From positions 1 through 64,000 of the IMG/VR virus record IMGVR_UViG_3300030090_005798: a DNA stretch of 64,000 bases. One strand, given 5' to 3'. Position 1 is the first letter of the stretch. The number at the start of each line of letters is the position of its first letter. This stretch comes from a virus. Below, one piece after another: positions 1 to 64,000 of the stretch. A model generated the notes under the pieces. It saw nothing but the letters and a program-made list of their open reading frames with translations, did no database searches and was not told the origin of the DNA. The translations under genes and the position numbers were made by a program.

Positions 1-258
1 AACGTGAGAGACGCTTGCTTGCCGTCTATTTGCGTCTGGATCGCACTGGTTACGCCGTCAAGGTAATCGAACTCCGTATTTGATACGTTGCCAGAGGAAC
101 CAATAAGGTTCGCATTCAATCGACTGGAAGCACTTATCGTTGCTTGTTTGGCATCTAACTGCGTCTGGATCGCACTGGTAACGCCATCAAGGTAACCGAA
201 CTCTGTATTTGATACGTCTCCGTTCGCTCCGATAAGATTCGCATTCAATCGGCTGGAA
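1..258 (-). repeat. 43-codon tandem repeat inside the fibre gene
   Basis: Two near-identical copies are offset by 129 bases: tgcgtctggatcgcactggt occurs at 31-50 and again at 160-179. The segment encoding RLNANLIG recurs at about 99-129 and 228-258. The offset is a multiple of three, so the repeat is protein-coding. More copies may continue beyond the left edge. Confidence 0.8.
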
Positions 259-3239
259 GACGTAATTTCGTCTTGGTATCTTCCGTCGAGATCGACGGTT
301 ACTGTTGCAGAGTCGGTGCGAGTCAACGTCAGAACTCCGTCAGAGGTTCCGAACGCTGCACTCGATACATAAACATTTCCATCGTTGCTATCAACATAGT
401 CCTTAACAGCCGCTGAAGTCGGGATCGTCGTATCGTTATCGTTAGACCCGATACCTTCAGACTCCGTTACCAGTGTGGAGGCTTTAAGGTTATCGACCTC
501 TAAGTTTGAGACAGTAACGCTATCAGCATCAACTGCGCTAAGAGTGGCAAGCGATCCTAAAGAAAGATCGCTACGAACATCGCTTGCAGAACGTCCTTCA
601 AGACCGTTAGCAGTAAAGCGAGCATACTCGTCGTCACTTGGGCTACCATCAATTAATACAGCTTTGCCATCAGATATACCAAAGGAACTTCCTCCTATAG
701 AACCATCCACTGTGAGGGTGTAATCTGGACTAGTGGAACCTATTCCTATTTTACCATCTGACTTGATGGTCATTCTTGCAGAACCCGCAGTATGAAAATC
801 TATTGTATCATCCGCTGGGTAACCCATCTTAGTGTTTGAGTCACTAGTATGGATTAAATAATCAGATATATAGTAATCGTCAGAGGAAGTGCAACAAGTG
901 CCTTGAATCTCATAACCACATCCATCACCCTGAGGGGTAATACTTAAGCCTAGCTCATCAGAAGAGCCTACAGTCAGATTGTGAAATTCTTCATAATCAG
1001 ATGTGCAATCTTTATATGGAGCGTATCCCGCTGAACCACAATTCTTTAATTGTGTTCGTATTGTGACTTTACAGTCATCTGTGGGAGTAGTGGTTCCTAA
1101 ACCACATCCAAAATCTAAAACTCGGAAAGATGCTTCTTTAGGATCATTAGACGATATTCCTGAATATGGCATATAATCAGCGGAACCGCAGTTTATATAC
1201 TTAGCTCTTATATCAACTTTCTCCCCGTCAACAGCAACAGTTATATTATCTTCTCCTGTCAGCGTTCTGAACTTTGAGGGCATTAAGCTATATTCGTCAT
1301 ATATCTCTGCGCCCCCTCCTATGTTCTCCCCAGACCAACCAGTTGTAGAATGAATAGTAGTTGTGCAGTCATTATCAGTATTGAAGACAATACCTGATCC
1401 AGCATTTAAAGTTCTAAATATAGCTTCTCCACCAGCTATACCTGAGTAAGCCTTCCAGTCTGCTGAGTTGTTGCAGTTATTATATTGTGCATCAATGTTG
1501 ATATAATCATTGCCTTTATCACCATCACCACCACCATCAATCAACGCTACGGTAATATTGCTGGTCGCGTTATCTCCATAAATTTTATGGAACTCTGCTG
1601 GCATTGTGCTGTATTCGTTATATACCCCAACACCTTGTTGCCCTATATTTTCACCAGACCAGCCCGTTCCATTTATTGTTGTGACACAATAATTAGTGGC
1701 ATGATCTACGTCTTTAACAAACTCAATATTATCTCCCGCCCTTAGTCCTCTAAATTTAGCTTTTCCACCAGCTATACCCTTATAAGCCCAGTGGTCAGCA
1801 TCTGCTAAACTGTCGCTACAGGCACCATATTCTGCTGATACTTGGATATAATCATTGCTTTTATTAGCATCAGCACCGTGATTAATCATCTGGACGGTGA
1901 CATTGCTGGCTATGTTGTCTCCATAAATTTTATGGAACTCTGCTGGCATTAAAGTGTATTCGTTATACACCCCGACACCTAGTTCTCCTACATTCTGCCC
2001 AGACCAGCCCGTGTTTCCTGATGGGCAATGTATTGTTGTGACACAATAATTAGTGTCATGATCTACATCTTTTTTAAAGATAACCCCAGTTCCTGCTTTT
2101 AATCCTCTGAAAATTGCAGTTCCATTTTCTATGGCTCTATACGCCCAATGATCTGCATCTTGATCGCTCCCTTCATCATCTCCACAGTTAGCAAAATGAG
2201 AGTTTATTAATATTGTATCGTTGTTACCTGCCTGACCATCAGCATTCCCATATGTGGTAGATATATTGCTAAGACCATTCGGTCCTTGGTTGCCATAAAT
2301 TGTATGAAACTCCGATGGCATCAGAGTATATTCATCATAGACACAACAACCTTGAGAGGGATTGTATGGTGAGGAAACAGTCCCCTCAAAACCTATACAC
2401 TCTCCAGACCACTCGCCTGAACCTCCTGCTCCACTAGCTTCAATTTCAATGTAGTTCTCTCTCTGGTATACTTTAACTCCACTTCCTGCTTTTATAGCTC
2501 TTACATTGACAGGATAAGTTTCTGATCTGTAATGAGGTCCAACACCAGTGGACATATCTACGTCTCCGTCTCCAGTTTTTAATATATGAGCAGAGGTTCC
2601 CTGAACAAAATTACCCCTTTGCTCAAATTGTCTGTCAGAAACAAATATATCGTCTCTTTGGTGATATTCTATTAAATGGCCATTTTTAATTCTGCAAATA
2701 GGATAATATCCAGTATAGCAATTATGACCCGTATCATATTCTTCAAATATAATGTGGGGAAACTGAGTAGTAAACGGTCTTTCGTCATTAGGGTCAGCTT
2801 CTTCTCCTTCAGGAACTTCAGGCTCTTTGTAAGGGTTTTCAACTCCCGTGAATAATGCTTCGGTTATTAAGAAGTTTTTAGAAGAAATTTGAACCTTTAC
2901 AAAATAGTGTAGATCATCTTCAAAATCCAAAGTATGGATTTTCTGCATATTATCAATATCCTGCTGCCTAGGCTCTTGTAGCTGGCTACTGGAAACCCTG
3001 TTGTAGATATAAGCTTGGTTGAACTCAACTAGATAACCAGTGGCATCACCATCTTGCCATTCCTCTCCATCAGGCGCTAATGGAAGATCACCCTCATGAT
3101 CGTCCTTGTCGAAGTATGCGTAATTTATTGTGGGTAAGAACGGAGTTGGTTCACCAACATTAAAGCCATCCCTGTCTTCATTTTGAGTCCAGTCCTTATT
3201 TCCAAAAGCATCACCCTCGGTTTTCTCTTCAATTCCCAT
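1..3239 (-). CDS. Tail-fibre-like structural protein, C-terminus cut off by the window edge
   Basis: The frame is open from an ATG at 3239 to base 1 without a stop, giving about 1079 residues, so the protein continues beyond the left edge. The N-terminal third is unique sequence. The middle has about four imperfect copies of a module of roughly 105-125 residues, with recurring NEYTLMPAEFH, IYGDN and GWSGENIG segments. Near residue 810 comes the IGIGSTSPDYTLTVDG motif common in fibre and chaperone-linked tail proteins. The visible end has repeats of about 43 residues carrying RLNANLIG and YLDGVTSAIQTQ. Repeats of this kind are typical of trimeric phage fibres that bind host receptors. The ATG overlaps the stop of the upstream 113-residue gene (TGATG), so the two are probably translationally coupled. 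A C-terminal intramolecular chaperone may lie off-window. The fibre assignment rests on repeat style, not on a receptor-binding motif. Confidence 0.75.
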   Translation of the reverse strand, partial: MGIEEKTEGDAFGNKDWTQNEDRDGFNVGEPTPFLPTINYAYFDKDDHEGDLPLAPDGEEWQDGDATGYLVEFNQAYIYNRVSSSQLQEPRQQDIDNMQKIHTLDFEDDLHYFVKVQISSKNFLITEALFTGVENPYKEPEVPEGEEADPNDERPFTTQFPHIIFEEYDTGHNCYTGYYPICRIKNGHLIEYHQRDDIFVSDRQFEQRGNFVQGTSAHILKTGDGDVDMSTGVGPHYRSETYPVNVRAIKAGSGVKVYQRENYIEIEASGAGGSGEWSGECIGFEGTVSSPYNPSQGCCVYDEYTLMPSEFHTIYGNQGPNGLSNISTTYGNADGQAGNNDTILINSHFANCGDDEGSDQDADHWAYRAIENGTAIFRGLKAGTGVIFKKDVDHDTNYCVTTIHCPSGNTGWSGQNVGELGVGVYNEYTLMPAEFHKIYGDNIASNVTVQMINHGADANKSNDYIQVSAEYGACSDSLADADHWAYKGIAGGKAKFRGLRAGDNIEFVKDVDHATNYCVTTINGTGWSGENIGQQGVGVYNEYSTMPAEFHKIYGDNATSNITVALIDGGGDGDKGNDYINIDAQYNNCNNSADWKAYSGIAGGEAIFRTLNAGSGIVFNTDNDCTTTIHSTTGWSGENIGGGAEIYDEYSLMPSKFRTLTGEDNITVAVDGEKVDIRAKYINCGSADYMPYSGISSNDPKEASFRVLDFGCGLGTTTPTDDCKVTIRTQLKNCGSAGYAPYKDCTSDYEEFHNLTVGSSDELGLSITPQGDGCGYEIQGTCCTSSDDYYISDYLIHTSDSNTKMGYPADDTIDFHTAGSARMTIKSDGKIGIGSTSPDYTLTVDGSIGGSSFGISDGKAVLIDGSPSDDEYARFTANGLEGRSASDVRSDLSLGSLATLSAVDADSVTVSNLEVDNLKASTLVTESEGIGSNDNDTTIPTSAAVKDYVDSNDGNVYVSSAAFGTSDGVLTLTRTDSATVTVDLDGRYQDEITSSSRLNANLIGANGDVSNTEFGYLDGVTSAIQTQLDAKQATISASSRLNANLIGSSGNVSNTEFDYLDGVTSAIQTQIDGKQASLT
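1285..2345 (-). repeat. Imperfect long repeats of about 105-125 codons inside the fibre gene
   Basis: A 33-base stretch is identical at 1573-1605 and 1918-1950, 345 bases (115 codons) apart. Diverged copies begin near 1285 and near 2292. Each copy encodes an LMP(A/S)(E/K)FH-like turn, an IYG(D/N) segment, an alternating hydrophobic stretch and a GWSGEN-like end. Near-identity of the two central copies suggests recent duplication or gene conversion. Confidence 0.7.
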
Positions 3240-3580
3240 CAGCCTCCCCCTTCATCTTTTGATGACGGAGAAATAGAACTATTATCACAGTCTATTTGAT
3301 GCACATTTCCATCTCCATCAAGGTAAAATAAATTATTAAACAAATTAAAATTATCAAAATTAATTGGTTTAATCTCCTTCTCTATTTCGTCGTCAAGGGA
3401 TGAATGAAAATATTTAATCCCTCCCCGTTTAACAGATCCATCTGGCCACAAATATTGTTTTTCAGCGAAATAACAATCAGTTAATGTGTTATTACGCCAA
3501 ACCTCAACATATGCAAAATCATTATCAAAGTCATGTCGCTTTGTTTCTAGCCTTACTACCTTTTTGACGATGGTTTTCAC
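3239..3580 (-). CDS. Hypothetical protein upstream of the fibre gene
   Basis: This 113-residue protein has no family I recognise. It starts with GTG and no clear Shine-Dalgarno sequence precedes it, so the start is uncertain. It is polar, with a YLDGDGNVHQID stretch and a Gly-rich end. Its stop overlaps the fibre ATG (TGATG), which suggests co-translation and a role with the fibre, for example as a small structural or assembly partner. A GTGTAA-type element lies 22 bases upstream, so this gene probably opens the fibre transcription unit. Confidence 0.6.
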   Translation of the reverse strand: MKTIVKKVVRLETKRHDFDNDFAYVEVWRNNTLTDCYFAEKQYLWPDGSVKRGGIKYFHSSLDDEIEKEIKPINFDNFNLFNNLFYLDGDGNVHQIDCDNSSISPSSKDEGGG

Positions 3581-3601
3581 TTTAATAATAATATAAAATA
3601 C

Positions 3602-3611
3602 TTACACCTAT
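3602..3611 (-). promoter_or_regulatory. GTGTAA-type upstream element, full ATAGGTGTAA form
   Basis: On the minus strand this reads ATAGGTGTAA, identical over ten bases to the elements at 15801-15810 and 58417-58426. It stands 21 bases before the GTG start of the 113-residue gene, with an AT-rich leader between. An inverted repeat, TATTTCA at 3609-3615 with TGAAATA at 3632-3638, overlaps its upstream side. Confidence 0.4.
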
Positions 3612-3651
3612 TTCAATTTTTATTCGGTATCTGAAATAAGTCTAATTAAAA

Positions 3652-4761
3652 TTAATTTTTATTAAATGAAGGGGGGTTATGCCATTCAGCTATAACTCTG
3701 GCCACCCCCCATCTTAGAGCTAATATTCTAGCAAAATCATAAGTGAATAAATCTGTATAAGGGGGAGTTCTTTGATTGATAGTAAACCAACCCGACCAAG
3801 GTTCATATACTTCAGTTGTATATTGCACTTTTTGATTAACAAACCACCCAGCGTTAAAGTATGGTTGCCCATCACCCTGCCAAATTTCTATATATGGAAA
3901 TATTTGCACTTTAGGTGGGGCATTTAGCAACCTAGTCGCTATTTTTTTCTGAGCTAACCCAGCAGGAGGTAATATAACAACCTTACCGTGACGTTTTTTT
4001 TGTATAGATAAAGATGATGGGATGTAATCATATCCAGCATCTTCCCCATCACTCCCTATTTTTCTCCACGCATCTGGCATAAATGGGAAATCACGAATAT
4101 CTGAATAATAATATTGGTCGTATTCTCCAGTTCGCTCTCTATAAATCCAGATGATGTCTCCATTTCTTCCTTTTTGGAAACCTCTTGAATTCTGTATCCC
4201 CGATTCATTTAAAGTAATAGGCACAGGGTAACCTCTATTCAAAGAATTAAAACCTTCTATTAGATTATAAACCATAGCTCCGCGTTTTACAAAGCCGCCA
4301 AATCCTATTACCCAATCTACATCTTTTTTTGATTCTATCCAGAAACCATTGTTTTCTGGAATATAATAATCTCCATAGTCAGCATCACCCCACCCTACAG
4401 CCTTCCAGCCTATTGATATGTTTTCAGGCTCGTCTCTTAAATCTTGATCATTGTAGTAAACTTGGGTCCAGTAAGACCCATCTTTAATCCAAATAATATC
4501 TGCATCTCGCCAGTATGGAGCAGATTTGAGACCTATCTCGTTATTGATCCCGAATGTTTCATTGATACTTTGATAGAGTCTGCCATCAGGGTTTCTGGTA
4601 ACATTAAAGGCAACTGGAGTAAAGCTATTAGCCTTGATGGTTTCTACATGAAAACCAACATAATCAGAAACAGAATAAGTCTGCTGCACCTGAGAGGTGC
4701 ATACAGAAGAAAATAATACAGGTAATATTAAAAACTTGAGATATGTCAGTGATTTGATCAC
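3652..4761 (-). CDS. Secreted protein of two similar halves, resembling a Verrucomicrobiota paralogous family
   Basis: The 369-residue protein starts with GTG behind an AAGGGG ribosome site (an in-frame ATG is absent). It has a Sec-type signal sequence: positive N-terminus, hydrophobic residues about 5-20, then a Cys near 22 that is not a canonical lipobox. The mature part repeats a motif: an aspartate followed by IIWI and a short aromatic YY run, then a GW or W-K-G segment, then DYYIPENNGFWI or a similar element. This layout recalls the family catalogued as TIGR02597, which I associate with Verrucomicrobiota. That match is from memory and unverified. A secreted protein next to fibre genes could be a virion, adhesion or host-acquired accessory protein. 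Function unknown. Confidence 0.5.
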   Translation of the reverse strand: MIKSLTYLKFLILPVLFSSVCTSQVQQTYSVSDYVGFHVETIKANSFTPVAFNVTRNPDGRLYQSINETFGINNEIGLKSAPYWRDADIIWIKDGSYWTQVYYNDQDLRDEPENISIGWKAVGWGDADYGDYYIPENNGFWIESKKDVDWVIGFGGFVKRGAMVYNLIEGFNSLNRGYPVPITLNESGIQNSRGFQKGRNGDIIWIYRERTGEYDQYYYSDIRDFPFMPDAWRKIGSDGEDAGYDYIPSSLSIQKKRHGKVVILPPAGLAQKKIATRLLNAPPKVQIFPYIEIWQGDGQPYFNAGWFVNQKVQYTTEVYEPWSGWFTINQRTPPYTDLFTYDFARILALRWGVARVIAEWHNPPSFNKN

Positions 4762-4844
4762 CTCATTATCCCCTTACTTGACTGATTACATGCATTTTTA
4801 ATTATTTTTAATTATCTACAGACCGCAGATTATTTACAAGAGCC

Positions 4845-6176
4845 TCATCCACCCTTAGGTTTAGGCTTGGGTTTAGGCTCTGGTTCTGGCTCTGGCTCTG
4901 TTTCTGAGCCTTTAGCTCTTTGAACCTGTTCCTCAGTAGGAGCGCCTTTTTCCCCTTTTTTCCTCATTTTTTCCCCAGAACCCCTCTTAATTCTCTCTCT
5001 TTTCTTTCTGATGTTCTCCCAGAGACTACTATCAGATTTCTCTTTTTCTTTTAGAATCTCTTTATGGCGCTTCATGAAAGCTTCATGATTAGGTCCAGCC
5101 ATGTAAAGAGTCTTGCCATCCTCGGTTTTATGAGTATGAACTCCTTTCAAACCCATCTTTTCAGCATCTTTCATAGCTTTCTCTTTGCTGTCGAAGTAAT
5201 GATCATTCATATCAGGAGATCCATAAGACTTTTTCTTTTTATCTCCGTAAGCAGCTTTCGCTATATCTTGGTCTGCTTTTCTATATGATTCTTTTACCTT
5301 TCCTCCCCTCATCATCTTGAGGAATGTGTTTACCCTTGCCATAGCCCAACCATGACGAGACATATTTGGACGGTGAGATGTGCTAAAAGCACCAGCACCG
5401 CGCCTATAAACTCTTTTGAGTTGGCCTAAAGTAACCTTTTTGGAATACTTGGCATTGTGAGCTTTTACTTTTTCTTTTAAAGTATTTGTAGTTTTTTCAC
5501 TGAATGTAATTTTACCACCACCCTTTTTTGCGCTTCCTTTTGGGTTTCTTTTAGAACCCTTTTTTCTTTCGCTTGGTTCTGCGGGGGTTTGTGCTCCACT
5601 CTTTGGCCCCCTCCTTTTTGCAGCTTCAGAAACCTCAGCTAAAGCGGGACATTCTCTAAGCAAATCTTCATGGTCAAAAAAGGTCTCACCATCCCACTCA
5701 TAATCTTCAGAGCCTTTTGTCATATTTGTAACGCTCTTCTTGCTCCACATTTTACAAGACCAGTATCTAGCCTTCCATTTAGGACCAGCGTTATCGCAAT
5801 TGTGACGACTTCTAAAAGCCTTCCTTCTTTTTGGGTCGTCCCTCTTAATTTCCATATTGGGGTCACCGAAGTTTACCTTAACCACGTTTCCTTTTTCGTT
5901 TTTTACATAAACAGAGAATTTTTTCGGACCTTTGGGGGTTCTAAAGGGTTTATTAAGAGTTTTATTTTCGTTAGCTGCCTCACTAAAAAAAAGAGTGGTA
6001 TCCTCCCCATCATCAAAAACAACAGATGCTTTGGACTCAGCATCTTTAAATATATTCATACAAACAGCTACTCGCTGTTTATTGTCGTTAAATTCTTTTT
6101 TATCGGTTAAGTCTGAGACGCAGCGACCTACAAAATCACTGCGCTTCTCATTGTTTCTTGGAGTCGGCAATGGCAT
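4845..6176 (-). CDS. Multidomain head-associated or packaged basic protein
   Basis: The 443-residue protein is very Lys-rich. The N-terminus has an RSDFVGRCVSDLTDKKEF segment ending in QRVAVC, a motif I know from phage head-operon proteins. Next comes a conserved block (FSVYVKNEKGNVVKVNFGDP, then RHNCDNAGPKWKARYWSCKMW-like, about residues 87-143) often found in phage prohead-core, protease or portal-linked proteins. Around residues 255-292 an RRGAGAFSTSHRPNMSRHGW block resembles DUF5872-type segments. The C-terminus is a low-complexity Glu-Pro then Lys-Pro run. A role in the head, or as a packaged internal protein, is an inference. A GTGTAA element is 9 bases upstream and no strong Shine-Dalgarno sequence is seen. 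Confidence 0.55.
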   Translation of the reverse strand: MPLPTPRNNEKRSDFVGRCVSDLTDKKEFNDNKQRVAVCMNIFKDAESKASVVFDDGEDTTLFFSEAANENKTLNKPFRTPKGPKKFSVYVKNEKGNVVKVNFGDPNMEIKRDDPKRRKAFRSRHNCDNAGPKWKARYWSCKMWSKKSVTNMTKGSEDYEWDGETFFDHEDLLRECPALAEVSEAAKRRGPKSGAQTPAEPSERKKGSKRNPKGSAKKGGGKITFSEKTTNTLKEKVKAHNAKYSKKVTLGQLKRVYRRGAGAFSTSHRPNMSRHGWAMARVNTFLKMMRGGKVKESYRKADQDIAKAAYGDKKKKSYGSPDMNDHYFDSKEKAMKDAEKMGLKGVHTHKTEDGKTLYMAGPNHEAFMKRHKEILKEKEKSDSSLWENIRKKRERIKRGSGEKMRKKGEKGAPTEEQVQRAKGSETEPEPEPEPKPKPKPKGG

Positions 6177-6184
6177 ATTTTTGT

Positions 6185-6190
6185 TTACAC
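6185..6190 (-). promoter_or_regulatory. GTGTAA element upstream of the 443-residue gene
   Basis: The minus strand reads GTGTAA, ending 8 bases before the ATG at 6176 and overlapping the stop of the preceding gene. No Shine-Dalgarno sequence lies between element and start. Confidence 0.35.
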
Positions 6191-6723
6191 TATAAAAGTT
6201 CCATAGGGGAACGATATTCTTCGTATGGTAAGAACCAATGTTCGCATGTATTTAGTATATCATACAGTAAAACAGTGGTCATTAAGTCCTCTCTACCCTT
6301 CCTCGTATATCCTTTATACAGAGAATCTTTGAAATTTGAGACCTTTTTAGTCCAGTCACAAGTGTGGGCAAGGTCAAATAAATCGTCATTTTTGACACAT
6401 AAGAAGAAAGCCCCATAATCAAACGCGATCCAAGCTGGCTTTTGTTCGCCATTGCACCAACCCATTTTCCCCTGCACGTTCTTTATCTCTAATACTACCT
6501 TACCTTCTTTTTGCGTTTGTTTTAGCCCTTTTACGTCAAATCCCACACCATCCACTACGAAGTCCGTATGATTTTTTATATCATCATGCTGACTTGTTTT
6601 TTTAATTTCTTTACCTGCTGCTCTACAAGAGTCGTAGAATCTTTGTTGACCTTCATGGCCAGTATTTATTGATTTTTTAATATGCCCAGCAGATGACATA
6701 TTTTTAGCTTTGTCTGATATCAT
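6190..6723 (-). CDS. Putative PD-(D/E)XK-type nuclease-like protein
   Basis: The 177-residue protein has a segment HTDFVVDGVGFDVKG, in which an Asp is followed by a beta-strand and a D-V-K tripeptide. It is followed by an Ile-Lys containing strand (LEIKNVQGKMGW). This matches the D...(D/E)XK arrangement of restriction-like nuclease folds and of phage proteins that act on branched or nicked DNA. The rest is mixed alpha/beta with several aromatic residues and Cys. It follows the sulfotransferase by 7 bases in the same operon. A non-nuclease role is possible because only the core motif is visible. Confidence in the gene is high, in the function low. Confidence 0.45.
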   Translation of the reverse strand: MISDKAKNMSSAGHIKKSINTGHEGQQRFYDSCRAAGKEIKKTSQHDDIKNHTDFVVDGVGFDVKGLKQTQKEGKVVLEIKNVQGKMGWCNGEQKPAWIAFDYGAFFLCVKNDDLFDLAHTCDWTKKVSNFKDSLYKGYTRKGREDLMTTVLLYDILNTCEHWFLPYEEYRSPMELL

Positions 6724-6730
6724 ATATTAT

Positions 6731-7456
6731 TTAAGGTTGTTCTATTTTATAACCTAGATACTCAACAACTTCTTCGTCTAAGTTTCGATTTATTTCCTCT
6801 ATGTGATCTTGCCTGAAATAGTAGCCCTCAGGACTACATGAAGCGTCATGACGTAGCTTATCCAAGTATAACTTATCCATGTAAAAACGTCTTCTATCCT
6901 CTGAAAAAGGAACGCGATTATTCATGTAAAGGTTTTTTTTAATATTTGTAATATTTTCAACTTTTTTTTCCAGATTCATCATTTGACCTAATCTTTCCAC
7001 ATTGTTTATATTTGAAATCATATCAATATACCTTACAAAAATAAAATTTCCACCTTGTTTTGAGAGAGATATTAGTTTTTTATAATATAAACTATATTCT
7101 TTAATAGGATGAAATTTTAAATTTTTATATCTTCTATCCCATTCCGAGAAGGCTCTAAAGCTTAACAACCAACTATAAGGGTCTTTTGATGTGATGACAA
7201 AAAAATCTGGGAAAGGGTTATTTTTTTTTATTCTTGCTTTAAGGTCTTCAAAGTCTCTTATACAAAAACATTTAAAACCCCCTGACGCAAAATCACTATT
7301 GCAATATAATCTGGCATGTTTGTGACATACGTCATACTCCTCTCTCTCCTGAGCGTGGTTAAGGTGTTCAATATGAAAATTATCAGACAGAAGCGCCTGT
7401 AAATAATTAGTGCCAGTCCTGTAAAGACCGTAAAGTAATATCTTTTTTTTGAGCAT
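6731..7456 (-). CDS. Sulfotransferase family protein
   Basis: The 241-residue protein opens with KILLYGLYRTGTNYLQALL (residues about 5-23), a form of the 5'-phosphosulfate loop (normally PRSGTTWL) that binds PAPS. A 3'-phosphate motif follows at about residue 90 (ITSKDPYSWLLSF). Length fits the sulfotransferase fold. Such enzymes move sulfate from PAPS to hydroxyls of sugars, lipids or proteins. It sits at the end of the heptose and sugar-modifying cluster, so a phage-directed glycan is the most natural substrate. No PAPS-synthesis gene is visible, so host PAPS would be used. The acceptor is unknown. Confidence 0.7.
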   Translation of the reverse strand: MLKKKILLYGLYRTGTNYLQALLSDNFHIEHLNHAQEREEYDVCHKHARLYCNSDFASGGFKCFCIRDFEDLKARIKKNNPFPDFFVITSKDPYSWLLSFRAFSEWDRRYKNLKFHPIKEYSLYYKKLISLSKQGGNFIFVRYIDMISNINNVERLGQMMNLEKKVENITNIKKNLYMNNRVPFSEDRRRFYMDKLYLDKLRHDASCSPEGYYFRQDHIEEINRNLDEEVVEYLGYKIEQP

Positions 7457-7474
7457 ACTTTACTCTATTAAATA

Positions 7475-7816
7475 TTATAAAGTCATTGATTTTGTTTCAC
7501 CTGTCCTCGTATCTACCATAAAAAAATCATTTACATTATAAGCCCTGTCATCAATCCAGTAATCATAAGGAGGTTTACCCATCCTTAGCTCTGTTCTCTT
7601 CACACCCCATTCATCTAGTTGGCGCTTAGTTAGTTCTGAGTGATCTCTACCAGACCACCCTCCTCTTGCTGTCCAGTAAATAATTGTATGACCAGCATCA
7701 TACAGCTTATTGAAGAATTCAATTCTTTCTTTTATAGGTTTACCTCTGCTGTAAGGTGCGGTATCATCCTCATGTCGGCAAATAGTGCCGTCAATATCTA
7801 CAATGTATGTTTTCAT
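7475..7816 (-). CDS. HAD-superfamily phosphatase, small capless form
   Basis: At 113 residues it carries HAD motif I IVDIDGTIC (residues about 5-13), motif II YWTARGG (about 47-53), a motif III Lys in RMGKPPYD and motif IV WIDDRAYN. It is the size of capless HAD phosphatases. Its place beside split HldE suggests it could remove the 1-phosphate or 7-phosphate from a heptose intermediate, the step done by GmhB in LPS pathways. It lacks the obvious GmhB DRDG start and zinc-ligand loop, so the substrate is inferred from context only. The stop and the next start abut (it begins where the methyltransferase ends). Confidence 0.65.
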   Translation of the reverse strand: MKTYIVDIDGTICRHEDDTAPYSRGKPIKERIEFFNKLYDAGHTIIYWTARGGWSGRDHSELTKRQLDEWGVKRTELRMGKPPYDYWIDDRAYNVNDFFMVDTRTGETKSMTL

Positions 7817-8412
7817 TATGATTTGTGATTTTTTTGAAATCCAAAACTATTTCCTGTAATCTGGTGAATTTCTGCATGTTTATCGACTCTGTAACCAAAA
7901 TGATAAACTGCTCTTTTTATTTGTTCGGCGCAAAAGTCATGGCCAAGCATCCAGCCTCCATGAGCTAGCTTAGGCCACCAAGCTTCTAAGTCTCTCGTCA
8001 CCCCCTCGTAAGTATGATTAGCATCAATAAAAATACTAGGTATGCTATTGTATGGAAAATGTCTTGCAGCTTCAGCAGAATCTGACTCTATCGTAGTTAT
8101 TAAATCTTCTAATCCTAAATCTTTTACATTTTTCTCAAAGATATCTAAAATAGAACCGCCATTAGACTCTGCCTCATCTAGAAGATCCTGCTCATTAGTT
8201 GTTCCTTTAAACCAGTCTACGGCAAAAAGTCGGTTTGATTTGTTTAATTTTTTAAGGCGTTCAGCTAAATAGCAAATAGACTTACCCTTCCAAACTCCGA
8301 CTTCTACATGAACCCAGTCCTCTTGCATAGATTCAGCTACACTGTCATATAGTTCTTCCCAATCAAAGAACCCATCAATATCTTCATAACTTTTTATTTT
8401 AGTTTCGGTCAT
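7816..8412 (-). CDS. Class I SAM-dependent methyltransferase
   Basis: This 198-residue protein has the SAM-binding motif VHVEVGVWKGKSICYLAERL (about residues 34-53). A following acidic strand (FAVDWFKGT) and a late IFIDANHTYEGVTRDL segment are typical of the Methyltransf_24/FkbM-like group that methylates small molecules or sugars. A DPPY or NPPY motif of DNA methyltransferases is absent. The gene overlaps its neighbours on both sides within the heptose cluster, so O-methylation of a sugar is the likely job. The acceptor is not determined by the sequence. Confidence 0.7.
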   Translation of the reverse strand: MTETKIKSYEDIDGFFDWEELYDSVAESMQEDWVHVEVGVWKGKSICYLAERLKKLNKSNRLFAVDWFKGTTNEQDLLDEAESNGGSILDIFEKNVKDLGLEDLITTIESDSAEAARHFPYNSIPSIFIDANHTYEGVTRDLEAWWPKLAHGGWMLGHDFCAEQIKRAVYHFGYRVDKHAEIHQITGNSFGFQKNHKS

Positions 8413-8906
8413 TTTTTTATTTTGTTAATAATGCGACTAGTGCTTGTGTTTTTGATAAATGGTATAACTTTTAAAATAGCATTACCTTTAGCTTTTAACT
8501 CTGCTTTATTTAAGGAATCTGGGTCATAGTCGCCCCCTTTGCACCAAAAGTCTGGTTGAAGCTCCTTTAAATGCTTAGAAACAGTTTTTGTATTGAAGAT
8601 AAATACATAATCAACCGCTTCGTGACAAGCTACCATGTATGCTCTTTCTTTGGCTGGAATGATTGGACGACCATCTCCTTTAAGTGCCTTGACGCTCGCG
8701 TCTCCATTTATACCTACAACCAATTTAGAATTCAAGCTACAAGCATTCTTCATGGCATTTAGCAAACTAGCGTGACCAGCATGAAATAAGTCGAAACACC
8801 CGTTAGCAAAAATAAAAAATTTTTTAAGACCGCAAGCCTCTAAAGTTCTAGCAAATTCCCTCTCTTGCTTGATTTCTTCAAAAGATAGGATTTTTTTATG
8901 TTTCAT
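8409..8906 (-). CDS. hldE2: D-heptose 1-phosphate adenylyltransferase (HldE C-terminal type)
   Basis: The protein has FIFANGCFDLFHAGHASLL, the HxGH motif of the cytidylyltransferase-like fold, a later VGINGD strand and the STSRIINKI end (the S/TSxxI signature). These match the RfaE2 half of HldE, which makes ADP-D-glycero-beta-D-manno-heptose from heptose 1-phosphate and ATP. A longer reading to a TTG at 8945 exists, but an ATG at 8906 overlaps the kinase stop as ATGA and has an AAGGGGG ribosome site, giving about 165 residues. In E. coli both halves are one protein; here they are separate genes in kinase-transferase order. Confidence 0.8.
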   Translation of the reverse strand: MKHKKILSFEEIKQEREFARTLEACGLKKFFIFANGCFDLFHAGHASLLNAMKNACSLNSKLVVGINGDASVKALKGDGRPIIPAKERAYMVACHEAVDYVFIFNTKTVSKHLKELQPDFWCKGGDYDPDSLNKAELKAKGNAILKVIPFIKNTSTSRIINKIKK

Positions 8907-9658
8907 ACTGTAGAAACCCCCTTCTTCCTTATTACTTTTTGGCAACAGTCTTGGGCGAAAATAATAGCTGTTTTTATGTTTTGTGTAGATGTGAACCCGT
9001 AAGAAAAAGCCGCCAAAAAAGTATCTCCAGCACCAGAAACATCTCTTATCTCTGATGGGTTTTTTAATTCAAAATCCTGATCTTTATAAGAGCAACCTCT
9101 TTCTGCTTTTGTTACAATTACGTTTTCCGCTCTATGTTTCCATCCATTCTCTAGGTATTCTTTCTCGTTAATTTTTATAAACGTAAAACAATCTGCCCAA
9201 TCGACATTAAATTCTTTTTTAGTATCCAAGAAGGATAGTTTGGCTCTCCTAGCTATTTGCACAAGGTCTGAGTCCTTTAAGAATCCCTTATTATAATCTG
9301 AAACAACAACAGCATCATATTCCTCTATGTTTTCTGGAAGTGTTCCACAATAGGTGTAGCTATCCGTATCTACCCTCAAGAGCATTTGATTAGATATAGA
9401 GTCTATATACCTAGTCTTGTATCCCATAGATTCATTAGTAAACAAATCAATTTGATTTTTATGTGGGATGTCTTTATGGGTCTCATTATCTATAGCTACC
9501 AAATTTGAATAAACATTACTAGCCATGCCTGAGTTACTTACTCCACTTTCTGGGACAAAAACTGGAGCAGGGGCTTCTGGGCAAAGTCTGTTAGCAGTTC
9601 CGTAGCAAAACCGATCATTGCAAGTTTCTCCTATGACTAAAAACTTCATTGGGAACAA
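8903..9658 (-). CDS. hldE1: D-heptose 7-phosphate 1-kinase (HldE N-terminal type, PfkB family)
   Basis: The 251-residue PfkB/ribokinase-type protein has an N-terminal VIGETCNDRF strand, a CPEAPAPVF segment like the CPEAPVPV signature of RfaE1, a VSDYNKGFL turn, and the anion-hole and base motif SGAGDTFLAAFSYGF near residue 211. It is shorter than the roughly 320-residue RfaE1 half, mainly in the middle. It would phosphorylate heptose 7-phosphate at O-1 in ADP-heptose synthesis. It overlaps the cupin gene upstream and HldE2 downstream (ATGA), supporting stoichiometric expression of the pair. Confidence 0.8.
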   Translation of the reverse strand: MFPMKFLVIGETCNDRFCYGTANRLCPEAPAPVFVPESGVSNSGMASNVYSNLVAIDNETHKDIPHKNQIDLFTNESMGYKTRYIDSISNQMLLRVDTDSYTYCGTLPENIEEYDAVVVSDYNKGFLKDSDLVQIARRAKLSFLDTKKEFNVDWADCFTFIKINEKEYLENGWKHRAENVIVTKAERGCSYKDQDFELKNPSEIRDVSGAGDTFLAAFSYGFTSTQNIKTAIIFAQDCCQKVIRKKGVSTV

Positions 9659-10017
9659 CCTTTCTCAACTCGATATGAGTCTTCGTTAAAATGCTCTGTG
9701 CTTACTTCAAAAACACTGGACTCCTCAAGGGCTGTTAATTTATGAGGAACACAAGGTTTTAAGTGAACTACATCTCCCTCTTCAAGTAGTTTTTCTTTCC
9801 TAGTAGCTTTTTCTAAATCAAAATATTCTAACTTAAGCCTTCCCCTAGTAACACACCATGTTTCTTCTTTTTTAATATGGTAATGCATAGAAAAAGAAGA
9901 GTCCTTTTTGAACTGTAAGATTTTACCACAATATTTGTTATTGTTAGTAATCCAAAGTTCTTCTCCCCAACCTTTTGAGTGGACTTCTAAACGACTAAAA
10001 ACAGGCTCAATACTCAT
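9646..10017 (-). CDS. Cupin-fold sugar-phosphate or mannose-isomerase-like protein
   Basis: A single cupin domain fills the 123 residues: SMHYHIKKEETWCVTRGR supplies H-x-H and Glu of cupin motif 1, and GDVVHLKPCVPHKL supplies motif 2 with its His. The opening WGEELWI resembles the C-terminal isomerase domain of mannose-1-phosphate guanylyltransferase/phosphomannose isomerases. It starts the heptose cluster and overlaps the kinase gene by 13 bases, so isomerisation or epimerisation of a sugar phosphate is plausible. The exact substrate cannot be read from the sequence. Confidence 0.6.
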   Translation of the reverse strand: MSIEPVFSRLEVHSKGWGEELWITNNNKYCGKILQFKKDSSFSMHYHIKKEETWCVTRGRLKLEYFDLEKATRKEKLLEEGDVVHLKPCVPHKLTALEESSVFEVSTEHFNEDSYRVEKGCSQ

Positions 10018-10061
10018 CTAGAGTATTATAGCCTGTTGTCTGAATTATTCAAGGAATAAAA

Positions 10062-10250
10062 TTACTCTCCTTTATCTTTGCTCTTACCGATATTTAAAGC
10101 AGCCCAATCAATAAGTGCATAGATTTTAGCCCAAAAAGTTCCCTTTTTAGGAGTAGGGGTTGCTGCGGTAATGGCAGAGGCGAGGGCAACAGCAGAAGCT
10201 ACTACACCCCACCAAGGGTTATCCTGAATCAATTGAATGATTGTGTCCAT
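10062..10250 (-). CDS. Small membrane protein, unknown role
   Basis: This 62-residue protein has one clear transmembrane segment (WWGVVASAVALASAITAAT, about residues 13-31), a short TPTPKKGT turn and a second, weaker hydrophobic helix (FWAKIYALIDWAALNIG) before a charged tail. Small proteins of this build are common near phage lysis genes and can be holins or accessory membrane proteins. It lies about 1.3 kb from the endolysin, with a three-helix holin candidate elsewhere, so an accessory role is as likely as a holin role. A GTGTAA element lies 26 bases upstream. Confidence 0.5.
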   Translation of the reverse strand: MDTIIQLIQDNPWWGVVASAVALASAITAATPTPKKGTFWAKIYALIDWAALNIGKSKDKGE

Positions 10251-10276
10251 AATAAATTATATGATTATATTCTATA

Positions 10277-10282
10277 TTACAC
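10277..10282 (-). promoter_or_regulatory. GTGTAA element upstream of the small membrane protein gene
   Basis: The minus strand reads GTGTAAT, followed by an AT-rich 26-base leader with no Shine-Dalgarno sequence before the ATG at 10250. It lies in the 55-base gap after the GT9-like gene. Confidence 0.35.
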
Positions 10283-10305
10283 AACCGAAAATTTAAGGGG
10301 AAGAA

Positions 10306-11220
10306 TTATATTCTTTTGTAGGAATAGGCCACCCCCATATCGTGCTCTTCAGTAGAATAATACTGCCAATGATGATCTATCCAGCTAAAATTACCACTCA
10401 AATGGCCACCCAAAGGAGTAAATCTTGCTAAATCGGCATGACAATTCGTCCAAGAAGCTGTATTTATAATAATTTTTTTACTAAGATGTGGATAACAGTT
10501 AGCTATATTCATTGGTCCACTATTAATGCCAATAAAAATTGCGCTTTTGGCTATAGTTTCTACCATTTCCCAAATACTTTGTCCTCTCTTGTCTATAAAC
10601 GGAGAGTCGTTGTCTTGTTCCCCTCCAACTTGTATAATTTTGTAATTAGAATATCTCTTTCTAATTTGTTCTACTACGTTATGAGGTATGTATTGAGTTG
10701 TGCTTACCCCACGACCAATGTGTATGGCTATTTGATCCTGAACCACATCATTTGGATCTTCATATTTGTATAGCCTTGGTGATCTTGGAAGATCTAGTTT
10801 AGGGTTTTGATAGGGGTGTATGCCAAGCCACTCGTATAGCCAAGTATTCCTACCGCTGGTTATATACTCTTCTCTGTAGGCTGGATAAAGTCGAAATACT
10901 AATATATTATCCTTTTTATTTTTCTCCTCTAAAAGCATGGTCCGATGACCACGGATATCAGGGTTGATCCAATCAGTAGCCTTACAGCAAAGATGGGCAT
11001 AAGGCTCATTGCCAGCAAAATTTATTTTAATTGGTTTGTAATCTGGGAGTCTTGCCTCTACATCTCTATCTACATATGGATTGTGATCAAAAACCCAACT
11101 TTTATTAAGGTCAATTAATCTTACTCCATACCATTTATAAAAAGCCTCTGGTATGGCGGCAAATTGAACTCTATCACCTACGCCATTATAATCTATATTT
11201 ATGTAGATTTGTTTGCTCAT
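10306..11220 (-). CDS. Glycosyltransferase family 9-like (heptosyltransferase type)
   Basis: The 304-residue protein has a Gly-rich N-terminal strand (INIDYNGVGDRVQFAAIPEA) and the GT9 C-terminal donor-binding layout: IIQVGGEQDND, then SIWEMVETIAKSAIFIGINSGPMNIA, where the D/N-S-G-P-x-H/N loop marks ADP-heptose-LPS heptosyltransferases. GT9 enzymes move heptose from ADP-heptose to LPS core or another acceptor. The presence of hldE1, hldE2 and hldD in the same phage makes ADP-heptose a likely donor. The acceptor is unknown. It overlaps the upstream 97-residue gene by one base. Confidence 0.65.
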   Translation of the reverse strand: MSKQIYINIDYNGVGDRVQFAAIPEAFYKWYGVRLIDLNKSWVFDHNPYVDRDVEARLPDYKPIKINFAGNEPYAHLCCKATDWINPDIRGHRTMLLEEKNKKDNILVFRLYPAYREEYITSGRNTWLYEWLGIHPYQNPKLDLPRSPRLYKYEDPNDVVQDQIAIHIGRGVSTTQYIPHNVVEQIRKRYSNYKIIQVGGEQDNDSPFIDKRGQSIWEMVETIAKSAIFIGINSGPMNIANCYPHLSKKIIINTASWTNCHADLARFTPLGGHLSGNFSWIDHHWQYYSTEEHDMGVAYSYKRI

Positions 11221-11513
11221 TAAGAAAGATTCAATGATTCTGGGGCTATTTCTTCTAGCTCCTCACACAGTCTATCTATCTCATCAGGCATCATGTGCCT
11301 AGCATTATTTCTGAGCTTTGAAACTTCCCACTCAAACTTACAGAACTTGTCCCCCTGTTCTATATTCTTCTTTTCTTTATTATCATAAATAAAGGTATCG
11401 AAAACCTCATACCTGATAGGGTCTATACATTTCTCAATTGGATCAAATGTGGAGCGACTGGTGACATAATCAAAGATGTCATACCTACTTACTTTAATTT
11501 TGACTTTTTGCAT
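11220..11513 (-). CDS. Hypothetical protein
   Basis: A 97-residue protein of no family I recognise. It is acidic towards the C-terminus (IDRLCEELEEIAPESL), has no signal sequence or membrane segment, and contains a basic first strand. Its stop shares a base with the start of the GT9-like gene, so the two are probably co-translated. It lies between the endolysin and the sugar cluster. Confidence 0.5.
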   Translation of the reverse strand: MQKVKIKVSRYDIFDYVTSRSTFDPIEKCIDPIRYEVFDTFIYDNKEKKNIEQGDKFCKFEWEVSKLRNNARHMMPDEIDRLCEELEEIAPESLNLS

Positions 11514-11557
11514 TAGAGTCTAATATACGAGATTATATATTAGATTTTAGAAAAAGT

Positions 11558-12178
11558 CTAGACAATTCTAATTCTGCTCCTGATTTTTGAAACGTGCCTT
11601 TTCTTTTCTAAAACAGAGCCGCCCTCCCTGCTTCCAGCACCGTTTGTGTTACCTTCAATAGTAACTACATAACCGCTTGAGTCTGCGTCTTTTACAGCTA
11701 ATCCAATATGAGAAAAAGTAAATACAACAATATCACCTGCTTTAATATCTTCGTTTGTAGGTTTGCGGAGTTCCACGCCTTTTGTGCTTTCTTGTTTAGC
11801 CCAGTTCTCAAAGTCCCAAGCTCCAGCGGTTCTCGGTCTTTTGAATGCTACATCCTCTCCTTCAATAGCTTCTCTAACTAACCAGCAAATAAAAGCAGCG
11901 CACCAAGGCCAACCTTTGTCTGCGTCTAACCATGTGGCCGCTTTGTATTCATCTACTCTTGGCCCACAATTACTGCCGTCAACTTCGGAGACTCCTATTT
12001 CTTCTCTCGCCAAGGAAACCATTTTCTCTGCTACACTCCCACCAGAGACAACAGTATCTTTGGTCGATAACTTAGCTAAAATAGCATTCCACGTTACAGG
12101 CCCATCAGCACCATCAGCAGAGACTCCAAGGAGTTTCTGCACAGCTTTTACTACTTCTTTTTTGCCTTTAAAATTCAT
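11558..12178 (-). CDS. Endolysin: peptidoglycan-binding domain plus CHAP amidase/peptidase
   Basis: The first 40 residues form a PG_binding_1-like repeat (KAVQKLLGVSADGADGPVTW). The catalytic part is a CHAP domain: Cys in GWPWCAAFICWLVREA (about residue 90), His in FSHIGLAVKD (about 158) and an Asn/Glu pair in VTIEGNTN. CHAP enzymes cut peptidoglycan amide bonds. A longer GTG reading to 12187 exists, but the ATG at 12178 overlaps the upstream stop as TAATG and has AAGGTG six bases upstream, so it is preferred (206 residues). No signal peptide is seen, so export needs a holin, and holin and spanin genes lie upstream. Confidence 0.85.
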   Translation of the reverse strand: MNFKGKKEVVKAVQKLLGVSADGADGPVTWNAILAKLSTKDTVVSGGSVAEKMVSLAREEIGVSEVDGSNCGPRVDEYKAATWLDADKGWPWCAAFICWLVREAIEGEDVAFKRPRTAGAWDFENWAKQESTKGVELRKPTNEDIKAGDIVVFTFSHIGLAVKDADSSGYVVTIEGNTNGAGSREGGSVLEKKRHVSKIRSRIRIV

Positions 12179-12783
12179 TATGAACACCTTCTGCTAAAAC
12201 TAGCGCACACAGACATCACGATACATAGAACAACTGTTAGTATCATGAAGTTTTTGTAGTCAGTTATTTTTTCATTTAAAATCGCAGCTTGTTCCTCATT
12301 GTAATACATTTTTGTATCCATGATGTTGTTGATGGCTTCTATTGTGGGGTCAGTCATCTCATACATCGTGGGAACTGATGCTTTAATCAATTCAACATTG
12401 TTCGTATTCCCCCATTCAATTAATTGATTAACATAAAGATTTATTTTCTTTTCTTGTTCAAATACAAAATCTGCATACTCAACCTCTTTTGGGGTTATAT
12501 CCTTCTTATAACCTTCTAAATATTCATCCTTATATACCCTCTCCTCTTCTAAGGTCTCTACCATTTCTGCTGGAGTTATGACTCCATGAGAGGTTTTTAC
12601 GACCGAATCTACAATGATGACCCCATACCAATCAAAGCACATGCCAATCTCCATAATGGAAGACTCTGATTGTCGAGCATTCTCTTTTAGTGTGTTTTGA
12701 ATGTTTTCAGTAAGGAAAAGACCCTTGAAACCAAAAGCTAGACAAATAGCAGATAAACAATAAACAATAAATTTAGGTCTCAT
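12178..12783 (-). CDS. Membrane protein of the lysis cassette, two terminal membrane helices
   Basis: This 201-residue protein has an N-terminal hydrophobic helix (FIVYCLSAICLAFGFKGLFL, about residues 5-24) and a C-terminal one (FMILTVVLCIVMSVCASF, about 178-195). Between them lies a charged helical stretch of about 150 residues. Its start overlaps the holin stop (ATGA) and its stop overlaps the endolysin start, so it is locked into the lysis operon. The long extracytoplasmic or cytoplasmic middle could make it an antiholin, a holin partner or a fusion-type spanin. Family not recognised. Confidence 0.5.
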   Translation of the reverse strand: MRPKFIVYCLSAICLAFGFKGLFLTENIQNTLKENARQSESSIMEIGMCFDWYGVIIVDSVVKTSHGVITPAEMVETLEEERVYKDEYLEGYKKDITPKEVEYADFVFEQEKKINLYVNQLIEWGNTNNVELIKASVPTMYEMTDPTIEAINNIMDTKMYYNEEQAAILNEKITDYKNFMILTVVLCIVMSVCASFSRRCS

Positions 12784-13097
12784 TTTTTAATAAAATTTTC
12801 TGGGTTCTTGGCGAATTTTTCACCTAGCCTTACTATACCACTAATAACCTCTGGACTTATTACACCAATAATACCGTAAGTGATTGCCTTAGTTAAGGAT
12901 GATACATCTGTTTGTTCTAATACAAACCAAGCTATGCCAGCAGCGAGGGCTGCTGTAATTACCCTTTTAAACTGTTGTTTAAGTGTTAATCCATTATTAC
13001 CTGATAAGAGCCTAGCAAACATCGCAGCAGCACCTACAAGCGGGACTAACCAGCCTCCATTGAGGAATTCTTTGATTAAAGACTTTTCAGGTTCCAT
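12780..13097 (-). CDS. Putative holin, three membrane helices
   Basis: At 105 residues, the protein has three hydrophobic segments (WLVPLVGAAAMFARLL, ITAALAAGIAWFVL, ITYGIIGVISPEVISGIV) and a charged C-terminus (ending NPENFIKK). Length and helix number resemble LydA-type (superfamily III) phage holins. It is the first gene of a three-gene run holin, membrane protein, endolysin, with ATGA and TAATG overlaps. A GTGTAG variant of the phage element stands 11 bases upstream of the ATG. Membrane poration is inferred from family shape and position. Confidence 0.65.
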   Translation of the reverse strand: MEPEKSLIKEFLNGGWLVPLVGAAAMFARLLSGNNGLTLKQQFKRVITAALAAGIAWFVLEQTDVSSLTKAITYGIIGVISPEVISGIVRLGEKFAKNPENFIKK

Positions 13098-13108
13098 GTA
13101 ATTAACTT

Positions 13109-13114
13109 CTACAC
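13109..13114 (-). promoter_or_regulatory. GTGTAG variant element upstream of the holin
   Basis: One mismatch from GTGTAA. It sits 11 bases before the holin ATG at 13097 and directly beside the terminator stem, the same terminator-then-element order as seen at 61361-61397. Confidence 0.25.
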
Positions 13115-13145
13115 AAAAAAAGCCACCCGTGCAGGTGGCTTTTTT
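13115..13145 (-). terminator. Rho-independent terminator after the outer-membrane protein gene
   Basis: A perfect 12-bp stem, 13116-13127 with 13134-13145, includes AGCCACC and GGTGGCT around a six-base loop and is flanked by A and T runs, so it can work in both directions. Both neighbouring genes run leftwards, so it ends the transcript of the beta-barrel gene before the lysis genes. Confidence 0.85.
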
Positions 13146-13170
13146 ATTTTATAATTAAAACTAATTTAAA

Positions 13171-13842
13171 TTAGAAGTTGTATGACAATCCTGCGCCAAC
13201 AATCCACTCTTGATCTACTTCAAGAGAAGACCCGTCGAGGTCGTTATCGTTAAAGGAAACTTTTCCAACGATAGAAATATCCTCTGTCAAAACATAATTT
13301 GCTTTAACGCCAAGCTCAAGTGAATCATATTCTTCTGCAATATTTACAGTCACAAAAGGGCTTAAGGTAAGATTTTCGACAGGTGTCTTAAAGTCATATG
13401 AAGCTCCAAGCTCTACTCCGAACCAGTCGTTGTTGTCCTCATACCAAACACCAACAGAAAAATCTGCAATGTAAGTATAATCAGCAGTCAAAGATAGTTC
13501 TTCTCTGTCTCCAAAGATAGATTCGGTGTCTTTTAGAGCAGCAGTCAAGCCAATGTTTTGACCGAAAAGATCAACCCCAAGGCTGTAGCTAGCTCCAAAG
13601 TCCATCTCGCCACCGCCGTCAGTGTCGAAAAGTGATGCACTAAATGAAAGATCTCCCCCTCCCAGAGCGGTAGATAGAGCAAGAGAAGCTCCAATAGAGT
13701 CTTCCCTTGTTGCTAGACCTCTGTCAGTGCTAAAGTTTGAAATTGATGCCCCACCTTCAACGGACAAATCCGTTGCTACAGTGGTAGCAGAGGCTGCGCT
13801 AATAATTGAAGCGCCCAGTAGTGTAAGAATTAGTTTCTTCAT
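13171..13842 (-). CDS. Outer-membrane beta-barrel protein encoded by the phage
   Basis: The 223-residue protein starts with a Sec signal (KKLILTLLGASIISAASA, cut after about residue 19). The rest is alternating polar/hydrophobic strands with acidic turns, and it ends in the aromatic GLSYNF, a C-terminal Phe typical of BAM-assembled barrels. About eight to ten strands fit. Known phage barrels such as Lom-like proteins alter the host surface or block superinfection. It could also be a lysis or transport aid. It is followed by its own terminator, so it is probably strongly or independently expressed. An AT-rich leader holds no clear ribosome site. Confidence 0.75.
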   Translation of the reverse strand: MKKLILTLLGASIISAASATTVATDLSVEGGASISNFSTDRGLATREDSIGASLALSTALGGGDLSFSASLFDTDGGGEMDFGASYSLGVDLFGQNIGLTAALKDTESIFGDREELSLTADYTYIADFSVGVWYEDNNDWFGVELGASYDFKTPVENLTLSPFVTVNIAEEYDSLELGVKANYVLTEDISIVGKVSFNDNDLDGSSLEVDQEWIVGAGLSYNF

Positions 13843-13885
13843 AAATCAAATATATATTACAGAATTGTCATGGTCAAGGGAAAAT

Positions 13886-14101
13886 TTATTCCTCTTCAGG
13901 AATTTCTGCTGGTGCTTCAACAGAGTCAGCAAACTGAGGGGATGAATCAACCTCTGGAGGTGGTCCAGCCGCAGATTCTCTTACTTTCTTCGCTAAAATC
14001 ACAGCGGCTTCAGCTACATTTAAACCTTGAGCCTTGACTGAAATGTCGATTAATTGAATTAATGCCTGAAGCTCATCATCTGAAAAGTCAATAGTTGTCA
14101 T
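13886..14101 (-). CDS. Small conserved-type phage protein, unknown function
   Basis: 71 residues: an N-terminal helical segment (DELQALIQLIDISVKAQGLN, then VAEAAVILAKK), followed by an acidic Pro-rich tail (AGPPPEVDSS to EIPEEE). No membrane segment. I have seen similar short helix-plus-tail proteins in large marine phages, but I cannot name a function. It lies between the outer-membrane protein gene and the spanin pair. Confidence 0.5.
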   Translation of the reverse strand: MTTIDFSDDELQALIQLIDISVKAQGLNVAEAAVILAKKVRESAAGPPPEVDSSPQFADSVEAPAEIPEEE

Positions 14102-14140
14102 ATATGAATTATTATAAATCTGTTTTAAAAAAAATCAACA

Positions 14141-14410
14141 TTATTTGCCGCTAGAAAAGTAAAGTTGCCTCTCTAGCCTCCTGAATCTAGCGTCAGAATG
14201 CCAAATTTCATCATTATTAGGGGTATAAATACCCTTACTTGTTTCTATTGGAATCCCTTTTGTCAAACTCAGAGTAGAAGGCTGATAAATGTTTAAAGGA
14301 GTTGTCTTCACGGATGAGTTCGTCGCGCAAGAGATCAGCACGGTCGGCATCACCGCCATTAGCCCTAATGTCTTCAAGTTCTTGAATAATTCTTTTTCTT
14401 TCTTCTTCAT
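14141..14410 (-). CDS. Outer-membrane lipoprotein, o-spanin (Rz1-like)
   Basis: The 89-residue protein has a lipoprotein signal: basic N-terminus, hydrophobic segment, then lipobox LISC near residue 28 (LMAVMPTVLISC), with the mature chain starting at Cys. The mature part is Ser/Thr/Pro-rich and short, as in Rz1 proteins. Its start lies inside the preceding 88-residue gene in another frame, with 176 bases shared. Nested spanin genes of this kind are a known phage lysis layout. With the inner-membrane partner it would fuse the inner and outer membranes after the endolysin acts. Confidence 0.65.
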   Translation of the reverse strand: MKKKEKELFKNLKTLGLMAVMPTVLISCATNSSVKTTPLNIYQPSTLSLTKGIPIETSKGIYTPNNDEIWHSDARFRRLERQLYFSSGK

Positions 14411-14501
14411 GGTCTTGTTTTAATTGTAGATAGAAAGTCTTATTTTTTAAAGATAAAAATAACTCAATTGATTTTAAAACACTTTTAATTAAGGTAAGCA
14501 T
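14235..14501 (-). CDS. i-spanin-like partner gene, overlapping the o-spanin
   Basis: 88 residues: a hydrophobic or amphipathic N-terminus (TLIKSVLKSIELFLSLKNKTF), then a charged coiled-coil-like region (QDHEEERKRIIQELEDIR and DADRADLLRDELIRED). The gene shares 176 bases with the lipoprotein gene in a different frame, which is the main reason to call it a spanin partner. The membrane helix is weaker than in lambda Rz, so it could be a cytoplasmic or peripheral protein instead. It starts inside the end of hldD. Confidence 0.45.
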   Translation of the reverse strand: MLTLIKSVLKSIELFLSLKNKTFYLQLKQDHEEERKRIIQELEDIRANGGDADRADLLRDELIREDNSFKHLSAFYSEFDKRDSNRNK

Positions 14502-15327
14502 CGATATTTTGGTTTATATATTGTTCTACAGTCTGCCAATCATAATCACCTATAACCTCTAATAATTTAGAGTTATCTGCTTTTGTAAATTTTTGATATT
14601 GACCTTTTAACTCTTTTGGCATTGGGGTCTCAGTAATAATTGCATGAGAATTTGATTTTACAATCTCTGCAACATCCCTGAATGAAGTTGTTTGCCCTGT
14701 CCCTACATTAAAAACGCCTGAAGCATCATTATCTAGCATTCTATAATGTATTTCGCAAACATCATCAATAGAAACAAAATCTCTTTTATATTTTTCGCTT
14801 TTCTCAAATATTTTTATTTCGCCATTTCTTTGAGCTTGTTTGATAAATTTAGACACAGGGCTAGCTTGTTTCCCTTTTTTGTCTTCTCCTAAGCCATAAA
14901 CATTAAAGTATCTAAATCCTTGGTATGGATAATTTTGATGAATTAGCCAACAATCGAACATGTATTTACTAAAAGCATATGGGCTAAGAGGTTTGCAAAA
15001 ATCACTCTCCTTAAAACTTTTTGATGTCCCATAAACAGATGCGCTACTAGCATATTGAAATTTTATTTCATAAAGTTCGCACAATTCGTAAAGCATTACT
15101 GAATATTCGAAATTCTGCTCTAGAATTTTTTCAAGATTAGTTTCAGTGGTATCAGAGTTACCGCCGAGGTGGATGACAATATCTTGGTTCATTACATCTG
15201 GTAAACCAGAATTACCAAGGGTTATGTCAAATTTGGTAACATCGTAGTTTCTATGAGACAAATAGGCGGCTAAATTGCCGCCTATAAATCCTCCCGCTCC
15301 TGTTATTAATACTCTATTTTGTATCAC
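14485..15327 (-). CDS. hldD: ADP-glyceromanno-heptose 6-epimerase (HldD-like)
   Basis: A 280-residue short-chain dehydrogenase/epimerase with N-terminal Rossmann motif ITGAGGFIGGNLA, catalytic Ser in YASSASVYG and YxxxK as YAFSKYMFD. The segments GGNSDTTETN and MPKELKGQYQKFTKADNSKL match the HldD-specific sequence (compare STTE and KGRYQAFTQAD) rather than GalE or Gmd. It converts the D,D to the L,D form of ADP-heptose. With the split HldE it gives most of the phage's ADP-heptose route. Slightly shorter than the usual 310 residues. It overlaps the acidic protein upstream by 14 bases. Confidence 0.75.
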   Translation of the reverse strand: MIQNRVLITGAGGFIGGNLAAYLSHRNYDVTKFDITLGNSGLPDVMNQDIVIHLGGNSDTTETNLEKILEQNFEYSVMLYELCELYEIKFQYASSASVYGTSKSFKESDFCKPLSPYAFSKYMFDCWLIHQNYPYQGFRYFNVYGLGEDKKGKQASPVSKFIKQAQRNGEIKIFEKSEKYKRDFVSIDDVCEIHYRMLDNDASGVFNVGTGQTTSFRDVAEIVKSNSHAIITETPMPKELKGQYQKFTKADNSKLLEVIGDYDWQTVEQYINQNIDAYLN

Positions 15328-15790
15328 TTTCTTCTTCTGGTTCTTCTTCAGAAGCTTCTGAGTCTTCAGGTTTTTGTGGATATTCCCCTTGAAGTAAACT
15401 GTCTAGAATGCAAGCCTTGATTACTGACTCATCAAAATCAGATTGATGTATTTTAAGTAAAATTTTATCAAGTTCTTCATCTCCCGTTTCTTTTTCTAAC
15501 TCTGACTTTTTAAAAAAGTCAAAGTCATCAGAAACAGCAAAGGACTGCACTAATTCGACAACAAGTTCATCATTTTCAAAATGTTTATTAATAGAATAAG
15601 AAGGACTACTTAACGGAGGTTTTTCCTTCTTCTCGCCCTCTGATAACTCAATTAACTGCCCTTGTTTTTTATATTCTTTTAAACACCAAATTTTTTTGGC
15701 GTAAATAGAAGCTTCAGGGAATTTAATATCAGCATCAAAAGATAAACTTTGATATAATTTGTTGTCTAAAAACGTGACAGTGTAAGGCAT
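15314..15790 (-). CDS. Hypothetical acidic protein
   Basis: 158 residues, with a beta-rich first half and an acidic C-terminus (DSEASEEEPEEE). No family recognised. The full ATAGGTGTAA form of the phage element sits immediately before it, ending 10 bases before the ATG at 15790, so this gene may open the hldD-spanin transcription unit. Confidence 0.5.
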   Translation of the reverse strand: MPYTVTFLDNKLYQSLSFDADIKFPEASIYAKKIWCLKEYKKQGQLIELSEGEKKEKPPLSSPSYSINKHFENDELVVELVQSFAVSDDFDFFKKSELEKETGDEELDKILLKIHQSDFDESVIKACILDSLLQGEYPQKPEDSEASEEEPEEESDTK

Positions 15791-15800
15791 TTAAAGACTT

Positions 15801-15810
15801 TTACACCTAT
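15801..15810 (-). promoter_or_regulatory. ATAGGTGTAA element
   Basis: Identical ten bases to the elements at 3602-3611 and 58417-58426. It overlaps the stop codon of the upstream 75-residue gene (15807-15809) and ends 10 bases before the next ATG. No separate Shine-Dalgarno sequence is seen apart from the AGGTG inside the element itself. Confidence 0.4.
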
Positions 15811-16034
15811 TCTCCAGTTTTTACCCTTTGGTTTTCAGCTTTAGCCGCTTCGACTTTTGCAGTTAATTCCTCAAAAGCGGAATTTTTCTCCTCATCAGAC
15901 ATTTTTTCTACATTTTCTTCGACCTCTTGGACCGCAAGATTATGCATTATATTGATAGCCTCTGCCAATGTGACGCGAGAAACCATCTCCGATGTGAGCA
16001 TTGCTTTTAGATTATTTATGTTTTCTTCTGTCAT
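15807..16034 (-). CDS. Hypothetical helical protein
   Basis: 75 residues, almost all predicted helix with heptad-like Glu/Lys pattern (VQEVEENVEKMSDEEKNSAF), which suggests a coiled coil. No signal sequence or membrane segment. It follows the 70-residue gene by 3 bases. Function unknown. Confidence 0.5.
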   Translation of the reverse strand: MTEENINNLKAMLTSEMVSRVTLAEAINIMHNLAVQEVEENVEKMSDEEKNSAFEELTAKVEAAKAENQRVKTGE

Positions 16035-16037
16035 GCT

Positions 16038-16250
16038 CTAGTCCTTTTCTTTACTTGCGTAAATTCTTATATCGGGCTGATTTGACCCTTTTTCTTTGAA
16101 AGAGTTTGGAAAACAGACAATTTTCACATCATTACCCTCTGAATCCTTGATAGATCCACTGTAGTAAGACTGTTTTTGACCGTCAACTCTCCAAAGCGCT
16201 CCTAATTCACGCTTCTTCCATTCATCGTTTTGTTTAGTGTTTTCACTCAT
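16038..16250 (-). CDS. Hypothetical small protein, DUF736-like by eye
   Basis: 70 residues with a beta-rich centre (ELGALWRVDGQKQSYYSGSI and VKIVCFPNSFKE, then IRIYASKEKD). The G-A-L-W start and the SGSI, IRIYAS strands loosely recall small phage proteins that bind or regulate DNA-processing enzymes, but the match is weak. It follows the 54-residue gene by 2 bases. Confidence 0.45.
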   Translation of the reverse strand: MSENTKQNDEWKKRELGALWRVDGQKQSYYSGSIKDSEGNDVKIVCFPNSFKEKGSNQPDIRIYASKEKD

Positions 16251-16252
16251 AA

Positions 16253-16417
16253 TTATTTATTGTTAAATCTACCTTCGACGCTTTTCCAAAATTCTTCTGC
16301 GCCCACAGCAAGATATCTCCCCTTCAGGTGTTTGTAAAGTTTTTTTTGAATGTGATTGGCATTTTTTTTATCGTATCCAATAAGTTGACGAATTTTCTTA
16401 GCGGCAGATCCACTCAT
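16253..16417 (-). CDS. Small basic protein downstream of the ClpA-like ATPase
   Basis: A 54-residue gene in the 160-base gap between two larger genes. It starts at an ATG that overlaps the ATPase stop (ATGA at 16417-16414) and ends with TAA at 16253-16255, two bases before the next start. The product is basic (SAAKKIRQLIGYDKKNANHI) with a helical N-terminus. The exact coupling on both sides supports it as real. No family recognised; DNA or RNA binding is possible from the charge. Confidence 0.6.
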   Translation of the reverse strand: MSGSAAKKIRQLIGYDKKNANHIQKKLYKHLKGRYLAVGAEEFWKSVEGRFNNK

Positions 16418-18756
16418 GCTTTATGATCAACCTTACTGACGTTTTTTTCAATAAAAAGTTTGATATTCTTTTCTCCTTTTAAAACACTATCAGAAACAAA
16501 GGGGGTTATCTCTGATAATATCTTTTTAGATAAGGCTTCTACTTTTATTTTTTCCTTAAGAATACTTTTAATTGTTTGATTAATATATTTAAAATCGAAA
16601 GTTAAATCAATATCATTGTCCTTTAACCTATTTTTTAATCTTTTTAATTTCATCCATAAAAGTCTCCTCAAGCCCTTCTCGTCAATCTCTTTAAGTGGAA
16701 AGCACTCGTCAACAAGTGAGAGTATGTCTGGGTGAATCATTAGGTTATCTCTGTCCGAAACTGCTCCCTGAAATCCCATAGCAGACTGGCTATTAGATAT
16801 ATCGCTTGTCAGGAATATTTTACAGTTTGTGAAATCTGCCATATCTCCGTTGCTCATCTGAAACTTACCATGCTTAAATATTTGATTGAAAAGCGGAATT
16901 GCAGAATTATCAACTTTGTGGAAATCATCTATGATGATCACGCTATTTGGAGATATTAGAACTTTTTCGCATATAGATGTATTGTTGCCCTGAGATGTCG
17001 CTATCTTATGTGGAGCAAAGGTATCTGCAAAGTGAACACCACTATAGGAGAGAACACTGACTCCATGTTTTTGCAAAGTATCTTTAAACAAGTCTAAAAA
17101 GTAAGATTTACCACTGAATCTTGAGCCACTTATAACATAGCACTCTGGAGCAGAGAAATTGTCAGTCTTTTTTATACCCAAGCTAGATAAAATAATTTTA
17201 TCTTTTAGTTTCTGCAAAAGCTCATCTTGACCTACAAGGGATTTGCTGACACAAGAAAAAACTTTCTCGACCATCTCTTGATCGTTTAAAGGGTTTGTCT
17301 TCTTTTTAAAGAAGTCTTTTAAATGGCATAGTTTTACCTCTGGAATTAAATCTGAAACACCTTCTGTCCATTTTTCTAGGCTTTCGTTTAATTTTTCTAA
17401 AAGTTTTGTGTGGTCTTTTTCAGGGTCTAGAGCCGCAGCCATTGTCTCTTCTTGCTGGCTTTTTATTGATGGCGTAACGTGCCAGAAATTTACTTTAGCC
17501 TGTGCTCCGCAGTGATCAATGATATCAATAGCTTTATCTGGGTAGAATTTATTAGGGATGTATTTTTCGCAGTAATCAATTATGTTTTCTAGAAACTCAT
17601 CAGTATATGTAATGGTATGAAAGTTTTCATAATAAGAAATTATTGTGGGTAAAATTTCTTCCATCTGAAATCTAGATGGCTCTCTAATTATAACGCGCTC
17701 AAACCTGCGATCTAAGGCGGTGTCTTTTTTAATTGTGTTTGTATATTCGTTAATCGTTGTGGCTCCTATACAACTTATTGTTCCTCTGGCAAGCTCTGGC
17801 TTAAGAATGTTAGAGGCTTCTAGAGAGTTGTTTGTTGCCCCTCCTGCACCAATTAAAGTATGAACCTCATCAATAAACAAAATTAAGTTACTATATTTTT
17901 TTGCTTCATTAACAAAGTCTTCTAGTCTTTTCTCAAACTGACCTCTGTATTCTGTCCCAGCAACCATGCTAGATAAACTCACAGAATAAATCACCTTGTT
18001 AGCTATAAGCTCAGGTGCGTCTCCAGCAACAATTTTACAAGCTAAACCCTCCACCAAGGAAGTTTTACCTGTTCCTGCTGGTCCAACAAGAAGCGCGTTA
18101 GGTTTTTTCTTTCTGCAAAGAATTGTAGCTACTTCATCAATTTTACCGTCGAAATCAACTATCTTGTCGAACTCGTTGTTTAACGCTTTTAAATTTAAGT
18201 TTTCTGCAAACTGAGAGAGTATCTCATTCTTGTCGAACATGTCGATCCAGTCTTCAGGGGTATCCACTCTCATTGAAGTAGTTACTCGATCTGGGTCAAA
18301 GTCTTTAACGACTAAAGAGCACTCTGTAACAAATCCTAGAAATACTTCATCCGAAGATTGATCTCCTTTTGGGAAAAGGTTTTTTACAACTTTAGGGGAA
18401 TGCTCATCATCAAAGAAAACCATTAAGATCACCTCTGGGGGTATGTAATCTAGGTTAAAGTTTTCTATAGAAAATTTCTCAGCCTCTTTTAAAAGTTTTC
18501 TAACATCTGTTTTTAGAATCTTTTTTGCGTATTTGTTCTTACGCTTTTTACTTAAAACAGTCCTAGACTCTTTTAATAAGTCCTTGGGGTCTACATTTAC
18601 TTTTTTAAATATAGATGAGCAAGACTGACTTAAGTCACTTAAAAAGCAGTGAAAAAATAGATCTACATCTGCCCCGTTTCTGTATAGAATATTAGAGAGT
18701 TCTTTTGTTTTTTCTATGACTCCCTCAATATGCGGTGTTAAAGGTAATTTAGGCAC
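16414..18756 (-). CDS. ClpA/ClpB-like double AAA+ ATPase without a partner protease
   Basis: 780 residues: an N-terminal helical domain (about 1-140), D1 with Walker A GPAGTGKT (225-232), Walker B LILFIDE (D296, E297) and a DRRFERV arginine finger, a linker, then D2 beginning at LVGQDELL (about 507) with Walker A GSRFSGKS (544-551). Walker B in D2 is IIIDDF, with Asp in place of the usual Glu, so D2 may hydrolyse poorly. Clp ATPases unfold proteins. No ClpP is visible, so it may use the host protease or act as a remodelling factor. GTG start with GGAGGTGAAGG. It overlaps the DnaE gene end by 8 bases, tying it to the replisome. Confidence 0.8.
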   Translation of the reverse strand: MPKLPLTPHIEGVIEKTKELSNILYRNGADVDLFFHCFLSDLSQSCSSIFKKVNVDPKDLLKESRTVLSKKRKNKYAKKILKTDVRKLLKEAEKFSIENFNLDYIPPEVILMVFFDDEHSPKVVKNLFPKGDQSSDEVFLGFVTECSLVVKDFDPDRVTTSMRVDTPEDWIDMFDKNEILSQFAENLNLKALNNEFDKIVDFDGKIDEVATILCRKKKPNALLVGPAGTGKTSLVEGLACKIVAGDAPELIANKVIYSVSLSSMVAGTEYRGQFEKRLEDFVNEAKKYSNLILFIDEVHTLIGAGGATNNSLEASNILKPELARGTISCIGATTINEYTNTIKKDTALDRRFERVIIREPSRFQMEEILPTIISYYENFHTITYTDEFLENIIDYCEKYIPNKFYPDKAIDIIDHCGAQAKVNFWHVTPSIKSQQEETMAAALDPEKDHTKLLEKLNESLEKWTEGVSDLIPEVKLCHLKDFFKKKTNPLNDQEMVEKVFSCVSKSLVGQDELLQKLKDKIILSSLGIKKTDNFSAPECYVISGSRFSGKSYFLDLFKDTLQKHGVSVLSYSGVHFADTFAPHKIATSQGNNTSICEKVLISPNSVIIIDDFHKVDNSAIPLFNQIFKHGKFQMSNGDMADFTNCKIFLTSDISNSQSAMGFQGAVSDRDNLMIHPDILSLVDECFPLKEIDEKGLRRLLWMKLKRLKNRLKDNDIDLTFDFKYINQTIKSILKEKIKVEALSKKILSEITPFVSDSVLKGEKNIKLFIEKNVSKVDHKA

Positions 18757-21310
18757 CCTTCACCTCCCTTAACTTCATGTATATATCTGTCTCCACTGGA
18801 TTTATGTGATCTACAAAAAATGTATCTCTGCTCTTTGATCCATTTAAAACTATAACTTTGTTTTTTGTTAACTTGTATCCGCTTCTTAAGAAGTCAGATA
18901 ATCTCTCTTCTCTAGCGTTGTCCATGAAAAGAAAGTTTTTAGTTGCTGTATTATCACAGATTGAAATCATCATGTATTTGTTACCATTCTGAGATGTCCT
19001 AGTAAAGAAATCTTTTACCTCGCCTACAACTTGGAAGTTTTGTCTGTCTACAAGATCCTCTACTTGCCTCAAGTCGATCAAAGACGAAAATCTATCCTGA
19101 AAGCATTCACGTAGGTTGTGTGAATAACTATAGCCAAGCAAAGAGCTTTCATATCTCCACTTAGCAAACATTTCATGCTTCCTGTTTTGACTATAGATTT
19201 TTTTATACTGATCAAATTTAGTTTTAAATGTTTTAAATCTCTTTTCAGACATGATTGGTCTATTGTCATCTCCAAGAGTTTGTTTCTCTATAACTTCTGA
19301 TATTGCCTTAAGTATGTCGAAGCCAAATCTCTCTCCAATCTTTACAAAGTTTCTCTTTTCTCTATCTGTTAGCAGGTTAAAGGCTTGAGCTTCTAGGACC
19401 ATGCGAGTTCTATTCGTTCTCGCATGATCCATAGTTCCAGCTTGTATAAGAGCCGCAAGCACAGATATGTTGATACCGCACTGTTTAGCTGCCAGAAAAA
19501 CCTCATACTTATTGTTAAATTCTATGCCTCTAAAGTCTATTAGGCTCTGTATTGATTTTAGAGAGATTCCTTTAATGCTATTCAATCCGTAGCGAATATT
19601 GTTGTTTTCAATTGTAAAATCAAAATCAGACTTATATAGGCAAGGAGGTAACATTTCCATGCCGAAATCTGGCAACTCTTCGTTTACCCCAGAAATTGTT
19701 TGTAAAGGTTCTGGATCAAACTCAGCGCACTCAAGAATAGAAAGAAAGAATTCTTGAGGATATTTGTGCTTTAAGTAAACTGTTTTAGCCGCGAGGTCGG
19801 CGTAGGCGAAACTGTGTGACTTATTGAAAGAGTAATGTGAGGCGGCGACTAATGAATTCCAGTAGAAGTCTGCTATCTCTTCACTAAGACCTCTAGATTC
19901 AGCAGCATTGTAAATTGTATCTTTCCACTTAGGCATTTCATCTACTTTTTTCTTGCCTACAATCCTTCTTAACACCTCTGCCTCTTCAAGCGTTAAGCCG
20001 AAAACTTTGTGAGCAATTTGCATTAGTTGCTCTTGATATAGGATCACATTTTTAGACCAAGACAATATCGAGTCTAACTCTGGATTTAAGTTTAACTCAG
20101 ATGGAAATTCTTTTTGTGTTTTATAAACAGAAACAAATTCAAGTGCTGCGGGGCGAGCTAAAGCAACAACATCAGAAAGCTCATTTATATCTTTTGGTTT
20201 TATCTCTCTGCAAACTTTAAAGTTTGTCTCAGCGGAGATCTGAAACAAGCCCATAGGATGTTTGAAATCTTGCAATATCTCATAGATCATCTCGTTATTG
20301 GCATCTATGTCCTCTATGTTTATGCCAACTTTTTCACAAGTTTTGTGAGCGATTGTTAGGGTTCTTAAACCAAGGATGTCGAACTTGACCATGAGGTCTG
20401 CAACGTCATTCATGTCATAACCTGTAACTAAATCTCCATCTTTTGTTTTTTGCAGTGGGACAATATTCTCAATGCTTTCTGAGCAAATCGCGATCCCTGA
20501 TGGGTGAACTCCAGTATTCTTCGGTAAGTTTTCTATTTTTAATGCATTTTTAAATGTCTTCTTGTGATTTTTAACCCACTTTTTGAATTTATCTGCCTCT
20601 TCTCTAGCTTGGCTCAAAGGGAAAACAACCCCATGTAATTTCGGGATCATATCGGAGACTTGGTTAGCCTCATCTTCCTTAGCCTCATCAAAGTATTTTG
20701 TTGCCTCTCTAATGCAAAGTTTTGAACTAAAGGTATTGAATGTTAGAATCTTAGCAGTTCTACCTTCATGCTTTCTCTCGATATATTGTATGACCTTATA
20801 TCGCTGATCATAAGATATATCTGAATCAACATCTGGCAACAAACTGCCGACAAGAAACTCTTTACCTCTTTTGTCGGTGACTTTTTTGGCTCTTGATTTA
20901 GACACAAATCTCTCAAAGAATAAATCGTGAGGGATTGGGTCAATATTAGTTACTCCGAGCAAATATAAAACAAGAGAGCCAGCAGCAGAGCCACGGCCAG
21001 CACCAGTTGGAATATTATTGTCATGACAAAAATTTAAAACGTCCCAGTTGAGTAAGATGTAATCTGTGAACCCAAGTTCTTCAAATGTCTCAAGCTCTTG
21101 CTTTGCTCTTTTATAATAGACCTCTTTATTTTCATATTTTGTAATGCCTTTATCTCTCAATCCCTTTCTAGCAAGCTCATACAAAATATCTTTAGTGGAG
21201 CTATCAGGCCCAAGCCCAATTTCCTCTAATTTATTTATGTCAACGATTGTTTTAGGGAGATCTACTCCCGCAGGTTCACAATCGTCGTATGGTGTAAAAT
21301 CTTCAAACAT
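18749..21310 (-). CDS. dnaE: C-family DNA polymerase catalytic core, PHP domain missing (DnaE-like)
   Basis: 853 residues beginning at the point where full-length DnaE proteins leave the PHP domain. Motif GAGRGSAAGSL (about 103-113), catalytic Asp 160 and 162 in PDVDSD, the third Asp 311 in KFDILGL, a helix-hairpin-helix region and a C-terminal OB-fold (about 750-820) follow in the usual order. Spacing D162-D311 is about as in E. coli DnaE (403-555). The N-terminal PHP-like part is a separate gene (21911-22609), and a DnaQ-type exonuclease gene lies between. No sliding-clamp gene is seen in the window. Starts as TAATG on the exonuclease stop. Confidence 0.9.
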   Translation of the reverse strand: MFEDFTPYDDCEPAGVDLPKTIVDINKLEEIGLGPDSSTKDILYELARKGLRDKGITKYENKEVYYKRAKQELETFEELGFTDYILLNWDVLNFCHDNNIPTGAGRGSAAGSLVLYLLGVTNIDPIPHDLFFERFVSKSRAKKVTDKRGKEFLVGSLLPDVDSDISYDQRYKVIQYIERKHEGRTAKILTFNTFSSKLCIREATKYFDEAKEDEANQVSDMIPKLHGVVFPLSQAREEADKFKKWVKNHKKTFKNALKIENLPKNTGVHPSGIAICSESIENIVPLQKTKDGDLVTGYDMNDVADLMVKFDILGLRTLTIAHKTCEKVGINIEDIDANNEMIYEILQDFKHPMGLFQISAETNFKVCREIKPKDINELSDVVALARPAALEFVSVYKTQKEFPSELNLNPELDSILSWSKNVILYQEQLMQIAHKVFGLTLEEAEVLRRIVGKKKVDEMPKWKDTIYNAAESRGLSEEIADFYWNSLVAASHYSFNKSHSFAYADLAAKTVYLKHKYPQEFFLSILECAEFDPEPLQTISGVNEELPDFGMEMLPPCLYKSDFDFTIENNNIRYGLNSIKGISLKSIQSLIDFRGIEFNNKYEVFLAAKQCGINISVLAALIQAGTMDHARTNRTRMVLEAQAFNLLTDREKRNFVKIGERFGFDILKAISEVIEKQTLGDDNRPIMSEKRFKTFKTKFDQYKKIYSQNRKHEMFAKWRYESSLLGYSYSHNLRECFQDRFSSLIDLRQVEDLVDRQNFQVVGEVKDFFTRTSQNGNKYMMISICDNTATKNFLFMDNAREERLSDFLRSGYKLTKNKVIVLNGSKSRDTFFVDHINPVETDIYMKLREVKGA

Positions 21311-21924
21311 TACAAGTCCATGTGTTTCTTAAGTTTTAAGAAAACTTTATAGCACATCTTGATGTCGTATAATGCATCGTGGAGTTTTTCTTCCTCAAAA
21401 TCTATATCAAAAAACTTTAATAGCTGATTTTGTGACACCTTTGCCTTTAGGGTTCTGTCGTTTATTATTTTATACTGCCAGCTTAACAAATCACCTCTGG
21501 GTTTATCTAGCTCTTCCCTATATGCCTTTGCTAAAGCTCTTGTATCATATATTCTTGGCAAATAAGAGTAATCTGGCTCTTGTCCAAGCATCCTTTGTAA
21601 ATGAGATACCATGTAAACATCAAACCCAAGTAGGTTTTGCCCCACTACAATATATTTTGGGTCAAATAAATATTTCTCAAACTTTGACCAAACAGAAATA
21701 AGAGATTCCGCTTTAGAGTTATATTTATCCCAATCAAAGCCCGTTAGCTTTCTAACAACCTCTGGTATATTTAACTCTTTATGTTTTATAAACTTATCGT
21801 GTGTTTCTAACACTTTGTTTCCTTGACAAATTATCCAAGATAACTGCCAAGTTTTAGAAGAGTGTAAATTTAAACCCTCCGTCTCTGTATCGAATACTAA
21901 ATATTTTTGATTACTTGGCAACAT
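21310..21924 (-). CDS. dnaQ: DnaQ-type 3'-5' proofreading exonuclease
   Basis: 204 residues with the DEDDh fold: LVFDTETEGLN supplies Asp12 and Glu14, an NLLGFDVYM strand holds the second Asp, and HDALYD (His182, Asp187) is the ExoIII motif. This is the proofreading subunit of a C-family polymerase. It lies between the two halves of the split polymerase and overlaps both neighbours (14 bases with the PHP-like gene, one with DnaE), so the three are made together. A clamp-binding motif was not found by eye. Confidence 0.85.
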   Translation of the reverse strand: MLPSNQKYLVFDTETEGLNLHSSKTWQLSWIICQGNKVLETHDKFIKHKELNIPEVVRKLTGFDWDKYNSKAESLISVWSKFEKYLFDPKYIVVGQNLLGFDVYMVSHLQRMLGQEPDYSYLPRIYDTRALAKAYREELDKPRGDLLSWQYKIINDRTLKAKVSQNQLLKFFDIDFEEEKLHDALYDIKMCYKVFLKLKKHMDL

Positions 21925-22609
21925 TTTCTAAAAAAGATTCATAGCTAAACTCATCAGAACAGAAATCGTTTAGTCTTGGGTTACTGTATGTTGGAACTCT
22001 GCCCTGTTTCCTGTTGCATATGGCTTTATACATTTGGAAAGCTTCAAAATCCTCTTTATTTCTATAATAGATGCTTTTTGCTTTTTCTGTTTTTACATTC
22101 AGCTTTTTGAGAGCGTTACTGATTTGGAAATCAAAAGGATGATTATTAGATTCCTCTATGTAAAAGTGATCATACTTGTCTAGCCAAAGATCACACATGC
22201 CAAAATGAAAAATATTGTTGAATACATAAGAGTCATAAAACGGCACTCCAATACTGATGTCATCAAGCTCTCCCTCGCCCAGATCTGACATGTTTAAATA
22301 TTCTCCTACGCTTGTAAAGCATTTAGTATAAAGGTTTCTAGCAACAGCTACGCCTTTGTTGTTTTTAGGGAAGAAAATTAGTTTACTGGGCTTTTCGGTA
22401 ATACTTGAATGAACAACAGGCAACTTAACTCCATAGACCATAGGAACTTCTATGTGAAGAAATGCTTTATTTATTACCCTGAATCCGTAGAAATTATCTT
22501 CTACTAAAATCATCTTCTTAACATCACCGCTTTGTGCAATGTCTACTAAATCCTCAACCCTCAGAAGGGATCGTCCTATGCTGAAGGTGCTTTTAAATAA
22601 TGGTATCAC
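21911..22609 (-). CDS. Separate degenerate PHP domain of the DNA polymerase
   Basis: 232 residues. The order of strands and loops matches the N-terminal PHP domain of DnaE: a first strand LFKSTFSIGRSLL, EDLVDIAQSGDVKKMILVEDN (canonical ...LALTDHGN), FRVINKAFLHIEVPMVYGVKLPV (canonical KPIIGCEV) and a later RNLYTKCFTS. The His, Asp and Glu residues that bind metal in active PHP domains are mostly replaced, so it is probably structural. It would dock on the 853-residue core. GTG start directly on an AGGAG sequence, so the exact start is uncertain. The homology is read by eye and is the weakest link in the split-polymerase reading. Confidence 0.55.
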   Translation of the reverse strand: MIPLFKSTFSIGRSLLRVEDLVDIAQSGDVKKMILVEDNFYGFRVINKAFLHIEVPMVYGVKLPVVHSSITEKPSKLIFFPKNNKGVAVARNLYTKCFTSVGEYLNMSDLGEGELDDISIGVPFYDSYVFNNIFHFGMCDLWLDKYDHFYIEESNNHPFDFQISNALKKLNVKTEKAKSIYYRNKEDFEAFQMYKAICNRKQGRVPTYSNPRLNDFCSDEFSYESFLENVAK

Positions 22610-22618
22610 TCCTGTATG

Positions 22619-23659
22619 TTACAGAAGCTCCATTGGTTTGTCAAAGGAAAAAGCAGGGCATCCGTCATATTTAACTTTTTCTATCGTCAAATCTTTTGTC
22701 TTTTTTTCTTTGAGATCTTTTTTTAAGTCGGCAGATGCGACCCTCACTCCATCCTTGTCTACTAAAGTGTAAAACTCTCTAGGAAATTTAAATGGACAAT
22801 GCCACATGGGAGTCCCGTCTTTTTTGAGTTGGCCAGCATACTCTGCTCTACCACAAACAACTCTGCCAGCAAAGCCATCGTCTCTACCTAAATAGCCCTT
22901 ATCGTAAGCTAAATTTTTAGAGGCGGCAACTTCATTAAAATTATTAATAATTTGTTGAACTTCTGTCAAAAAATATTCAAAGCCTTCTAACTCGTCTTCG
23001 TCTAATGGCTCCATTTCACAACACCCATCGTTATTGCAATCAAACTTAACAAACAAAAACTCCATCTTTCTTTTTAAGAACTCTGGATATAAGTGTTTTA
23101 CCGCCAAACAATACATTAAATTCTGCATGTTGTCGGTATACTCCTTTCCAGAAAAAATTTGTTTTGATGTTTTAAAATCTCTAATAAGGGCAGTCTTCTT
23201 TCTCTTAAATAAAAAAAGCTTATCAATAAAGCCTAGTATGCGGTAGTTTTTACCCTGTTCGTTTACAGATATATCAAAATCCTTTTCACTGATAGAGTTG
23301 GTTGGCTTCCCGTCCTTGTCCCCAAAAAAATCGTAATTAAGACCCTCTACTGTCATTTGGTTTATCAGGTCCATATTCTCAAAATCATCTATATTATGTT
23401 TTTTAGCATATGCTTCTATCATCCTTTTGACTGGAGGTGAGGCAAAGGCGTTTTGAGTTTTAATTATGCGGGTATAATGTTTTTTATGCTTAGGATTTCC
23501 CAAATTTTCAAAAACAGCGTGACATATCGTTCCACGTAAACTCCCCTCGTTAGCTTTATCTGGGAGCTTTAAGTGGTATTTGCACCAATACTGCCAAGAA
23601 CACATTTGTAGCGTCTTTATGCGTGATGCAGATAGAGGCTTGTTCTCAGAAGTCGTCAT
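22619..23659 (-). CDS. RecB/Cas4-like PD-(D/E)XK nuclease
   Basis: 346 residues. LSASRIKTLQMCSWQYW is the N-terminal entry motif of the PDDEXK_1 family. GTICHAVFE is motif I, GFIDKLFLF supplies the Asp, IRDFKTSKQ is the D-x-K core, and QNLMYCLAV is the QxxxY motif. Four Cys (one near residue 19, others in CNNDGCCE) could make a partial iron-sulfur site, but the pattern is not that of Cas4. Such nucleases resect or degrade DNA ends. It overlaps the primase gene by 14 bases in the replication operon. Confidence 0.75.
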   Translation of the reverse strand: MTTSENKPLSASRIKTLQMCSWQYWCKYHLKLPDKANEGSLRGTICHAVFENLGNPKHKKHYTRIIKTQNAFASPPVKRMIEAYAKKHNIDDFENMDLINQMTVEGLNYDFFGDKDGKPTNSISEKDFDISVNEQGKNYRILGFIDKLFLFKRKKTALIRDFKTSKQIFSGKEYTDNMQNLMYCLAVKHLYPEFLKRKMEFLFVKFDCNNDGCCEMEPLDEDELEGFEYFLTEVQQIINNFNEVAASKNLAYDKGYLGRDDGFAGRVVCGRAEYAGQLKKDGTPMWHCPFKFPREFYTLVDKDGVRVASADLKKDLKEKKTKDLTIEKVKYDGCPAFSFDKPMELL

Positions 23660-24692
23660 AATGAAATGAGTTTTTCTTTACAAGCTTTGCAAAAGAAGAA
23701 GAAAAACTTTTATTTACACCTCGTTGATTCATATCTTTAGCAATCTTTATCACTTTAGACATGGATTCTTGATGTTGTATATTATAGCAATCTGAAGCGT
23801 ATTTTTCTATTTGATCTTTAGACATTTCCCCAAAGTCATTCTCTTCAGGAGGAATAAAGTATATTTTGTCAAAATCAATCGACTCAACCAATTTAAAAAT
23901 AGATTTAATTGCTCCTTCAAACCCTCTGTTGACGGAAGATGTGTGATCGTTATTGAAAGATACAAAAACTTTTTTTATAGGCAATAAAGATAACCTTGCT
24001 ATAAATTTTGGAGAAATGTTCAAGCCAAAAGAAACAAGAACATTTTTTATGCCATTGTTATATAAAGACAAACAGTCTCCTACAGATTCCACAATGTGAA
24101 CTGCTTCTTTTTCTTCTATAGCTTTTTGGACTTTAGTAATATTGTAATATGGGAAAAACCAACCTGATGACTTCCCCATATGTAACCACTTTGGTCTATC
24201 ATCGTTAGTAACCTTTCTGCCAGAAAATCCATGTATCCTGCCGTCTTTTCTGAAAATTGGAAATATTACCCTTTGATACATTTTGCCAGACATGGCTAAT
24301 CCACACTTAAAGTCCTCAAGGGTTTCTTTACTAATGTCTTTTTCTAGGTAAAAATCATGATGAGGTAAAAGCTTTGTCAGAACTTTAGGAGAGTATGTCT
24401 TCTCTTCTTTCAATAGGTGTTTTTGTTTTATTCTTGCTCCTATATTTACACCGTTATCCTTTAAATAATGCTTTACTGCATTAGGGTCTTTTGTGTTTAG
24501 AGTTTTTTGGAGTAGAGCCTCGAAAGGCATAAACTGAGAGTCCTCTACATAGTCTTTCCAGACTCCAGTATCTTTATAAATTTGAAGGGCTGTTGAGTTG
24601 TCGCCAGATCTATATACTGCATTTGTTCTCCAGTATGATCCGTGATCCTTGAGGCGATACCCAAGGTTTTCTAGAACCTCTTTGTAATTCAT
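23646..24692 (-). CDS. DnaG-type primase with a modified TOPRIM motif
   Basis: 348 residues. After an N-terminal zinc-finger-sized region without the usual Cys ligands come the DnaG core strand RVIFPIFRKDGRIHGFSGR and the TOPRIM domain: VHIVESVGDCLSLYNNGI holds the catalytic Glu (202), then LVSFG. The later TOPRIM Asp motif, DxD in DnaG, reads NND here (residues 247-249), so the first Asp is Asn. A helicase-binding C-terminal domain is short. The gene abuts dnaB (one-base overlap), the usual partner. Function as primase is likely, with reduced metal ligands. Confidence 0.75.
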   Translation of the reverse strand: MNYKEVLENLGYRLKDHGSYWRTNAVYRSGDNSTALQIYKDTGVWKDYVEDSQFMPFEALLQKTLNTKDPNAVKHYLKDNGVNIGARIKQKHLLKEEKTYSPKVLTKLLPHHDFYLEKDISKETLEDFKCGLAMSGKMYQRVIFPIFRKDGRIHGFSGRKVTNDDRPKWLHMGKSSGWFFPYYNITKVQKAIEEKEAVHIVESVGDCLSLYNNGIKNVLVSFGLNISPKFIARLSLLPIKKVFVSFNNDHTSSVNRGFEGAIKSIFKLVESIDFDKIYFIPPEENDFGEMSKDQIEKYASDCYNIQHQESMSKVIKIAKDMNQRGVNKSFSSSFAKLVKKNSFHYDDF

Positions 24693-26230
24693 TACGCTCT
24701 AAGATTGATTGGTATCTCTTCTGTCTCATTTGTATTAACCTCAACCCCTCCTCCATTAAAGGCATTTACAACATCTTGCAAATCTCCGCACTCAGTAATC
24801 CTAAAATTTTCTATATTTAAATTAATAAAATTTTGCTTCTTGCTGCCATCTGGCATTTCTACTGGATGGATTGCTCTAAGAGCATCTTTGCCAAGATGTC
24901 TGCATTTTAGGTTGATTAGCTTGTGAGTGCCAAAGTTTACTCCCTCTTCATGAATCTCATCTGCCACCTTTCTTCTAAGCAGGAAAAGATGAGAACAAAA
25001 TTGAGTAATTCCATCAGACAGCGATACAACGCTTTCATCATCAACTATTCCACCTGCTCCTCTATTGTTGGTGATGCCCAACCTGTTAGACTGAACTGAG
25101 GTAAGCATTGAGACGCACGGTTTACCATCAAAAGATAAGTCCCTTTGGATAGTCTGTTTGAATTTGTGAACCATATACGAGACCTGTTGCCAACCGTCAA
25201 CTTTGCCAATGCTACCAAAGTCACTCTTGATATAGTCAAAGCTAAAAATCAGAGGGTTTCCTCTTCCTATCTTGGAAAAATAAAATCTTTTAAGAAGAGA
25301 GCACATTTCATCTGGAGACAAACCTGCTACATTCTCGTAATAGAACTCCATGTTTTTAATTTTACTCCAAGCTGCTCTAACCTTTGCTACAACCTGCTCT
25401 GGCGATAAATCCTTATATCCTGTTGTTCTCCATTTACCTGTTTGCAACAACCACACAGGAATTCCTGTCATCGCTGAACACTGTCTAAAGATAAGTTCCT
25501 CTTCACTCATCTCTCCGTTATCAAAGTGAAGCACGGGGACATCATGCTCGGCAGAAACTCTAGTCGTGTAATCCATGCAGAAGTTAGTTTTACCTACTCC
25601 TGATCTAGCCACAATGACTGATATGTTACCTGCAAGGAGCAAAGACCCATACATTTCATTAATTCTTTGATGGGGACCAAGCATTCCAAAGTCCTCTACA
25701 GGGTTGTTCCCCCTGTCTTCCACAAGCTCCTCCATCATATCAAACAGATTGACAGGACCAGCTTCTGTCATCTCAAAATCTTTTATATTTTTATTATAGA
25801 TTTGATCAGACTGTTCAATAAGCTCGCCATACTTCAGGTTTGGGTCTGCATTCTTAACAAATGACGCGACCTTTTTGCAGCTTGTATAAATTTCCCTACG
25901 GGCTGTATATTTTTTAAGCTCTTTAACAGAACTCAAGAAAATGTTTTCTGTGATTTTGTAAAAAGCTAATGAGAACACATATTCAGCAATGTCCACGCTG
26001 TCAGGAAAGGAGACTTTTAATTGTTGTATCCTTTGAACAAGTATTGTCTCATCGATATTTTCTGCATTGTCTAATGCATTTTTTAATAATTTAAATATTG
26101 ATACGTTTACCTTGGAATCCTCTGAGTAAAAGTCACTCTCATTTATAAAGCTAGATATCTCCTCCCACTTGTGCTGATGTTGTAGGATGCCGCTTAAGAC
26201 TTTCTTCTCTAAATCAAAGGAGTAGATCAT
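24692..26230 (-). CDS. dnaB: DnaB-type replicative helicase
   Basis: 512 residues: helical N-terminal domain (1-105), linker, then a RecA-like core with Walker A ARSGVGKT (208-215), a Walker-B-type strand LIFSFDYIKSDF, and the VSMLTSVQSNR segment close to DnaB motif H3/H4. The C-terminal LSDGITQFC and LKCRHLGKD stretches fit the family. It unwinds DNA ahead of the polymerase and recruits primase. The N-terminal region is slightly shorter than in bacterial DnaB. It sits immediately upstream of the primase with one shared base. Confidence 0.9.
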   Translation of the reverse strand: MIYSFDLEKKVLSGILQHQHKWEEISSFINESDFYSEDSKVNVSIFKLLKNALDNAENIDETILVQRIQQLKVSFPDSVDIAEYVFSLAFYKITENIFLSSVKELKKYTARREIYTSCKKVASFVKNADPNLKYGELIEQSDQIYNKNIKDFEMTEAGPVNLFDMMEELVEDRGNNPVEDFGMLGPHQRINEMYGSLLLAGNISVIVARSGVGKTNFCMDYTTRVSAEHDVPVLHFDNGEMSEEELIFRQCSAMTGIPVWLLQTGKWRTTGYKDLSPEQVVAKVRAAWSKIKNMEFYYENVAGLSPDEMCSLLKRFYFSKIGRGNPLIFSFDYIKSDFGSIGKVDGWQQVSYMVHKFKQTIQRDLSFDGKPCVSMLTSVQSNRLGITNNRGAGGIVDDESVVSLSDGITQFCSHLFLLRRKVADEIHEEGVNFGTHKLINLKCRHLGKDALRAIHPVEMPDGSKKQNFINLNIENFRITECGDLQDVVNAFNGGGVEVNTNETEEIPINLRA

Positions 26231-26460
26231 ATGGTGATATCGTCATCTTTTTTAGCCATTGCCATCTCTATTAATTTGCCAAGAGCCATGTCAACGCAAG
26301 GGTTTTCTGTTTTACTTGTCATACTGGGGCAACCCTCTTTGTTAACATAAAGTAAAATAAACCCTCTATTACCTCCATTTACAGAGCCTGTAGAGTCGTA
26401 AACCTTATCTAGTAGTGATTGAGGAATACCTCCAGTGCTCTCTTCTTCGTCTAATTTCAT
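26227..26460 (-). CDS. Hypothetical small protein
   Basis: 77 residues with a central NRGFILLYVNKEGCPSM strand and a C-terminal helix (ALGKLIEMAMAKKD). No family recognised. ATGA-type overlaps join it to both the Vsr-like nuclease gene and dnaB, so it belongs to the replication operon. Confidence 0.5.
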   Translation of the reverse strand: MKLDEEESTGGIPQSLLDKVYDSTGSVNGGNRGFILLYVNKEGCPSMTSKTENPCVDMALGKLIEMAMAKKDDDITI

Positions 26461-26873
26461 TTTAAAAGTTTTATTAAGTTTTTAGGATATTTCTTTGAGT
26501 CTAGAACATCAGACTCTAATACCCTAATAAGTTTTATATTATTAATATCACAAAAGTATTCTTTCTTCTCATCCCTCTGTAGTTGTTGGAGAAACTTCTG
26601 GCGAGAATTAGAATGAAAAAACTGATTATACCTATAATGCTGGTTGCCATCCACCTCAATAGCTATCTTCTGAGTTGCGTTGTAAAGATCTAGGGTCATT
26701 CTCGTCCCAGCAACAGGGAACTCTTCAAAAACTACATCTGCGAACCAATAAGGCTTAACTTGGTTTTTTACGTCTTTTTGAATCCCACTTTTACAATCAG
26801 AGTCCCAGTCAATCAAATATTTGCTGACGTTTTTTATCTTTTTCTCTCGACCATTGGAACACAAAAATATCAT
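26457..26873 (-). CDS. Vsr/DUF559-like PD-(D/E)XK endonuclease
   Basis: 138 residues. The segment AIEVDGNQHYRYNQFFHSNS has the E-x-D-x-x-x-H core of very-short-patch-repair-like endonucleases, followed by FLQQLQRDEKKEYFCDINNI and KLIRVLESD, the helix and strand of that fold. An Asp in RMTLDLYN precedes it. These enzymes nick DNA near a mismatch or a branched site. It is located between dnaB and recA, which suits a recombination or repair role. Confidence 0.65.
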   Translation of the reverse strand: MIFLCSNGREKKIKNVSKYLIDWDSDCKSGIQKDVKNQVKPYWFADVVFEEFPVAGTRMTLDLYNATQKIAIEVDGNQHYRYNQFFHSNSRQKFLQQLQRDEKKEYFCDINNIKLIRVLESDVLDSKKYPKNLIKLLK

Positions 26874-27994
26874 TGCTTAAGAATATTCTCTTTTACAAAA
26901 TCAACAAGAAGCGATGTAATTTTTTCATCTGACTCTAGAAACTCATACACCGCTTTGATTCCTTGGTAAGAATCTTTTGTTTCTATTTTATTATCGCTTA
27001 GATAGGTTTTTACTTTATCATCAAGTTTGATCCAAGCTCCTGATTTCTCTAAATAACCCCACATCAAAAGCATGTCAACAACTTCCCTCTCAAGCCAAAT
27101 AGATTTTCCGTTATTGCGACCATGCTTGATTGGATAAGTTACAATTTGTCCTGTGGCTTCATTTGTTGATTTTAAAATTAAAACCTTGGCGTTGTGTCCA
27201 TAAATTTTATTTTCAGGAGTTATTTGTTCTTTTGGATTTTCTAGAATCTTGTCGCCTTTAGTTTGTTTTTTAAATTGCAGAATCCAGTCTGGATAATGAA
27301 GGATTGCATTTCCACCACTGCTATCTGTTTGGTTGTTTGGGTCTTGTTTGGCATACATGCTAGTGGTGATGCTTGACCTGACTTGAGAAATCATAATGCA
27401 CATGTGACCAAACTTACTCATGCCCAGACTCACTCTCTTCAGGAAATCAGAGGTCATCAAAGCTCCTCCTGCTACCTTTCTAGCATCAGAAGATCCTTTT
27501 TCTAAATCTTCTTTTGTTATTAGCCCATCCATGCTGTCAATTACAATGCAGAATTTCTCTTTGTCTGGATTGTTTTTTAGTAAACCTCTGAGGAAATCAA
27601 TCATAGTATCCATGATGTGACACTCAAGAACCAAGCATGTCCCCACATCCCAATCTTCTGCTGAGTGAACAAACTTAATACCTGCTCTATCTTTAATCTC
27701 TTGGCTTAATCTTCCTTCAGCCATTACGAAAAGCCCTTTAGAATTTTCTAAAGTTTTAAGCATGTTGTGCATAACATGCAGAGCCTCATTTGTTTTTCCT
27801 CCTTCGTTAGCTCCAATAAACCTGTGTAAACCAGACCCAAAACCACCCCCTAAAACGTGATCAAGAATCATAGATCCACTGGACACTAGGTATGGTTCTG
27901 CTCCTTCCTCTAAGTTGTAGTGGTAGTCTTTGTTTGATTTGAGGAACGCCTCTGTATAATCCTTCGATCCGCTTTTCTTCTTCATCTTAGTCAT
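26870..27994 (-). CDS. RecA-family recombinase
   Basis: 374 residues. Walker A GANEGGKT (61-68), Walker B-type IVIDSMDGLI, the MIDFL-region helix and SQVRSSI near the L1 position, then DSSGGNAILHYPDWI at L2. Overall order fits RecA/UvsX, but the Walker A loop is not the canonical GPESSGKT. It would promote strand exchange and recombination-dependent replication. The C-terminal domain is replaced by a different tail. Overlaps the Vsr-like gene by 4 bases and the zinc-ribbon gene by 8. Confidence 0.85.
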   Translation of the reverse strand: MTKMKKKSGSKDYTEAFLKSNKDYHYNLEEGAEPYLVSSGSMILDHVLGGGFGSGLHRFIGANEGGKTNEALHVMHNMLKTLENSKGLFVMAEGRLSQEIKDRAGIKFVHSAEDWDVGTCLVLECHIMDTMIDFLRGLLKNNPDKEKFCIVIDSMDGLITKEDLEKGSSDARKVAGGALMTSDFLKRVSLGMSKFGHMCIMISQVRSSITTSMYAKQDPNNQTDSSGGNAILHYPDWILQFKKQTKGDKILENPKEQITPENKIYGHNAKVLILKSTNEATGQIVTYPIKHGRNNGKSIWLEREVVDMLLMWGYLEKSGAWIKLDDKVKTYLSDNKIETKDSYQGIKAVYEFLESDEKITSLLVDFVKENILKQ

Positions 27995-28430
27995 TTAAAA
28001 AATCTCTTAGTGTTCTTGTTTTCTTCTTTATAGTATCTTCTCCAACTTTTACGCCCATGTCAACAAATTTATCCTTCTCTGGGGGTTTATAGTTAAATTC
28101 CTTGTATTTTTTATTTAAATATTCTCTTCCATCTCTGGTTAAAAAATATTTAATAGTCCCTTTTAATTCAAAGGGAGGTTTAACCTTGCTTAGAAAATCG
28201 AGGTCGTTTTCAAACTGTGTAAAAATCTTTGTCACAGTAGACATTTCAAAAACGTAATTTACTGGCTTTGAGCCGCCCAGCATACGTTTCAAAAAATCTT
28301 TCCTTTCTTTAAAAAAGGGTTTTGCTTGTTTTTTTGCTTTTGGCAAAAACTCATGACCACAATCACAAACTTTGATCCGCGCTCCTAGTAGACTATTACA
28401 GGATGGACATAACTTTTTACCTCTTGGCAT
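27987..28430 (-). CDS. Zinc-ribbon protein, unknown function
   Basis: 147 residues. The N-terminus carries two CxxC-type knuckles (CPSC at about 8-11 and CDCGHEF at about 22-28), a short treble-clef-type zinc ribbon, followed by a basic helical body. The length and location directly upstream of recA suggest a DNA- or RNA-binding accessory, such as a transcription factor or recombination helper. No stronger assignment can be made. Confidence 0.55.
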   Translation of the reverse strand: MPRGKKLCPSCNSLLGARIKVCDCGHEFLPKAKKQAKPFFKERKDFLKRMLGGSKPVNYVFEMSTVTKIFTQFENDLDFLSKVKPPFELKGTIKYFLTRDGREYLNKKYKEFNYKPPEKDKFVDMGVKVGEDTIKKKTRTLRDFLND

Positions 28431-28455
28431 ACAGTCAGTATAACTGCATGTGGAA

Positions 28456-29517
28456 TTAAGTCAATAGCTCCATGTCATGTTTAACCATTTTATTCACTAG
28501 CTGAATAAAACTTGTTTTTGGTTCCCAGCCAAGCTCTTTTCTTGCTCTAGCTGAGTCGCCCCAAAGTAAGTCAACTTCTGCTGGACGGTAAAACTTAGGA
28601 TCAACTTCCATCAATAAATCATCTGCGTGGTAGTATTTTAATTCTTTTCCATATCCTTCCCATCTGCAAATGCTTCTATGAAAACCAGCGAAGTTAAAAG
28701 CTTCTTCAACAAACTCTTTTATAGTGTGTGTTTCATCTGAAGACAAAACATAATCATCAGGTTTTTTCCTTCTGATATAGGTTAGGTTCTCTTCTTGATT
28801 GAGCATTTTCCAAACACCATCTACAAAATCTTCTGCGTCACTCCAATCTCTTTTAGAATCTACATTGCCTAATCTTAAAGGTTCAAAGTTTTCTTTTCGG
28901 GCAAACTCATCAGCAATACGAGCTACGTTTTGGGTAATCTTCCTAGTAACAAATTCTACACCTCTTCTAGTTCCTTCGTGATTAAATAACCATCCTTGGA
29001 CAGCATATAAGTTGTAAGAATCTCTGTATACCTTGACTAAGTGTCTTGCGGCACATTTAGAAGCTCCGTATGGGCTTCTAGGACGCAGCGGATGTTCTTC
29101 TGATTGAGGTTCTGTAATAACGTCCCCAAACTCCTCAGAGCTACCTGCATTGTAATATCTGCAATCTGGAACGTGTTTTCTTATAGCTTCTAGCTGATGA
29201 AGAACCGCCATACAATTAGTTTGCATGTGGTTAACTGGCATTTGCCAACTTGTGCCTACAAATGAATTAGCGGCAAAATTTATAAAGTAATCAGGCTTGT
29301 GCTCAAAGATGACTCTATCAATGTTTTCTGCATCAGTAACATCTAAATCAATTAAAAAGAATCTTGGGTTATCTAAGAGGTGTTCTATATTTTCATGATT
29401 TTTAACACTAAGTCTCCTTACACCGCCTATGATTGTATGCTCAGTGTTATTGATTAAGTAGTCCACCATGTGACTACCATCTTGACCTGTTACTCCAGTA
29501 ATAATAATTTTTTTCAT
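28456..29517 (-). CDS. gmd: GDP-mannose 4,6-dehydratase
   Basis: 353 residues. N-terminal GVTGQDGSHMVDYL (Rossmann, NADP-binding), catalytic SSEEFGD and YGASKCAARHL (YxxxK), with RRGVEFVTRKI and RLGNVDSKRDW typical of Gmd. It converts GDP-mannose to GDP-4-dehydro-6-deoxymannose, the precursor of fucose, rhamnose or perosamine. No follow-up fucose synthase is visible, so the host or an off-window gene would finish the sugar. It is the last gene of an operon with six or seven glycosyltransferase-type genes. Confidence 0.85.
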   Translation of the reverse strand: MKKIIITGVTGQDGSHMVDYLINNTEHTIIGGVRRLSVKNHENIEHLLDNPRFFLIDLDVTDAENIDRVIFEHKPDYFINFAANSFVGTSWQMPVNHMQTNCMAVLHQLEAIRKHVPDCRYYNAGSSEEFGDVITEPQSEEHPLRPRSPYGASKCAARHLVKVYRDSYNLYAVQGWLFNHEGTRRGVEFVTRKITQNVARIADEFARKENFEPLRLGNVDSKRDWSDAEDFVDGVWKMLNQEENLTYIRRKKPDDYVLSSDETHTIKEFVEEAFNFAGFHRSICRWEGYGKELKYYHADDLLMEVDPKFYRPAEVDLLWGDSARARKELGWEPKTSFIQLVNKMVKHDMELLT

Positions 29518-30380
29518 TTTGACGTATTATACATGTCACTCAAACATTCTTCAAGTTTATGTAAACCTATGTTTTTTATTTCTTTACTAAAAATAGTTAC
29601 TTGATTTTCATTCTTAGGAACCCAGTTTAAATGTGTCGCGGCATCTGGGTAAAAAGATAAATCATAGAGACCAATTGTTGGGTGTGAAAACGCAGAAGAT
29701 GCCCAAATCATTCCCGTATCACAAGACACTAAAATTTTGCTCTGCAAAACTTTAATTACTGATTCACTATAATTGCCTTCAAAATGCTCAACACCCTCTA
29801 TTGAATCCTCTTCTCCTCCTTTTATTTGTATAAGTTTTAAATTATTTTCTTCACAAAAACCTTTAACAATTTCAATTTGCTCTAAAGTTACAGCTTTTGT
29901 ATTATATTCTCCTTCTTTATTTTTCCTTCTGCCTGTGCATATTGTTATAGTTTCTTCTTGTTCTACTTCTGGTTTCGGTAGTTTGAAGTTTTCTTGTTCT
30001 TTTGTTGGTCTTGGAAGAGAGTGCATAACACAGGATTCCGCTGTTTGGTGCCAATAATTATACCAATCTGCTACGGTGTGTTTCTCCATTGGTTGAAAAA
30101 ATTGAAAAGAATTTTCTCCCGCTTTTTTTTCTAACTCTAATAATTTTCCAAGATTAGCAGAGTCTACTGTTAAGGGCCAATCTTCATAGCCTTCCCATAT
30201 TATAAATTTATCTATATATGGACTTAATCTTAAAATAGGTATAACGTCAGTATATTTTTTATTTACTGAATAAATCATAGTAGAACTAGGCCAAATCGAC
30301 TTAATTACACTACAAGCCGTCAACCCTATGAATAAATCTCCATATTGACCTTGATTAAATCCTACTACAAAAGGTTTCAT
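29514..30380 (-). CDS. GT9-like glycosyltransferase
   Basis: 288 residues. The N-terminus has GFNQGQYGDLFIGLTA, as in GT9-type enzymes, and the C-terminal half has LKLIQIKGGEE, then LQSKILVSCDTGMIWASSAF, which is the S-C-D-T-G-x-x-H/W donor loop. Donor and acceptor are not determined. ATGA overlaps on both sides place it in the coupled sugar operon. Confidence 0.6.
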   Translation of the reverse strand: MKPFVVGFNQGQYGDLFIGLTACSVIKSIWPSSTMIYSVNKKYTDVIPILRLSPYIDKFIIWEGYEDWPLTVDSANLGKLLELEKKAGENSFQFFQPMEKHTVADWYNYWHQTAESCVMHSLPRPTKEQENFKLPKPEVEQEETITICTGRRKNKEGEYNTKAVTLEQIEIVKGFCEENNLKLIQIKGGEEDSIEGVEHFEGNYSESVIKVLQSKILVSCDTGMIWASSAFSHPTIGLYDLSFYPDAATHLNWVPKNENQVTIFSKEIKNIGLHKLEECLSDMYNTSK

Positions 30381-31243
30381 TTTGACTTATATATGTTAAC
30401 AATATTTTTTGCTATAGAAAACTTAGAAAACTTATGCTGAACCCAAGGAGTCCACTCATCAACAATAACACTTTGGTAATGGGTGAAGTGATTAATGAGA
30501 GAGTTGTAGGTAGATGTTACTGATTCTACTGTTGGCTCTGCTACGCAAAAATCTGGACAAAGAGAAGAATTTGGATTGTCACTACAAACAAGAGGTATTG
30601 CTCCTGCTGCCATAGCTTCTAAAGCAGGTAAACCAAGACCTTCAAACTTAGAAGGTAAAGCTACTACTTTGCTAGAATTATATAATTGATTTAGTGTTAA
30701 ATCATTTACTAAACCTAAATAATTGCCATTAGCGGCTTGGCCAGATGGTCCCACTACATATTTTTCTATATTGTCCAATAAGTTAAATCTTTTATTAGGA
30801 TCATTCCATCGACCGACATATAAACAGTTTATTTGTTTTTTTACTTGGGGATCATAGAAAATATCTTTTATTGGGTTCCATATAATGTGTGCATCAACTC
30901 CAATGTCTTTTAATTGTTGTTGCACTGGTTTACTTATACATGTGACTACATTTGCGTGAGATAATTGATCCTTTAGTTTATCAATAGGAAAATCATCTAT
31001 GTGAGGCGGGATATCTAAGACATTAAAAATTTTAAAGCCTTTTTTTGGCAATTGGGTATTGCCCTCCCACAAAGCAGAATCGTTGTGTTCAGAATCAATT
31101 GAATCATACTCGAAATTGTTTGCAAAAATAATATCGTAATCATCTCCTGTCACAACCTCATGACCAATGCCTTTTAGCCCGTCTTTAATACGAGGAATTT
31201 GGCACCAGTATTCTTTGGCTCCATATACTTTTATTCTGAGCAT
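30377..31243 (-). CDS. GT4-type glycosyltransferase
   Basis: 288 residues. CLYVGRWNDPNKRFNLLDNI and VVALPSKFEGLGLPALEAMA are hallmark GT4 segments (the E-x7-E motif is EGLGLPALE). GT4 enzymes use nucleotide sugars and retain configuration. The N-terminal acceptor domain is short. It overlaps the upstream GT2-like gene by 13 bases. Confidence 0.75.
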   Translation of the reverse strand: MLRIKVYGAKEYWCQIPRIKDGLKGIGHEVVTGDDYDIIFANNFEYDSIDSEHNDSALWEGNTQLPKKGFKIFNVLDIPPHIDDFPIDKLKDQLSHANVVTCISKPVQQQLKDIGVDAHIIWNPIKDIFYDPQVKKQINCLYVGRWNDPNKRFNLLDNIEKYVVGPSGQAANGNYLGLVNDLTLNQLYNSSKVVALPSKFEGLGLPALEAMAAGAIPLVCSDNPNSSLCPDFCVAEPTVESVTSTYNSLINHFTHYQSVIVDEWTPWVQHKFSKFSIAKNIVNIYKSK

Positions 31244-31992
31244 AATACTTTAGGTAATGGTATATTGTTTTTCTTATGAAACTCTTCGTCAAATTCTAAA
31301 TGATGGTGTTCATGGTTCCATTTATATCCACAATGACCAAAATGTCTATGTTGATATTCTACTTTTCTTTTGCCTATTCTATCATTTAACCAAGTATAAT
31401 GAGGTATATAGGCTACATCTTCGGGAATAATTTCTAATTCTTCGATATTATCGAATCTCATCAATTTGCCTTCGTGACCATAACAAATATCGTTATCCCA
31501 ATAAAATGCCTCCAAAAAATATTGATTATCGATATTAGTTTTAAAGATTCTTGGTGGTTGAAAAGGTTCCTCTAAATAATGTTTTAAATCAAAAACGTGA
31601 TTCTTGAGAGATATTTTAAATAAATTTTTATTACTAGATTCAACATATTTTTCTATGTTATTGATATCTTCGTCTGTATAAAACTCGTCTGAATCAACAA
31701 GCCAAATATAGTCTAAATCATATTTTTTTAAATAAAACAAAGAAAAATTTCTAGCCTCTGCCTCTGTTATATATTGTGGGCTATCAACAAGATGTTTTAA
31801 CTTTTTTTGTTCAACAAGCTCTCTTAACAAATCTGTGGTATGATCATGGAATTGGTCAATACCCTTATACTCTTTAAAAGGCACGGACACAGCAGAAACG
31901 ATGTAATTTTTTCTGTTTAAGAAGGGTTCTATGGATTTTAATACATAGTCTTCTGTATTATATCCACAATAAATTATTCCATATTTTTTCAT
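31231..31992 (-). CDS. GT2-like glycosyltransferase
   Basis: 253 residues. YIWLVDSDEFYTDEDI supplies a D-S-D (DxD) metal motif of a GT-A fold, with an N-terminal strand of the type seen in GT2 relatives. Only the DxD core is visible, so the family is tentative and the substrate unknown. Fourth GT gene in order within the sugar operon. Confidence 0.55.
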   Translation of the reverse strand: MKKYGIIYCGYNTEDYVLKSIEPFLNRKNYIVSAVSVPFKEYKGIDQFHDHTTDLLRELVEQKKLKHLVDSPQYITEAEARNFSLFYLKKYDLDYIWLVDSDEFYTDEDINNIEKYVESSNKNLFKISLKNHVFDLKHYLEEPFQPPRIFKTNIDNQYFLEAFYWDNDICYGHEGKLMRFDNIEELEIIPEDVAYIPHYTWLNDRIGKRKVEYQHRHFGHCGYKWNHEHHHLEFDEEFHKKNNIPLPKVLCSE

Positions 31993-32768
31993 AACTTAGG
32001 CCAAATTGGTTGAGGCATATTATGCCTTTTTTTGCGCGAATCTCCATTTTTAATTTCTTCCATCTCGTAAGAAGAATCGTATTTACCGCTTTGCCTATGA
32101 TTCCATATCTTACCCCAAAATTTATTTACTTCGTTTCTTTTCTTCAAATCCAAGTATCCTAAATGAATAATTTTTGGATTTTCTTTATAAAAATCAACCT
32201 TGCCAACACATGGTAACAAATTACCTTTTTCGTCTATTAATTCACAAGTATCACTTTTTTCTGGATCAAGACTTCCATCTTCTTTTCTGGCCCAATTGAC
32301 AGATCCTCTATAAGATCCTTGTCTCGTATGCAGATACCATTTATGTCCAATACTTATATAATGATCTAAATCCTCATATAGATCAATTGTTGGTAACATA
32401 ACGCTGCAAGGAAAATCATTGTCTAAAATAGCCTTACAACAAATTTCTAAATGTTCTTTTTTTCCTGATATTCTTTCGTCTAAGTCGCACTGGAGAACTA
32501 TATCTTTTCTGCAATTTTGAAGTGCAGCATTTTTTAATTTACCCTCCCAATAAACATCTGCTTCTACCTCTACATGTCTAGAAACTACTCCTATTTTTTT
32601 AGGATCGTAGAATTTGCTTTTTATAATTCTATTCCTAACTTTTTCGTGTTCCCACCTAAAGGTGGCTATAATTATTTCATCAACATAGTATAACCAATTA
32701 GAGAAGACCTCATCAAAATCTACGTCTATTTTATCTATATTGAAGACAGTTGTATATAAAGAAATCAT
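31989..32768 (-). CDS. GT2-like glycosyltransferase
   Basis: 259 residues. The N-terminus YTTVFNIDKI and IVLQCDLDERIS (DxD) resemble the GT-A fold seen in phage and cyanobacterial hypothetical transferases. The middle reads VDEIIIATFRWEHEKVRN, which fits a nucleotide-binding layout. Substrate unknown. ATGA overlap with the next gene. Confidence 0.55.
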   Translation of the reverse strand: MISLYTTVFNIDKIDVDFDEVFSNWLYYVDEIIIATFRWEHEKVRNRIIKSKFYDPKKIGVVSRHVEVEADVYWEGKLKNAALQNCRKDIVLQCDLDERISGKKEHLEICCKAILDNDFPCSVMLPTIDLYEDLDHYISIGHKWYLHTRQGSYRGSVNWARKEDGSLDPEKSDTCELIDEKGNLLPCVGKVDFYKENPKIIHLGYLDLKKRNEVNKFWGKIWNHRQSGKYDSSYEMEEIKNGDSRKKRHNMPQPIWPKL

Positions 32769-33604
32769 TTAAATATAGGCTTGAATAGTGAAAAATCATG
32801 TTTGTCTACAATTCCTTCTTTTTCTTCTAAGATGTTAAATCTATACCAATCATTTAGAAATTTATCAAAGTCTATGTATTCTTTTATCCGATCAGTAAGA
32901 TATGTGCGAAAGCATTCTTTTACAGAATCAATGTTAAAAGGATCAAAGCCTTCAGTGTAAATTTCTTGAATTAATTTTGATCTATTTTCATACCTTTTTT
33001 GAACCAGTTCAGGATCATCTTCAAATCCTAACAAAAGATGGTTTGTGTTTGGCAGGAAGTAATATTTGAAATTATGCTCAATGAAATGATAGGGGTCTTG
33101 CCTCATTTCAGATCTCACATTTTTTTGATATTCTTTATTCCAAAAATTTTGCTTAGATAATTCAATTGTTCTGGATGAACCTGCTATTCCTTCATGTGGG
33201 TTATTTACAAAACGAGTTTGTTCTTTTAGTTTAAACAAAAATCTTTTATTGTATAAATATACCCCATCAACTTCAGATTTATCTAAATGCTTGCAGAAAT
33301 CGGATAACTTATTTGTAAAAACAGGAGATAATCTTTCCAAAGTATCTATAACTAAAAACCAGTCTCCTACTTTCATTGGGCCTTGAAATAGACAATGGTT
33401 TCTGCTGAAATCAAATCTGTTACACCATTTTGTTTTAATGATTTCTCCTTTTGCTTTTACTGAATCTAAATAATCATATCCAGAATCCAGAGGATAGTGA
33501 AACACCCAGACAAGTCCATTAAAATCATTTTTTATTGGTTCAATCAACTCTTTTAGATCTTTCTCATGACCTTTTGAAGTCATGCCTGTAAGCCAAATTC
33601 TCAT
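32765..33604 (-). CDS. Glycosyltransferase-like protein
   Basis: 279 residues with an N-terminal MRIWLTGMTSKGHEK and GDWFLVIDTLERLSPVF. It has an aromatic-rich C-terminal half and no clear DxD. The context of six adjacent transferase genes is the main support. It could be a polysaccharide-modifying enzyme of another class. Confidence 0.45.
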   Translation of the reverse strand: MRIWLTGMTSKGHEKDLKELIEPIKNDFNGLVWVFHYPLDSGYDYLDSVKAKGEIIKTKWCNRFDFSRNHCLFQGPMKVGDWFLVIDTLERLSPVFTNKLSDFCKHLDKSEVDGVYLYNKRFLFKLKEQTRFVNNPHEGIAGSSRTIELSKQNFWNKEYQKNVRSEMRQDPYHFIEHNFKYYFLPNTNHLLLGFEDDPELVQKRYENRSKLIQEIYTEGFDPFNIDSVKECFRTYLTDRIKEYIDFDKFLNDWYRFNILEEKEGIVDKHDFSLFKPIFK

Positions 33605-34338
33605 CCTATTGTTTTTGAATAAACTTTTTTACTGTCGAAAAAGGAAAAGGGTGTTTGTGAGTTCGTTAGTTTTTTTAAGAAGTGACCTGAAACTATTTCA
33701 CAATGAACTTTACCAAGCTTATCTAAGTGGTTTTGAGCTTCTTTCCAAGCTATAAATATTTCATTTGTTCTACTTATATTGGGTTGGAATGTAAAAGTGG
33801 GACCATATTCAGTGTAGTTTATAGCTTGAGTAAATATATCCTCATTTTCTAATAAAATATTACCCTCTGGCTCTTTAAATTTTACACCTCTATTAAAACG
33901 GACACAAATCTGATCTGGGTTATTATCTAGGAATTCTATTGATTTTTTAAATGCGTCCTCTAATTTAATTTTATTTACTTGAATAAGTTCATCATCTTCT
34001 ACCCAAAAAGAATATTTTTGTTTTCTTATTTCTAGGTCAGAATAGCTTTTATATATGTCTTTGAAATATCCAGCAGAGTGAACTTGATGATTTTCTGCAT
34101 GATACACTATATTTTCTTTTGTTTCTATAACTCTAATATTAAGAGAAGAGCATAGTGACTTTATTTCTTCGGCAATGTCTTCCTCTCCATCTCTTGATTT
34201 CAGATGTAGTAATCTATTCGCAAATACAGACGGGTCTATTTTTTCATAAAGATTATTAATACAATCTTTATAAGTGTGTCTACCAGCATGACCCATAGTG
34301 GTGCAAAAAACAATTAAATTAAGAGGAAGTGGCTTCAT
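33601..34338 (-). CDS. Glycosyltransferase-like protein
   Basis: 245 residues. N-terminal NLIVFCTTMGHAGRHTYKDC, then a central SFWVEDDELIQVNKI with acidic E-D-D, which may be a metal-binding motif of a GT-A fold. It overlaps the nucleotidyltransferase gene upstream by 20 bases. Family tentative. Confidence 0.45.
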   Translation of the reverse strand: MKPLPLNLIVFCTTMGHAGRHTYKDCINNLYEKIDPSVFANRLLHLKSRDGEEDIAEEIKSLCSSLNIRVIETKENIVYHAENHQVHSAGYFKDIYKSYSDLEIRKQKYSFWVEDDELIQVNKIKLEDAFKKSIEFLDNNPDQICVRFNRGVKFKEPEGNILLENEDIFTQAINYTEYGPTFTFQPNISRTNEIFIAWKEAQNHLDKLGKVHCEIVSGHFLKKLTNSQTPFSFFDSKKVYSKTIG

Positions 34339-34738
34339 TTATTTTTTTTCTAAGATTTGATGAAGAAAAAGAGTGATCTCTAGTGTTGTAAATTACAGTA
34401 TATTTTTTGCCGCTTAAATTTTTACCTGTAAATTCTTTGCCTTTCCAATCAGACCCTATAAATCTATAATCAATTGGAATTGATGTTAGTATTTCCAAAA
34501 GATCTTCTTCTGTTTCATAAGGTATAACTTTATCTACAAATTTTGTAGCGTTTAATTGTATAAATCTCTCCACTAAAGATTGTATTGGAGAATTTTTATA
34601 TTTCCTATCTACTTGGGGATTAACCTGTAATCCTACTACTAGCTCATCGCATTGAGACGCACACTCCTCAAGCATGATCACATGACCAGCGTGGAGTAAA
34701 TCAAATGCACCGCAAGTAAATCCTATTTTTTTAGACAT
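34319..34738 (-). CDS. Cytidylyltransferase-like nucleotidyltransferase (TagD/RfaE2 fold)
   Basis: 139 residues. GFTCGAFDLLHAGHVIML is the HxGH nucleotidyltransferase motif, and the later SFSSSNLRKKI is an S-S/TxxL/I variant. The size fits glycerol-3-phosphate cytidylyltransferase or a heptose adenylyltransferase. It would activate a sugar or polyol phosphate for the downstream transferases. Its AGAGG ribosome site lies inside a stable hairpin ending 4 bases before the ATG. Confidence 0.7.
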   Translation of the reverse strand: MSKKIGFTCGAFDLLHAGHVIMLEECASQCDELVVGLQVNPQVDRKYKNSPIQSLVERFIQLNATKFVDKVIPYETEEDLLEILTSIPIDYRFIGSDWKGKEFTGKNLSGKKYTVIYNTRDHSFSSSNLRKKINEATSS

Positions 34739-34742
34739 AAAA

Positions 34743-34785
34743 ACCTCTGGGCCTTAGTATCAGACCCAGAGGTCTACTATGACCT
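34743..34785 (-). promoter_or_regulatory. Hairpin hiding the ribosome site of the sugar operon, with an alternative upstream stem
   Basis: On the minus strand ACCTCTGGG (34773-34765) pairs perfectly with CCCAGAGGT (34751-34743), a 9-bp stem with a 13-base loop, followed by TTTT and the ATG at 34738. The AGAGG in the 3' arm is the only Shine-Dalgarno candidate. Just upstream, AGGTC (34785-34781) can pair with GACCT (34774-34770), sharing bases with the 5' arm, so the two stems exclude each other. It could be a terminator, an attenuator or a translation switch. Confidence 0.45.
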
Positions 34786-34841
34786 CAAGGAAATAAATCC
34801 TCGACCTGTCCTATTGTAGAATTAGTTGTCGTATTTGTCAA

Positions 34842-34961
34842 CTAATCCTCAATAATCTCTTCACTGATGCGCCCAAGTATATAGGCAAGTGTATCATCGG
34901 TGTCAAAATCGGGGGGTGGATTCTCGATCTCCTCTTCAGTTGTGGTGCTTAGGTCAGTCAT
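34842..34961 (-). CDS. Small acidic protein between nrdA and the sugar operon
   Basis: 39 residues, from an ATG at 34961 to TAG at 34842-34844, in the 260-base gap. The sequence is acidic (TEEEIENPPPDFDTDDT, then ISEEIIED) and soluble-looking. A ribosome site is not obvious. Its position after nrdA suggests a small regulatory or unannotated coding role. Real coding is possible but not proven. Confidence 0.4.
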   Translation of the reverse strand: MTDLSTTTEEEIENPPPDFDTDDTLAYILGRISEEIIED

Positions 34962-34998
34962 AGTATGACTTTCTACACCAAATTTTTTCAAAAGGGAA

Positions 34999-36645
34999 TT
35001 AACCCTCACAAGAAGAACAACTTAATATAGACCTAGCTAATTCTTGACTAGGATTAGCGCTTCTTTGATAGTAAAAACTCTTAACTCCTTGTTCCCAGCC
35101 GAAAATAAGAAGTTCACTTACTTGTTTAGGTGGGCATTTTGGAGAAATCATCACATTTAAGCTCTGCCCCTGATCAATGTATTTTTGTCTTTGTGCAGCC
35201 TGTATCACTATCTCCTTTTGGGAAATCTCTCCAAAAGTTTTAAATACGTCTTTTTCATGATCTGAAAGAAAGTCTAAGTGTTGAACTGAGCCTCCTTTTA
35301 CTAAAATTGACTTCCAAGTGGTCGTATTATTTTTACCTTTCTCTTCAAGAAGTTCTTCTAAGTGAGGGTTTTTGTATGTAAATTTACCCTTGGCTAAGTC
35401 TTTGGTAAAATAATTACTATTTAATGGCTCAATAGATGGAGAAACTTGGCCAAGAATAAATGAGCTAGATGTGGTGGGTGCGATAGCCATTGTGGTCATA
35501 TTGCGTCTACCATAACCACGAAGATGTTCTGGTTCTCCAAACTCCTCTGCTAGTTTTGAGGTAGCTCTGTCGCAACGCTCTCTTATAATGTTGTGGATTT
35601 CTGCATTTAAAAATTGTGCTTCCAAACCCTCAAATGCAATACTCTTAGATTGCAGTAATGAATGCCAGCCTAAAACACCGAGACCTAATGCTCTTTGTCT
35701 TTTGGCAAAGTTATGACAAGACTTCATGAAGGGAATATTTTCTGTTTTGTAGATATATTCCTCCATAACTGCATCAAGAAACCAAACAAGTGTTTCTACA
35801 GCATCGGTCTCTTTAATCTCGTCCCATCTAAGCAAGTTTAGAGAAGACAAACAACACACAAAGGATTCATCTTCTGATGAGTGGAGTGCGATCTCACTGC
35901 AAAGATTAGAAGCGTGAATCTTAAGCTTTTTATCTTTATATGCTTGAGGTGCATTGTTGTTAGCGTTGTCCGTAAAGAAAATGTAGGGATAACCTGTTTC
36001 AAATCTTTTCTTTATGACATTGGCCCAAACTTTTCTTTTGTCTTTATCTCCCTCAACCATTGACTGCATCCACTTGTCGTCAATGCAAACAGCAAAGGAC
36101 ATTTCTTGAATGGGGTTCCCTTCACTTCTTATTCTTAAGAATTCATCTATGTCAGGATGGTCAATTGGAAGGTAAGCTGCAAAAGATCCTCTTCTTACAT
36201 GACCTTGAGATACAATCGCGGCAACTTTATCATACAATTCCATAAAGTATACTGCTCCAGCAGAAACTCCACCAACACTAATAGGCACACCTCTTCCCCT
36301 TAAATCACCAAAGTAGCCAGATGTTCCTGAGCCGTGCTTGGTTTGCATTCCAACTTCTGCTTGTTTGCGAAGAATGGAATCCATTTTATCATCAATGTAT
36401 ACGCCATTACAAGATATAGGAAGACCTCTGTCTTTGCCAAAATTGGACCACACTGGACTCGCGAGAGAGTAGAACCCCCTCTTCATATAATCTTCAAACT
36501 TGTCTGCGAATCCGCTTTGTCTGAGATATTTCTCAGCAGCCTCCGCAATAGCCCTTATTCTTTTTTTAGGACTCTCTCCTTTTTGTAAGTAGCCCCTTTC
36601 AAGGAACTGTTTTGAATCTTCGTTTAACCAATAATAATCTTTCAT
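34999..36645 (-). CDS. nrdA: Class I ribonucleotide reductase large subunit
   Basis: 548 residues, shorter than the bacterial enzyme because the N-terminal ATP-cone is missing. Active-site residues are present: Cys79 in LPISCNGVYI, Asn247-Cys249-Glu251 in ASNLCSEIAL, and the second redox Cys in FVCCLSSLNL (264/265). The C-terminal swinging thiols are ILSCSSC (543, 546). It makes deoxyribonucleotides from ribonucleotides for phage replication. Without a cone, dATP inhibition is absent, common in phages. It follows nrdB directly and is probably transcribed with it. Confidence 0.9.
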   Translation of the reverse strand: MKDYYWLNEDSKQFLERGYLQKGESPKKRIRAIAEAAEKYLRQSGFADKFEDYMKRGFYSLASPVWSNFGKDRGLPISCNGVYIDDKMDSILRKQAEVGMQTKHGSGTSGYFGDLRGRGVPISVGGVSAGAVYFMELYDKVAAIVSQGHVRRGSFAAYLPIDHPDIDEFLRIRSEGNPIQEMSFAVCIDDKWMQSMVEGDKDKRKVWANVIKKRFETGYPYIFFTDNANNNAPQAYKDKKLKIHASNLCSEIALHSSEDESFVCCLSSLNLLRWDEIKETDAVETLVWFLDAVMEEYIYKTENIPFMKSCHNFAKRQRALGLGVLGWHSLLQSKSIAFEGLEAQFLNAEIHNIIRERCDRATSKLAEEFGEPEHLRGYGRRNMTTMAIAPTTSSSFILGQVSPSIEPLNSNYFTKDLAKGKFTYKNPHLEELLEEKGKNNTTTWKSILVKGGSVQHLDFLSDHEKDVFKTFGEISQKEIVIQAAQRQKYIDQGQSLNVMISPKCPPKQVSELLIFGWEQGVKSFYYQRSANPSQELARSILSCSSCEG

Positions 36646-37616
36646 TAGAATAAATCCTCTGCATCAAATGTTTGCGAATTTTTCGCGTATTCAACAGGTC
36701 GAGTGTGGAAAAAATCTGTAGCGTTATTGCCAAGCAGTTCTTCCTCAAACCAAATTGTATTCACTAAAAGAGTCTTGTCAACATCAAAAGCTTCAGGAAA
36801 CCCAATTTGTTCTAATGATTCGTTAATTCTGTTTTTTATAAATTCTTTTAAAATCGGCGCTGTTAGCCCCTTTTCTTGATATCCGTTTATCATCCAGTCA
36901 ACAATCTGCGATTCTGCTTTAAAGGCGGCTTCAGATTCTTGAATTATTCTGTTCTCTAGTTCCTCATCAAATAGTTCTGGATGCTCTTCTCTAATCGTAT
37001 TGATTATTTTTATTCCTGCCAAAGCATGAATATTTTCCTCATTCCTAGTATACTTGACCTGCTGGCCAGTATCCTTGAGGACGTTTTTGTATCTATTAAA
37101 CCAGTTGATAATGTAGAACTGAGAAAACAACGACACATTCTCTACAAATAAAGTAAAAAGAATAATTGAATAAACATATTGCTTCTTAGAATCCTTATAG
37201 AACCTATGGTTATATTTTCTTAGGTAATTAACACGACCCTCAATAAAATCTAATTTTAAATTCTCCTCGAAAATGTCTTCTAACCCTAAAACCTTAAGCA
37301 GTCTTTCATAAGCATTGTTGTGAATAACCTCTACATTAGCCATGACATAACCGAGGTCCGTTAAGCTGGGGTGGGGTAAGTTATCTCCTAGTTTGCTCCA
37401 GAACTTTTTTACCGCTACTTCAATTTGTCCAATAGCAGAAAGAGTTCTTATTATTATCTCTTTTTCTGTATCGTTTAAATTCACGTTAAAGTCCTGCACA
37501 TCACTAGTAAAACTAAATTCTTTGTCTGTCCAAAACCCATTATGCATGGCTTCTATAAATTCTTGCGCCCAAGGGTAGTGGTCTGGTTTTCTGGAAATCT
37601 GCTCGTCAAAAATCAT
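36645..37616 (-). CDS. nrdB: Class I ribonucleotide reductase small subunit
   Basis: 323 residues. Metal-ligand pattern: Glu65 or a nearby residue of the first helix, Glu96-x2-His99 (VEVIHNNAY) with Tyr103 at the radical position, Glu159 in FVENVSLF, and Glu193 or 194 with His197 (EENIHALAG). The radical Tyr is conserved. The C-terminus ends in DLF, the kind of tail that binds the large subunit. First gene of the leftward RNR operon; a GTGTAA element is 9 bases upstream. Confidence 0.9.
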   Translation of the reverse strand: MIFDEQISRKPDHYPWAQEFIEAMHNGFWTDKEFSFTSDVQDFNVNLNDTEKEIIIRTLSAIGQIEVAVKKFWSKLGDNLPHPSLTDLGYVMANVEVIHNNAYERLLKVLGLEDIFEENLKLDFIEGRVNYLRKYNHRFYKDSKKQYVYSIILFTLFVENVSLFSQFYIINWFNRYKNVLKDTGQQVKYTRNEENIHALAGIKIINTIREEHPELFDEELENRIIQESEAAFKAESQIVDWMINGYQEKGLTAPILKEFIKNRINESLEQIGFPEAFDVDKTLLVNTIWFEEELLGNNATDFFHTRPVEYAKNSQTFDAEDLF

Positions 37617-37625
37617 CTCGTAAAG

Positions 37626-37631
37626 TTACAC
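37626..37631 (-). promoter_or_regulatory. GTGTAA element upstream of nrdB
   Basis: On the minus strand ATGTGTAAC ends 9 bases before the nrdB ATG at 37616. No Shine-Dalgarno sequence stands between, so the transcript may be nearly leaderless. It faces the plus-strand sigma gene across a 241-base divergent region. Confidence 0.4.
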
Positions 37632-37704
37632 ATGTTAGAAGGGTCAAAGAACCCCGTCAATGGTTTTTCTTAAAAAAATGCCAAGGGCATTAAATTAATA
37701 TGAA

Positions 37705-37765
37705 CGTATGGGTAACGTAAGGAATATTATTTTAATTCGTATCCTATACGCTCGTCTCCCATACG
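37705..37765. promoter_or_regulatory. Divergent control region with CGTAT/ATACG repeats
   Basis: CGTATGGG at 37705-37712 and CCCATACG at 37758-37765 form an 8-bp inverted repeat with CGTAT at 37738-37742 and ATACG at 37746-37750 inside it, making two nested palindromes. This lies in the 241-base gap (37617-37857) between nrdB and the sigma-like gene. It looks like operator sites for a repressor or activator, or possibly an origin element. The rest of the gap shows no gene. Confidence 0.45.
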
Positions 37766-37818
37766 ATGGATTTACTTAAGAATAAAGGCGTTTTTTTAGG
37801 TGTCAAGAAAAAAATGAA

Positions 37819-37846
37819 TTGATTTTTCGGATTTACGCGCTATATT
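37819..37846 (+). promoter_or_regulatory. Candidate sigma-70-type promoter for the sigma-like gene
   Basis: TTGATT (37819-37824), 16-base spacer, TATATT (37841-37846). The expected start point is around 37853, only about five bases before the TTG start, so the match is either a nearly leaderless promoter or chance in AT-rich DNA. Confidence 0.25.
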
Positions 37847-37857
37847 AGAGGTATAGT

Positions 37858-38454
37858 TTGATTGAAGATCTTACAGATTCAGCCTTGACCGATCTAATTA
37901 AGGCTGAGAACGACGAGGGAGCCTTGGAAGAATTAATATCAAGGCACTCTGGAATTTATGTGGACATGCTAAAAAAATTTGGCATGAATTGCTTGACCCA
38001 TAATCAAGTTTCTGACATTATGAACGATAAGGATTATGTGATTTACAAGGCGGCACTAGAATATGACGAGACTAAAGCCAAATTTTCCACTCATTTAGCG
38101 AACAAAACAAAATATATGTGTCTTACTCAAAAGACTAAAAACAAAAATAATAAAATATCTTCAAATTTTGATGATGTCCAATTTTCTCAAAAAGACAATT
38201 CTTACACACCTGACGAAGAGTGCAAAATTAATGATTCTTTTTCTAGAATCTTAAATTTAATAAATAAACACAAAGATAAAAGACTTAAAACAATTTTTCA
38301 TGAAAGATATTTTTGTGGTCGAAGAGGCAAACTTAAACCTTGGAAAGAAGTCGCAAGAAAATTAAATTTATCAGCACAGGGGTGCATTAATATTCACAAT
38401 AAAGCTGTCAAAGAAATCAGTTTAAAAATAGATAATGAAAAAATTAAATTTTGA
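37858..38454 (+). CDS. Sigma-70-like RNA polymerase sigma factor
   Basis: 198 residues. A region-2-like block contains EELISRHSGIYVDMLKK and YDETKAKFSTHLANKTKYMC (core of sigma region 2: the F-S-T-W-like KFSTHL). A C-terminal region-4-like helix-turn-helix WKEVARKLNLSAQGCINIHN ends in KAVKEISLKI. The region between is short, so it is of the ECF or phage late-sigma size. It starts with TTG behind AGAGG. It faces nrdB in a divergent pair. A phage sigma factor would direct host RNA polymerase to phage promoters, and the GTGTAA element is an obvious candidate target, but no direct evidence links them. Confidence 0.7.
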   Translation: MIEDLTDSALTDLIKAENDEGALEELISRHSGIYVDMLKKFGMNCLTHNQVSDIMNDKDYVIYKAALEYDETKAKFSTHLANKTKYMCLTQKTKNKNNKISSNFDDVQFSQKDNSYTPDEECKINDSFSRILNLINKHKDKRLKTIFHERYFCGRRGKLKPWKEVARKLNLSAQGCINIHNKAVKEISLKIDNEKIKF

Positions 38455-39523
38455 TGGGCCTATTAACTCACTTAGCTTAGGAAATGTATCTGTAAATTTT
38501 TTAAGAGAATTAAGAAAAAAAGATCTTGATATTGGGCTTTTCCCCGTTGGAGATAAAGGAGAGTTCGACGCTTACGATAAAATAGATGAAGATTTTAAAA
38601 AATGGGTCACCCTGAGCGCTAACTCCAGACTAAAAAAACTAAAATCTGATATACCAACTCTTAAAGTTTGGCACATTAACGGATCAGAAAAGATGTTGCC
38701 AAATCAATATCTTTACACTTTCTATGAGTTAGATTCTCCCACGGAGGAAGAAGTAAATATAGTTAAATTACAAAAGCATGTTTTCTTTTCTTCATCTGAG
38801 GCTATGGAAATATTCAAAGAAAAAGGATGTAACAATGTTAGTTACATTCCACTAGGCTTTGATTTAGATTTTCATGAAACAAACAAAGAATATCTAAAAG
38901 ATATAATTCATTTCGGACTGATTGGCAAGTTTGAGAGAAGAAAAAATACACAAGCTTTAATCCAGTTGTGGCTTAAAAAATATGGCAACAATCCTAAATA
39001 TCAATTAAGCTGCTTAATTACAAATCCATTTTTTAATCAAGAACAGATGGATTCTGCGATTCAATCCTGTTTAGGAGGGCAAAATTATTCAAACATAAAT
39101 TTATTACCCCACTTAAAGACAAATTCTGAAGTTAATGATTTAATTAATTCAATTGATATAGATTTATCAGGATTATCAAATGGAGAAGGATGGAATCTCC
39201 CTTCGTTTAACGCTACAGCTTTAGGAAAATGGTCAATTGTTAGCAACTGTTCTGCTCATAAAGATTGGGCTACCGAAGACAATTGCATTTTAGTAAACCC
39301 TATGGGGAAACAACCTTGTTATGATAATTTCTTTTTTAAGGAAGGGATGCCTTTTAATCAAGGAAAATATTATAAGTTAAAAGGGGAAGATATCCTAAAA
39401 GCCTTTGATGAAGCGGTCAAAAAAGTGGGACAGAAAAACACAGAAGGGACAAAACTGCGAGACAAATTTACCTATTCTAAAACAATAGATTCAATTTTAG
39501 ACTGTATTTACAGTGATTATTGA
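38435..39523 (+). CDS. GT4-type glycosyltransferase
   Basis: 362 residues. HFGLIGKFERRKNTQALIQLW and IDIDLSGLSNGEGWNLPSFNATA fit the GT4 donor region (E-x7-E variant). The sequence lacks membrane segments. It overlaps the end of the sigma-like gene by 20 bases and is probably co-transcribed with it. Donor and acceptor unknown. Confidence 0.7.
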   Translation: MKKLNFDGPINSLSLGNVSVNFLRELRKKDLDIGLFPVGDKGEFDAYDKIDEDFKKWVTLSANSRLKKLKSDIPTLKVWHINGSEKMLPNQYLYTFYELDSPTEEEVNIVKLQKHVFFSSSEAMEIFKEKGCNNVSYIPLGFDLDFHETNKEYLKDIIHFGLIGKFERRKNTQALIQLWLKKYGNNPKYQLSCLITNPFFNQEQMDSAIQSCLGGQNYSNINLLPHLKTNSEVNDLINSIDIDLSGLSNGEGWNLPSFNATALGKWSIVSNCSAHKDWATEDNCILVNPMGKQPCYDNFFFKEGMPFNQGKYYKLKGEDILKAFDEAVKKVGQKNTEGTKLRDKFTYSKTIDSILDCIYSDY

Positions 39524-39548
39524 AATGGCACGTTTAATGTTATATAAT
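39520..39548 (+). promoter_or_regulatory. Near-consensus sigma-70 promoter for the Hsp20 gene
   Basis: TTGAAA (39520-39525), 17-base spacer, TATAAT (39543-39548): the closest match to the housekeeping consensus I found in the window. The expected start point is about 39555, one or two bases before the ATG at 39557, so the mRNA would be leaderless or almost so. Confidence 0.6.
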
Positions 39549-39556
39549 AATATATT

Positions 39557-39883
39557 ATGAATTATAAATTAAATACTCACTTATTGGATAACTTCTTTGA
39601 TGCATTTGGAACAAGTAAACACGCTGATGTTAAAGACTGCGGCGATGTATATAGCGCTGAATTTGAGCTTGCTGGCTTTGCCAAAGATGACATTGATATT
39701 ACAGCAACAAATGATAATTTAATTATCAAAGCAAAAAATGAAAAGCGTCAAAAGGATTTTAAATTAAATTTATATGGCGCTGTATCAGTAGAGGATATTA
39801 CCTGTGATACTGAAAATGGTTTACTAACGGTTACAATGCCAAAAAAATGTGTCAGCGAACAACGTAAAATTAGCATTAATTAA
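39557..39883 (+). CDS. hsp20: Hsp20 / alpha-crystallin small heat-shock protein
   Basis: 108 residues: an alpha-crystallin domain with VYSAEFELAGFAKDDIDITATNDNLIIKA-type strands (about 32-60), and VTMPKK near the end with a short tail (QRKISIN). Holdase chaperones of this kind are known in large marine phages and probably help folding of virion proteins. No N-terminal oligomerisation arm of full length. It stands behind the strongest sigma-70 promoter in the window. Confidence 0.85.
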   Translation: MNYKLNTHLLDNFFDAFGTSKHADVKDCGDVYSAEFELAGFAKDDIDITATNDNLIIKAKNEKRQKDFKLNLYGAVSVEDITCDTENGLLTVTMPKKCVSEQRKISIN

Positions 39884-40263
39884 TGCCTATTTATATTTAT
39901 AAGCATCCCACTGAGGAGGTGTATGAGGAAGTTATTCAAGGAATGAATGATGCTCATACATTCTCTAAAGATGGGGTAGAATGGCAAAGGGTTTTCCTTC
40001 CTCCAAATGCTGCTATTTCATCAAGCTCAGACCCATTTAATAGCAACTCTTTTTTGGAAAAGACATCAAACATGAAAGGCACATTTGGTGATATGATGGA
40101 TTATTCAGCAGAACTTAGTGAAAAGAGGGCTGAAAAATCTGGAGGGATTGACCCAATTAAAAAGAAGCATTTTCAGAGGTATGAAAAAGATGTAGGGAAG
40201 AAACATGTGAACGACAAGGGACACTCTTATGAGAATAAATCAATAAAAGTGGACTATGATTAA
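39883..40263 (+). CDS. FmdB-like phage protein without zinc ligands
   Basis: 126 residues. The start MPIYIYKHP and the GVEWQRVFLPPNAAI region resemble FmdB-type zinc-ribbon proteins of large phages, but the CxxC pairs are absent. The C-terminal half has a conserved-looking SAELSEKRAEKSGGIDPIKKK stretch. Starts as TAATG on the Hsp20 stop. Function unknown; perhaps a nucleic-acid-binding accessory. Confidence 0.55.
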   Translation: MPIYIYKHPTEEVYEEVIQGMNDAHTFSKDGVEWQRVFLPPNAAISSSSDPFNSNSFLEKTSNMKGTFGDMMDYSAELSEKRAEKSGGIDPIKKKHFQRYEKDVGKKHVNDKGHSYENKSIKVDYD

Positions 40264-41148
40264 TTATATAGTTACTGTCCCTATTCCAACCTGACCCCAA
40301 AGGTTGTATCCAGTTTGTATCAAAAGAGTTGCCCCAGATATTGCCATTGCTCCAGTAGCATAGTTGGCTGGCACTCCAACAGCAGAAGTATTCCCTCCCC
40401 ATTCTGGAAGTCGAAATCCTGTCTCAAAATGTGTAATACCTCTCATAAAGTTTTCTCCAGAGAATAAAGTATCTGATTCGAAAACCACTGAACTTTGTCC
40501 ACGGAAAGTATTAATTCCTCCAAAGTTATTATTACCAGACAACAAAGTATTTCCTATTACATCCAAATTTCCCGAGACAATACCAGACTGAGCTAAACTT
40601 GTATGATTGCCCATGTATGTTTGGCCCCCTATAAAGAAATGACCACTATTAAATTGCACTGCCAGACTATGATTTCTTGCAACAGTTAAAGATGTAGCAG
40701 ATAGCGAATCTTTCATTATAACGGAACCAGTTGATTCAGTTGCAATAGTAACACCGCGACCCGCTAAGACTACATTATCTTGACTTCCAGTATTAAATGT
40801 AGTGCTAGAACCATGAACCAAAAAATTTCTACTTCCGCTAATGTCTCCATTTACAGAGTATAATGCAATATTGTCTCCATTATTTGAATCTGCGCCAATT
40901 TCTGTATTAGTCCCAGCTATCAGCAGATTTCCGTCATCGATAGAAAAACTATTATCACCAGTGTTCGGCAAACCAAATATTTGTTTTCCGTTTGTCGTAA
41001 ACTGTCCAGTAAAAGCAAAATTTCCTGTTAAATTTTTAGATACATTGATCTGAACCCCAGTATCAGTCTGAGTGATATTTAAATCTCCAGAATCACTAAA
41101 AAAAGTGGGCATCTGGATTTGTTCAGGTTGAATTTTGTTAAAAGCCAT
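40264..41148 (-). CDS. Structural, fibre-like beta-rich protein on the opposite strand
   Basis: 294 residues, almost entirely beta-strand and Gly/Asn/Ser-rich (NLTGNFAFTGQFTTNG, LTVARNHSLAVQF, LLSGNNNFGGINTFRG), the composition of beta-helical fibre or tail spike shafts. It is flanked by plus-strand genes that converge on its end (40263/40264 abut). A GTGTAA element lies 25 bases upstream. It is probably a late virion gene isolated from the main block. Confidence 0.55.
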   Translation of the reverse strand: MAFNKIQPEQIQMPTFFSDSGDLNITQTDTGVQINVSKNLTGNFAFTGQFTTNGKQIFGLPNTGDNSFSIDDGNLLIAGTNTEIGADSNNGDNIALYSVNGDISGSRNFLVHGSSTTFNTGSQDNVVLAGRGVTIATESTGSVIMKDSLSATSLTVARNHSLAVQFNSGHFFIGGQTYMGNHTSLAQSGIVSGNLDVIGNTLLSGNNNFGGINTFRGQSSVVFESDTLFSGENFMRGITHFETGFRLPEWGGNTSAVGVPANYATGAMAISGATLLIQTGYNLWGQVGIGTVTI

Positions 41149-41156
41149 GCTACAAT
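41128..41156 (+). promoter_or_regulatory. Sigma-70-type promoter for the ssDNA-binding-like gene
   Basis: TTGAAT (41128-41133), 17-base spacer, TACAAT (41151-41156), predicted start point about 41163, leaving a 24-base leader before the ATG at 41187. It overlaps the start of the minus-strand fibre-like gene, so the two promoters interleave. Confidence 0.5.
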
Positions 41157-41173
41157 AGATTATCTTTTATAAA

Positions 41174-41179
41174 TTACAC
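41174..41179 (-). promoter_or_regulatory. GTGTAA element upstream of the 294-residue fibre-like gene
   Basis: On the minus strand CGTGTAATTTATAA, 25 bases before the ATG at 41148. It lies inside the leader of the plus-strand gene. Confidence 0.35.
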
Positions 41180-41186
41180 GAATTCA

Positions 41187-41747
41187 ATGAAATTTACTCT
41201 TTATAAGCCAAACTCAAAAAATACAGGCGCTGCATTCAGCTTTGACCTAGCGAAAGACAAAAAAGGAAACGCTGTTATGTATGTATCTATGATACAGCAA
41301 CATAGCTGGAATGATAAGACTAAAAGCGGCTCTTTTAAGGAAAATGCAAAAAATCCTGAAAAATCTGGCACAATTAAGTTATCTGCCAACGAAGCTGGTG
41401 AAATTCTCTCATCATTTAAAACCAGAATCCCTTTTTTGGCTTTCCATAGGAGAAACGATGACACAACAATTATCAAATTTACACCTTGGGATAAAAAAAG
41501 AAAAATTATAGGAAAGGATGGCGATGAATGGCACGAAACCCCAGCCTTTGGAGTTAGCGTTACCAGAAATTCCGCTATGACATTCAAACTGCCTTTAGAG
41601 GCTGGAGAAACAGAAGTTTTGTCTGAACTTCTCAAAAAATATATTTTAGAATCTTTTATTGTAGCTGACGCATATAAGACTCAACCTCAAAAAGAAACCT
41701 CCCAAGAAAGCTCTTCAGATATAGAAGATTCAGATGTCCCATTCTAA
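41187..41747 (+). CDS. Single-stranded-DNA-binding-like protein with acidic C-terminal tip
   Basis: 186 residues: an N-terminal beta-rich region (KFTLYKPNSKNTGAAFSF, then AVMYVSMIQQHSWNDKTKSG, FLAFHRRNDDTTIIKFTPW) and a disordered Ser/Glu/Gln tail ending SDIEDSDVPF. The D-x-P-F end is the hallmark of SSB tails that bind replication proteins. The body recalls phage ssDNA-binding proteins of the PC4/whirly type more than OB-fold SSB. It is next to a sugar gene set, not the replication operon, and has its own sigma-70-type promoter. Function is inferred. Confidence 0.6.
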   Translation: MKFTLYKPNSKNTGAAFSFDLAKDKKGNAVMYVSMIQQHSWNDKTKSGSFKENAKNPEKSGTIKLSANEAGEILSSFKTRIPFLAFHRRNDDTTIIKFTPWDKKRKIIGKDGDEWHETPAFGVSVTRNSAMTFKLPLEAGETEVLSELLKKYILESFIVADAYKTQPQKETSQESSSDIEDSDVPF

Positions 41748-43443
41748 AAAACTAAAAGTATTAGTTCACTCTAATCACAGTAGGCTTGTTACTGGTTTTG
41801 GTAAAAATACCAAAAACATAATGATGGGTTTACACAATGATCCAGATATAGAATTAATTGAAGTTGCGAATGGAAGTAAGTATGGAGCAGATGCACTAAC
41901 CCCTTGGGAGTCCTGTGGATCTTATCCTACTAATCCTAGCGTTTTGCAACAAATTCAAGGAGATGGAGCAAAAGAAAGAATGGCTCAATATGGATTTTAT
42001 TGTATTGATGATATCGTAGAAAAATATAAACCCGATGTTTATTTAGGTGTTGAAGATATTTGGGCATTTACACAATATGAGCAAAAGCCTTGGTGGAATA
42101 AAATTAACAAAGTATTATGGACCACTTTAGATAGTCTTCCGATTTTAGATCAAGCCTTACACATGGAACCTCTTTGTGACAAGATGCTCGTTTGGGCTTC
42201 TTTCGCTGAAAAAGAAATGAAAAGACTTGGCTACAAAAATGTAGAGACTCTACACGGAGCAGTAGATTATACTAGTTTTTATCCATTAAAAAATAGAAAT
42301 GAAATAAGAAAAAAATTTGGTATAGATGACTGCTTTGTAATTGGGTTCGTATTTAAGAATCAATTAAGAAAATCCGTGCCTAACCTTTTACAAGGATTTA
42401 AAACTTTTAAAGAAGAAAACCCAAACGTAAAAGCAAAACTTTTACTACACACAGATTGGGGAGAAGTGGGATCAGGATGGGATATACCTAGATATATAAA
42501 AGAAATGGGTATTGATCCTGAAGATATCCTATCAACATACGTTTGTCATGCTTGTGATTTCTATTATGTAGCTCCATATCAAGGAGAAGATAAGAATTGT
42601 CCAAGCTGCAATAAAGAAAAAACATTTAAAACAAAAAGCAGTATCAAAGGAATTGGAGAGAAGGAACTTAATGAACTTTATAATTGTATGGATGTTTATT
42701 GTCATCCATTCACTAGCGGAGGACAAGAGTTGCCAATCCAAGAGGCTAAAGCTGCTGGCTTAATCACATTGGTAACAGAATATTCTTGTGGGACAGATTC
42801 TTGCTACGAAGATCAAGGAGGTATACCTCTCAAATGGAACGAATACAGAGAACCTCAAACTCAATTTATAAAAGCATCTACTTGTCCAAAAGACATAGCC
42901 AATAAACTTTCATATGTTTACAAAATGGATGATGTTGATAAATGGCAATTATCCGTAAAAGCAATGAAATATGTAAGGGAAACCTTTTCCACAGAAAGAA
43001 TATGTAAAAAACTAAAAGAGATTCTTTTGAATCTTAAGAAGCCCGAAATAAAAAAGGAGGAAGAAAAACAAAATCAAAAAGCTCTTGATTTACAAGATGT
43101 TTTAGATGACGAGGGAGTGGAAAACAGAATTGCAGTTATATTGCCTGAGTCTGCTGGAGATGTATTAATATTAAATTCTTTAATGGAAAATTTAAAAAGC
43201 TTATATCCAGAGAAGAATATTTATGTATTTACAAAACCTCAATTTTATCAAATGATAGAGGACAACCCAAGCATACATAAAATGTTACCGTATTCTCCTC
43301 AATTAGAAAATTTGCTATTTCTTGAGGGTAGAGGAAATCACCAAGGATATTTTGATATGGCCTTTCTGCCAAACATTGGAACACAGAGACACTTAAACTA
43401 TCTCCACAATGGTAAAGATAAAACCCAATTTGAATTAAGATGA
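41734..43443 (+). CDS. GT4 glycosyltransferase with zinc-ribbon insert and a C-terminal half-GT9 domain
   Basis: 569 residues. N-terminal GT4-like layout (GLHNDPDIELIEVANG, CHPFTSGGQELPIQEAKAAG is the E-x7-E region). An insert has Cys271-x2-Cys274 and Cys289-x2-Cys292, a zinc-ribbon pattern rarely seen within GT4 enzymes. From about residue 462, after a charged linker, a second domain begins (IAVILPESAGDVLILNSLMENL), matching the N-terminal half of GT9 enzymes. The C-terminal half of GT9 is the next gene. Overlaps the ssDNA-binding-like gene by 14 bases. Confidence 0.65.
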   Translation: MSHSKKLKVLVHSNHSRLVTGFGKNTKNIMMGLHNDPDIELIEVANGSKYGADALTPWESCGSYPTNPSVLQQIQGDGAKERMAQYGFYCIDDIVEKYKPDVYLGVEDIWAFTQYEQKPWWNKINKVLWTTLDSLPILDQALHMEPLCDKMLVWASFAEKEMKRLGYKNVETLHGAVDYTSFYPLKNRNEIRKKFGIDDCFVIGFVFKNQLRKSVPNLLQGFKTFKEENPNVKAKLLLHTDWGEVGSGWDIPRYIKEMGIDPEDILSTYVCHACDFYYVAPYQGEDKNCPSCNKEKTFKTKSSIKGIGEKELNELYNCMDVYCHPFTSGGQELPIQEAKAAGLITLVTEYSCGTDSCYEDQGGIPLKWNEYREPQTQFIKASTCPKDIANKLSYVYKMDDVDKWQLSVKAMKYVRETFSTERICKKLKEILLNLKKPEIKKEEEKQNQKALDLQDVLDDEGVENRIAVILPESAGDVLILNSLMENLKSLYPEKNIYVFTKPQFYQMIEDNPSIHKMLPYSPQLENLLFLEGRGNHQGYFDMAFLPNIGTQRHLNYLHNGKDKTQFELR

Positions 43444-44564
43444 GTCACTTAGCAGAAGAATATGCAAAATCTTGTGGTGTTAAAATAGGCAAACCTGTTT
43501 TAAAACCTCACTATTTTCCAATACTGCATGATAAATATATTACAATTCATAATGATAAAAAAGTTCAATCTAAAGAATATGATATGTGGATTGATGTTAT
43601 ATCTTTGTTAAGACCACATCTAACAGATACAAAAATAATTCAAGTTGGAGCAATTGGAGAACAAACTATTGAAGGAGTAGACCAGCATATCCCAACAGGA
43701 ACACTTAAACAATCTGCTTATATTATTAAAAATGCATTAGCTCATGTAGGAATTGATAGCGTCCCCGTTCATATAGCTTCTGCCCTAGATAGACCTGTAG
43801 TTGGTATTTATTCTCATACTTATGCATCCACATGCGAACCTCTTTGGAACGAAAAAAGTAAAGTTGTAACAATTGAATCAGATAGAGGGGGCAATAAACC
43901 CTCTTTCTCTTTAGAAGAAATCCCAAAAACAATAAATTTAATTAAGCCAGAAGAAATAGCTCAAGCTGTGCTTGATGTAATGGGTATTAATAAAACAATA
44001 AAACATAAAACTCTTTTTATTGGCAATCAATATACTTCAAACTTTGTAGAAATAATTCCAACCGTCCCAACATCAGTTCAAGCAAACCACATAGACGTAA
44101 GAATGGATTATGCTCATAACGAGCAGATATTATCTGAGATTATAAGCAGAAACGAAGTTGAGGTCACTTTATCCAAACCCATTGACTTAAGATTTTTAAA
44201 ATCTGGAAAGATTAAAAAAATTGTATATAAAGCAAATAGCTTTGAAAAAGATTTTTTAACTGAAATTAAAAAATCAAGCATCCCTCACATAATAATATGC
44301 ACATCTGGAAAGAACCTAGCTCAAGAAAGATTAAAAAATTTCGACTTTTTAATAAATTATTTAGACCTACAAGGCTTAATAAAAAATAATAAAAAAAGAA
44401 TAAAAAACACAGATTTTAATAAAGTTAAAATCAAAAGTAACAAAAAGGTTGTATGTGGGAATAAGGTTTATGATAGTTTTTTTGATTTGAATGGAAGAAA
44501 AAATTTAGATCATTTTTATATTGACTTAGAATTCTTTAGAGTTTATACTGAAGAAGATGAGTGA
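43440..44564 (+). CDS. C-terminal half of a split GT9-like glycosyltransferase plus a unique tail
   Basis: 374 residues. KIIQVGAIGEQTIEGVDQHI and AYIIKNALAHVGIDSVPVHIASAL are the donor-binding half of GT9. The N-terminal half of that fold lies at the end of the preceding protein, which stops at an ATGA overlap. The rest (from about 185) is a helix- and strand-rich region of unknown function. The two could work as a translationally coupled two-chain enzyme, or the gene was split by mutation and still functions. Confidence 0.6.
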   Translation: MSHLAEEYAKSCGVKIGKPVLKPHYFPILHDKYITIHNDKKVQSKEYDMWIDVISLLRPHLTDTKIIQVGAIGEQTIEGVDQHIPTGTLKQSAYIIKNALAHVGIDSVPVHIASALDRPVVGIYSHTYASTCEPLWNEKSKVVTIESDRGGNKPSFSLEEIPKTINLIKPEEIAQAVLDVMGINKTIKHKTLFIGNQYTSNFVEIIPTVPTSVQANHIDVRMDYAHNEQILSEIISRNEVEVTLSKPIDLRFLKSGKIKKIVYKANSFEKDFLTEIKKSSIPHIIICTSGKNLAQERLKNFDFLINYLDLQGLIKNNKKRIKNTDFNKVKIKSNKKVVCGNKVYDSFFDLNGRKNLDHFYIDLEFFRVYTEEDE

Positions 44565-45336
44565 GAAAAAGATCTACGGACCAGATATCTACAAGCGTAA
44601 CGAGCATGGGTTGCTTGAAAATGTAGACTACGAATTTAACGAGGATGGCTCTGTCAACTGGAGAGCTATGATCAAGGAAGAATTCCTCTATCCTAACAAG
44701 GATTGGTTTGCTTCTAGGAAGAAAGATGTCCCTACTTCTGTTGAGGGTCTCTCCGATAAACAGCTTCTCATTATGCTTGGAGGCATCAAAGAGCTAGCTA
44801 AAATGAGAGGCTATCACACCATTGATTTCAAAGTAGATAATATCTCAGATGGTTACGTTACTGCAAAATGCCAGATAGACTGGATAGAAAATTATGAGTG
44901 TTCATTTGGAGGTATTAACTCCCGCTACACAGATGTAGCTAATGCCACTCTTGCAAATACAGACAATTTCTGCGCTAAATTCCTAGAAACAATAGCCTGT
45001 AACCGCGCTTTTGTCCGTTGTGTGCGTAATTATCTCAATATCCACATTGTAGGGGCAGACGAGATAGATAAGTCAAAAGGAGCTAATAATTCCAATACCG
45101 TGGAGTATGATGCCTCTAGCGACTCCGCTATGCTCCCATTAACGCCAGCAGGAACGCTCCAGAAGGCTTTGGACGAAGATAATGGGGTAAAGTCCTTCGA
45201 TGACTTTAAATCGCTTCTGAGGACGTTCTGGAAGGAAGAAATATACAAAAATGAGGAAGCGGCAAATTGGAAGTCTTATGACGATATCCCAGCCAAAGAG
45301 TGCAGAAAGCTTATTGCAATCTGCAAAAAATCATAA
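44557..45336 (+). CDS. Conserved-type phage protein, possible Rad52-like annealing role
   Basis: 259 residues. VNWRAMIKEEFLYPNKDWFAS, then a strand-rich DGYVTAKCQIDWIENYECSF and CNRAFVRCVRNYLNIHIVG. This order faintly recalls the Rad52/annealing families in large phages, with an R-A-F-V-R-C-V-R-N-Y-L segment. The match is not strong enough to assign it. ATG behind GAAGAAG; its end overlaps the convergent structural gene by 6 bases. Confidence 0.4.
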   Translation: MSEKKIYGPDIYKRNEHGLLENVDYEFNEDGSVNWRAMIKEEFLYPNKDWFASRKKDVPTSVEGLSDKQLLIMLGGIKELAKMRGYHTIDFKVDNISDGYVTAKCQIDWIENYECSFGGINSRYTDVANATLANTDNFCAKFLETIACNRAFVRCVRNYLNIHIVGADEIDKSKGANNSNTVEYDASSDSAMLPLTPAGTLQKALDEDNGVKSFDDFKSLLRTFWKEEIYKNEEAANWKSYDDIPAKECRKLIAICKKS

Positions 45337-47838
45337 GTCAAAGAAATTTCTTTGAGTAGCACTAAACGTAGACGGAATCATTCCTTTTCTGCTATTAGTA
45401 TTGCCAAAATTATCCATAGAAAATTGCTGATCTGGTGGAATCAGTCGCAGTGTAGATTCATTGATTGTTGTTTTTATACCAGCAGAATCTACAGATATAT
45501 TTAACGAACTTATAATTGGAGTAAAATCAGGTATGTGCAATCCATAAAGAGTTCTGCTTGAAGATTCTGGCTTTGGATTACCTCTATTAAAACCATCTTT
45601 TATTGATTTTAATTTTTCCATTTCTAAAGTGCTCCCAGACACAGATGACAAAGTTAATTTATTTGTATTTTTATAAACAGGACCATCAACCTTGTAGGAC
45701 TTGAGTTCTACTTTATCAAAAAGGTCTGCGAGCTTTTGCTGATCATCATTGCTTGTTGAAATAGCATTATCTTCTTCCTCTTCACCATCCTCAGATTTTT
45801 TATTTACTCTAGTTTTACTTCGTAAATATTTAAGTTTGATTATTTTTTTACCATTAATAGATGTAAAATATCTGTTATAAGATTTTTTTGCCAAATCATA
45901 TACATGTTCGACAATAGCCTTACCAGCAAACTGTGGTCCCCCTATAAAAAACTGTCTTCTAGAATTTTGTGGTTCAAAAAACTCTAAGAAGCTTTGTATG
46001 GGATCGTAGTCAATAGCCTCGTCATCTCCACCTTCTTCACCTTCATTCTTTTTTTCTAAAGCAGGTATATTTCTTATACCAATAAAGAATCTAGCATTTT
46101 CAGGCTCTCTTGTAATTTTTGCTTCTCCATTTGTAGCTTCAGCTAATTGCTGGATGGTAACATTTGTTTCAGCATTATCTTTCCCAGCAAAATGTTGAGT
46201 CAGTAATTGTAACCAATCATTTAAACTAGATAAATCATCTATATCTTTTACTTTATCACTTCCTTTAAATGGACCTAAAACAGTCATATTACCAGTATTT
46301 TGGAAAGTCATTCTATCTGTTTTATATTCACTATATGAATTTGTAATATATACTCCCCCAGCTACCTGAAAATATGCATTTAAATATTCATACAAAGGAC
46401 TACCAGAAGGTCTGGGCATAATTTTAGCTGTGCCAGTTTGTTTCCCTTGGTCATCGATAGGTTTATATTTCAAAAGTTTGTATCTAAATCTATCAACCTC
46501 TCTGTCTAAATTTTTAAGTTCAGTTGGGTTATCTTCATTTATCTTAGCAGATAGAGCTTTGCTGTATATTGCTGGTTTTCCATGACGCAAAGACCAGAAC
46601 CAATAATCAGCACAAAATGGAGTATATTCATAAAGTTTTCCAAAATCTAAAACTTTACCTAATCTTTGTTTATTTGGAATTCGCCCACCCCCTTTCATTG
46701 GGATATTTCCATGCATTAATATATATGTAAATTTATCAAAAACATCAGTGCTTTCATTTTGATTAAAAATACCAAAAAACACACCCATCTCTTTATAATC
46801 TAATAAATTTTTAAATACTTTATTTTTGTGGAATGGTATTCTCTTGAAAAATATTGGTCTTGGTCTATCATCATTCTCATTTGATCTATCTGAATTGTCT
46901 TGAGGTTTTTCTGTAGTTCCCACATAAGTATTTACAATCAGATTAGCTCTATTGCTTTTTGTAAAACTAGCAGAGGTTATTACCTTGCTTGAACTGTTAG
47001 TATAATCCTTAACCTTGTAAGTTGCAGCTTGTTCTGAATTTATAAATCTAATAGAGTAAGATTTTGGATCTATATACCAATAATAACCCAAGTAAGATGC
47101 CACAGAGCTAATAACACTGCTTAGTGTGCCGCTATTTTCAAATAAAATTCCATCAAAATCCTTTCCTGATGGTAGCCCAGTAATTTGAACCCCTGCTAAA
47201 TTTACAATTTGTTTAAACTCATTTAAGGTGTAACCTCCTCTAAAATTGTATTGGGCTAAGTCAGGATTATTTCTATAAAACGGACTAACAAAATCCAAGT
47301 TTAAGCTTAAATCTTCTTTAAGTTCTCTATTATTATAATATAAAGATAGTTTTGTCCCATCGAACTTTGCCGCTGTTTCAAAATTATATATTCTACCAGC
47401 CTTTATAATAGAGCCTTCTTTTTGGGGAGGCACAGAAGGGAATGGTTCCAACCCAATATTTCTAGGAGAATTTATAACCTCCGCAAAAGGTCCAAATGGA
47501 CCTTCATAATCTAAAGAGTTATCTGGGGGGCAATTTATTCCTCTTACCAATACAATAAAAGAATCTAAAATTAAACTTGTCCTATCAATATATCTTCTAC
47601 TTATTGTTTTTTTTGTGGGATCTGCCGTAGTGGTAAGTTCTGTGCATACAAAATTGTCCATTAAATTTTGTAATTTTTCATTAGAAAAAGAATTAACCTG
47701 TCCTAGCTCTCCAATGACAATCCCCAAGCCTTCAGAAGAATCTATATTCTTAGCGTCTACAATAGAACTAACTGACGCAGAGTGTCCTCCACCTGCGTTG
47801 GTAAAATTCATATCTAACTTGGTTATTGATTCCCTCAT
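45331..47838 (-). CDS. Large tail-tip or baseplate-hub-like protein
   Basis: 835 residues. Repeated beta-rich segments, including VNLAGVQITGLPSGKDF, SSVASYLGYYWYIDPKSYS and SIRFINSEQAATYKV (about 215-275), look like the phage hub-domain layout. A flexible acidic insert follows (EDGEEEEDNAIS). It is the last gene of the tail run before the strand switch. The position after the tape measure and several tail proteins fits a tail-tip or baseplate hub. No enzymatic motif seen. Family not confirmed. Confidence 0.5.
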   Translation of the reverse strand: MRESITKLDMNFTNAGGGHSASVSSIVDAKNIDSSEGLGIVIGELGQVNSFSNEKLQNLMDNFVCTELTTTADPTKKTISRRYIDRTSLILDSFIVLVRGINCPPDNSLDYEGPFGPFAEVINSPRNIGLEPFPSVPPQKEGSIIKAGRIYNFETAAKFDGTKLSLYYNNRELKEDLSLNLDFVSPFYRNNPDLAQYNFRGGYTLNEFKQIVNLAGVQITGLPSGKDFDGILFENSGTLSSVISSVASYLGYYWYIDPKSYSIRFINSEQAATYKVKDYTNSSSKVITSASFTKSNRANLIVNTYVGTTEKPQDNSDRSNENDDRPRPIFFKRIPFHKNKVFKNLLDYKEMGVFFGIFNQNESTDVFDKFTYILMHGNIPMKGGGRIPNKQRLGKVLDFGKLYEYTPFCADYWFWSLRHGKPAIYSKALSAKINEDNPTELKNLDREVDRFRYKLLKYKPIDDQGKQTGTAKIMPRPSGSPLYEYLNAYFQVAGGVYITNSYSEYKTDRMTFQNTGNMTVLGPFKGSDKVKDIDDLSSLNDWLQLLTQHFAGKDNAETNVTIQQLAEATNGEAKITREPENARFFIGIRNIPALEKKNEGEEGGDDEAIDYDPIQSFLEFFEPQNSRRQFFIGGPQFAGKAIVEHVYDLAKKSYNRYFTSINGKKIIKLKYLRSKTRVNKKSEDGEEEEDNAISTSNDDQQKLADLFDKVELKSYKVDGPVYKNTNKLTLSSVSGSTLEMEKLKSIKDGFNRGNPKPESSSRTLYGLHIPDFTPIISSLNISVDSAGIKTTINESTLRLIPPDQQFSMDNFGNTNSRKGMIPSTFSATQRNFFDL

Positions 47839-48665
47839 AAATTAAATTCTTCTTTTGAAGTTGCTCCTCCAAAACCAGATTCAGGTAATACAGCGGAAAA
47901 CCCTGATTTAATAATACTTACACCTGTATAAAGCTCTAGAAAGTTTGATTGCAACTCTTCGACTCCATTTATGTAATAATTTGTTCTTTTCTCTACGAAT
48001 TTTGGACCTTTTATATCCGCGTGTTGGCTAATTAAAGAATCAGTGTTGGGACTCTTTTTAAATGCTAAATATTTAAATTTGTTTTCACTTGCTGTTGTAA
48101 CGATACCCCCTACACTACTAGCAGTCCCAAAATTTGGTTCTAAGTTTTCTCCCGCTAATAAGCCTACACCCGAACCTGAATAAACTTTTATACCATTTAA
48201 AAAATAATGGAAATCATCAAAACCTTTTGCTGAAGAATATCTACCATTAATGCCTGTTCTCAAAGACGGACCTAAATCTCCCGTCCCTGCAAATATGCCC
48301 CCAGTTATAATATTATAAACAATATTTGATGTAGCTTTTGCTGGAGTGCTGCCATCAAAGTTTAAAACAGATGTTTCTTGAAGTGGTGCTGTTTCAGATT
48401 TTGTAAAAAAATCACCCGTAAATATTTGGAATATTTTTTCATTTATTGCTTGTGACTCTACGGGAATTTCTTGTTGTAGGGTTTGTCCATTTAAAGATAA
48501 TCTTATAGTATCTTGTCCTGTTGTTAAATCTGTATCAAAATAAAAATTTTCTATTGTATTAACAGCAAAAACATTTCTTTTTGAAGAGAGATCACCACCC
48601 ATATCAGAGGACATACATCCTGATACAGTTACATTTCCTGTTGTTACCACGCTTTCGTAAATCAT
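47835..48665 (-). CDS. Tail structural protein, beta-rich
   Basis: 276 residues, predominantly strands with Gly/Ser/Thr loops (FDDFHYFLNGIKVYSGSGVG). No known domain by eye. Overlaps both neighbours by 4 bases. Likely tail-tip or fibre-attachment protein by context. Confidence 0.45.
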   Translation of the reverse strand: MIYESVVTTGNVTVSGCMSSDMGGDLSSKRNVFAVNTIENFYFDTDLTTGQDTIRLSLNGQTLQQEIPVESQAINEKIFQIFTGDFFTKSETAPLQETSVLNFDGSTPAKATSNIVYNIITGGIFAGTGDLGPSLRTGINGRYSSAKGFDDFHYFLNGIKVYSGSGVGLLAGENLEPNFGTASSVGGIVTTASENKFKYLAFKKSPNTDSLISQHADIKGPKFVEKRTNYYINGVEELQSNFLELYTGVSIIKSGFSAVLPESGFGGATSKEEFNL

Positions 48666-50041
48666 AATCTCTCTCCTAAATAGTAAATATAATCTTTCAT
48701 AAATAAATCTGAATTAATATTCATATTTATTCCAGATCTTGTAAAAGATTTGCCGTCTATAATGTTTTCGTAAAGAGGTTCTTGTATAACTCCACTAACT
48801 TCTTCAAGGATGCCTGTTTGAATTCTTGATCCAAAAAGCTGAACAAGAACTTTCTGTGATCCAGAAATAGTTTGTTCTTCTGCAAATTCAGCAACCGCTG
48901 CTGTGACATTTTGAAGACCGAGTGTATCAAAAGCCCCTTCTCCAGTGGGTAAATATTGATACCCTGAAGGTGGATAAAGAAAACCCACTTCCTGTTTATA
49001 AAATGTTTTTACTCCACTTTCTGTAAAGGAATGATATTCAAGATATCTATCACCTTCTCCTGTAAAAGTAGCCGAATCTAAAGAAAATCCTCCTGATAAC
49101 ATATATCTTCCCGTTGAAAGATTTATGTCTCCTGTATTCTGATAATCGTATCCTGTTATCCCCGTCTTATAAACAGTTGTTTGATTGTAACCAGTGATCC
49201 TTCTATTCTCAATATTTGTTGAAGTTCCATCAAAATAATTACCAACTAAGCCACTAGAAATCGAAAACATTGATCCGTCAGAAACATATCCAGAAAACAA
49301 AGCAAACGAATTAAGACTAACTCTTGAAGTAGTATCTTCTCCAGAACTTCCTCTAAAATACTGATCTGAGCCACCTAAGAAAAATTCACTACTATTTGCT
49401 ATAAAATCTGTATCTATGAAAAAATCCTCCGACTCAACAGAACTATTTAATAGATCAACTTTATTTATTGATAAAAAATTATTACCCAAAGAAAATCCTA
49501 CAATATTTCTTTTTGATAGATCTACAGAATTTGCGGTATAGATAAAGTCTCCTCCTCCATCAAATCCTTGATAAAATAATTTTCCTCTGTCGTTTATACC
49601 AAAATTATATCCTTTAGCCCCAGTTATAACTTCACCATTTATAGTTTGAGAGGTCTTATTTAGAGATCCAAATAAAATACAGTCACTAACTGTATCATTA
49701 AATTCAAAATCAAAAATAGTTGAAATACTTGAATATAATAAATCAGAAGTTTCTACTTTTAAATTAGAAAGATTTAACCTTGCTTTATCTCCGTTTAAAA
49801 ATTCGCCTGTCGCAAAAACCTTTGATGATGCTGCACTTGCTCCCACACCAACTACAATACCACTATAAATGCCAGTATCTTTTGAGGGGTCGCAATTTTC
49901 TATTACAGCATAATGAGATGCCCCTTCTGTTTTAGAGCCTATATGTCTACCACTCATTCCAGAAAAATCATAAAAAGTCAAAAGCCTATTCTGACCTCCT
50001 AAAGTTTCTTCTATAGCGTATTGTAATGCGTTGCGGCTCAT
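48662..50041 (-). CDS. Tail structural protein
   Basis: 459 residues, rich in Gly, Ser, Asn and Tyr, with beta-strand pattern (LYYSGI-like segments such as FALFSGYVSDGSMFSI). A lectin-like segment is possible but not clear. Located between the 533-residue protein and the 276-residue one. Function by position only. Confidence 0.45.
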   Translation of the reverse strand: MSRNALQYAIEETLGGQNRLLTFYDFSGMSGRHIGSKTEGASHYAVIENCDPSKDTGIYSGIVVGVGASAASSKVFATGEFLNGDKARLNLSNLKVETSDLLYSSISTIFDFEFNDTVSDCILFGSLNKTSQTINGEVITGAKGYNFGINDRGKLFYQGFDGGGDFIYTANSVDLSKRNIVGFSLGNNFLSINKVDLLNSSVESEDFFIDTDFIANSSEFFLGGSDQYFRGSSGEDTTSRVSLNSFALFSGYVSDGSMFSISSGLVGNYFDGTSTNIENRRITGYNQTTVYKTGITGYDYQNTGDINLSTGRYMLSGGFSLDSATFTGEGDRYLEYHSFTESGVKTFYKQEVGFLYPPSGYQYLPTGEGAFDTLGLQNVTAAVAEFAEEQTISGSQKVLVQLFGSRIQTGILEEVSGVIQEPLYENIIDGKSFTRSGINMNINSDLFMKDYIYYLGERL

Positions 50042-50042
50042 A

Positions 50043-51644
50043 TCAATAATATCTACTCATGTTAAAAGATAATGTGTTTTCGTTTACACTACTACTTTCT
50101 GAGAATGTAAACACACCCGTCAAATGACCACTAATAACATCTTTTAATTGTGGTAAACTTCCTGTTTCAGCTTCACAAGTAGCTCCAACAAGCATTTCTC
50201 CAGCAGTCCTGTCAATTAGCTTTTGTATTGCAAAACCACCTAAACTTGGAACAATACCACTTAGTTGTATTGGTTTTTTATCTGTTATCGTTACTTGCAA
50301 ACCAGATAGGGTTCCAGAAGATATATCTATCCTATTATCAAAACTAACACCGTATGAAATTTGGCTTTGCTGTGGATCTTTATTTATAGTTTTACTTGTT
50401 GGAATTGTATTTAAATAGTCTCCACTAATATGATACCCTGTTGCATCCCCAGTAAAATCCTGCAAGGCTTCAACTGCTAAATTAAAAAATCCAGAGTTTG
50501 TCTGAATGCCGCTAAAAACAGAATCTACTTCCAAAAATCTTGTTCCTGTTGCTGGGTCTCCAGTGGGGATAATATTAAATGGATCATTATATGTTAAACT
50601 ACCATTCACAGAAACCGTAACCTTTGAGTCATCCTTTGAAGCTGATACACTTGCAGATCTTGTGTGTAAAACATTACCTATTTGATCTAAATTTTCAGGA
50701 TCATCAAAACCAAAGGAAAAATCTATTTTGTTAGACCCCGTATCAATTTTATAGTTTACAGAAGATGGCTTTCTTTGGCTAAATGAATAAGCTCCACTCT
50801 CATAATCAGATAAAGAAGAAACAACCGCATTGACTGCTATGTCAGATGCCATCTCTGGCGTAATAACTCCTGTATCCAATAAACCATCTCCGTCTTTTGA
50901 GGCCAACATCGATCCCTGAACCGATACATCTACACTCGCTGCCAAACCTCCATTTTTATCAAAAGATATCGATGTTCTTGCAGTTGTTATCCCCGAGTTT
51001 GTTAAAGGGTTTTCAGAAGTATTATATTTGTAAGTTTCTGTGACAGAATAAGAATCAGCTTTTTTATCTATACTTTCATTTTTACTAATTAAAAAACCTG
51101 TAACACCAGTTTGAAATAAACTTAAGTTAGTAAAGCCTGTAATCCTAGAATCTACAAAATTCTTAGCGTTAACTAAAGCCGCTGTAGCATTTACTTTCAC
51201 GCCGACAGCAGACACATTGTGTGTAGCTTGTGTTATCTTGCCTTCTTGTTCATCGAAGCTCCAATTATCGACTGGATTAGTTATCCCAAAAAATTCAGAA
51301 AAAGATCTATCTGTATAAGATGTAAAAGATACAGAATACGGCAATAGCGTAGTTAAGTCCGAATCTTCAAACTGTATTGAATCAGCTTTGGAAAAAGTAA
51401 ATCCCGTAGTAGAACTTCCGTGAGTAATTGATAAGGTCTCAAAATCTGGCATTAAACCACTTATCATTTGCATTTTTTGTAAATGCAAACCACTTAAATT
51501 AGAGCCAGTTAAATTACCTATTAAATTTATTGTTTCGAGAAAGTGATCAACCTTACCTTGAACATATATGGGTTCAACTCCCTGCCCAACTAAAGGGGTA
51601 GGACTTGGAAAAGTATAAGATCCAAATGTAATTTGTTCACTCAC
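50043..51644 (-). CDS. Tail-tip/distal-tail-like structural protein
   Basis: 533 residues, beta-rich, with repeated ITGF and SGxxTG turns, and internal similarity to the 515-residue protein upstream (SVTETYKYNT against SIAETIKFTT). This suggests they are paralogues in the tail-tip assembly. Overlaps the 515-residue gene by 8 bases. Confidence 0.5.
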   Translation of the reverse strand: MSEQITFGSYTFPSPTPLVGQGVEPIYVQGKVDHFLETINLIGNLTGSNLSGLHLQKMQMISGLMPDFETLSITHGSSTTGFTFSKADSIQFEDSDLTTLLPYSVSFTSYTDRSFSEFFGITNPVDNWSFDEQEGKITQATHNVSAVGVKVNATAALVNAKNFVDSRITGFTNLSLFQTGVTGFLISKNESIDKKADSYSVTETYKYNTSENPLTNSGITTARTSISFDKNGGLAASVDVSVQGSMLASKDGDGLLDTGVITPEMASDIAVNAVVSSLSDYESGAYSFSQRKPSSVNYKIDTGSNKIDFSFGFDDPENLDQIGNVLHTRSASVSASKDDSKVTVSVNGSLTYNDPFNIIPTGDPATGTRFLEVDSVFSGIQTNSGFFNLAVEALQDFTGDATGYHISGDYLNTIPTSKTINKDPQQSQISYGVSFDNRIDISSGTLSGLQVTITDKKPIQLSGIVPSLGGFAIQKLIDRTAGEMLVGATCEAETGSLPQLKDVISGHLTGVFTFSESSSVNENTLSFNMSRYY

Positions 51645-53184
51645 TAGCTATAAATAAATAGTTTATATTTCTTGTGGCTTGACCTTGACCTAAATTCAAA
51701 GTAATAGTGTCAGAAGTTATATGAGTTATATTTTCATTAACTAATGCCGTAAATTCGTCTGTTTTACCCTCTAAAGTCTCTTGTGCTTTATATATTCCTG
51801 CACTCTGACTCACCGTGGCTTGTGCAGAAACAGAGGCGCTCCCAACTGTTTTTAAATCTTTTGTTACAACTTGTTCTTTTAAATTTTGCAAATCTAAGAA
51901 TTTCTCAATTCTATTAATTTGATGAGTCTTATTCAATGTTTTTTTTAATTTTAAAACACCATCGTCATTATCTTTATAGGAATCATCAGTTGTAAATTTT
52001 ATTGTTTCCGCAATTGATCCTTCTGATTTTTGAAAATTTGTAGATCTAGATTTCTCGTATATAGGCACATCAGGGTGAAAAAGCCTCTGTATTCTAAGTT
52101 CATTTAAAGATTGCTCTCTAACCCAAGTCGCTTTTGAGTTAATAAACTTTTCTTTATTGTTTTTGCCTAAACAATTATAGGTTATAGACAAATCAAATTC
52201 TTTAAATTTCCCAGCTTTATTTTCCGCTCCTGTGTATGAAACAATTTCATCTTGAGAGGAGGGGTCTGTGGTAAATTTTATTGTCAAAGTGGCAGTATCT
52301 CCATCTTTGGAGATTCCCTTAGATATGGATGAAGGAGATCCAAATTCACTAGCTTCACTAGCTTTTAGTTCATCTACTATTTCTCCTATCGCAGAAGTTA
52401 AAACATTTTCAGAATCCTGTCTTAAAGCAGACAATTCTATATTAAATGTTTTATTAGTAAAACCTTCTTTTGTTATCTCTATGTCTTGAGTTTCTTTTCT
52501 ACCTACTTTTTTTGAATCGTCTATAAAAGATGAAGAAACACTCTCTGTGAGTTCTACGGATAAACCAATTAAATCATAGCTCTCGCTTATTAACCCTTTA
52601 AAATTATCACTTATTCTAGCATCTTCTGAGATACCATCTTCTTGATATCCAAAATCAGGTCTGTTAGCAAAATAATAATTAGTTAAAAATACTTTTGCAT
52701 CATTTAAAAACTGGTCCCCAGCTTCTTGTTTATAGCTTAATCCTATTTTTCTTGAAGATGTATAGTCTGCACCATTTCTACTAAAATCATAAGATTCGTT
52801 AAAATCTTCTACTAATTGAGGATTGGGAATATATTTAGCAAAAGATGTATTAGAATAACTATCTAACCTTCTTGACTCTTGTATGGTTATTATTACTACC
52901 TCTGAACCAACTAAAGCACCCGCTTCAAAATCAAAAGATTGTATTCTGCCATTAATATAATCATCTGCACCAATACGAGCTACAAGATTCTGTCTGCCAT
53001 AAGCGTGAAATATTGCATCCCTACCTTTTACTAAAACAGTGTCTCTATCTTCTATATGTATGTCAGAAATATCGATTTGATAAGTTCCGACAACCTCGTA
53101 GCCAAATAATTCTTCTTGGGCTATATAACTATAGGATATATTAACCGAGGAAGATAATACATTGTTTACGATTAAAGATGCCAT
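51637..53184 (-). CDS. Distal-tail-type structural protein
   Basis: 515 residues. The N-terminus (MASLIVNNVLSSSVNISYSY) and long alternating strands (ISDIHIEDRDTVLVKGRDAI) are typical of the protein following the tape measure, which closes the tail. Middle includes SVELTESVSSSFIDD. Assigned by position and composition. Confidence 0.5.
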   Translation of the reverse strand: MASLIVNNVLSSSVNISYSYIAQEELFGYEVVGTYQIDISDIHIEDRDTVLVKGRDAIFHAYGRQNLVARIGADDYINGRIQSFDFEAGALVGSEVVIITIQESRRLDSYSNTSFAKYIPNPQLVEDFNESYDFSRNGADYTSSRKIGLSYKQEAGDQFLNDAKVFLTNYYFANRPDFGYQEDGISEDARISDNFKGLISESYDLIGLSVELTESVSSSFIDDSKKVGRKETQDIEITKEGFTNKTFNIELSALRQDSENVLTSAIGEIVDELKASEASEFGSPSSISKGISKDGDTATLTIKFTTDPSSQDEIVSYTGAENKAGKFKEFDLSITYNCLGKNNKEKFINSKATWVREQSLNELRIQRLFHPDVPIYEKSRSTNFQKSEGSIAETIKFTTDDSYKDNDDGVLKLKKTLNKTHQINRIEKFLDLQNLKEQVVTKDLKTVGSASVSAQATVSQSAGIYKAQETLEGKTDEFTALVNENITHITSDTITLNLGQGQATRNINYLFIASE

Positions 53185-53186
53185 TA

Positions 53187-56100
53187 TTATTTTCCTTTCG
53201 CTCTATCTAATTCTGCCTGTGCATCTCTTATTAGACCTTGCGCTGTTTTTATAGCCTCTTCTGCGTCTAAAATTGTTTGATTGTTTGTGCTGATCAGACC
53301 CGCTATAGTCTCTGTTTTCTGAACATCCATTCTAATTGGCTTAATAGACTCCTCTGCGTTTGTGGCCAATTGTTGCATTGCATTTTTCGCATCAATAACA
53401 GATTGAGCGAATTCGCCAGCCTCTTCATCGTTAAGAAGATTTTCAATATTCTTTTTCGTAGTTGCTAATTTTTGTTCAATTGCTTTAGCTTCTTCTCTTA
53501 GTTTTGTGTCCAGATCAGTAGTGTCTATTCCTTTATCTCTCAAATAGTCAGGCATCATAGCTCCAGTAAGCTTCTTACCTGCTGCTGTTTCTGCTCCTCC
53601 AAGACCAACTTTCACCACATCGGTTAACACTCCCCTTAGTTCTTTCGCGGTGATACTAGGATCAAATTGTCGTATTAAATCCTCAACCTTAACGCCAAGC
53701 CCCTGATCATCAAACTCAGAAATCATTTGACCTAAAGCCTCTTTATCCATCTTTTCTCCTTTATTTATTTCACTTACAATGTCTCCAACTTGTTGTCCCA
53801 TAAAGTCCATGTCTAAAGCTTCTCCTCCAAATATATTTTTAATTGTATCTGCTGCTGATGAAATAGACTTGGCTAAAGTTTCTTCAATCTTTTTGGCATT
53901 TTCTGCCTTCATCTCCTCAATCTCAGTCATCTTAACTTGGAAGCCAGCCATCGCTGTTTTAACGGCTGTTTCAAAAGCTATTCCAGAGGACTTCACTTTG
54001 GCTCTCTCCTCTCCCACGGCAGCTAAGTAAGCATCTCCCTGCGCCCTAGCCTCATCCGTAAGCTCACCAGCCTGTCCACCCTCAATCATACCCGCAATCT
54101 CTCTTACAACATCAGGGATTAAATTTTTATTGTCTACACTACCAAAAAAGTTGCCTTCCTTTGTTGCTAAATTACTTTGAGCAAGACCAAATTTAGCCCT
54201 TGTAGAATCTACTCCTGCTATAGTTAAGTCTTGTTGAGCAGAAAGCTTCGACGCTCCTTTCATTGGCCCTGTAATAGCATCTGCTAATATGTTTCTTATT
54301 GAAGCCTCTCTTAAATTTTCTTCAGCTACCTCTACGGCTTTTTGGCTTATAGCAGCCAGTTCTCTTTGTGCAGCAACAATTTGTTTTTGTGCCTCAAGAC
54401 TAGCCCTTGCAAACTCTAACTCTGCTTTTTCAATACCTTCTTTGTCTTTAAGTAATTGACCTTCAGAAAGCTGCGCTCCTTTAAGAAGGATATTCTTAAC
54501 TTTTCGTTGAGCCATCGACAAATCCCTTTGTGCTTGGTTGAGTTCAATGGTTGATTCTCCATCTTCCAACTTACTTTCTTCTAAAGCTACAGCACTTGCA
54601 AATCTTGCCATCTCTTGCCTTGCGTTTGTGAGTTCTGTCACAAACTCTGGTGTCGCATTGCCAGTTTTTACTAATCTCTCATTAAACTTGTTGGTTGCTT
54701 TTTTAAAGTCTTCTCCAAAACCCATTTCTGCAAGCTCGCTTGGTAGAAAACTATCTATTCTCTGATTGAGTAGGTCTATTGGATTTGATCCATCTCCTGC
54801 CCCTCCTGCCGCAGCACCGCCTATCGCTTGACCAGCTTTCCCTACCCCAAAAGCTCCTAATATACCCGCTCCAAGTCCTATCGCACCGCCAGCAAGATTT
54901 CCAATTCCTGGAGCGAAACTTCCCAACGCCATTCCAGTAAGCGCGCTTGCACCTATACCTCCCAAGGTTGCTCCTATACCACCTCCCAATGCTCTTCCTT
55001 TTTGATATCTTTTATCTTGCCTACTTATATCTTGTCTTTTTTCTATATTAGATATCTCGCTTGCTGTAAGGGCTATCCCTGCTACTGTTCCAGCAATACC
55101 AAATTTTGTCCCCGTTCCCATGCCTCCTTTGTTTTGGTTTAACATAGCTGCCTTAAGCTTTGGATCTTTAGAAGCGGCAGCAAATGATCCACCTACTGTC
55201 CTAACACCTCCTATCTTACTCGGAGCGATAGAGGGTGTCCTTCTACCAAAAAATCCTCCACCAGAGCCTCTTCCAGAAACATCTCCTGCCCCTTGTCCTC
55301 TGAATGCTAGAAGCATAGCTACAGTAGAACCAACACCAGCTAAACGCATAAGCATTTCTGAAGAGCTTTGTAGGACAGTCCTTTGCTCTTTTAAGCTTTG
55401 TGTTAACTCATCTCTTGCCATCAACTCGTCTGAAACAGCTAAGACTCCTTTCTCAGCAATAGCCTCTTGAGTATTCATTAATTCTTTAGAACTTTCGTTC
55501 ATAGAATCAAGTAGAGCATGTTGTTGCTCCATCTTTGCTGTAACTGTTCCAGCAGCCGAAGTTAAACCCATGAACGCTATGCCAAGAGTCGTCATTCTAT
55601 TTTCAGCCTTAAATAATCCTTTAGTAAATCTAAGGAGCGCTGGACCCGCTTTGGCCACATTATAATTCGGAACAAATCCACCAGCAAACATTCCAACGCC
55701 ATTCCGCTCTCGCTTTATAGCATCTTGTAAACCATTTGGTTCATCTCTTAAGTTTGTTACTGCAACAGGTTCACCTTGATCGTCTTTGTGAACTCTCATC
55801 AAAGACATAGGAACTCCACCTCTTCTAGTGAAGTTTGGTATAAATCCTCTAGCTCTTCTTTTCTCGTTTTTAACCTTTGTCTTCCCTTTACCTATTTCTA
55901 TTCGACCAGCTACGTTATCAATAATTTGTTTAACATATTTAGTCTTGTTTCCAATACTGTCTGAAGATTTAAAATCTCCAAACTCAAAATTCATGTCTTG
56001 TAGACCAAAGATTAATTCTAGATCTTTTCTAGCTTTATCAAATTGAATATCTAGCTGTCCTTTATCTTGAGCAACTCCTCCTGTAATAGCTTGAATAACA

Positions 56101-58406
56101 CCCTCAAAAATCGCTCCTTTAATAGCTCCAAAAGCCCCAGCGCCACCTTTCTCTAATATTTTTGTTACTTCTCCACCTTTGTAACTTTTTGGTTTTGTTT
56201 TTACCCCAGTTTTAGAAACCAAAAGATTTAAGCTCTCATTTACTGCGGCAGCTAGATTATCCTCAATGGTTTCTTTTATATCTAGCAAGTGACCAAATTT
56301 TTTATTCCCCTTTAAGTTGGGGCTAATTCCAGCCATACCTCCTTCGAAGAAATCGATTTGCTTTCTTCCATACGGCGTTGCAAATTTATGATCTGCCTTA
56401 TTAGATGCAAATCCCATCTCTTCTGGGATAATCATAACAGCCTTGTTAGGCTTATTATTAGCATAATATGTTTTCTTACCTGCCGCCGAGTCTCTTTTTG
56501 CAATCAGTGCTGCTCCTAATCTGCTGTTAGGATTAGCAATTGCATTTCTAACTTTATCTGTTTTTGGATTACCATCTGCATCAAAAAACTGAGACCGAGG
56601 TCTATTATTAACAGTATCGATATCTAAATAATTAGGAACAAACCCTCTAGGATATCTTGGTATTACAGCAGAATCTCTTCCTCCTGCAAAATTTCTTATC
56701 TCATCCTCTTGATTATTCATGATGAACCTTTGTCCACCAATTGTTCCTTTACCCATATGAGCCTTAACACTTTGGCTAGCCCCAAGCATCATTGCCTCTG
56801 CTTCTTCTGCCCTAAAACCAGCATTAAATCTTCTCCCCCCTCTGCCGCCAAAACCTCCAGTATCGCTAAACCCTCTAACCCCTCTTGCGGCAGCAGCATT
56901 AGCTAAAGACCTCATTAATTGAGCCTGTTGCGATAGCAAAGCATTTTCTCTTTTGATAGCTTGTATAACAGCCTGTTCTCTTTGAGCTTGCGTTAGCGTA
57001 GTATTTGCCATTTGCTTTCTCAGCATGTCATCTTTCTGAAGAAGCTGAACTATACCACCCTCAATTTGTTTTACTCTTTCTGTTTGAGTCCCCATTTGGA
57101 AAAGAGTTTTTAAACCCTCTCCAGCAAATCTAGCAACAAGTTTAGTAATCTTTACAAAAGCCGTTGTAAATATAACAATAGCAGGACCACTTAAAAATGT
57201 TCCAATAGCCTTAAAAAATCCTTTTATAAAAGTGTTTCCTTTTTCTGGGTCTAATGCATTGTCTAAAAATTCTGTAAATTTGGTAGCTATACCAACTAAA
57301 CTTTCAAGAACAGGACCAAAAGTCAAACTACCAACTTTCTCTGCCAAACTTGTCAAGCCAACAACTAATGCATTTATATTAGAAGCAAGACTTTCTCCTA
57401 ACGCTTTATTTTTTTCAAAAGCCTCATTAGTGGCTGTCGCTGCGGTTGTAGCAGCATCTCTAAATATCCCAGTTTCACTACTCAAATCTTTAAGAGCAGC
57501 ACTAACCACGTTAATCTGGAAGACACCACCTGCGAGTTCTTTTATTTTAGAAACGACAGTGGGATCGGATATGCCTTCTATAGCATTTGATAAAGCATTT
57601 AGTTTTTGAACCCCTGTTTGAGTTGCATCAATTTGAACTCCTAATTCTTTTAATTCTTCTATAGTTGTTCCCCTAGCTAATCTAGTAAAAATAGATTTAA
57701 ATGCGTTACCAATAACCGCTCCACCCCTAGCTGTCTTTTGCTCAACAGCAGTGACTAAAGCCAAAAGTTCATCAAAACTAACTCCAGCATCCTCTGCTGT
57801 GGAACCAGCACGGCTAAATGCTTCTGCTAAGTCTTGAGCAGACACAGCGAAAGCCGTATCAACAGCAACCATTTTATTTACAATTTCTGTATGCTTTAAA
57901 CCAGCAGACTCAAAACCATTAATAGCGGCGGTTAATGCCTTAACTGACTTTTCTGCATCTAAACCAGATATCCTAGTTAACACCAACGCAGATTTCAATC
58001 TTGAGGCAGTTTCTTCAGCATTCAAACCTTGACGAGCTAACTCTGCTGCTCCATCTGCAACAGTCGCAAATGATTGTCCCGTTTCTTTAGCAACTTGAAA
58101 TATAGAATTTCTAAACCTGTTAAAGCTTGTTTCTGTGGCTTGAAATATAGAATTAACTTCAATAAGTCTTTTTTCAACTTCAATAGTCGTAGAAATTAAT
58201 TTTTTAAAGGATTGAGTAACTCCATTTAAAACAGCAGTTGTCGCTCCGAACGCAAAAACACGCGCAGTTGAGGCATCCAGAGATTTTTGGAATTCTGAAG
58301 CCTGTCCTGTAATTCTACCTAAAGCTTGCTTAACCTGCTTTGTAGAAGCATTTAAGCTAGCAGTATTTAGCGAAACATTTAGTGAAGCATTAAAACTTTG
58401 TGCCAT
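53187..58406 (-). CDS. Tail tape-measure protein, TP901 family, with an embedded nuclease-like domain
   Basis: 1739 residues. Residues about 75-270 are the TP901 core (ETGQSFATVADGAAELARQG, then IGNAFKSIFTRLARGTTIEE). A region of glycines and hydrophobic stretches near 1140-1240 is the probable membrane-active part. Between three copies of a (R/G)GF(V/I)PN(Y/F) motif (residues 588, 854 and 910) lies a globular domain with E768, D786 and D811-x-K813, the spacing of a PD-(D/E)XK nuclease. The long C-terminal part is helical coiled coil. It sets tail length and passes into the host during infection. ATG behind an ATAGGTGTAA element. Confidence 0.9.
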   Translation of the reverse strand: MAQSFNASLNVSLNTASLNASTKQVKQALGRITGQASEFQKSLDASTARVFAFGATTAVLNGVTQSFKKLISTTIEVEKRLIEVNSIFQATETSFNRFRNSIFQVAKETGQSFATVADGAAELARQGLNAEETASRLKSALVLTRISGLDAEKSVKALTAAINGFESAGLKHTEIVNKMVAVDTAFAVSAQDLAEAFSRAGSTAEDAGVSFDELLALVTAVEQKTARGGAVIGNAFKSIFTRLARGTTIEELKELGVQIDATQTGVQKLNALSNAIEGISDPTVVSKIKELAGGVFQINVVSAALKDLSSETGIFRDAATTAATATNEAFEKNKALGESLASNINALVVGLTSLAEKVGSLTFGPVLESLVGIATKFTEFLDNALDPEKGNTFIKGFFKAIGTFLSGPAIVIFTTAFVKITKLVARFAGEGLKTLFQMGTQTERVKQIEGGIVQLLQKDDMLRKQMANTTLTQAQREQAVIQAIKRENALLSQQAQLMRSLANAAAARGVRGFSDTGGFGGRGGRRFNAGFRAEEAEAMMLGASQSVKAHMGKGTIGGQRFIMNNQEDEIRNFAGGRDSAVIPRYPRGFVPNYLDIDTVNNRPRSQFFDADGNPKTDKVRNAIANPNSRLGAALIAKRDSAAGKKTYYANNKPNKAVMIIPEEMGFASNKADHKFATPYGRKQIDFFEGGMAGISPNLKGNKKFGHLLDIKETIEDNLAAAVNESLNLLVSKTGVKTKPKSYKGGEVTKILEKGGAGAFGAIKGAIFEGVIQAITGGVAQDKGQLDIQFDKARKDLELIFGLQDMNFEFGDFKSSDSIGNKTKYVKQIIDNVAGRIEIGKGKTKVKNEKRRARGFIPNFTRRGGVPMSLMRVHKDDQGEPVAVTNLRDEPNGLQDAIKRERNGVGMFAGGFVPNYNVAKAGPALLRFTKGLFKAENRMTTLGIAFMGLTSAAGTVTAKMEQQHALLDSMNESSKELMNTQEAIAEKGVLAVSDELMARDELTQSLKEQRTVLQSSSEMLMRLAGVGSTVAMLLAFRGQGAGDVSGRGSGGGFFGRRTPSIAPSKIGGVRTVGGSFAAASKDPKLKAAMLNQNKGGMGTGTKFGIAGTVAGIALTASEISNIEKRQDISRQDKRYQKGRALGGGIGATLGGIGASALTGMALGSFAPGIGNLAGGAIGLGAGILGAFGVGKAGQAIGGAAAGGAGDGSNPIDLLNQRIDSFLPSELAEMGFGEDFKKATNKFNERLVKTGNATPEFVTELTNARQEMARFASAVALEESKLEDGESTIELNQAQRDLSMAQRKVKNILLKGAQLSEGQLLKDKEGIEKAELEFARASLEAQKQIVAAQRELAAISQKAVEVAEENLREASIRNILADAITGPMKGASKLSAQQDLTIAGVDSTRAKFGLAQSNLATKEGNFFGSVDNKNLIPDVVREIAGMIEGGQAGELTDEARAQGDAYLAAVGEERAKVKSSGIAFETAVKTAMAGFQVKMTEIEEMKAENAKKIEETLAKSISSAADTIKNIFGGEALDMDFMGQQVGDIVSEINKGEKMDKEALGQMISEFDDQGLGVKVEDLIRQFDPSITAKELRGVLTDVVKVGLGGAETAAGKKLTGAMMPDYLRDKGIDTTDLDTKLREEAKAIEQKLATTKKNIENLLNDEEAGEFAQSVIDAKNAMQQLATNAEESIKPIRMDVQKTETIAGLISTNNQTILDAEEAIKTAQGLIRDAQAELDRAKGK

Positions 58407-58409
58407 ATA

Positions 58410-58426
58410 GTGTAAATTACACCTAT
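58410..58426 (-). promoter_or_regulatory. Palindromic GTGTAA element upstream of the tape measure
   Basis: GTGTAAATTACAC (58410-58422) is a 13-base perfect palindrome, within the 10-base ATAGGTGTAA form (58417-58426) on the minus strand. It sits 10 bases before the ATG at 58406. No separate Shine-Dalgarno sequence. Confidence 0.4.
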
Positions 58427-59292
58427 CAGCTTAAAAAGTCCTCTGCTTTCAACTTACCTCCTCGCATGGCCATTTTGGTTTTTAAATCATCTACACCATG
58501 AGATGTTTTCCCATCATTATGCGGTTTTTCTTCATATTCGAATACTTTAATAGGGTCTCCAGCTATTTCATGCGGAATGTTAACATTTTTTATTTTATTT
58601 AATAAAGCAGAAGAGTAGATAATTAAATTTTTTTGGAAACAGGTTAATTTATCATAAGTAACCCCAAAAATAGATAATGGGTTATTTGATTGAGCCGCGA
58701 AAAAATCAAAAAAACCAGCATGGTAGGATGCATTTAAACAAGTATCTCTACTATTAAGGTGATTAAACTTTGAAAACAAAATAGCAGTTATTGCAGTTTT
58801 TTCTATTTTATCTATAGGTTTTGAAAAGTTTTTATCTTTGAAAACAGATCCATCCACCATTTTTTTTATCTTTTTTACTTGGGCCAAATGTTCTGCGCTA
58901 TAAGATATTATTTTTGCCTTTTGATCTTCTATTTCCTCTAGGTCTTTTCTTTGTGATTCGATTTGACTATTAAAAATTTTTCTTTGAGTAGGGTCTTCTA
59001 TTTTAGCCAACGAAGCTTCCGATTTTTTTAGCATCCATATACTAGATTTTATTTTTTCTTCTTTTTCAACACTCCAAGAACCTAAGTTTATAGCAGACTT
59101 AACCAATTGATCTTTGGTTTTTATTCCATTTTTAATTGATGAGCTTATATCTGTTTGCTCATCAAATTCTAATTTAAGAACTTCAAGTATAGTAAAGTGC
59201 TTGAAGTAGTAATTATGATTTGAGTATTCTATAATAGAATACCCTTGAAGCATCTCTAATAAATCAGAAGAATAAGACTCATGATTCTTCAT
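58426..59292 (-). CDS. Tail-assembly chaperone-like or tail protein, second gene of a pair
   Basis: 288 residues, mostly helical, with charged segments (QSQRKDLEEIEDQKAKIISY) and no clear structural motif. Starts 14 bases inside the preceding gene, in the +1 frame relative to it. Gene position before the tape measure, and overlap with the 264-residue gene, match the place of tail-assembly chaperone pairs. No canonical -1 slippery heptamer was found. Confidence 0.4.
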   Translation of the reverse strand: MKNHESYSSDLLEMLQGYSIIEYSNHNYYFKHFTILEVLKLEFDEQTDISSSIKNGIKTKDQLVKSAINLGSWSVEKEEKIKSSIWMLKKSEASLAKIEDPTQRKIFNSQIESQRKDLEEIEDQKAKIISYSAEHLAQVKKIKKMVDGSVFKDKNFSKPIDKIEKTAITAILFSKFNHLNSRDTCLNASYHAGFFDFFAAQSNNPLSIFGVTYDKLTCFQKNLIIYSSALLNKIKNVNIPHEIAGDPIKVFEYEEKPHNDGKTSHGVDDLKTKMAMRGGKLKAEDFLS

Positions 59293-60073
59293 CTTCTTTG
59301 AAGACTTCTTTTAAAGCTTCATCAATTGTTTTTTGGTCGTGACCATAATCATTATACCAAATACTTAAAACTCTAATTAAAGTTTGGTAAGACTCTTGAA
59401 ATAGCCTTTGAATTTTTAAAAACTGAACGTCTTTTATATCTTCGTCTTTTTCTTGAAGTGACAAAAGATAATTTCTTTTTTCATTGTAATTCTCTCCTTG
59501 AAACAAAGGAAACAATTCTTTTTTATCTTCATCTTTTAACTCTTCTTCAAAAAAAGTAAAATTAAGAACAAACCATTCAATTAATTTTTGTTCGGCTTTT
59601 GAATCAGCAGTTTGGCTAAACTGACTTCTTAAACTAGCTTCATAAGTCCTGATTTGAGTTTGAGTTGTCGCGAAAGTAACTTTAGCTTGATCAAGCTGTT
59701 TTTTCTGTTCTTCATCAAGATCTTCAGCTTCTCCAAAAAACTCAATAACCCTAGCTGCGTCTGAGTGTTCTACAGCTAACTCCCCAAGAATATCTTCTGT
59801 TTTTTTAGAAGTCATCCCCCCAAGATCTCCCATCTTTTTTGCCAACATAGCCTTTGTCAGAAAACCAGCATTGATAAATTCATTAAATTTTTGACCATAG
59901 AAAAATTCCGCATCCTCTACATCAGCAACACTTGGTTTTGAAACAACTACTCTAGTTTTAACAGAACTCTTAACTTTTTTTGTTGTCTCGACAGGCCCAC
60001 TTTTGGTCTTTCTTACATGAGGAATTTCTTTTTCCACCTCTCTTTTAACATCAAATGAATATAACTCTTTCAT
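59279..60073 (-). CDS. Tail-assembly chaperone-like protein, first gene of a pair
   Basis: 264 residues, helical and charged, with a basic N-terminal segment (EIPHVRKTKSGPVETTKK) and a central block EFFYGQKFNEFINAGFLTKA, MGDLGGMTSKK that I recall from phage tail chaperone proteins. Position between tail-tube and tape-measure genes supports it. A short AT-rich gap precedes it. Confidence 0.45.
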   Translation of the reverse strand: MKELYSFDVKREVEKEIPHVRKTKSGPVETTKKVKSSVKTRVVVSKPSVADVEDAEFFYGQKFNEFINAGFLTKAMLAKKMGDLGGMTSKKTEDILGELAVEHSDAARVIEFFGEAEDLDEEQKKQLDQAKVTFATTQTQIRTYEASLRSQFSQTADSKAEQKLIEWFVLNFTFFEEELKDEDKKELFPLFQGENYNEKRNYLLSLQEKDEDIKDVQFLKIQRLFQESYQTLIRVLSIWYNDYGHDQKTIDEALKEVFKEDEES

Positions 60074-60104
60074 CTCTATTATTATAGAGAATAAAATGAT
60101 ATTA

Positions 60105-60500
60105 TCAACTTTTTACGCCGCTGATAGAAATAGATGCTGTAGAGTCCCCATGCTTTTCAAATGTTATGAGACCAACTTTCCCATCATCGACTACTTCTGT
60201 GCCAGTCACATCCAAACCATTAGCAATCAGAACATCTTCACTATAGTAGCTAAATGTATTATCGTGATAATTGTAATGGATATCAAAATCAATAGGGATG
60301 CCACTTTTATATCCCCCCCAAAAATTACCACTTTGATCAAATAAGTAACCTTCGTGTCCCGAAAATTTAACCAACTCTCCCTGTGAACTAGCTCCAGTCT
60401 CTAATAAACGAAATTCAAAGCCGCTAACTGGTGAGTCAACAACTAAACTAACATTATAAATTGAATTTTTATAAGGGCTAAACTCTCCACTGATGATCAT
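60105..60500 (-). CDS. Small beta-rich virion protein
   Basis: 131 residues, strand-rich (YNVSLVVDSPVSGFEFRLLE, IDFDIHYNYHDNTFSYYSE), no membrane segment. It lies between a tail-tube-like gene and the chaperone pair. A minor tail or connector component by position. Confidence 0.45.
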   Translation of the reverse strand: MIISGEFSPYKNSIYNVSLVVDSPVSGFEFRLLETGASSQGELVKFSGHEGYLFDQSGNFWGGYKSGIPIDFDIHYNYHDNTFSYYSEDVLIANGLDVTGTEVVDDGKVGLITFEKHGDSTASISISGVKS

Positions 60501-61351
60501 TGTAAAATAGGAAAATAGTAAGAAAAGGTTACATTTGTATTATCGTCTAGAGAAGTTGACTCGTCAATTGTTTCTAAACAACAGCCGCTGACTGAAAAAT
60601 CCATAACAGATGTATTGTTTTCTCCTTTTAAATTAATTTTAATTACCCCGCTTTGGCAAACCAAGCTAGATAAATTAAGACCAGTGATTCTTGTTTTAAG
60701 AACAGTGAAACTTAAATCACCCGCCGCTGGTATCTCAGGATATCTAAATCTTGGAGTTCTGGTTCCTAATCTTGTTTTCGGAACTCTAGGAGTATTAACA
60801 CTCAATGAAAAATCTTGTATATTTAAACTCTCAGTATCAATACCTTCATCTCCCGCTGTAATTGTTGTTATCTCAATATCCTCTGGCCTAAAAAAACCTC
60901 CAAAGCTATCATTTGTTTGATCTGAACTACTTAAAGCACCAGCAGATGTAAATGTGGACGCATTGCCTTCATATGTGGTAGACCCTTCTACTAGATCGCC
61001 CACTGAACCATTTAAAGAATAATTCACAATTGATGCTTCTTTTATTGTAGTTACACCAGCAAGATCTTTGATTTGAAAATCAAATTTTCCTGTAGTTAGA
61101 AACCCAGAATGCATTTGCTGAAAACTATAAAAAGGATCTATGCCAGTAGCTCCAGTTGTAAGCATCATATCCATATTTAGAGAGCTTGTCTGATTAGAAT
61201 TCAAAATTCTTTCAGAGATATTTAAATCTCCTAGCTTTCTTATTTCAGATATTTCTTTATTTGTCGAAACCCCCAGTGAATTAATTGCAGGTAATCGCAA
61301 ATTGTTTGCGAAAACTTGGACATCACTAGAATTAATTCTCTCTATCGACAT
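60497..61351 (-). CDS. Tail-tube-like protein, second paralogue
   Basis: 284 residues with a strand-rich fold and repeated TTGATGIDPF, SLNGSVGDLVEGSTTYEGNA segments. It parallels the 431-residue protein in layout: an LNISE or LGDLN-like start, then a conserved GRQ/ISRFTS-like region and a DFPINVxxS-like core. This suggests it is a duplicated tail-tube or tube-adaptor protein. A GTGTAA element follows the terminator upstream. Confidence 0.5.
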   Translation of the reverse strand: MSIERINSSDVQVFANNLRLPAINSLGVSTNKEISEIRKLGDLNISERILNSNQTSSLNMDMMLTTGATGIDPFYSFQQMHSGFLTTGKFDFQIKDLAGVTTIKEASIVNYSLNGSVGDLVEGSTTYEGNASTFTSAGALSSSDQTNDSFGGFFRPEDIEITTITAGDEGIDTESLNIQDFSLSVNTPRVPKTRLGTRTPRFRYPEIPAAGDLSFTVLKTRITGLNLSSLVCQSGVIKINLKGENNTSVMDFSVSGCCLETIDESTSLDDNTNVTFSYYFPILQ

Positions 61352-61360
61352 ATATGTAGT

Positions 61361-61366
61361 TTACAC
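61361..61366 (-). promoter_or_regulatory. GTGTAA element upstream of the 284-residue gene
   Basis: Sits between the terminator (61368-61397) and the ATG at 61351, ending 9 bases before it. The layout terminator-element-start suggests a fresh promoter that starts after transcription ends. Confidence 0.4.
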
Positions 61367-61367
61367 A

Positions 61368-61397
61368 AAAAAGCCCCGCATCTCTGCGAGGCTTTTT
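61368..61397 (-). terminator. Rho-independent terminator after the major tail-tube-like gene
   Basis: AAAAAGCCCCGCA (61368-61380) pairs with TGCGAGGCTTTTT (61385-61397), a 13-bp stem with one G-U type mismatch, four-base loop and flanking T/A runs. It lies in the gap between the 431- and 284-residue genes. It would reduce read-through from the strong upstream gene. Confidence 0.85.
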
Positions 61398-61421
61398 GTA
61401 ATATCTTTAATAACAAGTATA

Positions 61422-62717
61422 TTATAGACCTATATTGTAAGGTTTCTTATCATTACCCTTTAAGTAATAATAACCTCTATCAAATCCACCTGCTCCATAA
61501 GTATCTGGCAATGCTCCAGCAGCACCAGAGTAGAACAAGCCTTGATCTGTTTGATTAGAACCTCCAATTTGAGTAGAGAAAACAAGATCAATTGTCTCGT
61601 TATCATCAAGACCTTGAGAGAACCCTTGAGAGTCCAATACAGCCTTTTGCATAACAAAGTTGTGCTTTGTAGTGCCGTCTTCTCCCTTAACGTCCAATGT
61701 GATATTTGTTGTTTCTTCTCCAGCAGAGCCTGTCAAAATCTTGTCAATTTGACCAGCACTGAAGTTTTTAAGCAATGCACTAACAGACATTGTTACGTTA
61801 ATTGGGAAGTCCAAAGGCTTGGCTACTGCTTTAGCAGAACCAAGAGCCTCAATAGGAGTCCTTGAAAGAGGAACCTCAATAGAAGCACTCTGAACATGCA
61901 TATCCCCAAGATCTGTCCCTCCAAATGTAAACGATTCATTTGAGAAACTAAGAGTAACATCTTCTGGCCTAAGAACAAGAACGTCCATGTTTCCAGTGCT
62001 AGGCACACCAAGCATAAGTTGGCCAGTGTCTGCTCTCATTCCATTTCTTGCCAAGGCTGGATTATAAAGACCAGAGTTTGCGGTATCAAATGAAATGTTT
62101 TCGGCTGTTCCATCAATATCAACTCTTGGAATTTCTCCCACAGCGAAGTTAACAGTATAGCTTTCAAAGTTACAGTTTCCTAATGAAACCACATCTTGTG
62201 CTGCTAATTCCGAAGTTGTAAAACGTCCAGTTGGATTATCAATAAAAGACCCTTGAGGCGCGGTAGTTCCTGCTGTTGTAAAAGCATCCTCACCTTCTGC
62301 TGTAGTTAAAACATAAAGGTTTTTCTCTCTTTTAGCAGGGTCTTCGGAAAGAATGCCTTTAATAAATTGATCCTGTAAATCGCCAGCATCATCTTTTCCT
62401 GCTGGGTTAAATCCTAAATTACTCTCATTTTCCCCATTTCCAAGAAAGTATCCAACTGAAAATGATGGGTTTAAATCTCCGAGATTAATAGTTCCGATAC
62501 GCGCTAATTGTCCAAACTCTCTAACGTCCTGTCTTCCTCCTGCGAGGTCAACATCAAAAGAAAATGTGTCAATGCGGTGAAGCTGCGGAGGCAAAATGCC
62601 TGACAGCGCTGAAATTTTGCGAGAAGCTGAATCAGCAGCCCCAAATGTAGGCAAAATACCTGTTGGAGACACATAAACAGCCTTACTCTGCGAGATTACT
62701 CTAGTTCTAGAAGCCAT
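61422..62717 (-). CDS. Tail-tube-like structural protein, major
   Basis: 431 residues, Gly/Thr/Ala-rich, strand-dominated. Typical features: a GRQDVREFGQLARIGTINLG start region, LGNCNFESYTVNFAVGEIPR in the middle and DFPINVTMSVSALL towards the C-terminus. It is the largest of the two tube-like genes, with its own double GTGTAA element and terminator, consistent with a highly expressed virion component such as the major tail protein. Assigned by composition and position, not by a known domain. Confidence 0.55.
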   Translation of the reverse strand: MASRTRVISQSKAVYVSPTGILPTFGAADSASRKISALSGILPPQLHRIDTFSFDVDLAGGRQDVREFGQLARIGTINLGDLNPSFSVGYFLGNGENESNLGFNPAGKDDAGDLQDQFIKGILSEDPAKREKNLYVLTTAEGEDAFTTAGTTAPQGSFIDNPTGRFTTSELAAQDVVSLGNCNFESYTVNFAVGEIPRVDIDGTAENISFDTANSGLYNPALARNGMRADTGQLMLGVPSTGNMDVLVLRPEDVTLSFSNESFTFGGTDLGDMHVQSASIEVPLSRTPIEALGSAKAVAKPLDFPINVTMSVSALLKNFSAGQIDKILTGSAGEETTNITLDVKGEDGTTKHNFVMQKAVLDSQGFSQGLDDNETIDLVFSTQIGGSNQTDQGLFYSGAAGALPDTYGAGGFDRGYYYLKGNDKKPYNIGL

Positions 62718-62740
62718 ATTAATATATTAAAGTGAAATGT

Positions 62741-62756
62741 TTACACTTTCTTACAC
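62741..62756 (-). promoter_or_regulatory. Double GTGTAA element upstream of the major tail-tube-like gene
   Basis: Two GTGTAA copies (62741-62746 and 62751-62756), ten bases apart, lie 23 and 33 bases before the ATG at 62717. The doubling and the strong terminator suggest a high-level late promoter. Confidence 0.45.
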
Positions 62757-62760
62757 GGAT

Positions 62761-63645
62761 TTACAATCTAGGGAAACGATAAGTGCATAATTCAAAGTCT
62801 ATATAGCCAATTGAGATGTTTTTATTTAAATTTTCTCTAATTCTCTCTGAGACTATTTTTGAGACTGAAACTTCCTGAATATGAGATTTTGTAGGGCTAG
62901 ACTGAGCGTCAACCAAACTGTCGTAACTATATGGAAAATCTTTTAATGAAAAGGAAAACCCATAAGGAAAATCTTCATATGGGATATGAGTGATATCTTT
63001 TCTTACGGTGTCTCTAAACAAAGAAAGAACAGAATCTAATGTGTAGTTATCAAACGATAAAACCATGACCCTCATTCTTGTTCTTGTATCTTCCTCTCCT
63101 CCAAAAGAAAACTCTGTATTATCTGAGGAGGCTACAGAAATAAAACAAGCAGGTAGGAAATAAGTTGTTTCATCAAATTCCCCCGTTTTACTGTATTGAT
63201 AAGGTAACTCAGTAGCACTATCTTTAAAATCAGAGTGTATTATTATTTGGGCATCTGTGTCATTTGTGATGTAAGTATTTACTTCTTTTACAGTAGAATT
63301 GGCTGTTAATGCAGTAGAGCCTATTTCAGCGCCAGATGCTTGTGGAAATATCAATCTTCCATTTTCGTAATCTGTGAAAACTCCCCCATTTTCATCATAA
63401 TTTCCTGTGATAAAACTACTACCCAAAAAGAAGCCAGAGTTAGGATTGTCTACATTATGCTCACCAACTAGAGATCTATATTTTCCTTGAAAGGCTACAT
63501 GACTTGGAGGCACATCTGGAAAAGAGCCAGAAGTAAAAGCATTATCTAAATTAATCTTATATGCTTTTGCAGAACTACCAAGCAGTTGGTTTTCAAACCA
63601 TAGGTAGAAACTGGATAAAATATTCTGATCAAACTGCGCCTTCAT
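62761..63645 (-). CDS. Neck or tail-completion-like virion protein
   Basis: 294 residues, mixed alpha/beta (SSFYLWFENQLLGSSAKAY, TYITNDTDAQIIIHSDFKD). Position between the tail tube and the partial gene at the right edge fits a tail terminator or neck protein. No motif to prove it. ATGA overlap with the upstream gene. Confidence 0.45.
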   Translation of the reverse strand: MKAQFDQNILSSFYLWFENQLLGSSAKAYKINLDNAFTSGSFPDVPPSHVAFQGKYRSLVGEHNVDNPNSGFFLGSSFITGNYDENGGVFTDYENGRLIFPQASGAEIGSTALTANSTVKEVNTYITNDTDAQIIIHSDFKDSATELPYQYSKTGEFDETTYFLPACFISVASSDNTEFSFGGEEDTRTRMRVMVLSFDNYTLDSVLSLFRDTVRKDITHIPYEDFPYGFSFSLKDFPYSYDSLVDAQSSPTKSHIQEVSVSKIVSERIRENLNKNISIGYIDFELCTYRFPRL

Positions 63646-64000
63646 TTATCTAATCTTAATAATTTATTTTTAAAATCTTTTATTAACTTACCAACATATG
63701 GCATTCTTTTAAAACTTACACCAGAAGACCTGTTTTTGGCTTGTATACCTGTTCCAGAAGTAGAAGAGTCGAATCCAGTAGAACTAAATAAATACTGACC
63801 CAAGTTCGTTAAACCTCCCTCTTCAATACTTCTAGCCCAGCTTTTGCCAGCCATCCACGGTATTGGTGTTAACCCATAAATCTCTTCAATACTTGGTATA
63901 AAAAACGTGACTTGATACTTGCCAGCAGCATTCTTTCTTCTGACTTTGAATTTAATTTTTTCATTAAATATTCTAGAAATAACATCAGTTGGTCTATCTC
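63642..64000 (-). CDS. Partial virion protein, N-terminus beyond the right edge
   Basis: The reading frame stays open to base 64000 (first full codon at 63998), giving 119 visible residues, so the 70-residue ORF starting at 63854 is only the C-terminal part. Visible text: DRPTDVISRIFNEKIKFKVR, then ITFFIPSIEE-like VTFFIPSIEEIYG and GKSWARSIEEGGLTNLGQY. This reads as one protein without an internal start. Probably a neck or head-completion protein by position. No family recognised. Confidence 0.6.
   Translation of the reverse strand, partial: DRPTDVISRIFNEKIKFKVRRKNAAGKYQVTFFIPSIEEIYGLTPIPWMAGKSWARSIEEGGLTNLGQYLFSSTGFDSSTSGTGIQAKNRSSGVSFKRMPYVGKLIKDFKNKLLRLDK

Follow-up and report, generated by a model that had tools for sequence, protein, structure and literature searches.

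C-family DNA polymerases are described as carrying the PHP, palm, thumb and fingers domains in a single polypeptide, in which the PHP domain is invariably present and its role unclear (PMC3666897). A locus in an uncultured virus raises the question of whether such a polymerase can be divided over three genes, with the PHP domain and a proofreading exonuclease encoded apart from the catalytic core. The window, meaning the whole stretch of 64,000 nt that was analysed, belongs to a virus record of 77,798 bases (IMGVR_UViG_3300030090_005798) that contains a terminase gene. On the minus strand, the three genes are transcribed in the order PHP chain, exonuclease, polymerase core, and they overlap in different frames (Table 1). 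A preliminary description of the window, made from the letters alone, had already proposed a replicative polymerase in three overlapping genes with the exonuclease in the middle, and the coordinates and both overlaps were confirmed. Genes upstream on the same strand encode a RecA-like protein, a DnaB-like helicase, a DnaG-like primase and a PD-(D/E)XK nuclease. Polymerases of family A or B were not detected in the 77.8-kb record. Downstream, the gene of a 780-aa ClpA/B-like AAA protein (phrog_4871, window 16414-18756) directly overlaps the end of the core gene, and the minus strand of the window also bears a 1739-aa frame (53187-58406).

Table 1. Polymerase genes and their junctions in the window, and genes inserted between the corresponding genes of relatives (given by locus label and position)
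Feature	Coordinates	Strand	Remarks
PHP chain, 232 aa	22609-21911	minus	GTG start; DnaE PHP domain as its own protein; metal ligands lost
DEDDh 3'-5' exonuclease, 204 aa	21924-21310	minus	closest to PolC exonuclease domain; epsilon-type tail absent
C-family polymerase core (DnaE-type), 853 aa	21310-18749	minus	palm, thumb, fingers, HhH, C-terminal OB fold; without PHP and without tau-binding C-terminal domain
PHP/exonuclease overlap, 14 nt	21911..21924	minus	junction sequence AAATGTTGCCAAGTAA
Exonuclease/core overlap, 1 nt, TAATG	21310..21310	minus	junction sequence TTGTAATGTTT
Free-standing LAGLIDADG homing endonuclease genes	L019:8748-9662, L080:4402-5241, L139:6749-7543, L079:5078-5857		at PHP/exonuclease or exonuclease/core junctions
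IMP dehydrogenase/GMP reductase-like gene	L165:6717-7685		between PHP and exonuclease
SET-domain gene	L177:6710-7213		between PHP and exonuclease

Identity of the three chains

The core protein matches Pfam DNA_pol3_alpha with 208 bits and the phage DnaE profile phrog_405 at positions 331-1082 of 1190 (6.7e-164), with nothing before position 331. The equivalents of the catalytic Asp residues of DnaE (D160, D162 and D311) are invariant among 19 aligned family members. An AlphaFold2 model of the core (pLDDT 83.3) could be aligned with E. coli alpha 266-1075 over 735 residues (Z 27.8, rmsd 7.0) and with Taq alpha 284-1123 over 713 residues (Z 34.0, rmsd 4.7), and its residues 720-843 match OB-fold chains with Z about 11-12. 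The core thus begins at about residue 266-270 of E. coli alpha and ends at about 1075 of 1160, from which span it follows that it comprises palm, thumb, fingers, HhH and a C-terminal OB fold and is devoid of both the PHP domain and the tau-binding C-terminal domain. Both statements of the preliminary description on this protein, namely that it has the C-family catalytic Asp residues and that it starts just past the PHP domain, therefore stand.

The 232-aa protein encoded by the first gene is less readily recognized. Its score against Pfam PHP is 18 bits, under the cut-off of 26.4, and it matches positions 50-274 of phrog_405 with 2e-5. PF02811 is however matched by all 37 aligned relatives of the PHP chain (best value 5e-10); of the eight relatives' records that were searched, four pass the Pfam cut-off by themselves and one more passes it when frame neighbours are included. 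Profile-profile comparison (hhalign) with the PHP regions of E. coli and phage DnaE gave an E-value of 4e-13. As the sequence profile of the PHP alignment yielded chance matches only when compared with PDB sequences, a comparison of folds was needed. The first matches of the AlphaFold2 model (pLDDT 80.6, pTM 0.82) are the PHP domains of DnaE and PolC: residues 1-232 align with E. coli alpha 6-248 (Z 17.1, 223 residues, rmsd 3.9), and the closest non-polymerase PHP proteins reach Z about 10-11 compared with about 16-17 for DnaE PHP domains. The alignment with PolC covers residues 342-786 and spans PolC's exonuclease insert. We conclude that the chain is a DnaE-type PHP domain excised whole. The profile search that the preliminary description had suggested as a check on its PHP-like assignment hence returned the similarity, and an intact PHP domain elsewhere, which it had named as a finding that would speak against the split, was not detected by phrog_405: in the 77.8-kb record this profile matched just the two places described here, with no second DnaE-type PHP or core. 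A Pfam PHP search of the same record found nothing; the window's PHP chain is itself below the sensitivity of that search, so that a divergent PHP domain could escape it.

With the PHP chain aligned to residues 6-248 and the core to 266-1075, the two proteins between them cover E. coli alpha from about residue 6 to 1075, and the cut sits in the linker between the end of the PHP domain at about 248 and the start of the palm part at about 266-270. An active PHP domain is defined by nine metal ligands, HHDHEHCDH. All seven of these positions that could be aligned are substituted in the PHP chain, the remaining two being not alignable: in the window K, R, D, K, K, S and Y replace H, D, H, E, H, D and H, and Lys or Arg occupies four of the nine positions in all or most members of the clade. 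Since all alignable metal ligands are gone, the PHP chain is probably a non-catalytic scaffold. It is nevertheless under strong purifying selection, with a dN/dS of about 0.02 (unsaturated synonymous sites) that equals that of the core. The PHP domain of E. coli alpha, whose metal site is likewise incomplete, stabilizes the polymerase and supports its full activity (PMC3666897), and binding of epsilon is one known function of PHP domains (PMC3919608).

The 204-aa protein encoded by the middle gene matches Pfam RNase_T with 4.9e-14 and has a complete DEDDh catalytic set (D12, E14, D102, H182 and D187) that is invariant or nearly so in its relatives. Among NCBIfam models it is matched best by those of PolC, as are most relatives, and it matches the exonuclease domain of PolC better than epsilon. 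The C-terminal tail of epsilon ties it to the clamp and to the PHP domain. Just 17 residues lie beyond the last catalytic Asp, in the window's protein as in 79 of 80 distinct relatives, compared with 76 in E. coli epsilon, which means that the tail binding clamp and PHP is missing.

Distribution and conservation of the arrangement

Single-sequence searches of IMG/VR gave 47 and 41 loci, and by profile the PHP chain has at least 518 relatives in viral contigs; the clade, a large, uncultured and partly marine phage group, looks widespread. In 92 of 103 distinct related loci from many metagenomes the complete order PHP, exonuclease, core recurs, and the others are mostly cut by contig ends or have a broken core. 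PHP and core were in no case (0/103) found in one fused frame, no locus long enough to tell is without the PHP chain, and the exonuclease gene lies between the two in every complete locus. The identical 14-nt overlap of PHP and exonuclease genes occurs in 100 fetched loci (a redundant count), and TAATG or TGATG is frequent at the exonuclease/core junction. Core identities to the window's protein go down to 37%. The three-gene arrangement is old, conserved and maintained. A minority of relatives have the three genes 0.1-3.4 kb apart, the largest gap lying between PHP and exonuclease, and in about ten relatives the intervening DNA consists of longer stretches or of intact genes, among them LAGLIDADG endonuclease, IMPDH-like and SET-domain genes. 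These insertions demonstrate that we are dealing with three separate genes and not with pieces awaiting frameshifting. In two relatives the core itself is found in two frames, about 100-230 nt apart (L139:8154-11201 and L176:7372-10576).

When about 50,700 deposited phage records were searched at protein level, with the exonuclease and three PHP chains as queries, no member of the clade came up. With the core as query 1,337 records were matched, all below 60% identity and at about 23-33% among the matches listed. Matches in genome contigs fall in metagenome-assembled genomes of many taxa and are probably phage contigs that were binned with them.

A proposed replicase of three chains and its alternatives

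Taken together, we consider it probable, at roughly three chances in four, that the phage encodes its own replicative DnaE-type C-family polymerase as three polypeptides, with the PHP domain acting in trans and the exonuclease seated on it. This reading is supported by the family and fold identity of each chain, the neighbourhood of replication genes, the complete loci in the absence of any fusion, and the low dN/dS of the PHP chain. We infer that the three chains assemble physically: the PHP chain would pack in trans against the core at the position it has in DnaE, would stabilize it, and would provide the seat for an exonuclease that has no tail by which to be tethered to PHP and clamp. The outcome would be a PHP-exonuclease-core replicase in which the proofreader docks directly. 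Two findings count against a three-chain replicase. The exonuclease is without the tail required for the known mode of PHP binding, and a search for a bacterial-type beta clamp (PF02768) was negative in the 77.8-kb record and in the records of eight relatives (85-178 kb; L001, L012, L014, L018, L026, L028, L077 and L079), all of which may be incomplete. Going further, we tentatively suggest that the PHP chain could be a separate, non-catalytic subunit that serves as a detachable exonuclease scaffold and lets the phage regulate proofreading of the core, which would make this a three-subunit C-family replicase of an undescribed kind.

The evidence was also weighed against other explanations. The basic residues at the former metal site, together with the distance of up to 3.4 kb between PHP and exonuclease genes in some relatives, would fit a PHP chain that is no longer a polymerase subunit but has taken up a new job, for example binding of nucleic acid or protein, and is kept adjacent by operon inheritance. 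We regard this as unlikely, as the fold is still closest to DnaE PHP domains in Z, the chain is retained wherever a locus is long enough to tell, and all C-family polymerases have been described with a PHP domain (PMC3666897). Quite improbable is also that the exonuclease is a separate repair or recycling nuclease, co-transcribed by chance and acting outside the polymerase; the absence of an epsilon-type tail would be in line with this, but the best match is a proofreading domain, that of PolC, and no complete locus has the gene anywhere but between PHP and core.

The overlap of the genes in different frames could in principle indicate that the frames are joined into one chain during expression, by programmed frameshifting or splicing. 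However, the junctions are ordinary stop/start overlaps such as TAATG, intact genes or longer stretches intervene in about ten relatives, and a fused frame is seen in none of the loci, which renders joining very improbable. An error of sequencing or assembly, or gene decay, has nothing in its favour beyond the unusual arrangement and is scarcely conceivable in view of the same arrangement in distinct loci from many metagenomes and the strong purifying selection. Frameshift fusion and assembly artefact were, for practical purposes, ruled out by the junctions, the inserted genes and the 103-locus census. A clade with a metal-less PHP domain as its own protein, which contrasts with the description of C-family polymerases as always carrying PHP in the same chain (PMC3666897), would allow the role of this domain to be tested by omission and add-back, without cutting an existing protein.

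Comparison with known C-family polymerases

The proposed three-chain polymerase resembles bacterial DnaE with a separate DnaQ (epsilon) in its catalytic Asp residues, in the order of palm, thumb, fingers, HhH and OB, and in having a separate DEDDh exonuclease; the degenerate metal site of the PHP domain is shared with E. coli DnaE. It differs from DnaE/DnaQ in that PHP is a separate gene product, the tau-binding C-terminal domain is absent and the exonuclease has no epsilon tail. With PolC it has in common an exonuclease that matches PolC's exonuclease domain best, and the encoding order PHP, exonuclease, core. PolC, however, is a single chain with an N-terminal OB fold, in which the exonuclease interrupts the PHP domain, whereas here separate genes encode an uninterrupted PHP domain, an exonuclease and a core whose OB fold is at the C-terminus, like that of DnaE. 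The earlier suggestion that the gene order mirrors PolC's domain order is accordingly weak: the kind of exonuclease agrees and the order does so loosely, but the architecture differs, as the exonuclease gene follows an uninterrupted PHP domain and both core and OB fold are DnaE-like.

For phages that encode PHP apart from DnaE, the literature gave only partial precedents (PMC7302621, PMC7824862), Kazlauskas and Venclovas 2011 being outside the coverage. In jumbo phages of group 2.2, two proteins make up a minimal Pol III alpha (PMC7824862), so that these phages likewise have a C-family polymerase from more than one protein. In contrast to the present split, theirs is cut inside the catalytic module, the genes are distant and occur beside a family B polymerase, and other Pol III domains are absent (PMC7824862). 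In Microbacterium phages of cluster EF, two Pol III alpha genes were noted without further analysis (PMC7302621).

A comparison with 15 other C-family phage loci showed 10 with a single chain, 3 cut inside the polymerase and 2, both from actinophages, with PHP and core separate. None of the 15 has an exonuclease gene in the middle or an exonuclease of the clade's type within about 4 kb. The actinophage cases (Gordonia phage Djokovic gp64/gp66 and Microbacterium phage RikSengupta gp61/gp63) share with our clade the separate genes for PHP and core, but these flank a small unknown gene instead of an exonuclease gene. In the tree the actinophage polymerases branch separately from our clade, together with a fused phage polymerase (100/99). 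A common origin of the two splits was rejected, since a grouping of all split cores gave p-AU 0.0016, with the caveat of long branches. Because the tree sets the actinophage split apart, separation of PHP from the core seems to have arisen in at least two independent events. The actinophage PHP proteins (Djokovic gp64, L102; RikSengupta gp61, L099) differ from the PHP chain in a further respect: they keep nine of nine metal ligands and match PF02811 with about 130 bits, and on these grounds may be active nucleases in trans.
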